From positions 1 through 49,049 of the forward strand of contig JALOMO010000052.1 of NCBI GenBank assembly GCA_025455395.1: a stretch of 49,049 nt of DNA. Reading direction: 5' to 3'. The DNA comes from Bacteroidales bacterium (GTDB taxonomy: Bacteria; Bacteroidota; Bacteroidia; Bacteroidales; VadinHA17). Shown here piece by piece: positions 1 to 49,049 of this stretch. The translations under genes were made by a program, and so were the position numbers. Each line of letters begins with the position of its first letter. Position 1 is the stretch's first letter. The notes beneath the pieces are model-generated. The model worked only from the letters and a program-made list of their open reading frames with translations. It was not told the origin of the DNA and made no database searches.

Positions 1-554
1 TCCCGATCGCTGCCACGAGGCCGAAATGAGGTGTGAATGGCAGACTGACATTGGGTAAGATAATGTTGAATGTGTTTGATTTCCCGGTGTTAAGATTCAT
101 ATAGCTCTCTGAAGGATCAAGCGATGTGGTCCAATAGTCTGACATATATCCGTTGAAAGCGAATTCAATGCCGCCGAGATGGCCTTTGAAGGAGCGCCTT
201 CCGGTCTTGTGCGGGCGTTCATCGTAATAGTCACCGATATGTATTTCAGTATCACCGTCCTCCTCGATTATCCTGACGCCTCTCTTGCCTATCCTGACAA
301 TTGTTTCATTGCCTTTCTCTTCTACGGTAATAATGTCGCCAACATTAACGGTCGATATCTCTTCTGAGGGATCTTCCTCTTCTTCAACAACGGCAACCTC
401 CTCTTCAGGCAGTTGCAGCGTATCAGGAACGGCAGGATTTGCTGCCTTCTGCTCGAGTTCTTCGAGGGTCTTTTCTTTCTTCTCCTTCTCCTGTGCCTGC
501 GATGGCAGGATCAGTGACAGGGCAAGAATCAAGGTTAAGATTATTCTTTTCATG
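1..554 (-). CDS. Outer-membrane beta-barrel type protein, N-terminal part (cut by window edge)
   Basis: The gene runs off the left edge; 184 codons are visible. Translation starts with a Sec signal peptide (MKRIILTLILALSLI, cleavage after SQAQ at about residue 21), followed by an acidic low-complexity stretch (Glu-rich, residues about 45-65) and then a region starting at about residue 125 with the alternating pattern of a porin-like barrel (GGIEFAFNGYM). It is the third gene of a minus-strand set whose first two encode an ECF sigma factor and a putative anti-sigma factor, 56 bp downstream of the latter. In Bacteroidota, barrel proteins of unknown role often sit in this position. Function is unknown; an outer-membrane place is inferred from the signal peptide and composition only, since the C-terminus is outside the window. 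Confidence 0.7.
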
Positions 555-610
555 GCAAAATGTGTTTATGATTCAGTTATGTGACGATCAGCAACAGTAA
601 AAAGTTACAG

Positions 611-1519
611 TCACTGATTACTTTTTTTAACGGGTGACGAGAAAGTCAGAAGCCCTGAGCTGAAACTTACGGCAACAGGCTCTCCCTGATCGGTTGAGAC
701 CTTTTCAAGCTCCATCTCCCACCCCAGGATGGAATTTACGCTTTTTACCAGCGAACCGGCAATGGTATAACCGTTAACAGGTTTACCTTCACTGGTCCCT
801 GACTTTGACAATGCGGCCAGGCTGTTTACAATCCAGCTCCGCTCAGCGACGACCTCGGCCGGAGGCGGTATGTCTCTTATTTGAAGAGCAATAAGATCAT
901 TGGCGTTAATTTGCGAAATAATTAAGGGTGCCTCAGCTACAACACCGAGCACCAGTGGCCCGTCTCCTCTGATCACTTCAGCCTCTGCTGAGGCAATCAG
1001 GGTTGCAGGTTCTGATATCATTTGAGGACTTTCAGCCGTCGGTGTCTCGCTTACCACCTGTATCTCAGGGCTGGCAGGCTTTGCTGTTTCAGCTGTCACG
1101 GTAAGACCCGGGAGGACAAGTGGGGTCTGCTCAACAGCCTGATGCTCAGTCACGGGCCTGAGTGTTATGATAGAAAGAGTGGCAGCTGCCGTGGCAATTG
1201 TAGCTATGAGCGCACGCCTTATATTCTTCTCCATCGGTGTTGATCTGAGAAGTTTATTGCGTCCTTCCCATTTCTCTGTCCCGGGCTTAAGCCTCAGCCT
1301 CCTGAAGCTCTCAGCAAAGGCTCTCTTTTCACTGTCTGCGGCAATTACCGATTCTAATTCACTGAGGCTCTCACCTGAGAGAGCTCCTTCAGCCCATGCA
1401 GCAGCCAGAAGGCTGAACTGGTCAGCCGGAAGGTCATGCGGAGATCGCAAAAGACCTCCCTGTCCGGGCATACTGTCATCCGGCGGAACCAGGCGTGGAT
1501 ATTCTATATCGCTTTTCAT
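611..1519 (-). CDS. Putative anti-sigma factor, single-pass membrane protein
   Basis: 302 residues. The first 95 or so residues are hydrophilic and helical (LSLLAAAWAEGALSGESL, then a Ser/Glu/Arg-rich helix), as in cytoplasmic sigma-binding domains. One transmembrane segment follows at about residues 100-120 (RRALIATIATAAATLSIITL), then a Pro/Glu/Thr-rich linker and a C-terminal extracytoplasmic domain. The start codon overlaps the stop of the upstream ECF sigma gene by four bases (ATGA), so the two are translationally coupled. The order sigma, single-pass membrane protein, envelope barrel is the usual anti-sigma arrangement. No zinc-binding anti-sigma motif was seen, and the call rests on topology and position rather than on sequence family. 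Confidence 0.65.
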   Translation of the reverse strand: MKSDIEYPRLVPPDDSMPGQGGLLRSPHDLPADQFSLLAAAWAEGALSGESLSELESVIAADSEKRAFAESFRRLRLKPGTEKWEGRNKLLRSTPMEKNIRRALIATIATAAATLSIITLRPVTEHQAVEQTPLVLPGLTVTAETAKPASPEIQVVSETPTAESPQMISEPATLIASAEAEVIRGDGPLVLGVVAEAPLIISQINANDLIALQIRDIPPPAEVVAERSWIVNSLAALSKSGTSEGKPVNGYTIAGSLVKSVNSILGWEMELEKVSTDQGEPVAVSFSSGLLTFSSPVKKSNQ

Positions 1520-2001
1520 TGCCAGACAGATGTTTTTACCAGGTAGGCCCTCAGGGCTGTACGTCCCCTGAAGATATAGGTCTTCACCTGTGCCTCCGAA
1601 AGCCCGGCTATCTCCCCGATCTCCTGGTAACTGTATCCCTCATAATCACGCAGGAGAATAACCGATCTTTGAACTGCCGGAAGCCGGTCAAGGGCATTAT
1701 GAAGAACCTCGTTCAGATCGCAGTTATTCTCTTCAGCATAAAGTGATGCATCATCATAGAATTCAACCGTTACAAGCCTTGAATCTTTCCTGATGACATC
1801 GATCATCCTGTTGTAGGCTGATGTGAAAAGCCATGACTTCACTGCACTGATATCGATCTCAGTAACGCAGTTCCACAGTTTCTCATACGTGTCCTGTACA
1901 ATATCCGCTGCCCTTTCCCGGTCTCTTATGCTTCTGTAGATGAACCGGAAGAGATGGTCACCAAACTCCTTTACCGAATTATTGTACTCTTTTACAGTCA
2001 T
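1516..2001 (-). CDS. ECF-type RNA polymerase sigma-70 factor
   Basis: 161 residues from the ATG at 2001; an in-frame ATG 39 bases further up would add a poorly conserved tail (MERPSLCYLYIVS) and is less likely. Region 2 is clear (ERAADIVQDTYEKLWN, then KSWLFTSAYNRMIDVIRK), and region 4 carries the helix-turn-helix (DYEGYSYQEIGEIAGLSEAQ, then VKTYIFRGRTALRAYL). There is no long region 1 or 3, as expected for group 4 sigma factors. It directs RNA polymerase to a small set of promoters, probably its own operon and the envelope protein downstream, and is probably held in check by the overlapping membrane protein gene. The inducing signal cannot be read from the sequence. Confidence 0.9.
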   Translation of the reverse strand: MTVKEYNNSVKEFGDHLFRFIYRSIRDRERAADIVQDTYEKLWNCVTEIDISAVKSWLFTSAYNRMIDVIRKDSRLVTVEFYDDASLYAEENNCDLNEVLHNALDRLPAVQRSVILLRDYEGYSYQEIGEIAGLSEAQVKTYIFRGRTALRAYLVKTSVWQ

Positions 2002-2061
2002 ACTGACAATGTACAGATAACATAAAGACGGCCGTTCCACCTAAAATGTTACAGGTGGTCG

Positions 2062-2094
2062 AAAAAAAGAAGAGACGTTGCATGCAACGTCTCT
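2062..2094 (-). terminator. Perfect-palindrome intrinsic terminator of the GH16-like gene
   Basis: A perfect 24-bp palindrome (AGAGACGTTGCA and its complement, 2071-2094) lies 23 bp past the stop of the GH16-like gene. On the minus strand it is followed by a run of seven T within TCTTTTTTTC. Stem plus U-tract is the standard form of a Rho-independent terminator. Because the palindrome has no spacer the real hairpin loop would open a few central bases. Confidence 0.8.
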
Positions 2095-2117
2095 GCAATA
2101 TGTTGTTATACAGAATC

Positions 2118-3704
2118 TTACTTGAACTGATATACCCGCACCCAGTCAACCTCCATTGATGAAATGCCTCCGATTGGCCTGTCAACCCCGCCGGCCAGAT
2201 TAATGAACATCTCCTCCTGCGGAACACCGTTTGTCTGTCTCATTACCTCAATGCCGTTGATCTTCCATATGAGGCTTTCCGGCCTCCACTCGAGGGTGAA
2301 GATGAAAAAGTCGGAGAGATATTTTGACCCTATGCTCTTCTTATAGTGATTTCCCGGAGATGTAAAGAGGTCAAACCATACCTTCCCATGCCCTGACCTG
2401 CATACATCAATGTGAGGAGTGATGCGGTCGCCGATAAGCCAGAAAGCATTACGCACATTTTGATCGGTAAGCTTTATTTTTGCTGAAAAGATGCCGTACT
2501 TCTGCCTGAACGAGGCCCCCGTATTGATAATCCCCGATGTAAAAGAGAACTCTTTCGTATAAAAACCCCTCTCCTGATCCCATACTTTCCCTGTTGTCTT
2601 CTGCGGTTTGGTTATCACTCTCAGCACACTGTGCCGAACCTCAATGTTGTCGGAAGGAGTATAACAATGAAGATCCGATGCAATGCTGTAACTGTCGTGA
2701 AGAAGCTTATCACCCCAGTAATACCTGTTTAGCCACTTCGTATTGTCAGGAGTTGTGCCCTCGAACTCATCACTGAATTTCAACTCACGCTGCCTGAGAA
2801 AATCAAATTTGTTTGAGTCTTTTACACTGAAGTACCATTTGATGTCGGCAGAGTTTTTAAGATCATTATACTCCCTCAGTTCCTTGTACATCTCACTCTT
2901 TTCAAAGCGCTTCTTATCAAGAAGATACTCTTTCTTCTCAGTGAACTCTTTGGTTTTCAGGTATTCCTGCAACTCAGCCAGCCTCTTAAGCCGGGCGGAA
3001 TCTTTTACCTGGAGATAATTGGCCAGTTCTTTTGAAGCCTTGAATTTGTAGTATGAGCTTACATCAGTTGCACCCCTTTTACTGCGGAATTCAAGCAGCT
3101 TCTGATATTCCGGAGTATCCTTGAAGGTCACCGGCTTCATATTTTTCTTTACCAGGAAAGCTGCGGATGTGACGAACATCTTAAGCTCTTCATACTTGCG
3201 CACCTTGTCAGGATTAAGATTCTTTTTAACCTCCCTGTCACCCTTCAGCTTCTTGTATTCAAGCCACCTGCCGTATTCTTCCGTGTTTTTGAAAGTGACA
3301 GGCTTCATCTTCTCTTTCACTTTGAATTCGGGAGACTGGATATATCTCTCAAGGTCTTCCACCTCTTTTATCTTTGAGGATCCGTCAAGGGAGCTGAAGT
3401 TTTTAAGAGGCTGGCTTCCTTCAGTTTTGAAATAGAGAACAATGTCTTTCGCCTTCTGAAGTGTAAGACACTCCTTCTCCCGGGCATATTCCTCAGACCC
3501 TTTATATGAAAGAGATTCAATCTCTCTCTTCTTTTGCCTGAATGAGGCAGAATTGACACTCTCATGCAGCTCTGTATATCTGGCCAGCGTAGCTGAGCCC
3601 GCAAAGGAGATCATCTTTTCAAGTTCGGCGATCAGGGCCTTCTCTTCCAGTTCAATTTTAGAAGTAGAAGGGATCATTCCCAGCATCAGCTTTAATGTAG
3701 ACAT
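2118..3704 (-). CDS. Repeat-rich protein with C-terminal GH16-like fold lacking catalytic glutamates
   Basis: 528 residues. About residues 1-310 consist of degenerate helical repeats of roughly 70 residues, recognisable by recurring KPVTFK(N/D)T(E/P)EY, LxEYKxLK and S(P/A)xFxxKKxMK segments, rich in Lys, Glu and Tyr. About residues 315-528 resemble a family 16 glycoside hydrolase / concanavalin-A jelly roll: it opens DEFEGTTPDNTKWLNRYYWG, contains RQKYGIFSAKIKLT and NAFWLIGD, and ends MEVDWVRVYQFK. The GH16 active site E-x-D-x-x-E is here HIDVCR, so both glutamates are replaced (by His and Arg) and only the Asp remains. No signal peptide is visible, so the protein may be cytoplasmic. It may bind rather than cut glycans; the repeats have no function I can name. 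Transcribed alone, with a strong terminator behind it. Confidence 0.75.
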   Translation of the reverse strand: MSTLKLMLGMIPSTSKIELEEKALIAELEKMISFAGSATLARYTELHESVNSASFRQKKREIESLSYKGSEEYAREKECLTLQKAKDIVLYFKTEGSQPLKNFSSLDGSSKIKEVEDLERYIQSPEFKVKEKMKPVTFKNTEEYGRWLEYKKLKGDREVKKNLNPDKVRKYEELKMFVTSAAFLVKKNMKPVTFKDTPEYQKLLEFRSKRGATDVSSYYKFKASKELANYLQVKDSARLKRLAELQEYLKTKEFTEKKEYLLDKKRFEKSEMYKELREYNDLKNSADIKWYFSVKDSNKFDFLRQRELKFSDEFEGTTPDNTKWLNRYYWGDKLLHDSYSIASDLHCYTPSDNIEVRHSVLRVITKPQKTTGKVWDQERGFYTKEFSFTSGIINTGASFRQKYGIFSAKIKLTDQNVRNAFWLIGDRITPHIDVCRSGHGKVWFDLFTSPGNHYKKSIGSKYLSDFFIFTLEWRPESLIWKINGIEVMRQTNGVPQEEMFINLAGGVDRPIGGISSMEVDWVRVYQFK

Positions 3705-3852
3705 TGCAGATTACGTTTTAATATAACCTGTTAAAGATAAAAATCTTTCACAATATAATAGGCAAGATCAGACAATTATTTGTTATTTAGGAAGTTGGCC
3801 TTGTATTGTAGCATGCTCAGCATATCACTCATATTCAGTAACATAAAAACTC

Positions 3853-4638
3853 ATGAAAAAGTTTGTCGCAATTACCTTTTTAGTAATCCTGGCTTCCTGC
3901 GGCAGCACGAAAACCGGAACGGTTACCACGGAAGAGTCACAGGATCAGCTTATCCTATCTACTCTCTGGTATCAGAAGTCAGCCGAGATGCGGGCTCTCT
4001 ATTATCAATGCTTCAGGAACGCGAAGATAGCCCTGGATGATAATTTAGCTGCTTACGATAAAAGCAAACCTGCTGCTGTGGTTCTCGATATTGATGAGAC
4101 AATTCTTGACAATAGTCCTTTCCAGGGATGGCAGGTTCACGCAATGAAAGGCTACAGCACCGAAGAATGGACAAGATGGGTAAATGAGGCTAGAGCCAGG
4201 GCATTGCCCGGAGCACTGGAGTTCACACGTTACGCCGATTCTATTGGGGTAGAACTCTTTTATATCTCAAACCGTGACCAGGAAGATCTCGGGCCAACAA
4301 TAGAGAATCTTGCTGATGCCGGGTTTCCATCATCAGACAGTACTCACCTGTTGCTCAGAGGTCAGACGTCGTCTAAGACAGAGAGAAGGAATAGTGTTGG
4401 GCGCGATTTTGAGATCTTATTATTTATAGGTGATAATCTTGCCGACATGGCTGATAAATATGAACGCAGAGGCGAGGACCATGGTTTTGGTGTTGTTGAC
4501 TCTGAAAAGGATCTCTTCGGAACGAGGTATATCGTTCTTCCCAACCCAATGTACGGAAACTGGCTCAATGAACTGATGAAGAAAGCAGAAGGGGCAACAA
4601 CAAGGGAAAAGCTGGTCAGATTGTTGGAAGGATTTTAG
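3853..4638 (+). CDS. Class C acid phosphatase (HAD family, e(P4)-like) lipoprotein
   Basis: 261 residues, normal for the family. The N-terminus is a lipoprotein signal with lipobox LASC (Cys16). HAD motif I is VVLDIDETILDN with nucleophile Asp79 and acid Asp81; motif II is FYISNRD; the C-terminal acidic motif is FIGDNLADM. Class C phosphatases are envelope-anchored enzymes that remove phosphate from nucleotides and other organic monophosphates; Haemophilus e(P4) is the best known. It stands alone between a minus-strand gene and a TetR operon, so it is probably its own transcript. Substrate preference cannot be told from sequence. Confidence 0.88.
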   Translation: MKKFVAITFLVILASCGSTKTGTVTTEESQDQLILSTLWYQKSAEMRALYYQCFRNAKIALDDNLAAYDKSKPAAVVLDIDETILDNSPFQGWQVHAMKGYSTEEWTRWVNEARARALPGALEFTRYADSIGVELFYISNRDQEDLGPTIENLADAGFPSSDSTHLLLRGQTSSKTERRNSVGRDFEILLFIGDNLADMADKYERRGEDHGFGVVDSEKDLFGTRYIVLPNPMYGNWLNELMKKAEGATTREKLVRLLEGF

Positions 4639-4820
4639 CATTCAGCGGCCTGGCTTTGATTCCTCCCCTGAAGGGGCGAAAGAAGAATCGGAGTGCACTT
4701 CTGCTGACGCATCTCCACAAGTCATATGTCGCCCTTGCAGGGCTGATAAATGTTACTGGCATTATTATGGCAACCGCATAACGGCTTACTGGTTGTATAA
4801 CTGAGGTAATAATTAAACCT
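4639..4820. repeat. Non-coding palindromic dispersed repeat, copy 1
   Basis: This 180-bp stretch has no convincing gene. It contains several short palindromes: CCCCTGAAGGGG near 4666, GCCCTTGCAGGGC at 4731-4743, and CAACC...GGTTG around 4771-4796. The segment 4722-4745 (TCATATGTCGCCCTTGCAGG and four more bases) recurs almost exactly at 48996-49018 near the right end of the window. Two copies in intergenic DNA 44 kb apart suggest a dispersed repeat family of this genome. No transposase is attached to either copy. Confidence 0.5.
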
Positions 4821-4866
4821 GCAGCCATTTAAAAAATTTGTTTTTGAAAAAAATTTTTCTCAAAAA

Positions 4867-4914
4867 CTTGCTTTTCTAAAAAACAAACCTTAACTTTGAC
4901 CAAACGTTCAGTCA
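4867..4914 (+). promoter_or_regulatory. Promoter of the TetR/ABC operon with overlapping palindromic operator
   Basis: A -7 box TAACTTTG lies at 4891-4898 with TTG at 4868-4870, a 20-bp spacing, matching the Bacteroidota promoter form. Overlapping the end of the -7 box is an 18-bp imperfect palindrome at 4897-4914, TGACCAAACGTTCAGTCA, with 14 of 18 symmetrical positions. A repressor on this site would cover the start point. The natural candidate is the TetR protein encoded 52 bp downstream. Confidence 0.65.
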
Positions 4915-4965
4915 TAAATTGGATGTGCTTATGATCTAAGTTGGTATTTAATTAAAGATCAGATC

Positions 4966-5598
4966 ATGTCACCGCGAACATCACAGCAATTTGAAGAGAT
5001 CAGGGAGGAACGTAAGAACCTGATCATGAACGCAGCCCTTGACCAGTTTGCCAATGTCGGATTTCACGCTGCGACAATAAGTCAGATCGCAAAGCAGGCC
5101 GGTATCTCAAAAGGACTGATGTACAATTATTTCAGGAGCAAGGAGGAGCTGCTGGCCGGTATTATCAACAGGTCTTTAACAGAAATTTACGGCCACTTTG
5201 ACCCGGATCATGACGGTTATCTTACTGAGGACGAATTCGAGCTCTTCATCCGTAAGGTTTTTGATCTGCTGAAACAAAAACGTCAGTTCTGGAAGCTCCT
5301 GCTCGGTATCATGCTTCAGCGCGGTGTTTATGAAAACATATTCGGAGCAACAACAGTGCCACTGAGTGTCTCCGGTGAGCCAGTCACACAGTTCACTGAA
5401 TCCTTCACTGCACAGATGGCAGACTATTTCAGAAGGAAGCAGGAGGTAAGCGGCCCCGGTTATGACCCGGTGATGGAAATGCTGATGTTCACCAATACAG
5501 TAAAGGGCTTTGCCATCACCTTCATCTTTTCTGATGACCTCTATCCTGGTGATTATTTTGAAAAAACCATTGAAGCAATAATAAAAACATACCGATGA
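4966..5598 (+). CDS. TetR-family transcriptional regulator with an EF-hand-like loop
   Basis: 210 residues. The N-terminal DNA-binding domain is typical: LDQFANVGFHAATISQIAKQ then AGISKGLMYNYFRSKEELL (about residues 25-62). Just after it, residues 79-90 read DPDHDGYLTEDE, which fits every position of a calcium-binding EF-hand loop (Asp 1, 3, 5, Gly 6, hydrophobic 8, Glu 12), flanked by amphipathic helices (LTEIYGHF before, FELFIRKVFDLL after). The rest is the variable ligand and dimerisation domain. Its stop overlaps the next start (ATGA), so it leads and is part of the export operon. It probably represses that operon through the palindrome at 4897-4914. Ligand unknown; whether calcium plays a part is inference. 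Confidence 0.9.
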   Translation: MSPRTSQQFEEIREERKNLIMNAALDQFANVGFHAATISQIAKQAGISKGLMYNYFRSKEELLAGIINRSLTEIYGHFDPDHDGYLTEDEFELFIRKVFDLLKQKRQFWKLLLGIMLQRGVYENIFGATTVPLSVSGEPVTQFTESFTAQMADYFRRKQEVSGPGYDPVMEMLMFTNTVKGFAITFIFSDDLYPGDYFEKTIEAIIKTYR

Positions 5599-6368
5599 CA
5601 ACTAAATGGAAAATGTTGCTCACTGCAATGCAGGCTGCCGTTCTGGTGCTTGTGAGCATCCCCTCCCTGGCGCAGCAGCTCACTGCCACGGATATAGTCA
5701 GGAAGGCAGACGAGAAGTTTAACGGGGAGATGTCAGGATACAGCGTGATGTCAATGACGATTGTACGCCCCACCTGGGAGAGGACCATTGAGTTCAAATC
5801 ATGGTCACTGGAGGATGATTATGCCCTTACCCTGATTACTGCTCCTGCCCGGGAGAAAGGTCAGACCTTCCTTAAGCGAGGTAATGAAATGTGGAGCTGG
5901 AATCCCACGATAAGCAGGCTTATCAAGCTCCCTCCCTCAATGATGTCGCAGGGTTGGATGGGCTCTGACTACACCAATGACGATATCCTCAGAGAATCAT
6001 CCGTTGTCAATGACTATACCCATTCGATGGAAGGAGACGAAGAGATTGACGGTCGCCTCTGCCATAAGATAACGCTGATGGCGAAGGAGGATGCCGATAT
6101 CCTCTGGGACCGACAGGTATGGTGGGTTGACAAGAAGGAATTCATTGTCCTGAGGGCCGAATTATACGACGAGGATGGATATCTGGTCCGCACAGAGAGA
6201 GGAACAGACCTGAAGACAATGGATGGGAGATTCATCCCTTCCACCATTGAGCTCGTGCCGGCAGAGGTTGATGGGCATAAAACTGTTCTGAAAATAATGG
6301 AGATGAAATTCAACATCAGCCTCGAAGAGAGTTTCTTCTCACAGCAAAATATGAAAACCATAAGGTAA
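5595..6368 (+). CDS. LolA-like outer-membrane lipoprotein-sorting protein
   Basis: 257 residues with a signal peptide cut at about residue 26 (SIPSLAQ). The mature part looks like the LolA/LolB-type half-barrel family (COG2834 group): DIVRKADEKFNGEMSGYSVM at its start, KGQTFLKRGNEMWSWNP, the repeated short beta strands of the middle, and LVRTERGTDLKTMDGRFIPS near the end. Such proteins carry lipids or lipid-modified cargo across the periplasm. The gene overlaps the TetR gene by four bases and is followed 27 bp later by an ABC permease, so it is probably the periplasmic carrier of the transport line encoded here. The actual cargo is unknown. Confidence 0.85.
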   Translation: MTTKWKMLLTAMQAAVLVLVSIPSLAQQLTATDIVRKADEKFNGEMSGYSVMSMTIVRPTWERTIEFKSWSLEDDYALTLITAPAREKGQTFLKRGNEMWSWNPTISRLIKLPPSMMSQGWMGSDYTNDDILRESSVVNDYTHSMEGDEEIDGRLCHKITLMAKEDADILWDRQVWWVDKKEFIVLRAELYDEDGYLVRTERGTDLKTMDGRFIPSTIELVPAEVDGHKTVLKIMEMKFNISLEESFFSQQNMKTIR

Positions 6369-6395
6369 CATCCGTTTAATGAAAGGGTTATCAAT

Positions 6396-7811
6396 ATGAA
6401 AGACTATCAGCTCGCCTGGAGAAACCTCTGGCGAAACAGAAGAAGAACCCTGATCACTGCCGCCTCAGTTTTTTTTGCGGTGTTCTTCGCACTGATAATG
6501 AGATCTTTTCAGCTCGGGACATATGAGAAGATGTACAGGGATGTCATTGAATCATACTCAGGGTATTTGCAGCTTCAGCACGTAGATTACATGGATGAGT
6601 CAAACCTTGACAACAGCTTCGTAATTGATCCCGGAATCATCAGCAGGATAGAGGATGACCCGAACGTGACAGCCGTCATACCCAAACTCGAGTCGTTTGC
6701 CCTGGCCGCAGCCGGCAGCCGCACACAGGCAGTCATGGTTATTGGAATGGATCCCGATAATGAGATCAGGGGATTGAACATCAGAAACCGGCTGATCAGG
6801 TACAGGCTGACACCCGGGGCGGTTGAATCCCTTAAGGCCGAAAACCTGCCCGGACTCACACCAAAGCTTCTTGACGTATTTGTCAACGAATCATTCACTG
6901 ACGAGGAAAGCCTTATCTCCATTCTTGGAATAGACCGGTCTGACACACTTAAGATTCTCCCACTCTTAAGAAAGTACACCGTATTTGATAATGGTTACCT
7001 GACGGCTGCCGATACAGGATTTGCTGTCATCGGCAGCGGCCTGTCTGAATACATTCATGCCGGTGTCGGAGATACTCTTGTTCTCATGGGGCAGGGCTTC
7101 CATGGAGCATCGGCAGCCGGACTGTACGTTATTAAAGGCATAGTAAACATGTCTCAGCCGGAAATAGACAACCGTTTTGTCTACCTCACACTTGATGATG
7201 CACGGTATCTTTATGCTGCACCCGGCATGGCTACATCCGCCATTATAAGCGTGCGTGAGACAGATGACGATAACCTTTTAATGACTCGTGACAGACTTCG
7301 GGAGGTCCTCGGAGATGATCTTGTAATACGCACATGGAAAGAGATGAATGCTCTGCTGCTGAATCAGATGGAGGCAGATAACAAAAGCGGTGCAATAATG
7401 ATAGGCATCCTCTACCTTGTAATAGCATTCGGGGTTTTTGGTACTGTTCTGATGATGATGGCTGAAAGACGCCGGGAGTTCGGTATGCTGGTCTCCATCG
7501 GGATGAGGAAAGGCAAACTGGCCAGAACAATATCTATGGAGATGTTGCTGATCGGGCTCCTCGGTGTTGCCGCCGGTGTGGCAGGCTCACTGCCTGTTGT
7601 CTTCCTCGGATATGCAAGGCCACTTCGTTTTACCGGTGAGATGGCAAAGATGTACGAGGACTATGGCTTCGACCCTGTGATGCCAATGCTCCTGCCCGAT
7701 ACCTATTACCTTTGGCAGGTGGTGATTGTCCTCCTGATCCTTCTCGTCGCTATCGCTTTCAGCGTCCGCAAGGTCTTCAAATTAAATGTTATTAATGCTC
7801 TCAGAGCTTAA
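6396..7811 (+). CDS. ABC transporter permease, FtsX/MacB type (first)
   Basis: 471 residues. The N-terminus starts WRNLWRNRRRTLITAASVFF, the signature opening of LolC/E and MacB permeases, with the first membrane helix at about residues 17-37. A large periplasmic domain follows (about residues 40-320), then three C-terminal helices; FGTVLMMMAERRREFGMLVS is the conserved FtsX-family coupling segment, and the end is VRKVFKLNVINALRA. It pairs with the next gene as a heterodimeric permease and is served by the ATPase two genes down. This architecture moves lipids or lipoproteins out of the inner membrane by a mechanotransmission mechanism rather than through a channel. Confidence 0.88.
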   Translation: MKDYQLAWRNLWRNRRRTLITAASVFFAVFFALIMRSFQLGTYEKMYRDVIESYSGYLQLQHVDYMDESNLDNSFVIDPGIISRIEDDPNVTAVIPKLESFALAAAGSRTQAVMVIGMDPDNEIRGLNIRNRLIRYRLTPGAVESLKAENLPGLTPKLLDVFVNESFTDEESLISILGIDRSDTLKILPLLRKYTVFDNGYLTAADTGFAVIGSGLSEYIHAGVGDTLVLMGQGFHGASAAGLYVIKGIVNMSQPEIDNRFVYLTLDDARYLYAAPGMATSAIISVRETDDDNLLMTRDRLREVLGDDLVIRTWKEMNALLLNQMEADNKSGAIMIGILYLVIAFGVFGTVLMMMAERRREFGMLVSIGMRKGKLARTISMEMLLIGLLGVAAGVAGSLPVVFLGYARPLRFTGEMAKMYEDYGFDPVMPMLLPDTYYLWQVVIVLLILLVAIAFSVRKVFKLNVINALRA

Positions 7812-7823
7812 CAGAACAAAAAC

Positions 7824-9251
7824 ATGATAACCTCAATAGCCTGGAAAAACGTCTGGAGGAACAAGACAAGAAGCCTGACAGTCATCGCTGCAGTAACGGT
7901 GGGTGTCTTTGCCGGTGTTTTCGCTATGGCTGCCATAAACAGTTCCATCGTTCAGAGGATTGATGCTGCGGTCAATGAAGAGCTTGCCCATATTCAGGTC
8001 AATCACAAAGAGTTCCGGAGCAGCAGTGATATTCAGAATGTCATTCAGGATCCTTCAACGGTTATCTCTGTCCTTGAGAAGACCCCCGGTGTAACTGACA
8101 TCACCGGAAGGGTCATAGTGGCCGGCATTGCTTCTACCTCCGCCGGTAGCGCCGGTGTGGAGATCACAGGAATAGATATTCAGAAGGAACTCGAAATGTT
8201 CACCCTGTCGCAAAGACTGATAACAGGAACAGGCAGCTACTTCGGTGCCGACACTAAGCTGAACAGCGCATTTATCGGAGAGAAACTTGCCAAAGAGCTC
8301 TATATAATCAGGTACATCCTTACTCCCGAAGCATTTCAATCGCTTGAATCAAAAGGAGTCGCCACCTCTGTCATTGAAAAGCTGAAACCGCTTGAGGGGG
8401 AGCGTTTCACTACGGAGAAGAAGCTGACGGCTGCATATACCGGGCTTCTCTCACCCAGGGAGATAAAAATGTACGGGATGAATATTAAAGAAGCGGCCTG
8501 GTCATACCGGGAGGGCTCCAGAATTATTCTCACCTTCCTCGATGTAAACGGCCACCAGACAGGGGGTGCATTCAGGATAAGCGGAATCTTCCGCACAAAC
8601 AACGACCTTTTCGAATCGATGTCACTTTTCGTTCCGGAAGACGAGCTTCGCAGGCTGACAGGTCTTGAAGAGGGTCATTATCACCGGGTTATCGCAAGAC
8701 TGGAGGATGATGATCTTACCAACAGCGTTACCCCAGTTGTGAGGGAGGCGCTGCCCGGACTGGAAGTCATGAGCTGGAAGGAGATACAGACCGACCTTGC
8801 GATGATAACTGATTATATAAACCAGATCTATGCCATTTTTATGGTAATTATCCTTGCCGCCCTTGCTTTTGGCATTGTGAACACGATGCTTATGTCAGTG
8901 CTGGAGCGAACCCGCGAACTTGGTATGCTCTCCGCTATCGGAATGAACCGCCGCCGCATCTTTGTGATGATAATGCTTGAATCAATTTTCCTTTCGACTG
9001 TCGGTGGTTTTGCAGGAATGGCTGTAAGCGCCGTGGTAATAGCTATTACAGGCCACACAGGCATTAACCTGTCAAAATATTCGGAAGGGATGGAGGCATT
9101 CGGATACTCAGCCCATCTCTTCCCAACTATCGGCGCTGACTTCTTTATCATCCTTACAGTTCTGATCGTGATCACCGGGATATTGTCTGCAATATATCCG
9201 GCCCGCAAAGCGCTGCAGTTAAATCCGGTGGAGGCATTAAGAGGTGAATAA
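7824..9251 (+). CDS. ABC transporter permease, FtsX/MacB type (second)
   Basis: 475 residues, a paralogue of the gene before it. The opening WKNVWRNKTRSLTVIAAVTV, a first helix, a long periplasmic part and the C-terminal block FGIVNTMLMSVLERTRELGM with three helices are all present; it ends YPARKALQLNPVEALRGE, the usual FtsX-family terminus. It lies 12 bp after the first permease. Together the two are expected to form the membrane core of a Lol-like exporter. The two copies have diverged enough that they probably do different jobs, as LolC and LolE do. Confidence 0.88.
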   Translation: MITSIAWKNVWRNKTRSLTVIAAVTVGVFAGVFAMAAINSSIVQRIDAAVNEELAHIQVNHKEFRSSSDIQNVIQDPSTVISVLEKTPGVTDITGRVIVAGIASTSAGSAGVEITGIDIQKELEMFTLSQRLITGTGSYFGADTKLNSAFIGEKLAKELYIIRYILTPEAFQSLESKGVATSVIEKLKPLEGERFTTEKKLTAAYTGLLSPREIKMYGMNIKEAAWSYREGSRIILTFLDVNGHQTGGAFRISGIFRTNNDLFESMSLFVPEDELRRLTGLEEGHYHRVIARLEDDDLTNSVTPVVREALPGLEVMSWKEIQTDLAMITDYINQIYAIFMVIILAALAFGIVNTMLMSVLERTRELGMLSAIGMNRRRIFVMIMLESIFLSTVGGFAGMAVSAVVIAITGHTGINLSKYSEGMEAFGYSAHLFPTIGADFFIILTVLIVITGILSAIYPARKALQLNPVEALRGE

Positions 9252-9269
9252 AAACAAAACATTATAACA

Positions 9270-9962
9270 ATGAAAGTAGTTGAAATCAATGATGTGTTTA
9301 GGACCTATCATGATACTGAGGTAGAGGTGAAGGCCGTAAACGGGGTCACACTAAGTTTTGAGAAAGGTGATTTTGCAGTTATTGTTGGGCCTTCAGGCTC
9401 AGGCAAGACAACGCTGCTGAATCTTATCGGCGGCCTTGACCAGCCTACCGGAGGTGAGATAATTGTGGCCGGCCACCGCCTCTCTGAGCTCAGACCCTCA
9501 GAGCTGATAGATTTCAGGATGGAACATGTGGGTTTTGTATTCCAGTCATACAACCTCATACCGGTACTTACCGCAGAGGAAAATGTCGGATTCATTTTGA
9601 GTCTCCAGAAATGGCCCAAAGAGAAGCGCAAGGCCCGTACTCAGGAAATGCTTTCTGCCGTAGGACTTTCTGACAGGCATAAAAGCCGCCCCTCTCAGCT
9701 TTCCGGCGGACAGCAGCAAAGGGTGGCAGTGGCAAGAGCACTGGCAGCCAGACCGGAATTCATCCTGGCAGATGAGCCGACAGCAAATCTCGATTCAAAA
9801 TCTGCCGAGACACTGCTCGATATAATGGTGAAGCTCAACAAAGATGAAAAGATGACTTTTATCTTCTCAACACATGATATAAGAGTGATGAAGCGGGCCC
9901 GCAGGGTAATAACACTTGAAGACGGCCGGGTGGTCTCTGACGAAAAGGTAAACCACCGGTGA
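9270..9962 (+). CDS. ABC transporter ATP-binding protein, LolD/MacB type
   Basis: 230 residues. Walker A is GPSGSGKTT, the Q-loop FVFQSYNLIPVLTAEENV is typical of LolD/MacB ATPases, the signature is LSGGQQQRVAVARAL, Walker B is FILADEPTANLDS, and the switch histidine is in FIFSTHD. It powers the two permeases upstream, 18 bp away. Its stop overlaps the next start by four bases, which ties the outer-membrane barrel gene to the same transcript and stoichiometry. Confidence 0.93.
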   Translation: MKVVEINDVFRTYHDTEVEVKAVNGVTLSFEKGDFAVIVGPSGSGKTTLLNLIGGLDQPTGGEIIVAGHRLSELRPSELIDFRMEHVGFVFQSYNLIPVLTAEENVGFILSLQKWPKEKRKARTQEMLSAVGLSDRHKSRPSQLSGGQQQRVAVARALAARPEFILADEPTANLDSKSAETLLDIMVKLNKDEKMTFIFSTHDIRVMKRARRVITLEDGRVVSDEKVNHR

Positions 9963-11113
9963 TGAAGAGAGTGCTTCTGCTGACAATGACGGCGATAATA
10001 CTTACCCTCCCATCGCAGTCACAGGAGAAACCGGAAAAGTTCTCCGCAGGCGGATATGCCTCCTGGCTCCATAATGCGATGTTTGAGACTCCTTCGGATA
10101 TCTGGATAAACAGCAGCATGCTCCATAACAGACTCAATTTTAAAGCCTTTCCGGGTAACAGAACAACCATCACCCTCGAGATCCGCAACCGGTTGATTAC
10201 AGGAGACATGCTGCTTTTGGACCCAGACTACGCCTCTTCCATAGGCTATGACCAGGGATGGATAGACATGTCATGGAATATAATCGACGAACAATCGGTT
10301 ATTTTCAATACCTTCATTGACAGGGCTTCAATCGACTTCACTGCAGGAAACATTCAGGTCAGGGCAGGCCGTCAGCGCATAAACTGGAGCCAGGCGCTGG
10401 TCTGGAACCCCAATGATATATTCAATACATACTCTTACTTTGATTTTGACTATATCGAGCGCCCCGGCAGCGATGCCATAAGGGTAATATGGTCTCCCGG
10501 AGCTTCTTCTGCTGCCGAAATAGCGGTAAAAGCAGATGACACCGGAGCCATAACCGCTGCCGCCCTGTGGCGCTTCAGCCTTCTAAACACCGATCTGCAG
10601 TTCCTTGCGGGAGAGAGTGAAGAGGAGATGATCACCCTTGGAACAGGATGGTCAGCCAATGCCGGCCCATACTCGGTCAGGGGTGAGGCAACATGGTTCC
10701 TGCCTTACGGAAACTCATCACTTGATAAGGGGACTGTCATAGCCACTGCAGGTGTCGACAGGGTCTTCTCTGACAAATTCACCGCCATCACACAGTTTAT
10801 GTATTCAAATAACCCTGTTCCTATTGAAAGCTTCAGTGATTTTTATCGTGGCGGATTAACCGCAAGAAGCCTCGCCTTTTCTGAATTCACTCTCTTCGGG
10901 CAGATAACCTATAGCCCGATACCGCTGCTTAACCTCTCATTGTCAGCTATATGGTATCCTGATCTGAAAGGATATTATGCAGGCCCTGCTGTCGACCTTT
11001 CCCTGGCTGAAAATGTTGATTTCTCATTAATCTGGCAGTATTTCGAAAGCGTTATTTCAGGTGAGGAGACACAAATCAATATGGGCTTTCTGAGGATAAA
11101 ATATAGTTTCTGA
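9959..11113 (+). CDS. Putative outer-membrane beta-barrel protein of the export operon
   Basis: 384 residues. A signal peptide ends at about residue 21 (LPSQSQ). The mature protein is made of alternating polar/hydrophobic strands with many aromatic residues (SYFDFDYIERPGSDAIRVIW, PYSVRGEATWFLPYG, LNLSLSAIWYPDLKGYYAG) and ends in a strand closing with Phe (INMGFLRIKYSF), the usual C-terminal barrel signal. It overlaps the ATPase gene by four bases, so it is the last member of the operon and probably the outer-membrane end of the line: permease, LolA-like carrier, barrel. No named family was recognised with certainty. Confidence 0.75.
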   Translation: MMKRVLLLTMTAIILTLPSQSQEKPEKFSAGGYASWLHNAMFETPSDIWINSSMLHNRLNFKAFPGNRTTITLEIRNRLITGDMLLLDPDYASSIGYDQGWIDMSWNIIDEQSVIFNTFIDRASIDFTAGNIQVRAGRQRINWSQALVWNPNDIFNTYSYFDFDYIERPGSDAIRVIWSPGASSAAEIAVKADDTGAITAAALWRFSLLNTDLQFLAGESEEEMITLGTGWSANAGPYSVRGEATWFLPYGNSSLDKGTVIATAGVDRVFSDKFTAITQFMYSNNPVPIESFSDFYRGGLTARSLAFSEFTLFGQITYSPIPLLNLSLSAIWYPDLKGYYAGPAVDLSLAENVDFSLIWQYFESVISGEETQINMGFLRIKYSF

Positions 11114-11120
11114 AATTTTC

Positions 11121-11150
11121 ATACATTTACGGAATCAACTCCGTATGTAT
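11121..11150 (+). other. Stem-loop overlapping the start of the methyltransferase gene
   Basis: ATACAT-TT-ACGGA, loop ATCAAC, TCCGT-ATGTAT forms an 11-bp stem with a two-base bulge. The 3' arm ends at the ATG of the next gene (11149-11151). There is no U-tract, so it is not a clear terminator. It could hold back initiation at this ATG or act as a weak stop for the upstream operon. Confidence 0.35.
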
Positions 11151-11883
11151 GTCACTTGTCCATGAACTTGAGAAATCCGGAAACTGGTTATTCAGAAGAA
11201 GAAACTGGCTGCCGGTGATAATCGTAGCATTAGCCTGCGGTTATCTGTTCATAGCAAACAGGAGCGTAATTTACTTCAGCCTGACCTGGGAGCTTATCTG
11301 CATTACCGTTTCGCTGGCCGGAGAAGCCATAAGATCATATACCCTGGGATATGTACCAAGAAACACCTCCGGAAGAAGTGTGATAGATCAGCTGGCTGAC
11401 GAGCTCAATACCACTGGTATTTACTCAATAATACGTCATCCTCTGTATGTCGGGAATTTTCTTGCAGGGCTCGGTCCTGTACTATTCCTGAGATCGGTCT
11501 GGTGCACGGTTATATATGTCCTTTTATTCTGGATTTGTTATGAGAGGATTATTTTTGCCGAGGAGCAGTTTCTCCGCCGTAAATTCGGAGAAGTATATGA
11601 CATATGGGCTTTTCGCGTCAGTGCTGTGATACCCCGATTGAGGCACTTTAAAAAATCACTCCTTCCGTTTTCTTCCAAGGCAGTTCTGAAGCGCGAATAC
11701 AACCGGGTAGCAAACCTGTTTATTGTCTTTGCCGTTCTTGATATGGTGCGTAACCTGGCAGTGACAGGAAAGATATACATCGAAACACTCTCTCTAGTTC
11801 TGCGTATTATAGGCCTAATATTCTGGGCTATAATCAGCTACCTGGTCAAAAGGACAAAATTCCTCTATGTTGAGGGAAGATAA
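11149..11883 (+). CDS. Membrane methyltransferase of the isoprenylcysteine/PEMT fold
   Basis: 244 residues with about five membrane helices. The catalytic region is recognisable: GIYSIIRHPLYVGNFLAGLG (the RHPxYxG S-adenosylmethionine-binding segment) followed by the EExxLxxxFGxxYxxW pattern in EEQFLRRKFGEVYDIW. This fold methylates membrane-embedded substrates. Known bacterial relatives include phospholipid N-methyltransferases and the lipid A 1-phosphate methyltransferase LmtA of Leptospira, and a lipid A or phospholipid role would suit the envelope-export operon just upstream. The substrate is inference. About 75 residues after the motif contain two further helices of unknown role. Confidence 0.75.
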   Translation: MSLVHELEKSGNWLFRRRNWLPVIIVALACGYLFIANRSVIYFSLTWELICITVSLAGEAIRSYTLGYVPRNTSGRSVIDQLADELNTTGIYSIIRHPLYVGNFLAGLGPVLFLRSVWCTVIYVLLFWICYERIIFAEEQFLRRKFGEVYDIWAFRVSAVIPRLRHFKKSLLPFSSKAVLKREYNRVANLFIVFAVLDMVRNLAVTGKIYIETLSLVLRIIGLIFWAIISYLVKRTKFLYVEGR

Positions 11884-11893
11884 ACATCTTCCA

Positions 11894-12598
11894 CTATCTG
11901 TCCCTCGAGCCCAGGAACATCATTATGTAATAAATCAGTGTTGCAAGTGATCCCAGTGCGGCAATAACATATGTGTATGCTGCCCATTTAAGTGCGTCCT
12001 CAGCCTTGTCATGTGTTCCAGAGTATGTTATACCTGAGTCTGCAAGCCATGCCAGCGCTCTCTTTGATGCATTTATCTCCACAGGCAGGGTGATGATGCT
12101 GAACATTGTTGTAAGCCCGAACAGGACTATTCCTATAAGTAGTATCTCAGGCCTTGAGTTGATCAGTATCACGCCGGCAAGAAGCACCCACTGTACCCAG
12201 TTTGAAGAGAAGCTTACCACCGGCACCAGCTTTGACCTCAGTGTCAGCCATGCATATGCCCTTGCATGCTGTATGGCATGTCCGGTCTCATGAGCGGCCA
12301 CCGCGGCAGCAGCAACACTTGCACCTGAATATACCTCACGACTCAGGTTGATGGTCCTCTTCATCGGGTTGTAATGGTCAGTCAGCTCACCCTCAACGCT
12401 GTGAACACTTACATCCGTTATGCCACTGTCTCGCAGCATCTTTTCTGCAACGTCACGACCGGTCATGCCGCTGCCGATAGGTACCTTGGAGTATTGTCTG
12501 AATTTGGATCTGAGTCTGGCGCTTACTATCCAGCTAAGCGCCATGAAGAGGATAAATATTATCCAGTAAGCTCCGTTATGCATGAACATTCCATCCAT
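11894..12598 (-). CDS. Neutral zinc metallopeptidase, YugP family
   Basis: 234 residues. One N-terminal helix (about residues 11-28), then the zinc motif AAHETGHAIQHA (HExxH at 103-107) and three C-terminal helices. The TGRDVAEKMLRDSGI and DHYNPMKRTINLS segments are characteristic of the YugP (DUF/Peptidase_Zn membrane) family. These are small inner-membrane peptidases with no well-defined substrate. It is convergent with the methyltransferase gene (10 bp between stops) and divergent from yidD. Confidence 0.88.
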   Translation of the reverse strand: MDGMFMHNGAYWIIFILFMALSWIVSARLRSKFRQYSKVPIGSGMTGRDVAEKMLRDSGITDVSVHSVEGELTDHYNPMKRTINLSREVYSGASVAAAAVAAHETGHAIQHARAYAWLTLRSKLVPVVSFSSNWVQWVLLAGVILINSRPEILLIGIVLFGLTTMFSIITLPVEINASKRALAWLADSGITYSGTHDKAEDALKWAAYTYVIAALGSLATLIYYIMMFLGSRDR

Positions 12599-12691
12599 TG
12601 TAGTTCCTCAATTTAGTTTTCTTTATACCTCAAAACGTCTGCCATTATCATTTTGTTCTGCCAACAGGCCATTTTGTCATGTCAATCATCT

Positions 12692-12699
12692 TATCTTTG
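12692..12699 (+). promoter_or_regulatory. Candidate -7 box for yidD
   Basis: TATCTTTG fits TAnnTTTG. The closest TTTG upstream (12673-12676) is only 15 bp away, shorter than usual, so support is partial. If real, transcription starts near 12706 and the ATG at 12718 is the right start for yidD. Confidence 0.35.
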
Positions 12700-12717
12700 G
12701 CAGCGATGCTGAAGGTG

Positions 12718-13020
12718 ATGGCAAATATATTGTCTTTTTTACTGCTCATCCCGGTATATTTCTACCGCTGGTTCATCTCTCCTTTAACCCCGCCGTCATG
12801 CAGGCATATTCCCACATGTTCACAGTATGCAATTGATGCTTTCCGCTCTCACAACCCGGTTAAAGCCTTGCTGATATCGTCAGGTCGCATTCTGCGATGC
12901 AGGCCGGGCGGGACACATGGGTATGACCCCGTTCCCAGATTTATCTTCAGGCGTTACAGACCATTGAGGGAATTCTTGAGCTTCAGGCCTAAGTGCAACA
13001 GACTTAAGGAGCATGATTAA
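12718..13020 (+). CDS. yidD: YidD, membrane protein insertion efficiency factor
   Basis: 100 residues from the ATG at 12718, chosen because GAAGG precedes it and a -7 box lies at 12692; upstream ATGs at 12679 and 12706 are possible. The family core is clear: [53 protein letters not shown], with the three conserved cysteines. YidD is a small amphipathic protein at the inner membrane that helps YidC insert proteins. A C-terminal tail of about 25 basic residues goes beyond the common core. Its stop overlaps the end of the convergent response-regulator gene by four bases. Confidence 0.88.
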
Positions 13021-13769
13021 AAGCTGAGCTTCTCCCTGAGAAGCTTATAGCCGGCCCGGCTGACAGGAATTTTTTCTCCTGACTTCAGTATGGCAACGTA
13101 GTTATCCTTGCTGTATGGTTCAAGGCGTGTAATATGCTCCACATTCACCATGAACGATCTGTGGATCCTCAGGAAGAGAGTGGGTGGAAGATGTTCCTCA
13201 TAATACTTCATGGTTTTAGGCTTAAGGGCCTTGCCTTCATTGTAATAGATCATGACATAATCATCTTCCGCTGCAAGGTAGGAGATAAGGTTCAACGGAA
13301 TGATTTTTATGCCTGCTCCCTTCCTGAATACTATTCTTGTCAGATAACCCTCTGCTTCTGTGGCTGTGTTTATGAGGTTCTCAATCTTCACCGGCTCCTG
13401 GCTCTCCATGCCTATAAGGCTTACAGCCTTTGCCAGTGCGCCATCGAACCTCTCTTTTGAGAAGGGTTTAAGCAGATAGTCAACAGCATTGAGCTCAAAT
13501 GCCCTTATGGCATACTGGTCAAAGGCAGTGGTAAATATTACCTGCGGTCTCTCATCCAGCACTTCAAGAAGTTCAAACCCTGTCAGCTTGGGCATCTGTA
13601 TATCCAGAAAAATAAGGTCTGGTCGTTTCTCCTTTATCTCTTTTGCACCGCAGAATCCGTCTCCACATTCGCCGACAACCTCAATCTCCGGATGATCTTT
13701 CAGCATAAACCGGATCAGCTCCCTTGCAGGGGATTCATCTTCAATAATCAGTGCCCGTATCTTTTTCAT
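13017..13769 (-). CDS. LytTR-family response regulator
   Basis: 250 residues. The receiver domain covers about residues 1-120, with acidic DE at 11-12, phosphoacceptor Asp56 ([13 protein letters not shown]) and the conserved Lys101 ([10 protein letters not shown]). The LytTR DNA-binding domain is at about 150-250 ([52 protein letters not shown]). It pairs with the histidine kinase 28 bp upstream in a four-gene minus-strand operon with two LiaF-like envelope proteins, pointing to a role in sensing envelope or membrane state. Confidence 0.93.
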
Positions 13770-13797
13770 GGGTTTGTGTTAATAATTCATCTCCTGG

Positions 13798-14853
13798 CTA
13801 CTCTTTATAGGGAAATCTCAGATTGACATTAAAGCTGTCCTCCATACGTGTAACTGTCATTTCACCGGTCTCCCCATAGAAGAGTTCAAGTCTGCCCCTC
13901 ACATTCTTCAGACCTATTCCGGCGCCCTTGCGCGTAACAATTGCCTCAGGGTCAACATTATTTGTGACTGAGATAATTACTGAATCGCCATCCCTCCTCA
14001 CCGTAGTCCTGATAGTGACCCTCTCGGTTGATTCATAAACCCCGTGCTTAACAGCGTTCTCATACAGCGGCTGGAGAAGCAGCCCCGGCAACAGGGCAGG
14101 AAGACACTCATCGCTTATCTCCTCCTCTATCTCCAGCCGGTCACTGAACCTTATTTTTTCTATATCCAGGTAGAGTCTGAGGCTCTCCATTTCGTTCCGG
14201 AGGGTCACTGGCTGATCATTGCGCGACGAGAGAGAATAGCGCATAAAGTCTGACAGCTTTACAATCATCTCCCTTGCTTTTAAAGGGTCAGTCACTGTCA
14301 GTGAACTGATGGAGTTAAGGCTGTTGAAAAGAAAGTGCGGATTAATCTGTGATCGCAGTATCTTCAGCTCGGCTTCACGCACAAGTGATTCAAGCTGTGC
14401 CTGGCGGGAAGCTTTCTCTGCCAGCTGGGCAGCGCTGAGAAAGAGATAGTAGGCAAGTATGATAAGGATGAAAATCAATACCCCTGCTGTGATCCGGAAA
14501 AATATGACCGAATGCCAGAAGAGCTGATAATCCATCTTTTCAGGCACTATTGCCCTTACAAGATATTTAGTGGCAAAGAGCCAGAAGATTATCGCGACAG
14601 TACCTGTAAGTACCAGGTTCAGGATATTTGAAAGGATCTGTCTATTGTTCTTCAGCATGGTTCTGAACGGGAACCATACGGCAAGACCGATCAATCCGAA
14701 GAGAATCATCGAGATCAGACCGTCAGCGATAGCCGCATCGAGACTACTGCCATAAACAAAATGAATAAGAGATGACTGGCCCGCAGCAAGAGCTACCCAG
14801 GCCAGCCACCATGCCAGAAATCTTGACCGGTTAACAATTAAAGGATGCCTCAT
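13798..14853 (-). CDS. LytS-type sensor histidine kinase
   Basis: 351 residues. About four membrane helices fill residues 12-140. The kinase core starts with the His_kinase motif LRSQINPHFLFNSLNS (His173), followed by the N-box YENAVKHGVYES and G-box KGAGIGLKNVRGRLEL of the ATPase domain. No separate extracytoplasmic sensor domain exists, so the signal is probably read within the membrane or passed on by the LiaF-like neighbours. The gene lies 3 bp after the LiaF-like gene, and the LytTR regulator gene follows it. Confidence 0.92.
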   Translation of the reverse strand: MRHPLIVNRSRFLAWWLAWVALAAGQSSLIHFVYGSSLDAAIADGLISMILFGLIGLAVWFPFRTMLKNNRQILSNILNLVLTGTVAIIFWLFATKYLVRAIVPEKMDYQLFWHSVIFFRITAGVLIFILIILAYYLFLSAAQLAEKASRQAQLESLVREAELKILRSQINPHFLFNSLNSISSLTVTDPLKAREMIVKLSDFMRYSLSSRNDQPVTLRNEMESLRLYLDIEKIRFSDRLEIEEEISDECLPALLPGLLLQPLYENAVKHGVYESTERVTIRTTVRRDGDSVIISVTNNVDPEAIVTRKGAGIGLKNVRGRLELFYGETGEMTVTRMEDSFNVNLRFPYKE

Positions 14854-14856
14854 CGA

Positions 14857-15597
14857 TTATTTACGGCACTTTATTTCACCACCTCCGAATATGACAACAC
14901 CTTTTACTGTCAGTGACCTGGTGGTGTCTTTTATCACATCACTTCCTATCTTTCTGTCATCGGAGAATCCTCCGAGAATGGGAGTGACATCAATTATGAC
15001 ATTCCAGCTTTCAGGGACAATGAGCGTCGTTCCTCCAAAGATACATGTAATTTCAATTAAGTTGTTACCCGGGGCAAGTGATGACCTTGTCAGGTCAACC
15101 TCACCACCGCCGAATATAGAAGTGACTTTTCCGCCCATGAAATTGTCTGTGATCAGCTGACGCTCAGCGCCGCTGAAGATGTTGACATAATCTATCATGT
15201 CAGCCTTCTTTCCGGTTGAGTATTGCAGCCTGTCTCCGAGGCGTCTGGAGTTGACAAGCAGAACCACGCCTATGATAATAAAAAGTGCCGGCCAGAAGAA
15301 ATTGAATGAGTTGAAGTAGTCGCTGAACAGCTCCGGGATGAGAAAGAATCCGCCGACAGCAATTAGCACGATGCCCGGTGTTTTATTCCCTGAGCCGGTG
15401 AGTGTAACAAGTCCAATGACGATAAGCAGCATCTGCCAGCTGAATATGATATCATCAATGAAATGATCCAGAGGTGCAGGAAGAACGGTGGTTTTCTCAA
15501 GAATCAGAATGAATCCTGCGATAACAAGTAATATGCCGATAATAAACCTGTTGGAGGTATCGGAATCTTTCTTTGGTCTTTTTTCGTTGGTTTCCAT
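14857..15597 (-). CDS. LiaF-like membrane protein (DUF5668 plus LiaF C-terminal domain)
   Basis: 246 residues. A short cytoplasmic N-terminus is followed by four membrane helices in two hairpins (about residues 18-110; IGILLVIAGFILILEKT, QMLLIVIGLVTLTG, GIVLIAVGGFFLIPELF, LFIIIGVVLLVNSRR). The C-terminal 110 residues form the beta-rich LiaF-like domain with repeated IFGGGEVDLTRS, IFGGTTLIVPESW and VIFGGGEIKC segments. In Firmicutes, LiaF restrains the LiaRS cell-envelope stress system. Here it sits just upstream of a kinase and regulator in the same operon, so a similar restraining role is likely. Confidence 0.85.
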   Translation of the reverse strand: METNEKRPKKDSDTSNRFIIGILLVIAGFILILEKTTVLPAPLDHFIDDIIFSWQMLLIVIGLVTLTGSGNKTPGIVLIAVGGFFLIPELFSDYFNSFNFFWPALFIIIGVVLLVNSRRLGDRLQYSTGKKADMIDYVNIFSGAERQLITDNFMGGKVTSIFGGGEVDLTRSSLAPGNNLIEITCIFGGTTLIVPESWNVIIDVTPILGGFSDDRKIGSDVIKDTTRSLTVKGVVIFGGGEIKCRK

Positions 15598-15617
15598 CTC
15601 TTTAATTATTTGTTGGA

Positions 15618-15956
15618 TTAATATTTCAGTTTTTTCGTAATCGGCCTTAACATGAAGGCAAGCCCTACAAGCACAAGTACCGAAGGCCAGTATATCGACT
15701 TGTAGAAAGGTGTCAGCTGCAACGTCATTTCCGGCATGAGGAACCAGATACCGGCGGCAAAAAGGAGCACACTGAATACCAGGTCAAGGTTTATAAGGTT
15801 GAAAATGCCGAAGAATATAAGCAGCATCTCCCAGGTAAAATAGTCAGAAGGCGATCCGAGTTTAAGCAGATCCAGCCTTGCGATAAGCATCACCAGCCCC
15901 AGTGATATAAGGAGTTTTGCTATTCCATTGAACGGATTACTGTTGTGATCTTTCAT
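15618..15956 (-). CDS. Small DUF5668-type membrane protein
   Basis: 112 residues from the ATG at 15956; a longer reading from 16016 would add 20 residues without any recognisable feature. It has four predicted membrane helices in two hairpins (GIAKLLISLGLVMLIARL, EMLLIFFGIFNLINLDLVF, LFAAGIWFLMPEM, SIYWPSVLVLVGLAFML), the same fold as the N-terminal half of its neighbour 20 bp downstream. It is the first gene of the LiaF-kinase-regulator operon and resembles the small LiaI-type partner. A -7 box TATTTTTG on the minus strand (15988-15981) precedes it. Confidence 0.75.
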   Translation of the reverse strand: MKDHNSNPFNGIAKLLISLGLVMLIARLDLLKLGSPSDYFTWEMLLIFFGIFNLINLDLVFSVLLFAAGIWFLMPEMTLQLTPFYKSIYWPSVLVLVGLAFMLRPITKKLKY

Positions 15957-15980
15957 GACATGATACGTATTATTACAAAA

Positions 15981-15988
15981 CAAAAATA
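15981..15988 (-). promoter_or_regulatory. Candidate -7 box for the LiaF/LytTR operon
   Basis: Read on the minus strand, TATTTTTG fits TAnnTTTG and lies 25 bp before the chosen ATG at 15956. No convincing -33 TTTG at the normal spacing was found, so support is partial. Confidence 0.35.
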
Positions 15989-16110
15989 TTTTTTCAAGAC
16001 ACTCCTCCCTATACATTTCCGGCAGAAGACCCTTTTTGTCCGGTAAGTGGCGAACTTTGAGGGCAGTGTTACTTTTTTGTTGATAATTTTTTTTATTGGA
16101 AGAGGATTTA

Positions 16111-16118
16111 TAATTTTG
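16111..16118 (+). promoter_or_regulatory. Candidate -7 box for the DUF177-rpmF-plsX-fabH operon
   Basis: TAATTTTG fits TAnnTTTG. Transcription from it would begin near 16125 and reach the ATG at 16137 after about 12 bases, with AAAGGAAG between. That ATG is where an intact DUF177 gene should start, so the box also supports the idea that the downstream reading frame is damaged. The -33 element is not clear (ATTG only 12 bp away). Confidence 0.4.
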
Positions 16119-16209
16119 CAGACCGAAAAAAGGAAGATGACCGGGTTGTATTCAATAAGGAGATGACTTCTTTGAGGTTTATGAGGGGTCTGAGATAAGA
16201 AGGGGAGAG

Positions 16210-16611
16210 ATGAAGGCAGAGGTGACACTTGAGAAACGCTCCACACATTTGGAGCTGACAGTTGTCATTAAAGGCTCTGCCGAGGTGATTTGTGACAGGT
16301 GCCTTGATCCGTTTTACCTTTCCCTCTCATGCACTAACAAGCTTTATGTTAAGCAGGGCAGAGAGTGGGAAGAAGATGATCCGGACATGATAATAATGCC
16401 TGCCGATGAGCATGAGCTTGACCTGAGTCAATATTTTTATGAATACATCCATCTGGCGCTTCCCTTAAAAAGGACTCATCCTGATGACGCGAAAGGTCGT
16501 TCAACATGCAACCCCGAAATGATCAGGAAGCTTAAAGATCTTCTTGTTACAGGGGAAGAGAAGACTGATGCCAGGTGGGATGAACTTAAAAAACTGTCAG
16601 AAAACAATTAA
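16210..16611 (+). CDS. DUF177 (YceD) family protein, 5' end apparently damaged
   Basis: From the first in-frame ATG (16210) the product is 133 residues, with the family core EVICDRCLDPFYLSLSCTNK, DEHELDLSQYFYEYIHLALP and the closing RKLKDLL. But the same frame is open and clearly coding up to 16159 (GDDFFEVYEGSEIRRGE, matching the conserved FFE...E-x-x-x-G segment), ending at a stop at 16156. Upstream, ATG at 16137 begins MTGLYSIRR then stops; its YSI fits the family's opening Y-x-I-P. So about 15 codons and the frame have been lost at about 16158. YceD is linked to rRNA metabolism in other bacteria and almost always precedes rpmF, as here (17 bp). Confidence 0.75.
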   Translation: MKAEVTLEKRSTHLELTVVIKGSAEVICDRCLDPFYLSLSCTNKLYVKQGREWEEDDPDMIIMPADEHELDLSQYFYEYIHLALPLKRTHPDDAKGRSTCNPEMIRKLKDLLVTGEEKTDARWDELKKLSENN

Positions 16612-16628
16612 TAAAATACTTTACTGCG

Positions 16629-16814
16629 ATGCCAAATCCAAAACACAAACACTCGAGTACCAGAAGAGACAAGCGTAGGACACATGACAAGGCTGTTGCT
16701 CCAACGGTAGCTGCATGCGCCAATTGTGGCTCAGCCCATCTCTATCACAGGGTATGCCCTGAATGCGGTTATTACAGGGGTAAGCTTGCTGTTGAGAAGA
16801 AGACAACAGCCTGA
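16629..16814 (+). CDS. rpmF: Ribosomal protein L32
   Basis: 61 residues, normal for bL32. It begins MPNPKHKHSSTRRDKRRTHD, the basic leader of the family, and has a zinc ribbon with CANCGSAHLYHRVCPECG (two CxxC pairs). It is part of the large ribosomal subunit. The order DUF177, rpmF, plsX, fabH is strongly conserved in bacteria and links ribosome supply with fatty acid synthesis; all four are closely spaced here. Confidence 0.97.
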   Translation: MPNPKHKHSSTRRDKRRTHDKAVAPTVAACANCGSAHLYHRVCPECGYYRGKLAVEKKTTA

Positions 16815-16841
16815 CCAGCCTCCTCATCTTAAAGGGAAGGA

Positions 16842-17786
16842 ATGAAAATAGGTCTTGATATCATGGGGGGTGATTACGCTCCCGATGCTGTTATTGAAGG
16901 TGCTGTTGATGCTCTCGTACAGCTTGCGTCAGATGACCGGCTTGTACTTATTGGTGACAACAGGAGAATAAGAGAAAAGCTTTCTTCCATGGGGGCAGAA
17001 CCCTCCCGGTTTGAAATTGTTCCAACAACACAGGTGATCGAGATGTCTGATCATCCTGCCAAGGCTTTTTCCCAGAAGAGAGACTCATCGATAGCCGTAG
17101 GATTCGGGATGTTGAAAAGCGGGATGATCGACGGTTTCGCCAGTGCGGGAAACACCGGAGCAATGCTTGTGGGGGCAAGCTATACCGTTAATGTTATACC
17201 AGGAGTCTTCAGGCCTGCACTCGTGGCACTGATACCAAACCTCGACGGGAGAAACTCTGTAATACTTGATGTTGGCATCAATCCTGATTGCAAACCAGAT
17301 GTTCTTTTACAATATGGAATCCTGGGTTCGGTTTACGCCAAATATGTTCTGGGCATTGAAAAACCGGAAGTCGGGCTGCTTAATATCGGTACCGAAGAGT
17401 CTAAAGGCTCCGCAGCAGTAAAGGCCTCCTATGAACTGCTTCGCGAAAGCCCGGAGGTTAATTTCAGGGGCAACATCGAGGGGCATGACCTTTTCACACA
17501 CGACATGACAGACGTGATCGTCTGTGACGGATTTGTCGGTAACGTGGTACTTAAAATGGCCGAGAGATTTTATGGTATCGCCAAGACACGGGGAATAAAT
17601 GATACCTTCTTCGACAGACTGAACTTTGAAGTTGTAGGAGGCACTCCGGTTGTCGGTATAAATGAGAACGTTGTGGTTGGCCATGGCATATCTAACCGCA
17701 AGGCTATAATGAATATGATCCTTCAGACAAGAGACGTCGTTCATGCTGACCTTGCCAGGAAGATAAAGGAGGCCGTCGGGGGATGA
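16842..17786 (+). CDS. plsX: Phosphate acyltransferase PlsX
   Basis: 314 residues, the usual length. The start [20 protein letters not shown] is the family signature; [26 protein letters not shown] and [20 protein letters not shown] are conserved segments. The enzyme converts acyl-ACP and phosphate into acyl-phosphate, the acyl donor for PlsY in phospholipid synthesis. It acts at the inner face of the membrane. Its stop overlaps the fabH start by four bases. Confidence 0.96.
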
Positions 17787-18790
17787 CAAAAATCAGAGCA
17801 GCTATAACCGGGATAAACGGCTGGGTGCCTGATTACCGGCTTACAAACCAGGAACTATCTACCATGGTTGAGACAACCGATGAGTGGATCATGCAACGCG
17901 TGGGCATAAAGGAGAGAAGGATTCTTAAGGGAGAGGGAAAGGCCACGTCAGATCTGGGAGAACAGGCTGTGAGAGGTCTGCTTGAAAAGACAAATACCTT
18001 ACCTGAAGAGGTCGATCTTCTTATCTGCGCCACAATTACTCCTGACATGTTCTTTCCCGCAACGGCGAATATCATCTCAGACAAGGTGGGAATAACCAAT
18101 GCGTTCAGTTTTGACATCGGCGCAGCATGCTCGGGCTTTCTCTACGCCCTCCAGACCGCAACTTCATATGTTGAGTCCGGGAGGTACCGGAAGGTCATTG
18201 TCGTTGGCGCTGATAAGATGTCATCGATTACGGACTATACCGACAGAACCACATGCACACTCTTTGGTGACGGAGCCGGCGCCGTATTGCTGGAACCAAC
18301 CATGGAAGAGCATGGCGTGATGGATCACATCTTCAGGGTTGACGGCTCAGGAAGGAAGTACCTGCATATGAAGGCTGGCGGTTCTGCCAGACCTGCGTCA
18401 CATGAGACGATCGATGCCCGCGAGCACTATGTTTACCAGGAGGGACAGGCGGTGTTTAAGTTTGCAGTGTCAAAAATGGCTGACGTAGCGGCCGAGATTA
18501 TGGAAAAGAATAATCTACGGCCCGAAGACATTGCCTGGCTCGTGCCGCATCAGGCTAACCTCAGAATAATAGATGCAACTGGCCGACGGATGGGTATCCC
18601 TCCGGAAAAGGTGATGATAAATATAATGAACTACGGAAACACCACCGCCGCAACTATTCCTCTTTGCATCTGGGAGTTCGAAAAGCAACTGAAGAAGGGT
18701 GACAACCTTATCCTTGCCGCTTTCGGGGGAGGGTTTACCTGGGGTAGCATCTGGCTAAAGTGGGCATTTGATACCAGCCCTGATAAATAA
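17783..18790 (+). CDS. fabH: Beta-ketoacyl-ACP synthase III (FabH)
   Basis: 335 residues. Catalytic triad residues are present: Cys in [11 protein letters not shown], His in PHQANLR and Asn in NYGNTTAAT, and the C-terminal [14 protein letters not shown] is typical. It condenses acetyl-CoA (or a branched acyl-CoA) with malonyl-ACP to start fatty acid synthesis. It ends the conserved rpmF-plsX-fabH operon and is followed by a clear terminator. Confidence 0.96.
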
Positions 18791-18800
18791 AATGATTATG

Positions 18801-18827
18801 AAGAGCAGTTAACCGGCTCTTTTTTTT
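18801..18827 (+). terminator. Intrinsic terminator after fabH
   Basis: AAGAGC, a nine-base loop, GCTCTT and then a run of T (18820-18827) ten bases after the fabH stop. This separates the lipid operon from the bactofilin/ATP synthase operon. Confidence 0.8.
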
Positions 18828-18846
18828 CATCCAACACAATACTTTT

Positions 18847-18854
18847 TATATTTG
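18847..18854 (+). promoter_or_regulatory. Candidate -7 box for the bactofilin/ATP synthase operon
   Basis: TATATTTG is a perfect TAnnTTTG, 38 bp before the bactofilin ATG and right after the fabH terminator. The -33 region is the T-run of that terminator and has no TTTG, so the match is partial. As the next genes are tightly spaced up to atpB, this may be the main promoter of the ATP synthase genes. Confidence 0.5.
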
Positions 18855-18892
18855 TGGGTTAAAAGTAACCAGGGGAATAAACAATTATCATT

Positions 18893-19282
18893 ATGGCAAA
18901 AATGAACGAGACAGACAACAGCACGGCAGTAAACCTTATCAGTCAGGGAACAGAAATCACCGGTGATATCAAGTCGGCAGGCGACATAAGAATTGACGGA
19001 GTTCTTAACGGTAACCTGAACACAAAGGGAAAGGTGGTTATTGGCCCAACCGGACGCATAAAAGGTGAAGTAGAATGCAAAAACTCGGAAGTGTCAGGCA
19101 CTGTCGATGGTAAAATAAGTGTCACCCAGTTGTTGAACCTGAAGGCCTCATCAAAAATAATCGGCACAATAATTACAGGAAAACTTTCCATTGAACCGGG
19201 AGCCTTGTTTACCGGTAACTGTGCCATGAAAGACGGCGAAAATGGCGGACCCGCGGCCAAACCCAAAGAAGGAGAAAAATAG
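18893..19282 (+). CDS. Bactofilin (polymer-forming cytoskeletal protein)
   Basis: 129 residues. A short polar N-terminus leads to the right-handed beta-helix of bactofilins: ISQGTEITGDIKSAGDIRID, GVLNGNLNTKGKVVIGPTG, RIKGEVECKNSEVSGTVDGK, IIGTIITGKLSIEPGALFTG. The tail is Gly/Pro/Lys-rich. Bactofilins self-assemble on the inner membrane and help in cell shape and envelope placement. In Bacteroidota one often lies directly before the atp genes. The next gene starts inside its last 41 bp, so they are translationally coupled. Confidence 0.92.
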   Translation: MAKMNETDNSTAVNLISQGTEITGDIKSAGDIRIDGVLNGNLNTKGKVVIGPTGRIKGEVECKNSEVSGTVDGKISVTQLLNLKASSKIIGTIITGKLSIEPGALFTGNCAMKDGENGGPAAKPKEGEK

Positions 19283-19484
19283 TAATGACGATAGCCTGAA
19301 AGCCTATTCAAGGTTCAGTACTATCGCTATACAAATGGTGGTGATCATCATTGCCACTGCTTTAGGAGGAGTACAACTCGATAAAATTGCCGGTACACGG
19401 CATCTCTTCACAATCATACTATCGTTGCTTGGGGTGGCTTCTGCCATGTGGCTGATAATTAAGGAAGCTCTCAGAAAGCCATAA
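19242..19484 (+). CDS. AtpZ/AtpI-like subunit of F0F1 ATP synthase
   Basis: 80 residues with two membrane helices (AIQMVVIIIATALGGVQLDKI and TIILSLLGVASAMWLIIKEA) after a basic, charged N-terminus, the form of the putative F0F1-ATPase subunit family (PF09527). This family helps assemble the c-ring or carries cations for the enzyme. The start overlaps the bactofilin gene by 41 bp; an ATG further in is not available before the first helix. Confidence 0.82.
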   Translation: MADPRPNPKKEKNSNDDSLKAYSRFSTIAIQMVVIIIATALGGVQLDKIAGTRHLFTIILSLLGVASAMWLIIKEALRKP

Positions 19485-19485
19485 G

Positions 19486-19887
19486 ATGATCTCAAAAACA
19501 GCCCTGGTCAATTATCTCCTGCTCCTTCTCCTTACCGCAGTCTTCATTCTGCTCTTCTTCACGGTAAATTTATTTTTTCCCGGACTGGCTCCTCCGGGCG
19601 AATCGATTACCCTTTCTTCTTCATTTGCATTTATCTCATTGACAGCACTCGCTATCTTCTATTCAGGATCAGCTAAAAACCCTGAGAGAAGTGTATTTGT
19701 GACTTTTATTGCACTCGGGGTCAAAATGCTTCTTTCATTTGTACTGGCTATGCTGTGGTTCCTTGTTTTTAAAAACAGAGGGACAGATTCAATTTTAATG
19801 TTTTTTGTTCTATATTTGGGATTCACTTTATTTGTTGTTTTATCATTTCTCAGGGTCCTGAAACACAATACGCTTAAAGAAGAATAA
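19486..19887 (+). CDS. Small membrane protein in the AtpI position
   Basis: 133 residues with four predicted membrane helices (LVNYLLLLLLTAVFILLFFT, FAFISLTALAIFYS, VFVTFIALGVKMLLSFVLAM, SILMFFVLYLGFTLFVVLSF). It starts one base after the upstream stop and ends one base before the atpB start. Place, size and four-helix form match the AtpI-like proteins found before atpB in many bacteria, though similarity cannot be judged by eye. Probably an ATP synthase assembly or Mg2+/c-ring helper. Confidence 0.65.
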   Translation: MISKTALVNYLLLLLLTAVFILLFFTVNLFFPGLAPPGESITLSSSFAFISLTALAIFYSGSAKNPERSVFVTFIALGVKMLLSFVLAMLWFLVFKNRGTDSILMFFVLYLGFTLFVVLSFLRVLKHNTLKEE

Positions 19888-19888
19888 T

Positions 19889-20965
19889 TTGAAAGTCAGG
19901 GTTGTATATTTATTAATTATACTGCTGGTCACAGTACCAACTGCATTTCCGCTCCTTGCAGCCGGAGAAAAGGCGGAGGGAGACAAATCTCCTGACGCAA
20001 AGGAAGAATTTGATGCCAGTACCTTTATAATCGAACATGTCACCGACTCTCATGAATGGCATCTCTGGACGAAGAAGGATGGCTCACATGTGGCTGTCTA
20101 TCTTCCGGTTATCCTTTATGACAGGAGCTCCGGATTTCATTTTTTCTCTTCAAGGAATTTAGCTCACGGTCATTCACATGACGGATTTGCTGTTGCTCAC
20201 GAAGGAGAGAATGAAGGAAGAATAGTCAAAGTGGATGCGGAAGGTCATGAGGTTGAGACGGCCCTTCCCCTTGACTTCTCAATCACAAAGACAGTGTTTG
20301 GAATGCTCGTAGCCGCGGTAATATTCGCATGGCTCATGCTTTCTCTGGCGCATTCCTATAAAAAGGCCGGGATATCTGCCCCAAAGGGTCTGATGGGCTT
20401 TCTTGAGCCGATTATTCTCTTCATACGCGATGACGTGGCAATACCTAACATTGGTGAGAAAAAGTATCAGCGTTTTATGCCATATCTGCTGACAGCCTTC
20501 TTCTTTATACTTATCAATAATCTCCTGGGGCTTATACCGATTTTTCCCTTTGGCGCAAATGTGACGGGCAATATAAGCGTAACCTTTGTTCTGGCAACCT
20601 TTACTTTTCTTATCACCCAGTTCAGTGCCAACAAGACACACTGGAGGCATGTTTTCGCAGCTCCGGGTGTGCCTCTCTGGCTGCTGCCCGTAATGATACC
20701 GATAGAGCTCATAGGGCTCATCTCAAAGCCCTTCGCACTGATGATCCGTCTTTTTGCAAATATCACTGCAGGTCATATCATCGTGCTCAGCCTTGTCACT
20801 CTGATTTTTATCTTTGACACAATCGCTGTAGCCCCGGTGTCAATAGGCTTTGTCCTTTTCATGGACTGCATAGAACTGCTCGTTGCCTTCCTACAGGCAT
20901 ACGTCTTCACGCTTCTTTCAGCCCTCTTTATTGGCATGGCCACTCACGAGGAAGAACATCATTAG
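19889..20965 (+). CDS. atpB: ATP synthase F0 subunit a
   Basis: 358 residues from a TTG start one base after the upstream stop; a signal-like hydrophobic segment follows at once (VVYLLIILLVTVPTAFPLLA), so no later start is likely. The long extracytoplasmic N-terminal part (about residues 25-140, rich in His) is a Bacteroidota feature. The membrane part has KPFALMIRLFANITAGHI, with the essential Arg that works against the c-ring, and ELLVAFLQAYVFTLLSALFI. It forms the proton half-channels of F0. The gene is followed by atpE after 38 bp. Confidence 0.95.
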   Translation: MKVRVVYLLIILLVTVPTAFPLLAAGEKAEGDKSPDAKEEFDASTFIIEHVTDSHEWHLWTKKDGSHVAVYLPVILYDRSSGFHFFSSRNLAHGHSHDGFAVAHEGENEGRIVKVDAEGHEVETALPLDFSITKTVFGMLVAAVIFAWLMLSLAHSYKKAGISAPKGLMGFLEPIILFIRDDVAIPNIGEKKYQRFMPYLLTAFFFILINNLLGLIPIFPFGANVTGNISVTFVLATFTFLITQFSANKTHWRHVFAAPGVPLWLLPVMIPIELIGLISKPFALMIRLFANITAGHIIVLSLVTLIFIFDTIAVAPVSIGFVLFMDCIELLVAFLQAYVFTLLSALFIGMATHEEEHH

Positions 20966-20991
20966 AAACCATATAATATTTGTTTAATTAA

Positions 20992-21207
<216 letters not shown>

Positions 21208-21216
21208 AGGAAAACT

Positions 21217-21250
21217 GAAGCCTGCAACGGTTGGTTGCAGGCCTTCTTTT
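21217..21250 (+). terminator. Stem-loop between atpE and atpF (attenuator or mRNA stabiliser)
   Basis: GCCTGCAAC (21220-21228), loop GGTTG, GTTGCAGGC (21234-21242) is a perfect 9-bp stem that can be extended by GAA/TTC with one bulged C, and is followed by CTTCTTTT. It looks like a partial Rho-independent terminator inside the operon. It could let more atpE than atpF be made, matching the many copies of subunit c per complex. Confidence 0.65.
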
Positions 21251-21272
21251 ACAAATTCAAAGTACCCAAAAT

Positions 21273-21785
21273 ATGTTACTATCAACCAGTCTTGCCAGTC
21301 CCGCAATAGGGACAATTTTCTGGACCACATTCATCTTTCTTTTACTGCTGGTCTTGCTGAGAAGGTATGCATGGGGGCCGATCATGAAGGCCATCAAGGC
21401 TCGTGAGGATATGATCCGCAACGCACTTGAATCAGCTGAGAGAGCTCGCGAGGAGATGAAGGTCCTACAGTCTGACAATGAGGCCATACTTCTGAAAGCC
21501 CGCGAGGAGAGAGACAAAATCCTCCGCGACGCACGCCATGCCCATGACCGTATGATGGCAGAAGCCAAAGAGAAGAGCCAGGCAGAGGCAGATGCAATGG
21601 TGAAACGTGCCAAGGAGCTTATCGAAAGAGAAAAGATAACCGCTATCACGGAGGTAAAACAGGAGGTAGCCAGGCTGGCTATTGAGGTCGCATCAAAGGT
21701 GGTGAGCCAGACACTTAAGAGCGATGCCGAGCAGCAGAAGCTGATCGGGAGATATATCAACGAAATAGAGGCAAAAAGCAACTGA
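21273..21785 (+). CDS. atpF: ATP synthase F0 subunit b
   Basis: 170 residues from the ATG at 21273. A start at 21231 is also open but lies inside the stem-loop and adds residues not normal for the family. One N-terminal helix (IGTIFWTTFIFLLLLVLLRR) is followed by a long charged coiled coil (ALESAERAREEMKVLQSDNE, EKSQAEADAMVKRAKELIER) and ends in the delta-binding region. It is the stator stalk that ties F0 to F1. Six bases before atpH. Confidence 0.94.
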   Translation: MLLSTSLASPAIGTIFWTTFIFLLLLVLLRRYAWGPIMKAIKAREDMIRNALESAERAREEMKVLQSDNEAILLKAREERDKILRDARHAHDRMMAEAKEKSQAEADAMVKRAKELIEREKITAITEVKQEVARLAIEVASKVVSQTLKSDAEQQKLIGRYINEIEAKSN

Positions 21786-21790
21786 AGCTG

Positions 21791-22342
21791 ATGAACGACA
21801 GCAAGATCGCGGTACGATACGCAAAGGCACTATTTGAAATCACCCTCTCGCACAAGGCTCTTGAAGCGGTATATGAGGATATGAAGATGATCAATCAATT
21901 ATGCTCACTGCAGGAGGTGAAGGAGATCATCGAAAATCCGGTCATACCGGTAACAAAAAAGAAGGAAATCATGCTCGCTCTGACCGGTAAAGGGCAGAAT
22001 AAGCTGACCGTCACCTTCGTCGACTTTATATTCAGCCAGGGTCGCGGAGCACATCTCAATGCAGTATCCAGAAATTTCATTAGCCTTACCCGTCGTCACA
22101 GGGGAATAAGACAGGTGACCCTGACCACCGCAGTTACTGTTGGTGAAAAGGTAAAAGAAGAGCTCGCTGCCATTGCAGCTGGTGATACAGGTGCCACAAG
22201 TGAGTTCATAGAGAAAATCGATCCCTCAATAATAGGCGGGTTCATTCTCAGGGTCGATGACACCTATATCGACGCAAGCGTAAAAAACAGACTTAACAAA
22301 TTCAGGAAAGAGTTTACACTGGCAGTAAATGCCGAAGAATAG
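21791..22342 (+). CDS. atpH: ATP synthase F1 subunit delta
   Basis: 183 residues. AVRYAKALFEITLSHKALEA at the start and IIGGFILRVDDTYIDASVKN near the end are the conserved segments of the OSCP/delta family. It sits on top of F1 and connects it to the b stalk. Length and position between atpF and atpA are normal. Confidence 0.95.
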   Translation: MNDSKIAVRYAKALFEITLSHKALEAVYEDMKMINQLCSLQEVKEIIENPVIPVTKKKEIMLALTGKGQNKLTVTFVDFIFSQGRGAHLNAVSRNFISLTRRHRGIRQVTLTTAVTVGEKVKEELAAIAAGDTGATSEFIEKIDPSIIGGFILRVDDTYIDASVKNRLNKFRKEFTLAVNAEE

Positions 22343-22360
22343 TTTATAAGATTCATTATT

Positions 22361-23947
22361 ATGACCAGTATCAAACCTTCAGAGGTATCAGAGATCCTCA
22401 AGCAGCAGCTTGAAGGGGTAAAAACCGCCATCGACATCGAGGAAGTAGGAACAGTTTTACAGGTGGGTGATGGCATTGCCCGCATCTATGGTCTCTCAAA
22501 TGTAAGAGCCAACGAACTTATCGAGTTCGTGGAAGCAGGAATCAAGGGTATTGTCCTCAACCTTGAGGAAGACAATGTGGGAGTAGTTATCCTTGGCTCT
22601 TCCGAAAACATCAGGGAGGGTGATGTGGCCCGCAGGACAGGCCGCATATCATCTATCATGGTTGGTGAGGGCTTGCTTGGCAGGGTTATCAACACCACTG
22701 GCACACCCATTGACGGCAAAGGTCCGGTAACAGGTGAGCTTTTTGAGATGCCGTTCGAGAGAAAGGCCCCGGGTGTTATCTTCAGGCAGCCTGTCAAGCA
22801 GCCCGTTCAGACAGGATTGAAGGCAATTGATGCCATGATACCTATTGGCAGGGGACAGCGTGAGCTTATCATCGGCGACCGCCAGACCGGTAAGACCGCA
22901 ATTGCAATTGATACGATAATAAACCAGAAGAGCGAGTACGACAAAGGTAAACCACTGTACTGTATCTATGTCGCCGTAGGACAGAAGGGATCAACAGTTG
23001 CCAATATAGCTGCCACCCTCGAACAATATGGGGCAATGGATTACACAGTTATTGTCTGTGCCACGGCAGCCGATTCAGCTGCATCACAGTTCTATGCCCC
23101 TTTCGCCGGAGCCGCGATAGGGGAATATTTTCGCGACACGGGCCGCGATGCACTTATCATTTACGATGACCTTTCCAAGCAGGCTGTCTCTTACCGTGAG
23201 GTATCCCTCCTTCTGAGACGCCCTCCCGGCCGTGAAGCCTACCCCGGTGATGTATTCTATCTCCATTCGCGTCTTCTCGAGAGAGCAGCCAAGATCATCG
23301 AATCCGATGAAGTGGCCGCCAAGATGAACGACCTGCCCGAGTCAATACGTCACCTGGTCAGGGGTGGCGGGTCACTGACAGCACTTCCTATCATAGAGAC
23401 ACAGGCCGGAGACGTTTCTGCTTACATCCCTACAAACGTAATATCAATCACCGACGGCCAGATCTTCCTTGAGTCGAGCCTCTTCAACGCAGGCATAAGA
23501 CCGGCAATCAATGTTGGAATATCGGTATCAAGGGTGGGTGGAAACGCCCAGATAAAGGCAATGAAAAAAGTGGCGGGAACACTGAAGGTTGACCAGGCCC
23601 AGTACCGTGAGCTGGAGGCTTTTGCTAAATTCGGGTCCGATCTTGATGCATCAACGCTTGCAGTGCTCGACAAAGGAGCCAAAAACGTTGAGATTTTGAA
23701 GCAGGGGCAGTTCTCTCCGGTAAAGGTGGAAGAGCAGGTTGCCATGATCTATTGCGGAACCAGGGGCCTGCTGAAGGATATACCCGTCAGAGAAGTAAGG
23801 ATGTTTGAAAAAGATTATCTTGATTTTCTGCGTGATAATCACAGTGAAACACTTGAGACAATAAAAGGTGGTGTGATCAATGACGAGGTAACCGGTGTCC
23901 TCGAGAAAGCTGCTGCAGAAATCACCTTACGTTACAGCACAAAATAG
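22361..23947 (+). CDS. atpA: ATP synthase F1 subunit alpha
   Basis: 528 residues, full length. The P-loop is [15 protein letters not shown]; other conserved parts are [36 protein letters not shown] and [17 protein letters not shown]. Alpha carries the non-catalytic nucleotide sites of the hexamer. No damage is visible, in contrast to atpD. Confidence 0.97.
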
Positions 23948-23967
23948 TCTGGTAACCTGAAGGCAAA

Positions 23968-24855
23968 ATGGCTAATCTAAAGGCAATACGCGTACGGCTA
24001 AGCTCAGTTAAGTCAACCCGCCAGATCACCTCGGCGATGAAGATGGTTGCCGCTTCCAGGCTACGCAAGGCCCAGGACCGGATAGTTCAGCTCAGACCGT
24101 ATGCTGATAAGCTTAATGAGATACTGATCGGACTCAACCAGGCTCTGAATGAAACAGAGACTGAAAACATCTACGCTGCCCGGAAGGGAGGACCCAACCG
24201 GGTGCTTCTGATATTGCTGACTTCCAATAAAGGTCTCTGTGGCGGGTTTAATGCCAATGTTATAAGAGAGACACGGAGGCTGATCACTGATAAATACATG
24301 GAACAGATAAGGGGCGGAAACCTCTTCTTCATGCCTATCGGTAAGAAGGGACAGGATGTTCTCCGGAGAATGAAGCTGAACATTCTTGAAGAGCATAATG
24401 AGATTTATTCTAACCTTACTTTTGAGAATACTAAAGTATTGTCAGACAGGATAATCAACATGTATCTGACAAAGGAGTTCGACCGGGTGGAGATAATATA
24501 CAACCAGTTTAAAAACGCTGCAGTACAGCGCCTGACAACCGAGGTTTTCCTGCCGGTATCAGACCATGTACCGGGAAAAACCGAGGCCTTGCATTCAGAT
24601 TATATCTATGAGCCTGACCAGGTTCGGATTGTTGAGGAGCTGATACCAAAGTCACTGAGAATACAGTTTTACAAGGCACTGCTTGATTCATTTGCTGCAG
24701 AGCACGGTGCCAGGATGACCGCAATGCATCAGGCTACTGACAATGCCACCGAGCTGATACGTGACCTTACCCTTCAGTACAACAAAGCAAGGCAGGCTGC
24801 GATTACCAATCAGCTGCTTGAGGTGGTAAGCGGCGCTGAAGCCCTGAAAGGATAA
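23968..24855 (+). CDS. atpG: ATP synthase F1 subunit gamma
   Basis: 295 residues. It begins MANLKAIRVRLSSVKSTRQI TSAMKMVAASRLRKA (the conserved N-terminal helix, given here in two pieces) and ends with the paired C-terminal helix ELIRDLTLQYNKARQAAITN then QLLEVVSGAEALKG. LTSNKGLCGGFNANV is the conserved Rossmann part. It is the rotating central shaft. The next gene, unusually, is a prenyl synthase and not atpD. Confidence 0.96.
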   Translation: MANLKAIRVRLSSVKSTRQITSAMKMVAASRLRKAQDRIVQLRPYADKLNEILIGLNQALNETETENIYAARKGGPNRVLLILLTSNKGLCGGFNANVIRETRRLITDKYMEQIRGGNLFFMPIGKKGQDVLRRMKLNILEEHNEIYSNLTFENTKVLSDRIINMYLTKEFDRVEIIYNQFKNAAVQRLTTEVFLPVSDHVPGKTEALHSDYIYEPDQVRIVEELIPKSLRIQFYKALLDSFAAEHGARMTAMHQATDNATELIRDLTLQYNKARQAAITNQLLEVVSGAEALKG

Positions 24856-24865
24856 AACAAAGAAG

Positions 24866-25840
24866 ATGTTCACGAGTGACTACCTTAGAGAACTGTCAGA
24901 CAAGGCGATAACCTCGCTTTCATTCTCACCCGAGGCAGACAGGCTGTTTGCCCCGGTAAGGTATATCCTGTCGCTCGGAGGCAAGAGGCTGAGACCTGTA
25001 ATGTGCCTTATGGCATGTAACCTTTTCAATGACAAGATAGATGAAGCCCTGATGCCTGCCGTGGGTATTGAAGTGTTCCATAATTTTACCCTCGTGCATG
25101 ATGATATTATGGACAGGGCTGACCTCAGAAGAGGATCAGCGACACTTCACTCACGATGGGGTCTTAATCAGGCCCTGCTCTCAGGTGATGTCATGGCCTT
25201 TATCGCTACAGATTGCATCGGCCAGGCCCCGGCTAAGGTTCTTGCCCGAACTCTCAGGCTTTTCAATGCCACCGCAACCCAGGTTTGTGTTGGTCAGCAG
25301 ATTGATATTGACTTCGAGAAAAAGAAGTTTGTCACTGAAGCAGAATATATCAGGATGATTGAACTCAAGACGGCCGTCCTGGTTGCCGCTTCCCTTAAAA
25401 CAGGAGCTATTATTGGCGGTGCATCGGAAAAAGATCAGGAGCTTCTTTACGAGTTCGGCAGGCTGCTTGGAATTGCATTTCAGATACAGGATGACCTTCT
25501 TGACACCTACGGTGACACCCGGATGTTCGGGAAGAAAACCGGCAGCGATATAGCCTCAAATAAAAAGACCTACCTTCTTGTCAAAGCACTTGAAACAGCT
25601 GGCGGAGAGAGACTGCGAACACTCAGGAAACTGGTGGAATCTGCACCTGCCGATCCGGAGGAAAAGGTGACGGCCGTAAGAACAATATATGATGAGCTGG
25701 AGATACGCCTTCAGGCTGAAAACCTGGCATATGACTATATCAACAGGGCATTTCAGTCACTGGAACAGGTCTCGGTGAAGCCCGACCGCAAGAGTGAACT
25801 CAAGCAGCTCACCGTTAACCTGATTGGCAGAGTAAAATAA
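24866..25840 (+). CDS. All-trans polyprenyl diphosphate synthase
   Basis: 324 residues. First aspartate-rich motif LVHDDIMDRADLRRG (Asp79, Asp80, Asp83), second motif QIQDDLLDTYGD, plus SLGGKRLRP and KKTYLLVKAL, as in trans-isoprenyl diphosphate synthases. It adds isopentenyl units to make a long prenyl chain, probably the side chain of menaquinone. It starts 10 bp after atpG and ends 73 bp before atpD, so it seems to lie within the ATP synthase operon; co-expression with a respiratory quinone pathway makes sense. The residue before the first motif, which sets chain length, is not one I can read reliably. Confidence 0.9.
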   Translation: MFTSDYLRELSDKAITSLSFSPEADRLFAPVRYILSLGGKRLRPVMCLMACNLFNDKIDEALMPAVGIEVFHNFTLVHDDIMDRADLRRGSATLHSRWGLNQALLSGDVMAFIATDCIGQAPAKVLARTLRLFNATATQVCVGQQIDIDFEKKKFVTEAEYIRMIELKTAVLVAASLKTGAIIGGASEKDQELLYEFGRLLGIAFQIQDDLLDTYGDTRMFGKKTGSDIASNKKTYLLVKALETAGGERLRTLRKLVESAPADPEEKVTAVRTIYDELEIRLQAENLAYDYINRAFQSLEQVSVKPDRKSELKQLTVNLIGRVK

Positions 25841-25904
25841 TAACAGGAAAAAACAGGGATTATTAAGATAGAAGAGATTCACACAGAGTAACAATTATAG
25901 TTAA

Positions 25905-27366
<1,462 letters not shown>

Positions 27367-27384
27367 AATCAAAAGTGAACGGAC

Positions 27385-27630
27385 GTGAAAATTGAGATAA
27401 TCACACCTGATAACCGCATCTATGCCGGGGAAATACGTTCTGTCAGAGTGCCGGGAAGAAAAGGATCCTTTCAGGTTCTTAAGGATCATGCACCCATAAT
27501 TTCAACCCTTGACAGAGGACCTGTGATCATCTCAGACGAACAGGGGAACGAAGTGAGATACGAGATTACAGGCGGGGTGATCGAGGTAAAAAGAAACAGG
27601 ATCATCCTTCTTGCAGATGCTGTGATATAA
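27385..27630 (+). CDS. atpC: ATP synthase F1 subunit epsilon (short form)
   Basis: 81 residues from a GTG start 18 bp after atpD. Only the N-terminal beta sandwich is present (MKIEIITPDNRIYAGEIRSV, LKDHAPIISTLDRGPVII, ITGGVIEVKRNRIILLADA); the C-terminal helical hairpin that inhibits ATP hydrolysis in E. coli is lacking, as is usual in Bacteroidota. It links gamma with the c-ring. Followed after 8 bp by a decarboxylase gene. Confidence 0.93.
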   Translation: MKIEIITPDNRIYAGEIRSVRVPGRKGSFQVLKDHAPIISTLDRGPVIISDEQGNEVRYEITGGVIEVKRNRIILLADAVI

Positions 27631-27638
27631 TACTGCAG

Positions 27639-29084
27639 TTGATGAACAGCGATGAGTTCCGGAAATACGGCCATGAGATTGTCGAGTGGATCGCCCGGTA
27701 CTATGAGAATATAGAGCAATACCCTGTCAGGTCACGTTCCCTTCCCGGTTCGGTGAAGGCACGGCTGCCTCTGGCACCTCCGGCAGAGAGCCAGCCATTT
27801 GACACCCTCCTGAAAGATTTTAATGAGATTATCATGCCGGGCATCACACACTGGCAGAGTCCTAACTTTTTTGCATATTTCCCCGCAAACAGCAGTCCTC
27901 CCTCTGTTCTTGCTGAAATGCTTACCGCAGCACTGGGTACTCAGTGCATGATATGGGAGACCTCACCGGCCGCTGCAGAGCTCGAGGAACGTATGATGGA
28001 ATGGCTGCGCGATATGACGGGCCTTCCTGACTATTTTGAGGGTGTAATACAGGACACAGCCTCCACCGCCACGCTCGTGGCGCTCCTTACCGCGCGCGAG
28101 AAGGTCTCTTCATTCCGCTCAAACAGCTCCGGGCTCTTCACCTCCGGCATTTTGCGCGTCTATTGCTCGTCACAATCACACTCATCCGTGGAAAAAGGAT
28201 CTGGCATTGCCGGGATCGGGAGAGAGAATGTTGTCAGAATACCGGTCAGGAAAGACTATTCTCTTGATCCGGATGAACTGAGAAAAGCCATTGATCATGA
28301 TCTGGCCGCAGGATATACACCATGCTGCGTGGTTGCAACCATAGGCACCACCGGCACAACAGCCATTGACCCTCTGCGCCTGATAGGAGAGATATGCAGC
28401 GAAAAAGGGATCTGGCTTCATGTCGATGCAGCTCTCGGCGGCACGGCACTGCTCCTGCCTGAGATGCGGTGGATGGCTGACGGCATTGAGTATGTTGACT
28501 CTTTTGTATTCAATCCGCACAAGTGGATGTTCACCAACTTCGACTGTTCGGCATACTTCGTGCGTGATGCCGCCTCACTGATACGCACCTTCGACATCCT
28601 GCCAGAATACCTCAGAACACGCACAAGAGGAAAGGTAAATGATTATCGCGACTGGGGCATTCAACTCGGGAGACGATTCAGAGCGCTTAAACTCTGGGCA
28701 GTAATACGAACTTACGGCGTTGATCAGCTCAGGTCGAAGATCAGAGAGCATCTGAGGCTGGCAAAGATACTGTCAGGCATGATTGAGGCAGACAAAGAGT
28801 TCCGCATAATGGCGCCGGTACATCTGAACACAGTCTGCTTCCGGTGGCAGCCTCCGGGAATTACTGATGATGAGGCAGACCGGATGAACGAGAAGCTTAA
28901 CCACGCACTTAATGACTCAGGTAAGATTTACCTCACTCATACCAGGGCAGATGGTCGGTATATTCTGCGAATGGTGACAGCACAGACCGCGGTGGAGGAG
29001 AGGCATGTGACGGAGGCATGGCGGCTTATAAGAGAGACCGCATCAGCGATCTCTTCCCAGCGTGGTGCCGTAGATATTGACTGA
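27639..29084 (+). CDS. PLP-dependent group II decarboxylase (aromatic amino acid decarboxylase-like)
   Basis: 481 residues (or 480 from the second Met). The fold-I decarboxylase is clear: HWQSPNFFAYFPANSSPPSV, QDTASTATLVALLTAREK, the cofactor part WLHVDAALGGTA (Asp binding the PLP nitrogen) and the Schiff-base lysine in SFVFNPHKWMFTNFDCS. HWQSPNFFAY and the length of about 480 are typical of aromatic L-amino acid (Tyr/Trp/DOPA) decarboxylases. It would remove CO2 to give an amine such as tyramine or tryptamine. It follows atpC by 8 bp, so it may be read from the ATP synthase transcript. Its end overlaps the convergent next gene by 42 bp. Exact substrate is not certain. Confidence 0.87.
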   Translation: MMNSDEFRKYGHEIVEWIARYYENIEQYPVRSRSLPGSVKARLPLAPPAESQPFDTLLKDFNEIIMPGITHWQSPNFFAYFPANSSPPSVLAEMLTAALGTQCMIWETSPAAAELEERMMEWLRDMTGLPDYFEGVIQDTASTATLVALLTAREKVSSFRSNSSGLFTSGILRVYCSSQSHSSVEKGSGIAGIGRENVVRIPVRKDYSLDPDELRKAIDHDLAAGYTPCCVVATIGTTGTTAIDPLRLIGEICSEKGIWLHVDAALGGTALLLPEMRWMADGIEYVDSFVFNPHKWMFTNFDCSAYFVRDAASLIRTFDILPEYLRTRTRGKVNDYRDWGIQLGRRFRALKLWAVIRTYGVDQLRSKIREHLRLAKILSGMIEADKEFRIMAPVHLNTVCFRWQPPGITDDEADRMNEKLNHALNDSGKIYLTHTRADGRYILRMVTAQTAVEERHVTEAWRLIRETASAISSQRGAVDID

Positions 29085-31904
29085 AAAAACAGCCTGTATA
29101 AAAGCTCTCTTTTCAACCGGTATGTAGCCTCCGCTGACACCAGCATTGATCTCAAAGGGAAACCTGAGAAGGTAGAAATCGGCAAGCAGCTCTCCGCCGA
29201 ATGATCCGAAATCTTTTATCTCGTAGAAGTAGTTGCCGTCACTGTATTCACGGACATCCTTACCAGTGGCACCGTCAAAGAAAAGCGAGCCCCTTATACG
29301 CTTGAGGTAAAAGATGCTTCCTGCACCAAGATCAGGATAGAAGAGAGGCATGGTGTAGTCGGCAGACATGCTGAAGAGCGTCTCGGAAATATAATTATGG
29401 TATCCCCTGGGATAAGGGTTACTATTGAAATGCAGCAGCTTGCGGGCGGGCGCCTGTGTCTCGTAGCCCGCCCTGACCACGAAGCTGTGATTACGTACAA
29501 TGCCCGGAAGAAACAGAGTCCCCCTGACATATTTCAATGAATTATAAAGGTCTTTGTCCCATGGAGCGGTTACCAGCCTAAGGTCGATCACCTGGCCCCA
29601 CTTCGGGTAAATATCCCTGTATGCATACCTGAAGGTGTTGGCAAAGTAAAGCCTTCCGATAAGCTTTATAATACCCTGGTCAAACTCGTTATCTTCACGT
29701 ATATAGGTATAGTTATTTCTATAATTAATATAGATCGCCGGCATAAATGTCTGTCTGAATTTACCATATGGAAAGTTAAGCGGTAGAGAGACATTTATAT
29801 TCAGATTCATAGCAGGCTCAATATCATCAGGTTCAGCGGTTACATCTGATGCTTTTGATATAATCGGGTCACCGCCGTAGCTGATGTCGGCTTCGACAAC
29901 CGGGTACCATCCCCTCCACTCTATATTTGAATGAATGTGGTGGCGGTTATCAGAATATTCATAGCCAACCGAGGTTATGAGGGTGCTCAGGTGGTTTTGT
30001 GAAAGCAGAGTCAGTCCCGGACTTATTGCAGTAGGGTCTGCCTGCAGCTCGTCAATGTCTGCATAAAAGGGGAACCAGCTGTGAAAGTTAAAGAGGTGTG
30101 ACATCTTCCTGTAGGGGACGGGTGCTGATATTTGCTCAGCGTCAGAAACCGTCTCTTCGGTCTGGCTGATACCTGTAGTCTCAGGCAGCACAGGAGTCCT
30201 GTTTATTTGGCAGCTATCCTCCATTGCACCGGCGTTTACGCGGGCGATGCCAAATCCTTTGACAGTATAGTCTGATATTAGTATTTGATTACCTGAAACA
30301 GAAAAGCCTGAAATGCCGAAACGCGATCCGGTCAGCCTTGTTGTAGCACCGTCTGGTGTAGTGCGGTAAATGTTATCTGAGCCGTCACCCTGGGCCAGCC
30401 ATAGAAGAGTATCGCCATGAATTTCTGCCTGTATGATGTCATCAACCGACTCCGGGCTGTTCACAACCCACCTCTTTCCAGTCGGATAATAAGTCCTGAT
30501 ACCTTCACCCTCCTCACTCAGCGTCACCACGGTAACACCCTGACCGTCAGAGGTCCATGCCGGTCGTTGTATTATTATATTGCCCGGTGTGGCAACATTC
30601 ATCTTTGTCTCTCCGCTGAAAGCGTCAATGAAGATCAGTGAATAGCTCAGGTCGGGTTCCGTTGCAACGGCTGCTATCATCGTCCCGTCAGGTGAGAGGT
30701 CAGGGGCCTCGCAGCGTGACCTGAAAGTGAGTTGCGTGACTGCCCCGCCTGTAACATCCATTTTCTTTATTACCGAGTATTCACGGTTATCCCATCGTGG
30801 ATCAGTGTGTAGTTCTGACCATACTATAGTACCGTTCGAATAGGAAATAATATAAGGATATATATATCCGGTGGTGGTCAGGACATGTTCTGTCCCTACA
30901 CTGGTGTTGGTAATTACCAGTCGTTGCGGGTTCGAAAGTGATGTCTTCAGTGACAGAATATTGTCCTCATCAATACTGTGCGGAAGATAGTGAGAGACGT
31001 AGTCCCTTTTTCCCTCCTTGCTGATAATGGGATACTCTTTGAATGGTATTTCATTTTCTGCCCTGCTCCATTGCATTGCAGCGCTGCTGAAGGTGCTGTC
31101 ATAGAGGCTCTTCTTGGTAAAGCCGATATTTTTTTTCAGGCTTCTGTTGACAGGGTTGAATATCTTCATCCGTGCCGCACCATCCATGGCATCTGGCCAT
31201 GCATTCTCACTTTGCCGGCGCATGCTGTTCATCATCAGGTAACCGAATACGTATTGATCCGGAGTAAAGTCCCTGTATGATCCTGATAACAACTTGTCAT
31301 ACCCGTAAATACCCTGCTGGCTTAGGGTCAGGGCCCTGGCTCTCTGAAGGAACACATTGCTCCGGCCCCTCCCTGACGGGGTAAAAAGTGTCTCTGCATA
31401 TACCGCATCGCCTTCAAAAGCCCATGATGGTATCATGAGAGCGTTGGCACCTATTATCTGTTCACCAAAAAGAAGAGAGAGGAAACGTGTCACCCCCTTA
31501 TTGAGTGATCCCAGCTGTGCCACATGGACCGCCTCATGCATCGCAAGCAGTCCGGCAGGGTCAGAAGGCAGGTTTGTCTGCCCTGGCAGGGGATAGAGCT
31601 CCATGCGACGGGGAGCCCATGAGACATAACCGTTTGACGACATAGAGTGGTTATGCATGATAACAGGAATGTTAATCTTTACTCCGGGATAAAGCTTCGA
31701 GACCTTGCTGAATGATTCTTCCAACAGAACTGCATAATTCTGAGCCATTGCTGTGAAATCACGCGGATAGATGATCCGAAAGTGTTCCGTCCTTATCTGA
31801 TTCCACCTGATTGAAGCCGGATCCTGGCCCGTCTCATAGTACTGGGCAGTTATCCTTCCTGCAGCCAGGAGAGAGACAAGAAACAGTAAGAGACTCTTTC
31901 TCAT
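29043..31904 (-). CDS. Envelope metallopeptidase / TolB-like propeller / beta-barrel protein
   Basis: 953 residues from the ATG at 31904, which starts a normal signal peptide (MRKSLLLFLVSLLAAG, cut after ITAQ); a longer frame to 32132 is open but would cross the neighbouring gene's start. Residues about 20-260 are a gluzincin-like peptidase domain: MHEAVHVAQ (HExxH at 123-127) and PSWAFEGDAVYAE (Glu164). The middle (about 370-640) has TolB-like propeller blades (CEAPDLSPDGTMIAAVATEP, IQRPAWTSDGQGVTVVTLSE). The last 300 residues look like outer-membrane strands (YINYRNNYTYIRED, HSFVVRAGYETQ). So the peptidase and propeller are probably anchored through a barrel. Substrate unknown. Confidence 0.82.
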   Translation of the reverse strand: MRKSLLLFLVSLLAAGRITAQYYETGQDPASIRWNQIRTEHFRIIYPRDFTAMAQNYAVLLEESFSKVSKLYPGVKINIPVIMHNHSMSSNGYVSWAPRRMELYPLPGQTNLPSDPAGLLAMHEAVHVAQLGSLNKGVTRFLSLLFGEQIIGANALMIPSWAFEGDAVYAETLFTPSGRGRSNVFLQRARALTLSQQGIYGYDKLLSGSYRDFTPDQYVFGYLMMNSMRRQSENAWPDAMDGAARMKIFNPVNRSLKKNIGFTKKSLYDSTFSSAAMQWSRAENEIPFKEYPIISKEGKRDYVSHYLPHSIDEDNILSLKTSLSNPQRLVITNTSVGTEHVLTTTGYIYPYIISYSNGTIVWSELHTDPRWDNREYSVIKKMDVTGGAVTQLTFRSRCEAPDLSPDGTMIAAVATEPDLSYSLIFIDAFSGETKMNVATPGNIIIQRPAWTSDGQGVTVVTLSEEGEGIRTYYPTGKRWVVNSPESVDDIIQAEIHGDTLLWLAQGDGSDNIYRTTPDGATTRLTGSRFGISGFSVSGNQILISDYTVKGFGIARVNAGAMEDSCQINRTPVLPETTGISQTEETVSDAEQISAPVPYRKMSHLFNFHSWFPFYADIDELQADPTAISPGLTLLSQNHLSTLITSVGYEYSDNRHHIHSNIEWRGWYPVVEADISYGGDPIISKASDVTAEPDDIEPAMNLNINVSLPLNFPYGKFRQTFMPAIYINYRNNYTYIREDNEFDQGIIKLIGRLYFANTFRYAYRDIYPKWGQVIDLRLVTAPWDKDLYNSLKYVRGTLFLPGIVRNHSFVVRAGYETQAPARKLLHFNSNPYPRGYHNYISETLFSMSADYTMPLFYPDLGAGSIFYLKRIRGSLFFDGATGKDVREYSDGNYFYEIKDFGSFGGELLADFYLLRFPFEINAGVSGGYIPVEKRAFIQAVFSVNIYGTTLGRDR

Positions 31905-31919
31905 GCACGTCGGTTTGTT

Positions 31920-31927
31920 CAAAAATA
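31920..31927 (-). promoter_or_regulatory. Candidate -7 box for the metallopeptidase/propeller gene
   Basis: Read on the minus strand, TATTTTTG fits TAnnTTTG, 16 bp before the chosen ATG at 31904, which would give a leader of about ten bases. No -33 element at the usual spacing was found. It supports the shorter start for this gene. Confidence 0.35.
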
Positions 31928-32010
31928 CCAAAAATGGCCAATATCTTCTGCTTACCGCTAAAATCTTATTATTTTCGTGCGGTCTAACCCCTGACGGGAA
32001 AAAGAGAAAT

Positions 32011-35000
32011 ATGAGACAAAAATTCAGGATCTGGGATAATATACTGGGATGGACTGCTTTTGTCATCGCAGCGGTAACATACCTTTTAACGCTCGAGCCC
32101 ACCCTCAGCCTGTGGGACTGTGGCGAGTTCATCGCTTCTGCCTACAAGCTTGAGGTAGGTCATCCACCCGGGGCACCACTCTTCATGATCGTTGCACGCT
32201 TCTTTGCCAACTTCGCAGGCGGTGATGTCTCACGGGTCGCGATGATGATAAATGCAATGTCAGGCCTGGCCAGCGCACTGACAATTCTCTTCCTCTTCTG
32301 GACTATAACGCACCTTGCCAGACGGATTTTCCTCAGACAGGAGGCTGACTATACGGCAGGCAGGGTGATCGCCGTACTCGGTGCCGGAATTACCGGCGCA
32401 TTGGCCTATGCCTTCTCAGACACCTTCTGGTTTTCTGCTGTGGAGGGCGAGGTGTATGCCTCCTCTTCACTCTTCACAGCCGTGGTATTCTGGGCAATAC
32501 TCCGGTGGGAGGATGTGGCAGAAGAACCATTTGCCGACAGATGGATAATTCTCATCGCATTTATGATGGGGCTCTCACTTGGCGTACACCTGCTTAACCT
32601 GCTTGCAATTCCGGCTATTGTGTTTGTATGGTATTTCAAAAAATACCCCTTTTCATGGAAAGGATTTGCAGTTTCAATAATCGTTTCGGTAGTACTCCTT
32701 GTCCTTATAATGTATGGGATAATTCCCGGAATCTTTACAGTTACATCCCGATTCGACCTCTTTTTTGTCAATACCATCGGGATGCCCGTTAACAGCGGCA
32801 TGTACATTCATCTTATTCTGCTGATCACCGCTCTGGTACTGTCTGTATGGTATACCTTTACCCATACCGATGGCAGACGAGGTTTTGTACTTACTGCCAT
32901 GACCCTTCTTCTCTCCGGAATATGGCTGCTTTCCGGCAAACTGCTGCTTGATATTGTGATCCTGGCAGGTATGGTATGGGGTGCATGGTTCCTTACCGTA
33001 AATAACCGCGCAGCACTGAATACCGTAATGACGGTACTGCTTGTCATCCTCATAGGATACAGCTCATTTGCTACCATAGTCATAAGATCAGTGGCAGAGC
33101 CACCCATGAATGAAAACGACCCGTCTAATCCTTTTGCCCTGCTTTATTATCTGAACCGCGAACAATACGGACAGCGCCCCCTGTTCTACGGTCCCTATTA
33201 CAATGCTCCTGTGACTGATTATGAAAAGGGAAAACCCACATATAATCCTGTTGACGGTAAATATAAAATCACCAACCGCGAGACCATCAGAAAGTATGAT
33301 GAAAGGTTTATGACTCTCTTTCCCCGGATGTGGAGTGACCAGGCAGAGCACGAAAAGGTCTATGAAGAATATGTCGGAACAAAGGGCAAGCCCCTGAAAG
33401 TCAATGATCCGCAGACAGGGGAAGCCACCACCCTGCGCGTACCTACCTTTGGCCAAAACCTGAGATTCCTGTTTGAATACCAGGCAGGATTTATGTACTT
33501 CAGGTATTTCATGTGGAATTTCAGCGGAAGACAGAATGATGTACAGAGCTACGGAGGACCGGTCAACGGTAACTGGATCACGGGCTTAAAGTTCCTCGAC
33601 GCCCCCCGGACAGGCACTGTTTCAGGAATGCCTGATGACATGAGGAATGATCCCTCGCGCAATACATATTTGCTGCTTCCCCTACTGCTGGGTTTCGCCG
33701 GCCTTCTCTGGCATTTCAACCGTGATGTGCGGAACTGGTGGATCGTAATGCTGCTTTTTCTTATGACAGGGCTGGCGATAGTCGTTTATCTTAACCAGTA
33801 TCCAAACCAGCCCCGGGAAAGAGATTATGCCTATGCGGCATCATTCTATGCATTTACTGTATGGATAGGGATGGGAGTGCTGGCACTCTATGAACTGTTG
33901 CGCAGGGTGGCCGGCGAAAAGGTCTCGGCTATAACCGCCTCACTCATCTGCCTTATTGCCGTACCTGTCGTAATGGCATCGGAGAACTGGGATGACCATG
34001 ACAGGTCAGGAAGATACCTGGCACGTGACGTTGCCTTCAACTATCTTAACTCGTGTGCTCCGAATGCAATCATATTAACAAATGGCGACAACGACACTTT
34101 CCCTCTCTGGTACGCACAGGAGGTTGAAGGTATGCGCACTGACGTACGTGTCTGCAACCTTATGCTGCTGAATACTGACTGGTATATTGACCAGATGAAG
34201 AAGAAGACATATACCTCAGATCCGCTCCCGATAAGCCTTCCGAAAAGTATGTACTACGACGGCATCAATAACCAGGTGGCAATCTACGAGAGGATTAAGG
34301 AACCGGCAACGGCTGCCGAGGTGATCAGCTTCATCAACAGCGGCAGCGCCGTCTCCAAGCTATCTCTGTATGGTGAAGATATATACTATATTCCAACCCG
34401 TACAATTCGTATCCCGGTTGATTCTGCCGCAGTGATCGCCAATGGGACGGTCAGGCCTGAGGACGCCGACAAAATAGTGCCATATATCGATATAAACCTA
34501 AAGGGATCTTGGATTGTAAAGAGTCAGCTTATTATCATCGATATGCTGGCAAACAATAACTGGGAGAGGCCAATCTATTTTGTCACAGGGTATCACAATG
34601 ACGCCTTCGGACTCGAGGAATATTTCCAGCTCGAGGGTCTGGCTTACAGGCTGGTTCCGATAAAGAGCGAGAACAAAAGCTGGTTTTCCTATGGCAGAAC
34701 CGATAATGAAATACTCTATGACAACCTGATGAACAAGTTTGTCTGGGGCGGGGCGAATGATCCCGATGTATATATTGACTATTACCATAAACGCACCCTT
34801 ACTGTCACCAGATCGAGACTTGTGTATGCAAGGCTGGCATCAGAGCTTGCTGCGGAAGGTGATACGGTCAGGGCAGCCCGGGTGCTTGACAGGTGCATGG
34901 AGCTGTTCCCTGTCTCCAAGCTGGGATATGATATTTACATATCCGATATAATAACTTCAATGTTTGCTGCCGGTCTCAGAGAAAAAGCTGTCTCTCTTGC

Positions 35001-35217
35001 CCGGGAGGTTGCAGAATACTATTTTGAGCGAACGGGCTACTTTCTTAGCCAGCGGCCTTACATGGCTTCCGGGGCATCGATAGAGACCGGGCAGGGACTG
35101 CAGATCGTGTCTCAGGTTCTGCAGACATGTTTTGACAACGGCGAAGTAACGATGGCAGAAGAGCTAAACAAGACACTCAGCGAGCTCTATACCAGGTATA
35201 TGGCAGCAGCGCAATAA
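32011..35217 (+). CDS. DUF2723 (GT117-like) multi-pass membrane protein
   Basis: 1068 residues from the ATG at 32011, chosen because WDNILGWTAFVIAAVTYLLT then LEPTLSLWDCGEFIASAYKL is the normal family opening; the frame is open further up but overlaps the divergent gene. About twelve membrane helices fill the first 660 residues, with the conserved GHPPGAPLFMI segment after the first acidic loop (Asp and Glu in WDCGEF) as in PMT-type GT-C glycosyltransferases. The C-terminal 400 residues are extracytoplasmic and helical (repeat-like). The eukaryotic relative TMEM260 is a protein O-mannosyltransferase, so a role in protein O-glycosylation of the envelope is plausible. Divergently placed to an envelope peptidase-barrel gene. 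Confidence 0.85.
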   Translation: MRQKFRIWDNILGWTAFVIAAVTYLLTLEPTLSLWDCGEFIASAYKLEVGHPPGAPLFMIVARFFANFAGGDVSRVAMMINAMSGLASALTILFLFWTITHLARRIFLRQEADYTAGRVIAVLGAGITGALAYAFSDTFWFSAVEGEVYASSSLFTAVVFWAILRWEDVAEEPFADRWIILIAFMMGLSLGVHLLNLLAIPAIVFVWYFKKYPFSWKGFAVSIIVSVVLLVLIMYGIIPGIFTVTSRFDLFFVNTIGMPVNSGMYIHLILLITALVLSVWYTFTHTDGRRGFVLTAMTLLLSGIWLLSGKLLLDIVILAGMVWGAWFLTVNNRAALNTVMTVLLVILIGYSSFATIVIRSVAEPPMNENDPSNPFALLYYLNREQYGQRPLFYGPYYNAPVTDYEKGKPTYNPVDGKYKITNRETIRKYDERFMTLFPRMWSDQAEHEKVYEEYVGTKGKPLKVNDPQTGEATTLRVPTFGQNLRFLFEYQAGFMYFRYFMWNFSGRQNDVQSYGGPVNGNWITGLKFLDAPRTGTVSGMPDDMRNDPSRNTYLLLPLLLGFAGLLWHFNRDVRNWWIVMLLFLMTGLAIVVYLNQYPNQPRERDYAYAASFYAFTVWIGMGVLALYELLRRVAGEKVSAITASLICLIAVPVVMASENWDDHDRSGRYLARDVAFNYLNSCAPNAIILTNGDNDTFPLWYAQEVEGMRTDVRVCNLMLLNTDWYIDQMKKKTYTSDPLPISLPKSMYYDGINNQVAIYERIKEPATAAEVISFINSGSAVSKLSLYGEDIYYIPTRTIRIPVDSAAVIANGTVRPEDADKIVPYIDINLKGSWIVKSQLIIIDMLANNNWERPIYFVTGYHNDAFGLEEYFQLEGLAYRLVPIKSENKSWFSYGRTDNEILYDNLMNKFVWGGANDPDVYIDYYHKRTLTVTRSRLVYARLASELAAEGDTVRAARVLDRCMELFPVSKLGYDIYISDIITSMFAAGLREKAVSLAREVAEYYFERTGYFLSQRPYMASGASIETGQGLQIVSQVLQTCFDNGEVTMAEELNKTLSELYTRYMAAAQ

Positions 35218-35262
35218 CAACTCTTAATTATCTGTAAGTGAAATTTTTATCCCTTCCGGGAG

Positions 35263-35667
35263 TCAATCGTTCAGCTGGTATGCCGGTCTCGGAGCGAGGT
35301 ACTTCTCGAGGATCATAAAGATCTTTTCCGGAAAGATGGGCTTAAGATTGTATTCCGTACATCCGGCAATATATGCTTCGTTCTTCGTTTGTTCGGAATA
35401 ATATGCTGTGACTAGTACTACCGGTGAGGACCGGTTTATCTGGCGGAACGCTCTCGTGCAGTCAATTCCGTTGACAAGCGGGACAAGAAAATCCATGAAG
35501 ACCAGGTCAAAACCGGAATTGCCTGAATTGATAGCCTCGACAAATTCCCTGCCGTTTCGGAAAATCGTAACAGTAGCTCCGGTCTCCCGGAGCAGTGTCT
35601 CGTAATACTTCAATGACGCTATGTCATCTTCAACAATCGCAATTCTTTTACCTGTAATATCCAGCAT
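35263..35667 (-). CDS. Single-domain response regulator (receiver only)
   Basis: 134 residues comprising just a receiver domain: acidic pair ED at 13-14, phosphoacceptor Asp59 in VFMDFLVPLVNG, the Thr in VTAYY, and Lys109 in YNLKPIFPEK. No output domain, so it must work by protein contact. It is divergent from a SpoIIE-type phosphatase gene and 46 bp from the end of the DUF2723 gene. A link to the phosphatase is possible but is inference from position. Confidence 0.9.
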   Translation of the reverse strand: MLDITGKRIAIVEDDIASLKYYETLLRETGATVTIFRNGREFVEAINSGNSGFDLVFMDFLVPLVNGIDCTRAFRQINRSSPVVLVTAYYSEQTKNEAYIAGCTEYNLKPIFPEKIFMILEKYLAPRPAYQLND

Positions 35668-35766
35668 CGTTATAAAATAAACCCGGAGGTAGTTGTCCGA
35701 CTTCTGTGTAAAAGTATCCGGCGGGAGTAAGCAAGATTAGACATATTTTTCCCAAATATCAACATC

Positions 35767-35781
35767 AACAATTAAATTGTT
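35767..35781. promoter_or_regulatory. Inverted repeat between receiver and phosphatase genes
   Basis: AACAATT-A-AATTGTT is a perfect 7-bp inverted repeat with one central base, in an AT-rich 179-bp intergenic stretch that must hold both divergent promoters. No clear TAnnTTTG was found on either strand here. Could be a regulator site or chance in AT-rich DNA. Confidence 0.3.
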
Positions 35782-35864
35782 AACAACATTTTTTTAACAT
35801 TAAACAGGATTATCCGGCGAAAATTGAAAAATACTGCGAAATTAGTGTGAAATATCTGGCAAAT

Positions 35865-37739
35865 ATGAATAAGGCTCTGCAAATCAATAAGATTCCTTTG
35901 GTCTTATTGTTCTTTTTCCAGGCAATTTTACCTCTCTCCGGACAGTCCTCGTTTGATAACGCCACCAGGGCTGTTTTCATCTTCGATCTCTCTCAGTATG
36001 TTGATTTCGGAAAGGAATTCAGAGACACTTCGGTCTTCAGGATAGGTGTCCTCGACGACACAACTGACCTTTTTTTTGAATTGGGTCGGCTGCGAAACCA
36101 GAGGCCTCAGATACAGAACAGGCCGGTGCATATACTTCTTTTCCGCAATGAAGATGCAATCAGATATACCGAGGTACTGTTCGTCAACAGGGCCAGGGGG
36201 TTCAGGGCAGACAGGGTCAGCAGTGCCATCGCAGGCAAGAAGACCCTCCTGCTTACAGAAGGTTACCCTTTCAGGGAGTCAATGATAAATTTTGTTGTTA
36301 CCCGAGAGGGAAAGCTGAGGTTTGAAGCCAACGATGAGTTGATAACCGCCGCAGGGCTTTCTGTTAATCCAAATATCCTCTTTCAGGCAGTCAAATCGAG
36401 AGAAGAGTGGGAAGAGCTGTTCATAAGGGCGAGTGAGGAGATAGAAGCGCAGAAGAGGCAGATTGCGGCACAGAAAGCAATACTCGACTCACTCGACATG
36501 GAGGTGAAGGATAGGGAGCTGACATTGATGGAGAAGGAGGAGATGCTCTCAAGACAACTTTCTCAGATAAACGACCAGCTTGTAAAAATCGATCGTCAGG
36601 CAGGGCAGATAGAGAGTCAGAGGGAAGAGATAACCACCCAGAAAGCGCTGATAGCCGGGCAGATGGAGGAAGCCAGACTTCAGCGCGACACACTCGAGTT
36701 TCAGAAGAGGGATATATCCATCCAGGTGCAGCGTATCAATGCCCAGCTGGAACAGATATTCTCGCAGGATCAGGTTATTAAGGTACAACTTGAAGCCATT
36801 GAGAAACAGAAGCTTCTGATGTGGTTCTTCATTATTGCCCTGCTCCTGCTGGCGATGGTTGCTTACTATATCTTCAGGAGTTACAGGATAAAAAGAGAGG
36901 CGAACAGGAAACTGGAAGAAAAGAATGAAACGATATCACGGCAGAGAGATGAAATGGAGGTGCAGAGAGATCAGATCGCATACCAGAAGAAACATATCAC
37001 TGATTCAATACTCTATGCAAAGCGTATTCAGACAGCTCTCCTTCCTTCAATAGAGCTCTTCACTGACCGGATTGACCATTTTGTGCTTTATAAGCCACTT
37101 GACATCGTCAGCGGAGACTTCTACTGGGTAGCATCGAAGGATAACCTGGAAGTTATTATTGTGGCTGACTGTACCGGACATGGTGTGCCAGGGGCCTTTA
37201 TGAGCATGCTCAGCGTCACACTTCTCAATGAGATCATCAATGTAAAGGATATTGTTGAGCCTGACATAATACTGAATGAATTGCGTGATGAGATTATAAG
37301 GGCACTCAAACAGTCGGAAGAGGATGACCGGGTCAAGGACGGCCTTGATATGGCGGTTTGCACTATAGACTTCAGCAAAGACACGGTCTACTTTGCCGGG
37401 GCAAACATACCTCTGATACTTGTAAGAGGCGATGAGCTTATCCAATACAGAGGCGATAAGATGCCTGTTTCAATTCACTATTCCATGCAACCATTCTGCA
37501 AGCAGGTAATAAACCTCATGAAGGGAGACTGCCTGTATATGTTCACGGATGGTTACTGCGATCAGTTCGGAGGGCCGGAACAGAAGAAGTTTCTCTCATC
37601 TCGCCTGAAGGAAAAACTGGTCATAATATCACAACTGCCTATGATGGAACAGGGGGAGAGACTGGATGAAGCCTTTGAGGAGTGGCGCGGAAATGCTCCC
37701 CAGGTCGATGACGTTGCTATGGTAGGAATAAGATACTGA
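35865..37739 (+). CDS. YfiR-like sensor / coiled coil / SpoIIE-type PP2C phosphatase
   Basis: 624 residues from ATG 35865; a GTG at 35847 would add six. After a signal peptide (ending about LSGQS) comes a YfiR-like (DUF4154) extracytoplasmic domain, about residues 25-180 (ATRAVFIFDLSQYVDFGKEF, ILLFRNEDAIRYTEVLFVNR). A long coiled coil full of Gln/Glu/Arg (residues about 190-310) leads to one membrane helix (about 317-338, LMWFFIIALLLLAMVAYYIF), a second short coil, and a SpoIIE phosphatase domain with KPLDIVSGDFYW, VADCTGHGVPGAFMSML and DDVAMVGIRY (metal ligands). It should remove phosphate from Ser/Thr of a partner such as an anti-sigma antagonist, in response to an outside signal. Confidence 0.88.
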   Translation: MNKALQINKIPLVLLFFFQAILPLSGQSSFDNATRAVFIFDLSQYVDFGKEFRDTSVFRIGVLDDTTDLFFELGRLRNQRPQIQNRPVHILLFRNEDAIRYTEVLFVNRARGFRADRVSSAIAGKKTLLLTEGYPFRESMINFVVTREGKLRFEANDELITAAGLSVNPNILFQAVKSREEWEELFIRASEEIEAQKRQIAAQKAILDSLDMEVKDRELTLMEKEEMLSRQLSQINDQLVKIDRQAGQIESQREEITTQKALIAGQMEEARLQRDTLEFQKRDISIQVQRINAQLEQIFSQDQVIKVQLEAIEKQKLLMWFFIIALLLLAMVAYYIFRSYRIKREANRKLEEKNETISRQRDEMEVQRDQIAYQKKHITDSILYAKRIQTALLPSIELFTDRIDHFVLYKPLDIVSGDFYWVASKDNLEVIIVADCTGHGVPGAFMSMLSVTLLNEIINVKDIVEPDIILNELRDEIIRALKQSEEDDRVKDGLDMAVCTIDFSKDTVYFAGANIPLILVRGDELIQYRGDKMPVSIHYSMQPFCKQVINLMKGDCLYMFTDGYCDQFGGPEQKKFLSSRLKEKLVIISQLPMMEQGERLDEAFEEWRGNAPQVDDVAMVGIRY

Positions 37740-37973
37740 TCAGCGGCACTCCCACTTGGTAGTTACCCCGTTAACAGTGGTGGGCCCGGTATTCTTTATG
37801 GCGAGTAACTCATCATCACAATACTCTGCCTCATTCACCGATGAGATCAGGTTTCCGTTCTCATATGAGTTAAGCTGACATATCTGGCAGTTTCCTCCGA
37901 TCATATCACATGCCGTGAAAGAGCATATGGTCAACAGTACGGCAGCAGTGTAGGCAAGCTTCCTTTTCATCAT
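37740..37973 (-). CDS. Small Cys-rich lipoprotein, function unknown
   Basis: 77 residues (76 from the second Met). Signal with lipobox SFTAC, so the mature protein is about 56 residues. It has four further cysteines (CQIC, EYC, WEC), possibly disulfide-bonded or metal-binding. Not a family I recognise. It sits alone, convergent with the phosphatase gene with no gap between stops, and has a good -7 box upstream. Confidence 0.65.
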   Translation of the reverse strand: MMKRKLAYTAAVLLTICSFTACDMIGGNCQICQLNSYENGNLISSVNEAEYCDDELLAIKNTGPTTVNGVTTKWECR

Positions 37974-37986
37974 GGATAATTTTGGG

Positions 37987-37994
37987 CAAAGTTA
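37987..37994 (-). promoter_or_regulatory. -7 box for the small lipoprotein gene
   Basis: Read on the minus strand, TAACTTTG is a perfect TAnnTTTG, 14 bp before the start codon. A TTG lies 25 bp further up, a little beyond the usual spacing. Confidence 0.4.
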
Positions 37995-38083
37995 TGAAAA
38001 TGTATTATATGGCGCTGTGCAACATTTTTATTAAATTAGAGTCATTTAAGCAGAGTGATTAGAAACCAATAAAAAGAGATACC

Positions 38084-38482
38084 ATGGAAGAGAATAAAAT
38101 GAAGAAGCATGTCACTGTTGCGGCAATTCTGCAGATAGTTTTCGGATCAATTAACCTTATAGCTGCTCTGGCTGTAGCCTTTGCTTTTGGCTTCGTTGAC
38201 CAGTTTGTCGATGACCCGACAGCGATGAAGGTGCTTGGTATAGTCGGAGTTCCGATTATTACGCTTTTTGCACTCATAGGTGTCGCAATTGTGGCAGGAG
38301 GAATAGGTCTGCTGAGCTGTAAGAACTGGGGCAGGGTCCTTACCCTTGTCATGGCCGGCCTGGGTCTGATGAACATTCCAATCGGTACCCTCAAAGGGGT
38401 CTATATCATATGGGTGCTCGTACAACCTGAAACCACAGTACTTTTCGACAAAGGTTGCAGGGAGAGCCATCCGGCACAATAG
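38084..38482 (+). CDS. Small membrane protein, function unknown
   Basis: 132 residues (127 if started at the Met at 38099, which fits a basic KK start of the first helix). Three or four membrane helices: HVTVAAILQIVFGSINLIAA, GIVGVPIITLFALIGVAIVA, ILTLVMAGLGL region and KGVYIIWVLV. The C-terminal tail is polar. It looks like the small DUF-type helical bundle proteins common in Bacteroidota, with no defined role. Stands alone before ettA. Confidence 0.6.
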   Translation: MEENKMKKHVTVAAILQIVFGSINLIAALAVAFAFGFVDQFVDDPTAMKVLGIVGVPIITLFALIGVAIVAGGIGLLSCKNWGRVLTLVMAGLGLMNIPIGTLKGVYIIWVLVQPETTVLFDKGCRESHPAQ

Positions 38483-38514
38483 TCAGAGAAATTTTTCCGA
38501 CGCAGCAAAATGAT

Positions 38515-38522
38515 TATTTTTG
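38515..38522 (+). promoter_or_regulatory. Candidate -7 box for ettA
   Basis: TATTTTTG fits TAnnTTTG and lies 22 bp before the ATG at 38544. It would put the transcript start after the TTG at 38520, ruling out that codon as the start. No -33 TTTG at the right spacing. Confidence 0.35.
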
Positions 38523-38543
38523 TCGTCTCCAAAGCGATTTGTT

Positions 38544-40226
38544 ATGGCAGACGATAAGAAAATCATTTTTTCCATGTTCAGGGTCAGCAAGAGCTACCCT
38601 CCTCACAAGCAGGTAATAAAAGACATTTCACTCTCCTTTTTCCTTGGGGCCAAGATTGGGATTATCGGTCTCAACGGATCAGGTAAGTCAACACTGTTGA
38701 AGATCATCGCCGGGCTTGAAAAGGAGTATCAGGGAGAGGTGGTATTCTCGCCCGGTTACACTGTGGGGCATCTTGCACAGGATCCTCTTATGGATGAGAG
38801 TCGTACTGTACGTGAGATAGTGGAAGAGGGAGCAGCACCTGTTGTCACGGCACTGAAGGAGTATGAGGAGATAAACCTGCGTTTCGGTGAGCCGGAGGTG
38901 TATGAGAATCCTGCTGCCATGGAGAAGCTTATGAACAGGCAGGCTGAGTTGCAGGAGAGGATCGAGGCCCTTGACGGCTGGAACCTGGAGCACAGGCTCG
39001 AACGGGCCATGGATGCCCTGCGTTGCCCCGATCCGGCAACACCTGTAAATATCCTCTCCGGCGGCGAACGGCGCCGTGTGGCACTATGCCGCCTGATGCT
39101 GCTTGAGCCTGATGTCCTCCTGCTTGATGAACCGACAAACCACCTCGACGCCGAAAGCATACAGTGGCTCGAAACACACCTCAAGCAGTACAAGGGTACA
39201 GTAATATGCATAACCCACGACAGGTATTTTCTTGATAATGTGGCAGGATGGATCCTCGAACTTGACCGTGGAGAAGGCATCCCCTGGAAAGGCAACTACA
39301 CCTCATGGCTTGAACAGAAGACAAAAAGACTTGAGCTTGAGGAGAAGGGAAATGTTAAACGCAGGAAGACACTCGAGCACGAGCTTGAGTGGGTCAGAAT
39401 GTCGCCAAAAGCAAGGCATGCCAAGTCAAAAGCCCGACTCAGCCAGTATGAAAACCTCCTGAACCAGGATGTGAAACAGAAAGAGGAGAAGCTGGAGATC
39501 TTCATCCCCAACGGCCCAAGGCTGGGTGATAAGGTGATAAGGGGGAAAGGAGTTACAAAGGCATTTGGCAACAGAATACTGTTTGAGGATCTTGAATTCA
39601 ACCTTCCTCCAAACGGTATAGTGGGCGTCATCGGGCCCAACGGAGCAGGCAAGACAACACTGTTTCGCATGATCATGGGCCAGGAGACGGTTGACAAAGG
39701 GACATTCGAGGTGGGCGAGACAGTCACACTGGGGTATGTCGACCAGGCACACGCCGATATTGATCCTAAAAAGAGCGTTTACGAAGTCATCTCCGGAGGA
39801 GTTGACGAAGTCATGGTAGGTAATCGCCCTGTCAATGCAAGAGCCTATGCCGCACGATTCAACTTCACCGGGGCCGACCAGGAGAAGAAGTGCGGGGTGC
39901 TTTCAGGCGGTGAACGAAACAGACTGCACCTGGCTCTCACACTGAAAAGCGGAGCCAACGTGCTGCTGCTTGACGAACCCACAAATGATATTGATGTAAA
40001 TACTCTCCGTGCTCTTGAAGAGGGATTGGAGAATTTTGCCGGGTGTGCTGTGATAATATCACACGACAGGTGGTTCCTTGACCGCGTCGCCACACATATA
40101 CTGGCTTTTGAGGGCGACTCCAGGGTTGTATGGTTCGAAGGCGATTACTCTGAGTATGAGGAGAACTATCATAAACGCACAGGCACCGCCGGGCCTGTCA
40201 GAATTAAATACAAAAAACTTGCCTGA
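38544..40226 (+). CDS. ettA: ABC-F translation factor EttA
   Basis: 560 residues, full length, from the ATG at 38544. Two ATPase domains: first with Walker A GLNGSGKSTLL, signature LSGGERRRVALCRLML and LLDEPTNHLDAESIQWLE; second with GPNGAGKTTLFRM, LSGGERNRLHLALTLKSG and LLLDEPTNDIDVNTLRALEE, the last being diagnostic of EttA. The linker (KRRKTLEHELEWVRMSPKAR, HAKSKARLSQYENLL) and the arm insert are present. EttA binds the ribosomal E site and gates the first peptide bond according to ATP/ADP. It ends convergently 12 bp from the NifX-like gene, with a small hairpin at 40234-40260. Confidence 0.95.
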   Translation: MADDKKIIFSMFRVSKSYPPHKQVIKDISLSFFLGAKIGIIGLNGSGKSTLLKIIAGLEKEYQGEVVFSPGYTVGHLAQDPLMDESRTVREIVEEGAAPVVTALKEYEEINLRFGEPEVYENPAAMEKLMNRQAELQERIEALDGWNLEHRLERAMDALRCPDPATPVNILSGGERRRVALCRLMLLEPDVLLLDEPTNHLDAESIQWLETHLKQYKGTVICITHDRYFLDNVAGWILELDRGEGIPWKGNYTSWLEQKTKRLELEEKGNVKRRKTLEHELEWVRMSPKARHAKSKARLSQYENLLNQDVKQKEEKLEIFIPNGPRLGDKVIRGKGVTKAFGNRILFEDLEFNLPPNGIVGVIGPNGAGKTTLFRMIMGQETVDKGTFEVGETVTLGYVDQAHADIDPKKSVYEVISGGVDEVMVGNRPVNARAYAARFNFTGADQEKKCGVLSGGERNRLHLALTLKSGANVLLLDEPTNDIDVNTLRALEEGLENFAGCAVIISHDRWFLDRVATHILAFEGDSRVVWFEGDYSEYEENYHKRTGTAGPVRIKYKKLA

Positions 40227-40237
40227 CTCTCCTATGG

Positions 40238-40615
40238 TCAGTGATTGCACTGATGACCATGCCCGCCTTCACCGTGATGGTGTGAGCATGATACCCCTGA
40301 ATCATTCAGTTCACCTCGCAGAAATGCCATGGTAACCTCGGTAACATCACCCCTGCAGCCACGGAATACTGCTATGTCATGACGCTGAAGCACATTCACG
40401 GCTCCGTCACCCATGTTACCTGCAAGCATTACTTCAACACCTTTCTCTTTAAGTACCGCTGCAATGCCCGATTTACACCCGCAGCCGGTTTCTGCTCTTA
40501 TGGTCTCACGGCTTTCAATCTCATCATTTTCGTTGATTTTAAATACCGTATAGCTATCGCAATGACCAAAATGGTCGTCGATAAAATTTCCTCTGGTAGG
40601 AAGTGCAATTTTCAT
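40238..40615 (-). CDS. NifX/NifB-type (dinitrogenase FeMo-cofactor) family protein with His-rich tail
   Basis: 125 residues. The domain starts MKIALPTRGNFIDDHFGHCD and contains AGNMGDGAVNVLQRHDIAVF and GCRGDVTEVTMAFLRGEL, typical of the small NifX-like fold that holds Mo- or Fe-containing cofactors or clusters. The last 18 residues are a metal-binding tail (CSHHHGEGGHGHQCNH). It lies 12 bp downstream of a DUF134 regulator; this pair is common in anaerobes without nitrogenase. With a molybdopterin enzyme divergent to it, a role in handling Mo/Fe or in metal sensing is plausible but unproven. Confidence 0.85.
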   Translation of the reverse strand: MKIALPTRGNFIDDHFGHCDSYTVFKINENDEIESRETIRAETGCGCKSGIAAVLKEKGVEVMLAGNMGDGAVNVLQRHDIAVFRGCRGDVTEVTMAFLRGELNDSGVSCSHHHGEGGHGHQCNH

Positions 40616-40627
40616 TTTCTCTGAATA

Positions 40628-41023
40628 TTAAGTTGATTTCTTGTTTTCGCTGGTTTCACACAGCCCGCATTTTGCAATATGCTGGCTTCCGGAGACGGCT
40701 CTCCTGCAACGCGGACATCGGGACCAATCTCCCTCAGTCTGGTAATCACCCCCTTCGATAATCATTGCCTTACCCTCGGCAAATGCTGTGGCAACGGTCC
40801 GGCGTGCTTTTTCATAGACCCTGGTGAGAGTAGGCCGCGATACCTTCATCATTGCTGCTGCCTCCTCCTGTCTGAGACCCAGGTAGTCACACAGCCTGAT
40901 GGCCTCATACTCCTCAAATAAAAGAGTGACAGTTGAAAGCTCCTTCATAGGTATACCGACAGGTTTAAAGCCCTCTACCATGGGTAGTCCTGATACACAT
41001 CTTTTTCTCCTTGGTCTTGCCAC
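40628..41023 (-). CDS. DUF134 helix-turn-helix regulator
   Basis: 131 residues. It starts MARPRRKRCVSGLPMVEGFK, the DUF134 signature, then has a sigma-region-4-like helix-turn-helix (EYEAIRLCDYLGLRQEEAAA, MMKVSRPTLTRVYEKARRTV) and ends in a four-Cys zinc-ribbon-like part (CPRCRRAV and CGLC). These proteins are predicted DNA-binding regulators of unknown signal, often paired with NifX-like proteins as here. A good -7 box and a 22-bp inverted repeat lie in its promoter, and it is divergent from the oxidoreductase operon, so it may control both. Confidence 0.88.
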   Translation of the reverse strand: MARPRRKRCVSGLPMVEGFKPVGIPMKELSTVTLLFEEYEAIRLCDYLGLRQEEAAAMMKVSRPTLTRVYEKARRTVATAFAEGKAMIIEGGDYQTEGDWSRCPRCRRAVSGSQHIAKCGLCETSENKKST

Positions 41024-41065
41024 CCTCTATTTTATTTTAAGAATTTTATGTGCAATTTTATCGTA

Positions 41066-41098
41066 CAAAGATAGTAATTATGAACATTAGTTCATAAT
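41066..41098 (-). promoter_or_regulatory. Promoter of the DUF134 gene with perfect inverted repeat operator
   Basis: On the minus strand TATCTTTG (41073-41066) is a perfect -7 box. In the spacer just upstream, ATTATGAAC-ATTA-GTTCATAAT (41077-41098) is a perfect 9-bp inverted repeat with 4-bp gap. A protein bound there would cover the promoter. It is 118 bp before the divergent oxidoreductase start and could serve that gene too. Confidence 0.6.
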
Positions 41099-41162
41099 GA
41101 TAAAAATCATATTAAAATCTACTGTTAATAAAAAAACAATACTTTCGCTTTTTCTTATGCAG

Positions 41163-41188
41163 GAATATATAGATATTTCGATATATTC
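41163..41188. promoter_or_regulatory. Inverted repeat upstream of the oxidoreductase operon
   Basis: GAATATAT, ten bases, ATATATTC: a perfect 8-bp inverted repeat ending 27 bp before the ATG at 41216. AT-rich, so chance is possible. Location fits a regulator site or a 5' leader hairpin for the operon. Confidence 0.35.
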
Positions 41189-41215
41189 ATAAAACACACA
41201 AAATCAACATTATAG

Positions 41216-43453
41216 ATGGCTACACGCAGGCAATTCATCAGGATTTCAGCTGTTGGAGCAGGGGCAGTGATAGCCGGGGCGACCGGCTTCAGGCTGTTGG
41301 CCTCGGAGCTGACTGAGGGTCAGAAGGCTACCCTGGCGGCTCTGAACAGGCGCACTCCCACATACTGCGAAGTTTGTTTCTGGAAGTGTGCGGGATGGGT
41401 TTATAAGGATGAAGGCGGGGCGATAAAGAAGATTACCGGTAATGCGGAAGATCTTAACTGCAACGGCCGGCTCTGTCCGCGCGGTACCGGAGGTGTCGGG
41501 ATGTATCATGATGAAGACCGTCTTCGTAAACCACTGATACGCACTGATGAGCGTGGCACGCAGAGTTTCAGGGAGGCATCATGGGAGGAGGCGTTCGACT
41601 ATATTACGGAGAAGATAAAGAAGATCTCTGCCGAGCATGGTCCGGAATGTATAGCACTCTTTACCCACGGTTCGGGAGGGAAATATTTTTCTACCCTGCT
41701 TCGTGCGCTGGGGTCGCCTCATGTGGCAGCCCCTTCTTATGCACAGTGCCGCGGTCCGCGTGAGGTGGCATTTCAGGCAACCTTCGGCGAGGCCCTCGAT
41801 AGTCCTGAACGTCTTGATATCCGTGACACAAAATGTCTTGTACTTATTGGAAGTCATCTGGGAGAGAACATGCATAACGGGCAGGTACAGGAGATGTCTG
41901 ACGCTATTGACAAGGGGGCCACAATTATCACAGTCGACCCCCGTTTCTCCACTGCTGCCGGCAAATCAAAATACTGGTTGCCCATTAAGCCTGCAACCGA
42001 CATGGCGCTGCTGCTGGCATGGATGAACGTCATCATCAGCGAGGAGCTCTATGACAAGGCTTATGTTGAGAAGTACACCTTCGGGTTCGAATACCTGAAG
42101 GAGCATGTCAGGAACTTGACCCCGGAGTGGGCCTATGGCATAACGACAATTGATCCGACAGTAATACGCGAGACAGCCCGCGAGATGGCCAATGCCGCTC
42201 CGGCGGTTATCGTTCATCCCGGCCGGCATGTTACCTGGTATGGCGATGACACCCAGCGTCTGAGGGCTGTGGCTATCCTTAATGCTCTTCTTGGCTCCTG
42301 GGGTAGAAGGGGAGGATTCTTCCGCCCCGAAACATTCGAGCTGCCCGAGGTAATCCATCCGCCCTACCCGACGCCTAAAAGAACGTGGAGGACAGAGTTC
42401 CCCGATCTCTACAAGCTCGCTGATACTGTACTTGCCAACGGCGTATGTGACGCCAGTGTCCCTGACCCGAGCCGTAACTGTCAGTTCAAGGGATGGATCG
42501 TCAACGGCACCAATCTGATGGAGACGCTTCCCAACCAGGCGAACACCCTGAGAGCGATAGAGGAACTCGACCTGCTGGTTGTCATTGACACTATGCCGAT
42601 GGAGATAACGGGCTATGCCGATGTCATTCTGCCCGAATGCACATATCTTGAGCGTTATGATGACCTGAGGGTCGTCCAGCACCGAAAACCGCAAATAGCC
42701 CTCAGGGCTCCGGCAGCCGAACCTATGTACGACACAAAACCCGCCTTCTGGATGGCCAGGGAGCTGGCAAAGAGACTGGGGGTAATAGATTATTTCCCCT
42801 TTGAAAAGATAGAAGATCAGCTCGACTGGCAGCTGAAGCAGGTGGGAAGCAGCCTGGAAGAGATGATGAAGATCGGGGTAAAGACCTTTGACCGTACTGC
42901 CGATGACCTCTATTTTTATCCTGATGAAGAGGTAGAGTTTTATACCGGTTCGGGAAAGATAGAGCTCTATTCAACATTGCTTGCAGAGGCAGGGTTTGAC
43001 CCGATGCCCGTCTATACAAAACATGAAGAGCCCCCGGTCGGCTATTACAGGCTGAATTACGGGAGAGCCCCGATGCATACCTTCAGCCGTACATCCAATA
43101 ACCCCAACCTTACGGATCTCATGGATGAAAACAGTGTTTGGGTAAACCCGAGAGTGGCAAAAGAGTGGGGGCTGAGCACCGGTCAGTACATTCATCTTGT
43201 TAATCAGGATGGAAAGCGTTCTGAGTTTCCAATAAAAGTACGTGTTACAGAGCGGATCAGGTGGGATTCGGTATATATGGTTCACGGTTTCGGTCATCAG
43301 GAGAAGAAGCTGCGACGATGCTACGGAAAAGGCGCCAGTGACACCAACCTGATAACAAAAGTGTTGGTTGACCCGATAATGGGAGGCACCGGCATGCGTG
43401 GTAACTTCGTGACCTTTATTACTGACCTTGCTAAAGAGGAGGTGGCATCATGA
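41216..43453 (+). CDS. Molybdopterin oxidoreductase, thiosulfate/polysulfide reductase-like catalytic subunit
   Basis: 745 residues with a Tat signal (ATRRQFIRISAVGAGAVIAG). A [4Fe-4S] site is formed by Cys51, Cys54, Cys58 (CEVCFWKCAGW) and Cys87 (NGRLCPRG). The Mo ligand is probably Cys178 (APSYAQCRGPRE). Further molybdopterin contacts: GSHLGENMHNGQ, PLIRTDERGTQSFREASWEE and the C-terminal TSNNPNLTDLMDENSVWVNP. It is closest in form to PhsA/PsrA-type enzymes that reduce thiosulfate, polysulfide or tetrathionate outside the cytoplasm. Its FeS and NrfD partners follow, the first overlapping by four bases; sulfur-transport genes further on support a sulfur substrate. Arsenate or other substrates cannot be excluded. 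Confidence 0.88.
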   Translation: MATRRQFIRISAVGAGAVIAGATGFRLLASELTEGQKATLAALNRRTPTYCEVCFWKCAGWVYKDEGGAIKKITGNAEDLNCNGRLCPRGTGGVGMYHDEDRLRKPLIRTDERGTQSFREASWEEAFDYITEKIKKISAEHGPECIALFTHGSGGKYFSTLLRALGSPHVAAPSYAQCRGPREVAFQATFGEALDSPERLDIRDTKCLVLIGSHLGENMHNGQVQEMSDAIDKGATIITVDPRFSTAAGKSKYWLPIKPATDMALLLAWMNVIISEELYDKAYVEKYTFGFEYLKEHVRNLTPEWAYGITTIDPTVIRETAREMANAAPAVIVHPGRHVTWYGDDTQRLRAVAILNALLGSWGRRGGFFRPETFELPEVIHPPYPTPKRTWRTEFPDLYKLADTVLANGVCDASVPDPSRNCQFKGWIVNGTNLMETLPNQANTLRAIEELDLLVVIDTMPMEITGYADVILPECTYLERYDDLRVVQHRKPQIALRAPAAEPMYDTKPAFWMARELAKRLGVIDYFPFEKIEDQLDWQLKQVGSSLEEMMKIGVKTFDRTADDLYFYPDEEVEFYTGSGKIELYSTLLAEAGFDPMPVYTKHEEPPVGYYRLNYGRAPMHTFSRTSNNPNLTDLMDENSVWVNPRVAKEWGLSTGQYIHLVNQDGKRSEFPIKVRVTERIRWDSVYMVHGFGHQEKKLRRCYGKGASDTNLITKVLVDPIMGGTGMRGNFVTFITDLAKEEVAS

Positions 43454-43983
43454 GATACGCAATGGCTGTTGACACGAAAAAATGTGTCGGATGCAGCGAC
43501 TGTGTCGTAGCATGCCAGACAGAGAACGATGTACCTATCGGCTACTGCCGTGACTGGGTGGTTGAGGTGATGGACGGCACCTATCCGCAGCTGGAGATTG
43601 AGCTCAGGTCTGAGAGGTGTAACCATTGCGGCAACGCCCCATGTGTCAGATGCTGTCCGACAGGAGCAAGCCACATTGCCGAGGGAGGCATTGTACTTGT
43701 CAAACCCAATAAATGCATCGGCTGCGGCGCATGTATCGCCTCATGCCCCTATGATGCACGCTATCCGCATCCGAAAGGATATGTTGATAAATGTACCTTT
43801 TGTATACACCGCGTGAGAGAGGGTATGAAGCCGGCCTGCGTGGCAGTATGTCCTACAAAGTGTATGTACTTCGGCGATCTTGATGACCCCAACAGCGATG
43901 TCAGCATCATACTGAAGAAACGTAAGTACAAGACCCTCATCCCGGAGGCGGGAACAAAACCTGAGTTGTATTTCCTAATCTGA
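43450..43983 (+). CDS. Four-cluster ferredoxin subunit (PsrB/PhsB-like)
   Basis: 177 residues with the cysteine pattern of four [4Fe-4S] clusters: CVGCSDCVVAC (Cys12, 15, 18, 22), CNHCGNAPCVRCCPTGA, CIGCGACIASCPYDA and CTFCIHRVREGMKPACVAVC. It passes electrons between the membrane quinol site on NrfD and the molybdenum subunit. No signal peptide of its own; such subunits travel with the Tat-exported partner. It overlaps the catalytic gene by four bases and precedes NrfD by 7 bp. Confidence 0.94.
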   Translation: MRYAMAVDTKKCVGCSDCVVACQTENDVPIGYCRDWVVEVMDGTYPQLEIELRSERCNHCGNAPCVRCCPTGASHIAEGGIVLVKPNKCIGCGACIASCPYDARYPHPKGYVDKCTFCIHRVREGMKPACVAVCPTKCMYFGDLDDPNSDVSIILKKRKYKTLIPEAGTKPELYFLI

Positions 43984-43990
43984 GAAGAAG

Positions 43991-44932
43991 ATGAATGAAG
44001 AGCTTATTATAAGCGGAAGAGAGAACATGATGGTTGATCCCCATCTGCATATATGGCATTGGCCGATTCCTCTTTATCTCTTCCTCGGAGGTCTTGCAGC
44101 AGGCATACTCTTTTTTGCCGCGCTGTTCTATCTCATGGGCAAGGAGAATGAATACCGCACTGCAGTCAGGAGGATCCCCTTCATTGCTCCTGTTGCACTC
44201 ATTGTGGGCCTTGCCGCCCTTTTCTTTGACCTGCGGCACAAGGCCTTCTTCTGGCAGCTCTACACGGCAATCAGGCTGGAGTCACCAATGTCATGGGGCG
44301 CCTGGACGCTGCTTGTTATTACAACAGCATCAGTGATATGGTGCGCCCTTCATATAAGAGAGTTCTTTCCAGGGTGGGACTGGAGGTACAGGTGGCTGAT
44401 TAACCTGGAGAGCTTCTTCAATAAGTACAAGAAGGTGCTGGCATGGGTTATTCTTATCTATGCTGTCATTACCGGTATTTACACTGGTATTCTTCTCTCG
44501 GCGTTCAACGCCAGGCCTTTATGGAACACATCTGTGCTGGGTCCGCTCTTTCTGGCCTCAGGACTCTCAGCAGGAGCCGCATCGATAGTTCTGGGTTCAA
44601 AAGACAAAAAAGAGAGGCTGCTTTTTACAAGGATAGACCTTATCATACTGGGGGTGGAGCTATTCCTGATCGTGCACATGTTCATGGGTTTCCTTGCGAG
44701 CACACAGGTACAGATAGAGGCAGCTGAGCTCTTTCTCGGTGGCGGGTACACGATGGTATTCTGGATCTTTGTAGTATTCCTGGGTATTATCCTTCCCGCG
44801 TCACTTGATCTGATGGAGCTTAGAGGCTACCACATACCGGCAGTTATACCCGGGTTGCTGGTTCTCTTCGGAAGCCTGATGTTTCGTTTTGTGTTTGTCT
44901 TTGCCGGCCAGGTGAGCCGGTGGTTATACTGA
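43991..44932 (+). CDS. NrfD/PsrC-type membrane quinol subunit
   Basis: 313 residues, about eight membrane helices. WHWPIPLYLFLGGLAAGILF at the start is the NrfD/PsrC signature, followed by FDLRHKAFFWQLYTAIRLES (conserved quinone-site part) and STQVQIEAAELFLGGGY. It anchors the complex and oxidises menaquinol, giving electrons to the ferredoxin subunit. Length matches PsrC. Third gene of the operon. Confidence 0.93.
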   Translation: MNEELIISGRENMMVDPHLHIWHWPIPLYLFLGGLAAGILFFAALFYLMGKENEYRTAVRRIPFIAPVALIVGLAALFFDLRHKAFFWQLYTAIRLESPMSWGAWTLLVITTASVIWCALHIREFFPGWDWRYRWLINLESFFNKYKKVLAWVILIYAVITGIYTGILLSAFNARPLWNTSVLGPLFLASGLSAGAASIVLGSKDKKERLLFTRIDLIILGVELFLIVHMFMGFLASTQVQIEAAELFLGGGYTMVFWIFVVFLGIILPASLDLMELRGYHIPAVIPGLLVLFGSLMFRFVFVFAGQVSRWLY

Positions 44933-44953
44933 TCACAATAACAAAAAAACAAT

Positions 44954-45490
44954 ATGAGCAACAATCAAAACACAGTGAGGAGCAGGAAATACCTCAATCC
45001 CTATCTCGGCGGGGTGCTCCTGGGCCTGGTGCTGCTTGCAGCAAATTTCATATCAGGCAGGGGTCTGGGCGCCAGCGGCGCCATCAAGAGTGTTGTCGCC
45101 ACTACCATTGAGGTGGTTGACAAAGATGCTGTCAGCACCATGCCGTTCATGTCTGAATATGCCGAATCGCACAGTGGCAGCCCGATGAAGTCATGGCTTG
45201 TCTTCCAGATGATGGGAGTAATTGTCGGAGGCTTTCTGTCAGGAGCATTGGCCGGCCGCCTGAAGCTTAAGGTCGAACACTCGCCGAAGATAACCTCAAA
45301 ACGCCGGCTGATCTTTGCTCTTGCCGGCGGCATACTGTTCGGCTTCGGCTCTCAGCTTGGCAGGGGCTGCACAAGCGGGTCCGCACTGAGTGGCATGGCA
45401 GTACTCTCACTGGGAGGGTTCGTCACAATGATGGGAATTTTCGGTACTGCCTTCGCATTGGCATATTTCTTCAGGAAAAACTGGATTTAA
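44954..45490 (+). CDS. YeeE/YedE-family transporter, half 1
   Basis: 178 residues, four to five membrane helices. Conserved family segments are SGRGLGASGAIKSV near the start and GSQLGRGCTSGSALSGMAVL (Cys139) in the last half. This is the first half of a thiosulfate-transporter (TsuA-like) fold; the other half is encoded by the next gene 15 bp on. In TsuA, cysteines in such G-C-x-x-G loops relay thiosulfate by hydrogen bonds. A 60-residue extramembrane loop between the first and second helices is unusual in size. Direction of transport is not known. Confidence 0.85.
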   Translation: MSNNQNTVRSRKYLNPYLGGVLLGLVLLAANFISGRGLGASGAIKSVVATTIEVVDKDAVSTMPFMSEYAESHSGSPMKSWLVFQMMGVIVGGFLSGALAGRLKLKVEHSPKITSKRRLIFALAGGILFGFGSQLGRGCTSGSALSGMAVLSLGGFVTMMGIFGTAFALAYFFRKNWI

Positions 45491-45505
45491 AAGAGAGGAG
45501 AAAAA

Positions 45506-46096
45506 ATGGGACCATTAGCACCTTATGAAATCATTTCGGAGAACACAAATTTTCTCCTTGCCTTCTTCATCGGCATTGCCTTCGGCTGGGTACTCGAGAG
45601 CTCGGGCTTCTCATCAAGCCGCAAACTGGCAGGCGTCTTCTACGGTTATGACACCGTGGTTCTCAAAGTCTTTTTTACAGCAGCAGTAACAGCAATGCTC
45701 GGACTGCTATTTATGAGTCTCTTCGGCTGGGTAGATCTTGACCTTATATATGTCAACCCTACCTACCTGACATCAGCAATCGTTGGTGGCGTAGTGATGG
45801 GCGCTGGCTTTATCATGGGAGGCTTCTGTCCGGGAACAAGCTTCTGCGGAGCAGCTATTGGCAAGATAGATGCCATGGTATTCATCGGAGGCCTGTTTAT
45901 TGGCGTTTATGGCTTCGCCTTCACATACGGATGGTGGGAGAAGATGTACTTCGCAAAATACCTGGGTGAACCAAAGGTAAGCGAGAAGCTTGGCATGTCT
46001 GACGGCCTCTTCGGCCTCTTCCTGATAGTTATCGCCCTTGGCATGTTTTATGTGGCCGAATGGGCAGAGAAAAAATTCCCCAGGGAAGAATACTAA
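45506..46096 (+). CDS. YeeE/YedE-family transporter, half 2
   Basis: 196 residues, about five membrane helices. Family segments are FGWVLESSGFSSSRKLAGVF and GAGFIMGGFCPGTSFCGAAI with Cys108 and Cys114 in the pore motif. It completes the pair with the gene just before it. Together they have all the motifs of the single-chain TsuA-type carrier, so the two probably form one transporter for thiosulfate or another sulfur compound. The C-terminal 30 residues are an extra helix and a charged tail. Confidence 0.85.
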   Translation: MGPLAPYEIISENTNFLLAFFIGIAFGWVLESSGFSSSRKLAGVFYGYDTVVLKVFFTAAVTAMLGLLFMSLFGWVDLDLIYVNPTYLTSAIVGGVVMGAGFIMGGFCPGTSFCGAAIGKIDAMVFIGGLFIGVYGFAFTYGWWEKMYFAKYLGEPKVSEKLGMSDGLFGLFLIVIALGMFYVAEWAEKKFPREEY

Positions 46097-46115
46097 TACG
46101 TAAAAATATAATATC

Positions 46116-46739
46116 ATGAAATCACTGAAATTACTAGCCCTGATTATAATCCCGCTGGGGATCATAATTGCTGCTGTACCACCTGACAAGACAAAGCATT
46201 TCAGGCTTACTGCTGACGAACTGTTGCAGGAAGCTGGTGCAGGTGTACAGTTTATCTCACCCGATGTTGTTGCTGACATGCTGGTCCAGAATGACCCTTC
46301 GCTGCAGCTCATTGATGTCCGCACACCTGAGGAGTTTGATGCATTCAGCCTGCCGGGGTCAATCAATGTGCCTCTCAGTAACCTTCTTGCCGATGAATAC
46401 ACCGACCTTCTAAACCAGGATGCGCGCATGAATGTCTTCTATTCAAATGGCTCGGTATATGCCAACCAGGCCTGGATGATAACAAGACAGCTGGGTTACG
46501 AGAATAATTATGTCCTTGAAGGAGGCCTTAACTACTGGTTCGGGAACATCCTTGCCGCCACAGAGCCCGCGCAGACCAGCCCCAATGAGGAGTTTGCGAA
46601 GTACGACTTCCGCAAGAGCGCTGCCGCGGCACTGGGTGGCGGAGGCGTGGTATCTGCAACAGGTGATGCCCCGACAGTCAAGGCTGTTAAACCTCCGGTG
46701 ACGGCCAAGGCAAAGAAGAAGCCTGCCGGCGGCTGCTGA
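46116..46739 (+). CDS. Exported rhodanese-fold protein with Ser in place of catalytic Cys and C-terminal Gly-Gly-Cys tail
   Basis: 207 residues. The first 21 residues are a hydrophobic signal or anchor (SLKLLALIIIPLGIIIAAVP). The rhodanese domain spans about residues 45-150: LIDVRTPEEFDAFSLPGSIN and QLGYENNYVLEGGLNYWFGN. The active-site loop reads FYSNGSVYANQAW, so Ser110 stands where Cys is expected. The protein has only one cysteine, Cys207, its last residue, at the end of a flexible tail (about 165-207) rich in Ala/Lys/Pro that closes KKKPAGGC. It is the last gene of the oxidoreductase operon, 19 bp after the YeeE/YedE pair. A role as outside-facing sulfur carrier is inference; the fold, the missing Cys and the tail are seen directly. 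Confidence 0.85.
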   Translation: MKSLKLLALIIIPLGIIIAAVPPDKTKHFRLTADELLQEAGAGVQFISPDVVADMLVQNDPSLQLIDVRTPEEFDAFSLPGSINVPLSNLLADEYTDLLNQDARMNVFYSNGSVYANQAWMITRQLGYENNYVLEGGLNYWFGNILAATEPAQTSPNEEFAKYDFRKSAAAALGGGGVVSATGDAPTVKAVKPPVTAKAKKKPAGGC

Positions 46740-46742
46740 TTT

Positions 46743-46774
46743 TTTGGCAGTAAAGGAAAAATGATTTACATTTG
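46743..46774 (+). promoter_or_regulatory. Promoter of tRNA-Arg
   Basis: TTTG (46743-46746) and TACATTTG (46767-46774) are separated by 20 bp, a full match to the Bacteroidota promoter. Transcription would start about eight bases before the tRNA. The -33 element begins only four bases after the rhodanese stop codon. Confidence 0.75.
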
Positions 46775-46789
46775 CGCCTGCAAACGCGA

Positions 46790-46861
46790 GGCCCTATAGT
46801 TCAATGGATAGAACGCGGGTTTCCTAAACCTGAAATCCAGGTTCGATTCCTGGTGGGGCTA
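46790..46861 (+). tRNA. tRNA-Arg (anticodon CCT)
   Basis: A full cloverleaf can be drawn: acceptor stem GGCCCTA with TGGGGCT (two G-T pairs), D stem GTTC/GAAC, anticodon stem CGGGT/ACCTG with loop TTCCTAA giving anticodon CCT (46823-46825), four-base variable loop, T stem CCAGG/CCTGG with loop TTCGATT, and discriminator A at 46861. The 3' CCA is not encoded (ACGAA follows), as usual in this phylum, and is added by the CCA enzyme. It reads AGG. Confidence 0.93.
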
Positions 46862-46869
46862 CGAAATAG

Positions 46870-46905
46870 ATCCTTCATATTATTGAATATGAGGGATTTG
46901 TTTTT
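46870..46905 (+). terminator. Terminator after tRNA-Arg
   Basis: ATCCTTCATATT, loop ATTG, AATATGAGGGAT forms a 12-bp stem (one G-T pair), followed by TTGTTTTT. Eight bases behind the tRNA. Confidence 0.8.
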
Positions 46906-47162
46906 ATATATACCTGATTAAACCCATTTTACTTTTTTAATATATTTGATATTTGAGATGGGTAATGTAAGTTTTATTGATTCAGGAATGTTTTAATGTC
47001 AAATCTTACGATAAGATATTTATTTATTTCATCGATCATTTTCTGCCTGTCGGTTTTATGAAAATAGATTCAACTGACACACTGTTAGCGGGGATAGAGA
47101 AATTCCCGAAGCAGAATAATTGAGTATTTTTATTGCAAGTTACCACATAAGAAATATTCGTT
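46906..47162 (+). other. AT-rich intergenic stretch with possible gene remnant
   Basis: No full gene. A perfect -7 box TATATTTG lies at 46941-46948. Two 21-codon frames overlap by ATGA: 46996-47061 (MSNLTIRYLFISSIIFCLSV and one more residue, signal-peptide-like) and 47058-47123 (MKIDSTDTLLAGIEKFPKQN and one more). Together they look like the beginning of a lost exported protein, broken by a frame change, but this is a weak call. Confidence 0.3.
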
Positions 47163-48890
47163 ATGGAAAAGCAAATTTTCTCTGGTTACCAGGTGATGAA
47201 ATTAACCCTGGCAAGTGTTGTCGGGGGAATCATTTTTACATCCTGCAACAAGGTAAAGCAAAGGGCAACAGCTGATAATGAAAAACCCAATATCATTTTT
47301 ATTATTGCAGATGATCTGGGTTTTAGTGACATTGGACCTTACGGGGGAAATATCCAGACACCGGTGTTGAATCAGTTTTCAAAGGAGGGGCTCCTCTTCT
47401 CAAATTTTCATGTGCAGCCTACCAGCTCACCTACGCGTTCCTCATTATTAACCGGGTGCGACAATCATGTTGCCGGTGTCGGTATTATGAGCGAAATGGA
47501 TTATCCTGCGCTGAACGTTAAAAATCTGCCGGGTTATAGCGGACACCTTAACAACCAGGTTGTAACTATTCCCGAATTATTGGTTGAGAATGGGTATCAT
47601 ACCTATATGGTGGGGAAATGGCACCTTGGTGAGGGTGAGGGAATGGATCCCCATTATCGTGGGTTTGAAGAAGCATTTGCACTTGGGAATGGCGGCGGAA
47701 GTCATTGGTCTGACAGGCGATCCTTAGCCCCTCCCCAAACAATGACATATACCAGGAATGGGAAAGAAGTTGATCTACCTGAGGATTTTTATTCCTCAAC
47801 GAATTATACCGATTCGTTGCTAATATTTATTGACAGGAACAAAGCCGATAAAAAACCCTTTTTTGCATATGTTTCCTACACTGCAGTTCACGACCCCATA
47901 CATGTACCCGGGGAGTATATCGAAAAGTACAGGGGGAAATTCGATATGGGCTGGGACAATCTTCGAGAACTCCGGATTAATAACCTGAAAGGTTTAGGTA
48001 TTGTACCGGCAGAAGTAAAAAGCACGACTTTCGCTGCTATTCCTGCATGGGAGTCTCTTCCGGATGAACAGAAAATAGTGCTTGCCCGTGACATGGAGGT
48101 TTATGCTGCCATGCTCGAATACCTCGATATGAGCATAGGCAGGGTGTTTGATTACCTGAAGAAAGAGGGAATGTACGACAACAGCATGATTGTATTTATG
48201 TCCGACAACGGGGCCAACGGAGCGCTTTCGAACGCTTATCCAGGGAATGCTGACGGTGTATATATGAGTACATTTGACAATAGTCTGGATAATCGCGGAA
48301 TGCAAAACTCGTATGTCGAAATGGGACCAGGCTGGGCACAAGCCTCATCCTCTCCTTTCAGGATGTTCAAGAGTTTTACCACCGAGGGAGGGATCAGGGC
48401 TCCTTTGATCGTGAAGATGCCCGGAAAAATGAAAAATGCCGGTCAATGGAACAAAGGACTGGCGCACGTAACAGATTTTATGCCAACTATACTTGATCTC
48501 ACTGGTATCGGATACCCAATGCAATATAAAGGGAGAGACATTCGTCCGCTGATTGGTAAATCACTCCTGCCAGTCCTTGACGGTGATTCGGTAACTGTTC
48601 ATTCAACAGATGGAATAGGGTACGAATTATTCGAAATGAAAGCTTACCTGAAAGGAAACTGGAAATTACTGCGATTGCCGCAGCCTTATGGCACAGGGCA
48701 ATGGCAACTATATGATATCGAAAAAGACCCGGGTGAAACCACAGATCTTTCCGAAATGTTTCCTGAAGTAAAGCAGGAACTGATTAGAGGCTGGTTGGAG
48801 TATTCCAGGGTAAATGAATTGTATGACCATAACGGGCATTATGATTCCTTATACATCGAAAGCTTCAAGCCTCAAAATATTGATGATTAG
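47163..48890 (+). CDS. Sulfatase lipoprotein, Ser-type (arylsulfatase family)
   Basis: 575 residues (564 if started at the Met at 47196). Lipobox FTSC places it on the envelope. Metal-binding NIIFIIADDLGFSDIGPYGG and the sulfatase signature PTSSPTRSSLLTG are present; the residue to be changed to formylglycine is Ser88, so it needs the radical-SAM anSME maturase. The second signature is GYHTYMVGKWHLGEG. It removes sulfate esters, probably from host or algal glycans or other sulfated compounds. It stands alone after the tRNA; its codons look more AT-rich than those of the gene clusters before, which might mean later gain. No polysaccharide-utilisation genes are near. Confidence 0.9.
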   Translation: MEKQIFSGYQVMKLTLASVVGGIIFTSCNKVKQRATADNEKPNIIFIIADDLGFSDIGPYGGNIQTPVLNQFSKEGLLFSNFHVQPTSSPTRSSLLTGCDNHVAGVGIMSEMDYPALNVKNLPGYSGHLNNQVVTIPELLVENGYHTYMVGKWHLGEGEGMDPHYRGFEEAFALGNGGGSHWSDRRSLAPPQTMTYTRNGKEVDLPEDFYSSTNYTDSLLIFIDRNKADKKPFFAYVSYTAVHDPIHVPGEYIEKYRGKFDMGWDNLRELRINNLKGLGIVPAEVKSTTFAAIPAWESLPDEQKIVLARDMEVYAAMLEYLDMSIGRVFDYLKKEGMYDNSMIVFMSDNGANGALSNAYPGNADGVYMSTFDNSLDNRGMQNSYVEMGPGWAQASSSPFRMFKSFTTEGGIRAPLIVKMPGKMKNAGQWNKGLAHVTDFMPTILDLTGIGYPMQYKGRDIRPLIGKSLLPVLDGDSVTVHSTDGIGYELFEMKAYLKGNWKLLRLPQPYGTGQWQLYDIEKDPGETTDLSEMFPEVKQELIRGWLEYSRVNELYDHNGHYDSLYIESFKPQNIDD

Positions 48891-49049
48891 GGTCTTTTAA
48901 AAGGCTCTTTCGCCCAGGCAGGGCTCAGGGATGCGGTTTGGGATCTCATTTGCCACGGGTTCTGTCCGTCAGTGACGGACTCCACCCGCGGTTATTCATA
49001 TGTCGCCCTTACGGGCTGTAGCTGTGCATATCAGTAAGATGGCTACACT
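48891..49049. repeat. Non-coding palindromic dispersed repeat, copy 2
   Basis: Right-hand end of the window. No gene seen. CCGTCAGTGACGG (48965-48977) is a near-perfect palindrome and GCCCTTACGGGC (49005-49016) another. The piece 48996-49018 (TCATATGTCGCCCTTACGGG plus three bases) matches 4722-4745, apart from the loop bases of the small hairpin. A CTTTTAAAAG palindrome just after the sulfatase stop (48895-48904) may help termination. Confidence 0.5.

Follow-up and report, generated by a model that had tools for sequence, protein, structure and literature searches.

Sud is a periplasmic polysulfide-sulfur transferase of Wolinella that works with a Psr-type reductase and keeps its pocket cysteine, to which polysulfide sulfur binds. 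In SoxYZ, the periplasmic carrier of Sox thiosulfate oxidation, the thiol is located in a C-terminal glycine-rich arm of SoxY with the sequence GGCGG (PMC6067878), described as a swinging arm (PMC5336275). Among transporters, the YeeE-YeeD (TsuA-TsuB) system for thiosulfate uptake combines YeeE with a cytosolic, TusA-like thiol protein, YeeD; C22 of Spirochaeta YeeE lies at the YeeD interface, and natural YeeE-YeeD fusions occur (PMC11073785). For the YeeE-like transporter SoxT of Hyphomicrobium, soxT1A adjoins the gene of a periplasmic thiol protein whose very C-terminus carries a CxxC motif, and the route by which sulfur reaches SoxT, for which a model was offered, was described as poorly understood (PMC11582611). 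The same source gives PmpA and PmpB as half-size YeeE proteins, each of some 130 aa and predicted to have four helices (PMC11582611). General context is found in two further papers (PMC9040765, PMC11129491).

The window (the whole stretch of 49,049 nucleotides that was analysed) encodes a rhodanese-fold protein with a terminal Gly-Gly-Cys, directly behind a YeeE/YedE transporter that is split into two halves. The protein resembles Sud in having a rhodanese domain that is predicted to lie outside the cytosol, and 1qxn (named "sulfide dehydrogenase" in the PDB, and which we take to be Sud of Wolinella) was among its rhodanese sequence matches; unlike Sud, it has no pocket cysteine. It resembles SoxY in the invariant glycine-rich GGC at its C-terminus, whose sulfur-binding role is putative, and two related proteins of a single genome (locus L160) end in GGCGG itself. 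In contrast to SoxYZ, it has a rhodanese fold and a membrane helix. Its Pfam scan gave neither a SoxY domain nor a TusA match, and no Sox family was among the NCBIfam matches listed for the eight proteins scanned. The likeness to YeeE-YeeD lies in the shared transporter family and in a thiol protein as the transporter's partner, but here the cytosolic TusA fold is replaced by a rhodanese fold with an N-terminal helix, the partner is predicted to be periplasmic, and C22 is substituted. The Hyphomicrobium protein differs in being DsbA-like rather than a rhodanese, and its transporter is undivided. PmpA and PmpB are likewise short YeeE-family proteins occurring in twos, but the halves found here have 178 and 196 aa and are accompanied by the tailed rhodanese. 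As the original prediction had supposed of a system of this form, no description of a GGC-tailed rhodanese with YeeE was found in the accessible text of the open-licence literature, a scope that could miss a subscription paper. On balance, we favor the tailed protein as a periplasmic, membrane-anchored subunit that presents sulfur to the split YeeE/YedE by an arm akin to that of SoxY.

The tailed rhodanese-fold protein

The open reading frame at 46116-46739 (+ strand, as for all features below unless stated) encodes 207 aa. The only cysteine is residue 207, the last letter of the C-terminal sequence AKAKKKPAGGC (terminal Gly-Gly-Cys, 46728-46736). The only Pfam domain was Rhodanese (PF00581; residues 49-141, 46260-46538; E 4.3e-15), and the best 50 PDB rows in Foldseek were mostly rhodanese-domain chains. 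The fold is present without its catalytic cysteine: in the pocket loop FYSNGSVYAN, Ser110 (46443-46445) was aligned to the cysteine of FYCASGKRG in 3d1p (phmmer alignment, read by eye). The serine in the pocket and the sole cysteine in a terminal GGC, both noted in the original prediction, were thus confirmed. An AlphaFold2 model made with 50 relatives contained a helix at residues 3-20 (46122-46175), an ordered domain and an arm that was disordered from about residue 176. Mean pLDDT was 87-97 in the ordered blocks from residue 31 to 170, below 50 at residues 176-189, and 43-51 in the last three blocks. The arm (residues 176-207, 46641-46736) bears a basic patch before its end. The helix of the model, together with a hydrophobic helix found between transporter and rhodanese domain in the fusions described below, points to a protein that is anchored in the membrane and faces the periplasm. 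The original prediction had called the protein exported, which agrees with the probable side of the membrane, and membrane-anchored is the better term.

The close-relative set comprised 80 loci from named records, with 79 complete proteins; the incomplete protein of L057 was excluded from the tail count. The pocket loops, read by eye, had serine in all 80. Every complete relative had GGC within its last four residues, at the very end in 78 and as GGCS in one, and no second cysteine was present in 78 of the 79. Between positions -30 and -12 the linker was mostly variable, and lysine was found at -8 in 79/79 and at -7 in 77/79. In 20 sequences spanning 32-100% identity, GGC was invariant and Ser110 nearly so. 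Chance or an assembly artefact was considered and rejected, as the conservation extends over 80 loci from many different records. The case named as refuting the original prediction, a close homologue with a pocket cysteine and without the terminal cysteine, was not found among the 79.

Although common, the family has a patchy spread. Among 295 genomes of the class, the window's genome and two others gave strong matches (E below 1e-60) and one further genome a weaker, tailed match, and E 1e-15 was reached in 40 of 247 genomes sampled from the phylum and 101 of 247 sampled from the order. Record titles place it in the cultured genera Labilibaculum, Carboxylicivirga, Mangrovibacterium and Sunxiuqinia. 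At one locus (L031, 2925-3050; G015:C51), a decayed tail remnant ending GGR stands directly behind an ABC-F gene, the same gene that stands upstream of the operon in the window. This remnant looks like the scar of a whole-operon deletion.

The operon and the split transporter

The operon includes the catalytic subunit of a PsrA/PhsA-type molybdopterin reductase (41216-43453). Its best solved relative was chain A of 2vpw ("thiosulfate reductase" in the PDB, presumably the Thermus polysulfide reductase) at E 1.4e-197, its best NCBIfam family was PhsA, at 460 bits and under the cut-off of 694, and its N-terminus appeared twin-arginine-like by eye. An iron-sulfur subunit of PsrB/NrfC type (43450-43983; Pfam Fer4_11 and others, best NCBIfam NrfC, under cut-off) and an NrfD/PsrC-type membrane subunit (43991-44932; Pfam NrfD, E 1.5e-46) follow, so that all three Psr/Phs subunits are in one operon with the half transporters YeeE1 (44954-45490, 178 aa) and YeeE2 (45506-46096, 196 aa). 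Divergent from the operon lie genes for a DUF134 protein and for a dinitrogenase iron-molybdenum cofactor family protein (PF02579; 40238-41023, - strand).

The gene order from the catalytic subunit through the iron-sulfur and NrfD-type subunits, YeeE1 and YeeE2 to the tailed rhodanese was found in 68 of the 80 loci, and the other 12 were cut by contig ends lying 32 to 2690 bases upstream. YeeE was present in 37 of 60 relatives, and 45 of the 48 contigs with split-YeeE matches in these relatives carried a member of the tailed family. The three exceptions were a lone YeeE1 without a family member in the window's own genome (G000:C82), which may be the broken-off half of contig C177; a contig for which the tailed gene was found on another contig near its end (G004:C227); and a split pair beside a longer rhodanese fusion lacking GGC (G027:C40, L204). 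Contig C177 holds the second YeeE2-rhodanese locus of the window's genome (L163), with the tail GGCE and a double-rhodanese lipoprotein with pocket cysteines nearby; this locus and L164 begin at contig ends. In L165 and L268, YeeE1, YeeE2 and the rhodanese occur without an adjoining reductase. The steadiest partner of the tailed protein is therefore the split YeeE/YedE and not the molybdenum reductase.

Pfam Sulf_transp (PF04143) was above cut-off in both halves. The YeeE2 profile mapped to residues 4-122 of Spirochaeta YeeE (6leo), which is the N-terminal half, and the YeeE1 profile to residues 238-329 (8k1r), which is the C-terminal half. A PDB search with the single YeeE2 sequence matched no chain, and its assignment is based on Pfam and on a profile that also contained full-length YeeE. 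Of the three channel cysteines of Spirochaeta YeeE, two were kept. YeeE1 Cys139 (45368-45370) corresponds to C293 and was cysteine in 158/158 distinct matches; YeeE2 Cys108 (45827-45829) corresponds to C91 and was cysteine in all 161 covered of 163 distinct matches. The third was gone: Ser36 of YeeE2 (45611-45613) takes the place of C22, and none of the 160 split YeeE2 sequences covered at this position had a cysteine there (Ser 154, Gly 5, Thr 1). The three full-length YeeE proteins aligned (L160, L201, L202) all kept it. TusA matches, inspected by eye, never shared a contig with the split pair in the 60 relatives, and 10 relatives that were listed as at least 90% complete and had the pair showed no TusA match; the window's genome has one, on another contig. 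The lost YeeD-facing cysteine and the lack of TusA matches on these contigs suggest that the cytosolic hand-off of the split form may differ from that of YeeE-YeeD.

Fusions, pocket cysteines and tails

In other lineages, the link to the transporter was also seen as covalent fusion. In L115, YeeE2, a helix, the rhodanese domain and GGC form one protein, with YeeE1, cytochrome b561 and a multihaem cytochrome (PF11783) encoded next to it. The phylum and order samples given above (40 and 101 genomes with matches) pointed to further fusions, which were confirmed in fetched stretches of DNA, L258-L266 being covered in part. The terminal cysteine was kept in 21 of 22 distinct YeeE2-rhodanese fusions, the tail being absent in one (L262). 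The multihaem cytochrome or cytochrome b stood in the same locus for 20 of the 22; for the 21st (L265, the same place as L215), a longer stretch of DNA contained both. The hydrophobic helix between YeeE2 and the rhodanese domain was kept in the fusions, and the AlphaFold model of a fusion, with fitting helices but a poor membrane part (mean pLDDT 58), lends weak support to it and gives no docking place for the arm. YeeE of this kind has nine helices (PMC11582611), and YeeD, on the cytoplasmic face, can be fused at the C-terminus (PMC11073785). Consequently, the YeeE2 half would end in the cytosol, and the next helix would take the rhodanese domain to the periplasm.

The fusions mostly adjoin an octaheme cytochrome. 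Octaheme cytochrome, cytochrome b561, YeeE1 and the YeeE2-rhodanese fusion recur together as an operon in Bacteroidota (L249-L257, L267), to which a GGC-ending double-rhodanese lipoprotein and a second GGC rhodanese are often added. Full-length YeeE was represented by three genes in the 60 relatives. Two of them (L201, L202) have close by a rhodanese that lacks the pocket cysteine and carries a GGCGD or EGC tail, with TusA directly upstream; the third (L203) stands without a rhodanese. Tails beside full-length YeeE thus included GGCGG, GGCGD and EGC. L160 and L201 each have several rhodanese genes with the full-length YeeE, two per locus ending GGCGG or GGCGD, and in L201 genes of HdrA-like appearance (by eye) come after the tailed rhodaneses. 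The YedE-TusA-DsrE (YTD) disproportionation cluster was considered for L201 and L202 on account of the adjoining TusA and was taken as a different cluster; the available text of its descriptions mentions no tailed rhodanese (PMC12998232, PMC13047784).

In the original prediction, the arm would connect the YeeE pair with the molybdenum reductase as a sulfur shuttle; Sud serves polysulfide reductase in a like manner in Wolinella. Such a shuttle draws on the PsrA-like, iron-sulfur and NrfD-type genes shared by those 68 loci, on 2vpw as the closest solved relative of the enzyme and on 1qxn among the matches of the rhodanese. As written, it was not supported: the arm is kept where no reductase is visible, in the octaheme fusions, in L165 and L268 and in the operons with full-length YeeE, and it is YeeE that is the steadiest neighbor. 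We consider such a shuttle unlikely. By the same evidence, of the PhsA, NrfD and YeeE genes beside which the original prediction would look for the tail, YeeE is the steady partner and the reductase is not.

To compare pocket and tail, 341 matches were collapsed to 232 distinct rhodanese-domain proteins (90% identity over the last 120 residues). In this descriptive count, biased to tailed proteins because the search profiles included the tail, 168 of the 192 proteins beside or fused to YeeE had the terminal cysteine without the pocket cysteine, 7 had neither, 9 had both and 8 had the pocket cysteine only. The control set away from YeeE was small and mostly from short loci (n=40; 5 clear, 35 at locus edges), and contained 26 with the pocket cysteine only, 8 with neither, 5 with the terminal cysteine only and 1 with both, giving 6/40 with a terminal cysteine. 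The expected coupling of terminal GGC and missing pocket cysteine was thus upheld in the 79 complete relatives and in these 168. One of the 9 proteins with both ends YTCE by chance, leaving 8 of 192 with a pocket cysteine and a Gly-Cys tail; these are encoded in the same operons, as double rhodaneses or as lipoproteins, and could load the arm. The proposal that the thiol had moved from pocket to arm therefore describes the lost pocket cysteine and the gained arm correctly and is too simple for these eight.

The preference for a sulfur-presenting subunit was weighed against a split active site, in which the arm thiol enters the empty pocket of its own or a neighboring rhodanese as the catalytic cysteine. 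Across 50 sequences down to 26% identity, tandem paralogues included, only D67, R69, P86, G137, G205, G206 and C207 were invariant. The invariance of D67 and R69, the SNG loop nearly fixed in close relatives and the common tails of tandem copies would suit such a site, but the two residues D67 and R69 may do no more than stabilize the fold, and serine is fixed only in the closest relatives: tandem copies and fusions have glycine, alanine or other residues at the pocket position and a drifting loop, with the tail cysteine constant. A split active site was accordingly judged quite improbable.

Tandem copies also carry matching tails. Twelve operons contain tandem copies with only 18-32% identity between their bodies; there, the 13 residues before GGC matched at 7.2 positions compared with 2.8 between operons (12 pairs, permutation p 1e-5; third copies in L157 and L169 left out). 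In 10 octaheme-type operons with 28 tails, the five residues before GGC matched at 1.5 compared with 1.03 positions (p 0.002); L259, L260 and L262 were left out, each lacking two tails with GGC as the exact end. Part of this could stem from gene conversion, since one pair in L157 shares 15 of 16 codons and looks like a recent conversion. Codons often differ, with many synonymous changes: in L156, a codon is shared at only 4 of the 13 matching residues. The matching ends probably meet a common partner. A structural tether, in which the terminal cysteine joins copies or a partner by a disulfide and carries no sulfur, would make use of the fact that an operon often encodes two or three tailed proteins whose ends match. 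It looks very unlikely, as a single tailed copy is found in the window's operon and in nearly all 80 loci, and fusion to YeeE2 would make a tether needless, yet the cysteine persists there.

A methyltransferase-domain protein in L145 (1985-2959, - strand), not beside YeeE, ends GGGCC, so glycine-rich cysteine ends are not unique to the rhodanese module. A C-terminal signal for sorting or modification, such as the attachment of a lipid or anchoring at the surface, is scarcely credible: it would fit a short fixed end behind a variable linker and basic patch, as well as the L145 protein, but the tail has no hydrophobic stretch and, L145 apart, the real-looking GGC-like ends (by eye) belonged to rhodanese-domain proteins, nearly all of which adjoin YeeE, a weak test because the DNA examined was fetched around rhodaneses. 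A selenoprotein link, raised by a weak NCBIfam match to TsoB, was dropped, as the terminal codon is cysteine in the proteins translated; the available text of a paper listing selenocysteine rhodaneses mentions no such GGC tail (PMC13188914).

Proposed role of the arm and its wider meaning

A sulfur-presenting subunit would explain together why the gene is linked and even fused to YeeE, why the terminal thiol is fixed and the pocket degenerate, why the tails match and why the cysteine relay is altered. The tailed protein is very probably a partner of YeeE, and its terminal cysteine is likely to be the working thiol. Since in many Bacteroidota its relatives adjoin or are fused to a sulfur transporter, the tail may hand sulfur to it, and we lean slightly toward sulfur being passed between arm and YeeE. 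The rhodanese domain would serve as a docking body. The thiol of Cys207 would take up periplasmic sulfane sulfur as a persulfide or S-sulfonate, supplied by the reductase or by pocket-cysteine rhodaneses that the operon encodes. The basic, disordered arm of some 32 residues would bring this sulfur to the mouth of the channel, where YeeE1 Cys139 (C293) and then YeeE2 Cys108 (C91) would relay it onward, import being the more probable direction than export.

A broader reading, for which we see the chances as evenly balanced, is that Bacteroidota evolved a device for loading YeeE-family transporters in general from the periplasm. It would take the form of a separate subunit with PsrABC, of a YeeE2 fusion with octaheme cytochrome, and, next to full-length YeeE, of GGC-, GGCGD- or GGCGG-tailed proteins. 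The relay of the split form would have been turned round, with the cytosolic YeeD-facing cysteine lost and a periplasmic thiol arm gained.

The presentation of sulfur to YeeE-family transporters on their periplasmic side is treated as open for SoxT in the available text (PMC11582611). The tailed protein is a candidate presenter with one conserved cysteine, which is genetically tied or even fused to the transporter and occurs in cultured genera, so that its role is testable by a single point mutation. A terminal GGC on a rhodanese without its pocket cysteine, beside a split YeeE, may thus serve as the marker of an apparently undescribed sulfur module of Bacteroidota.
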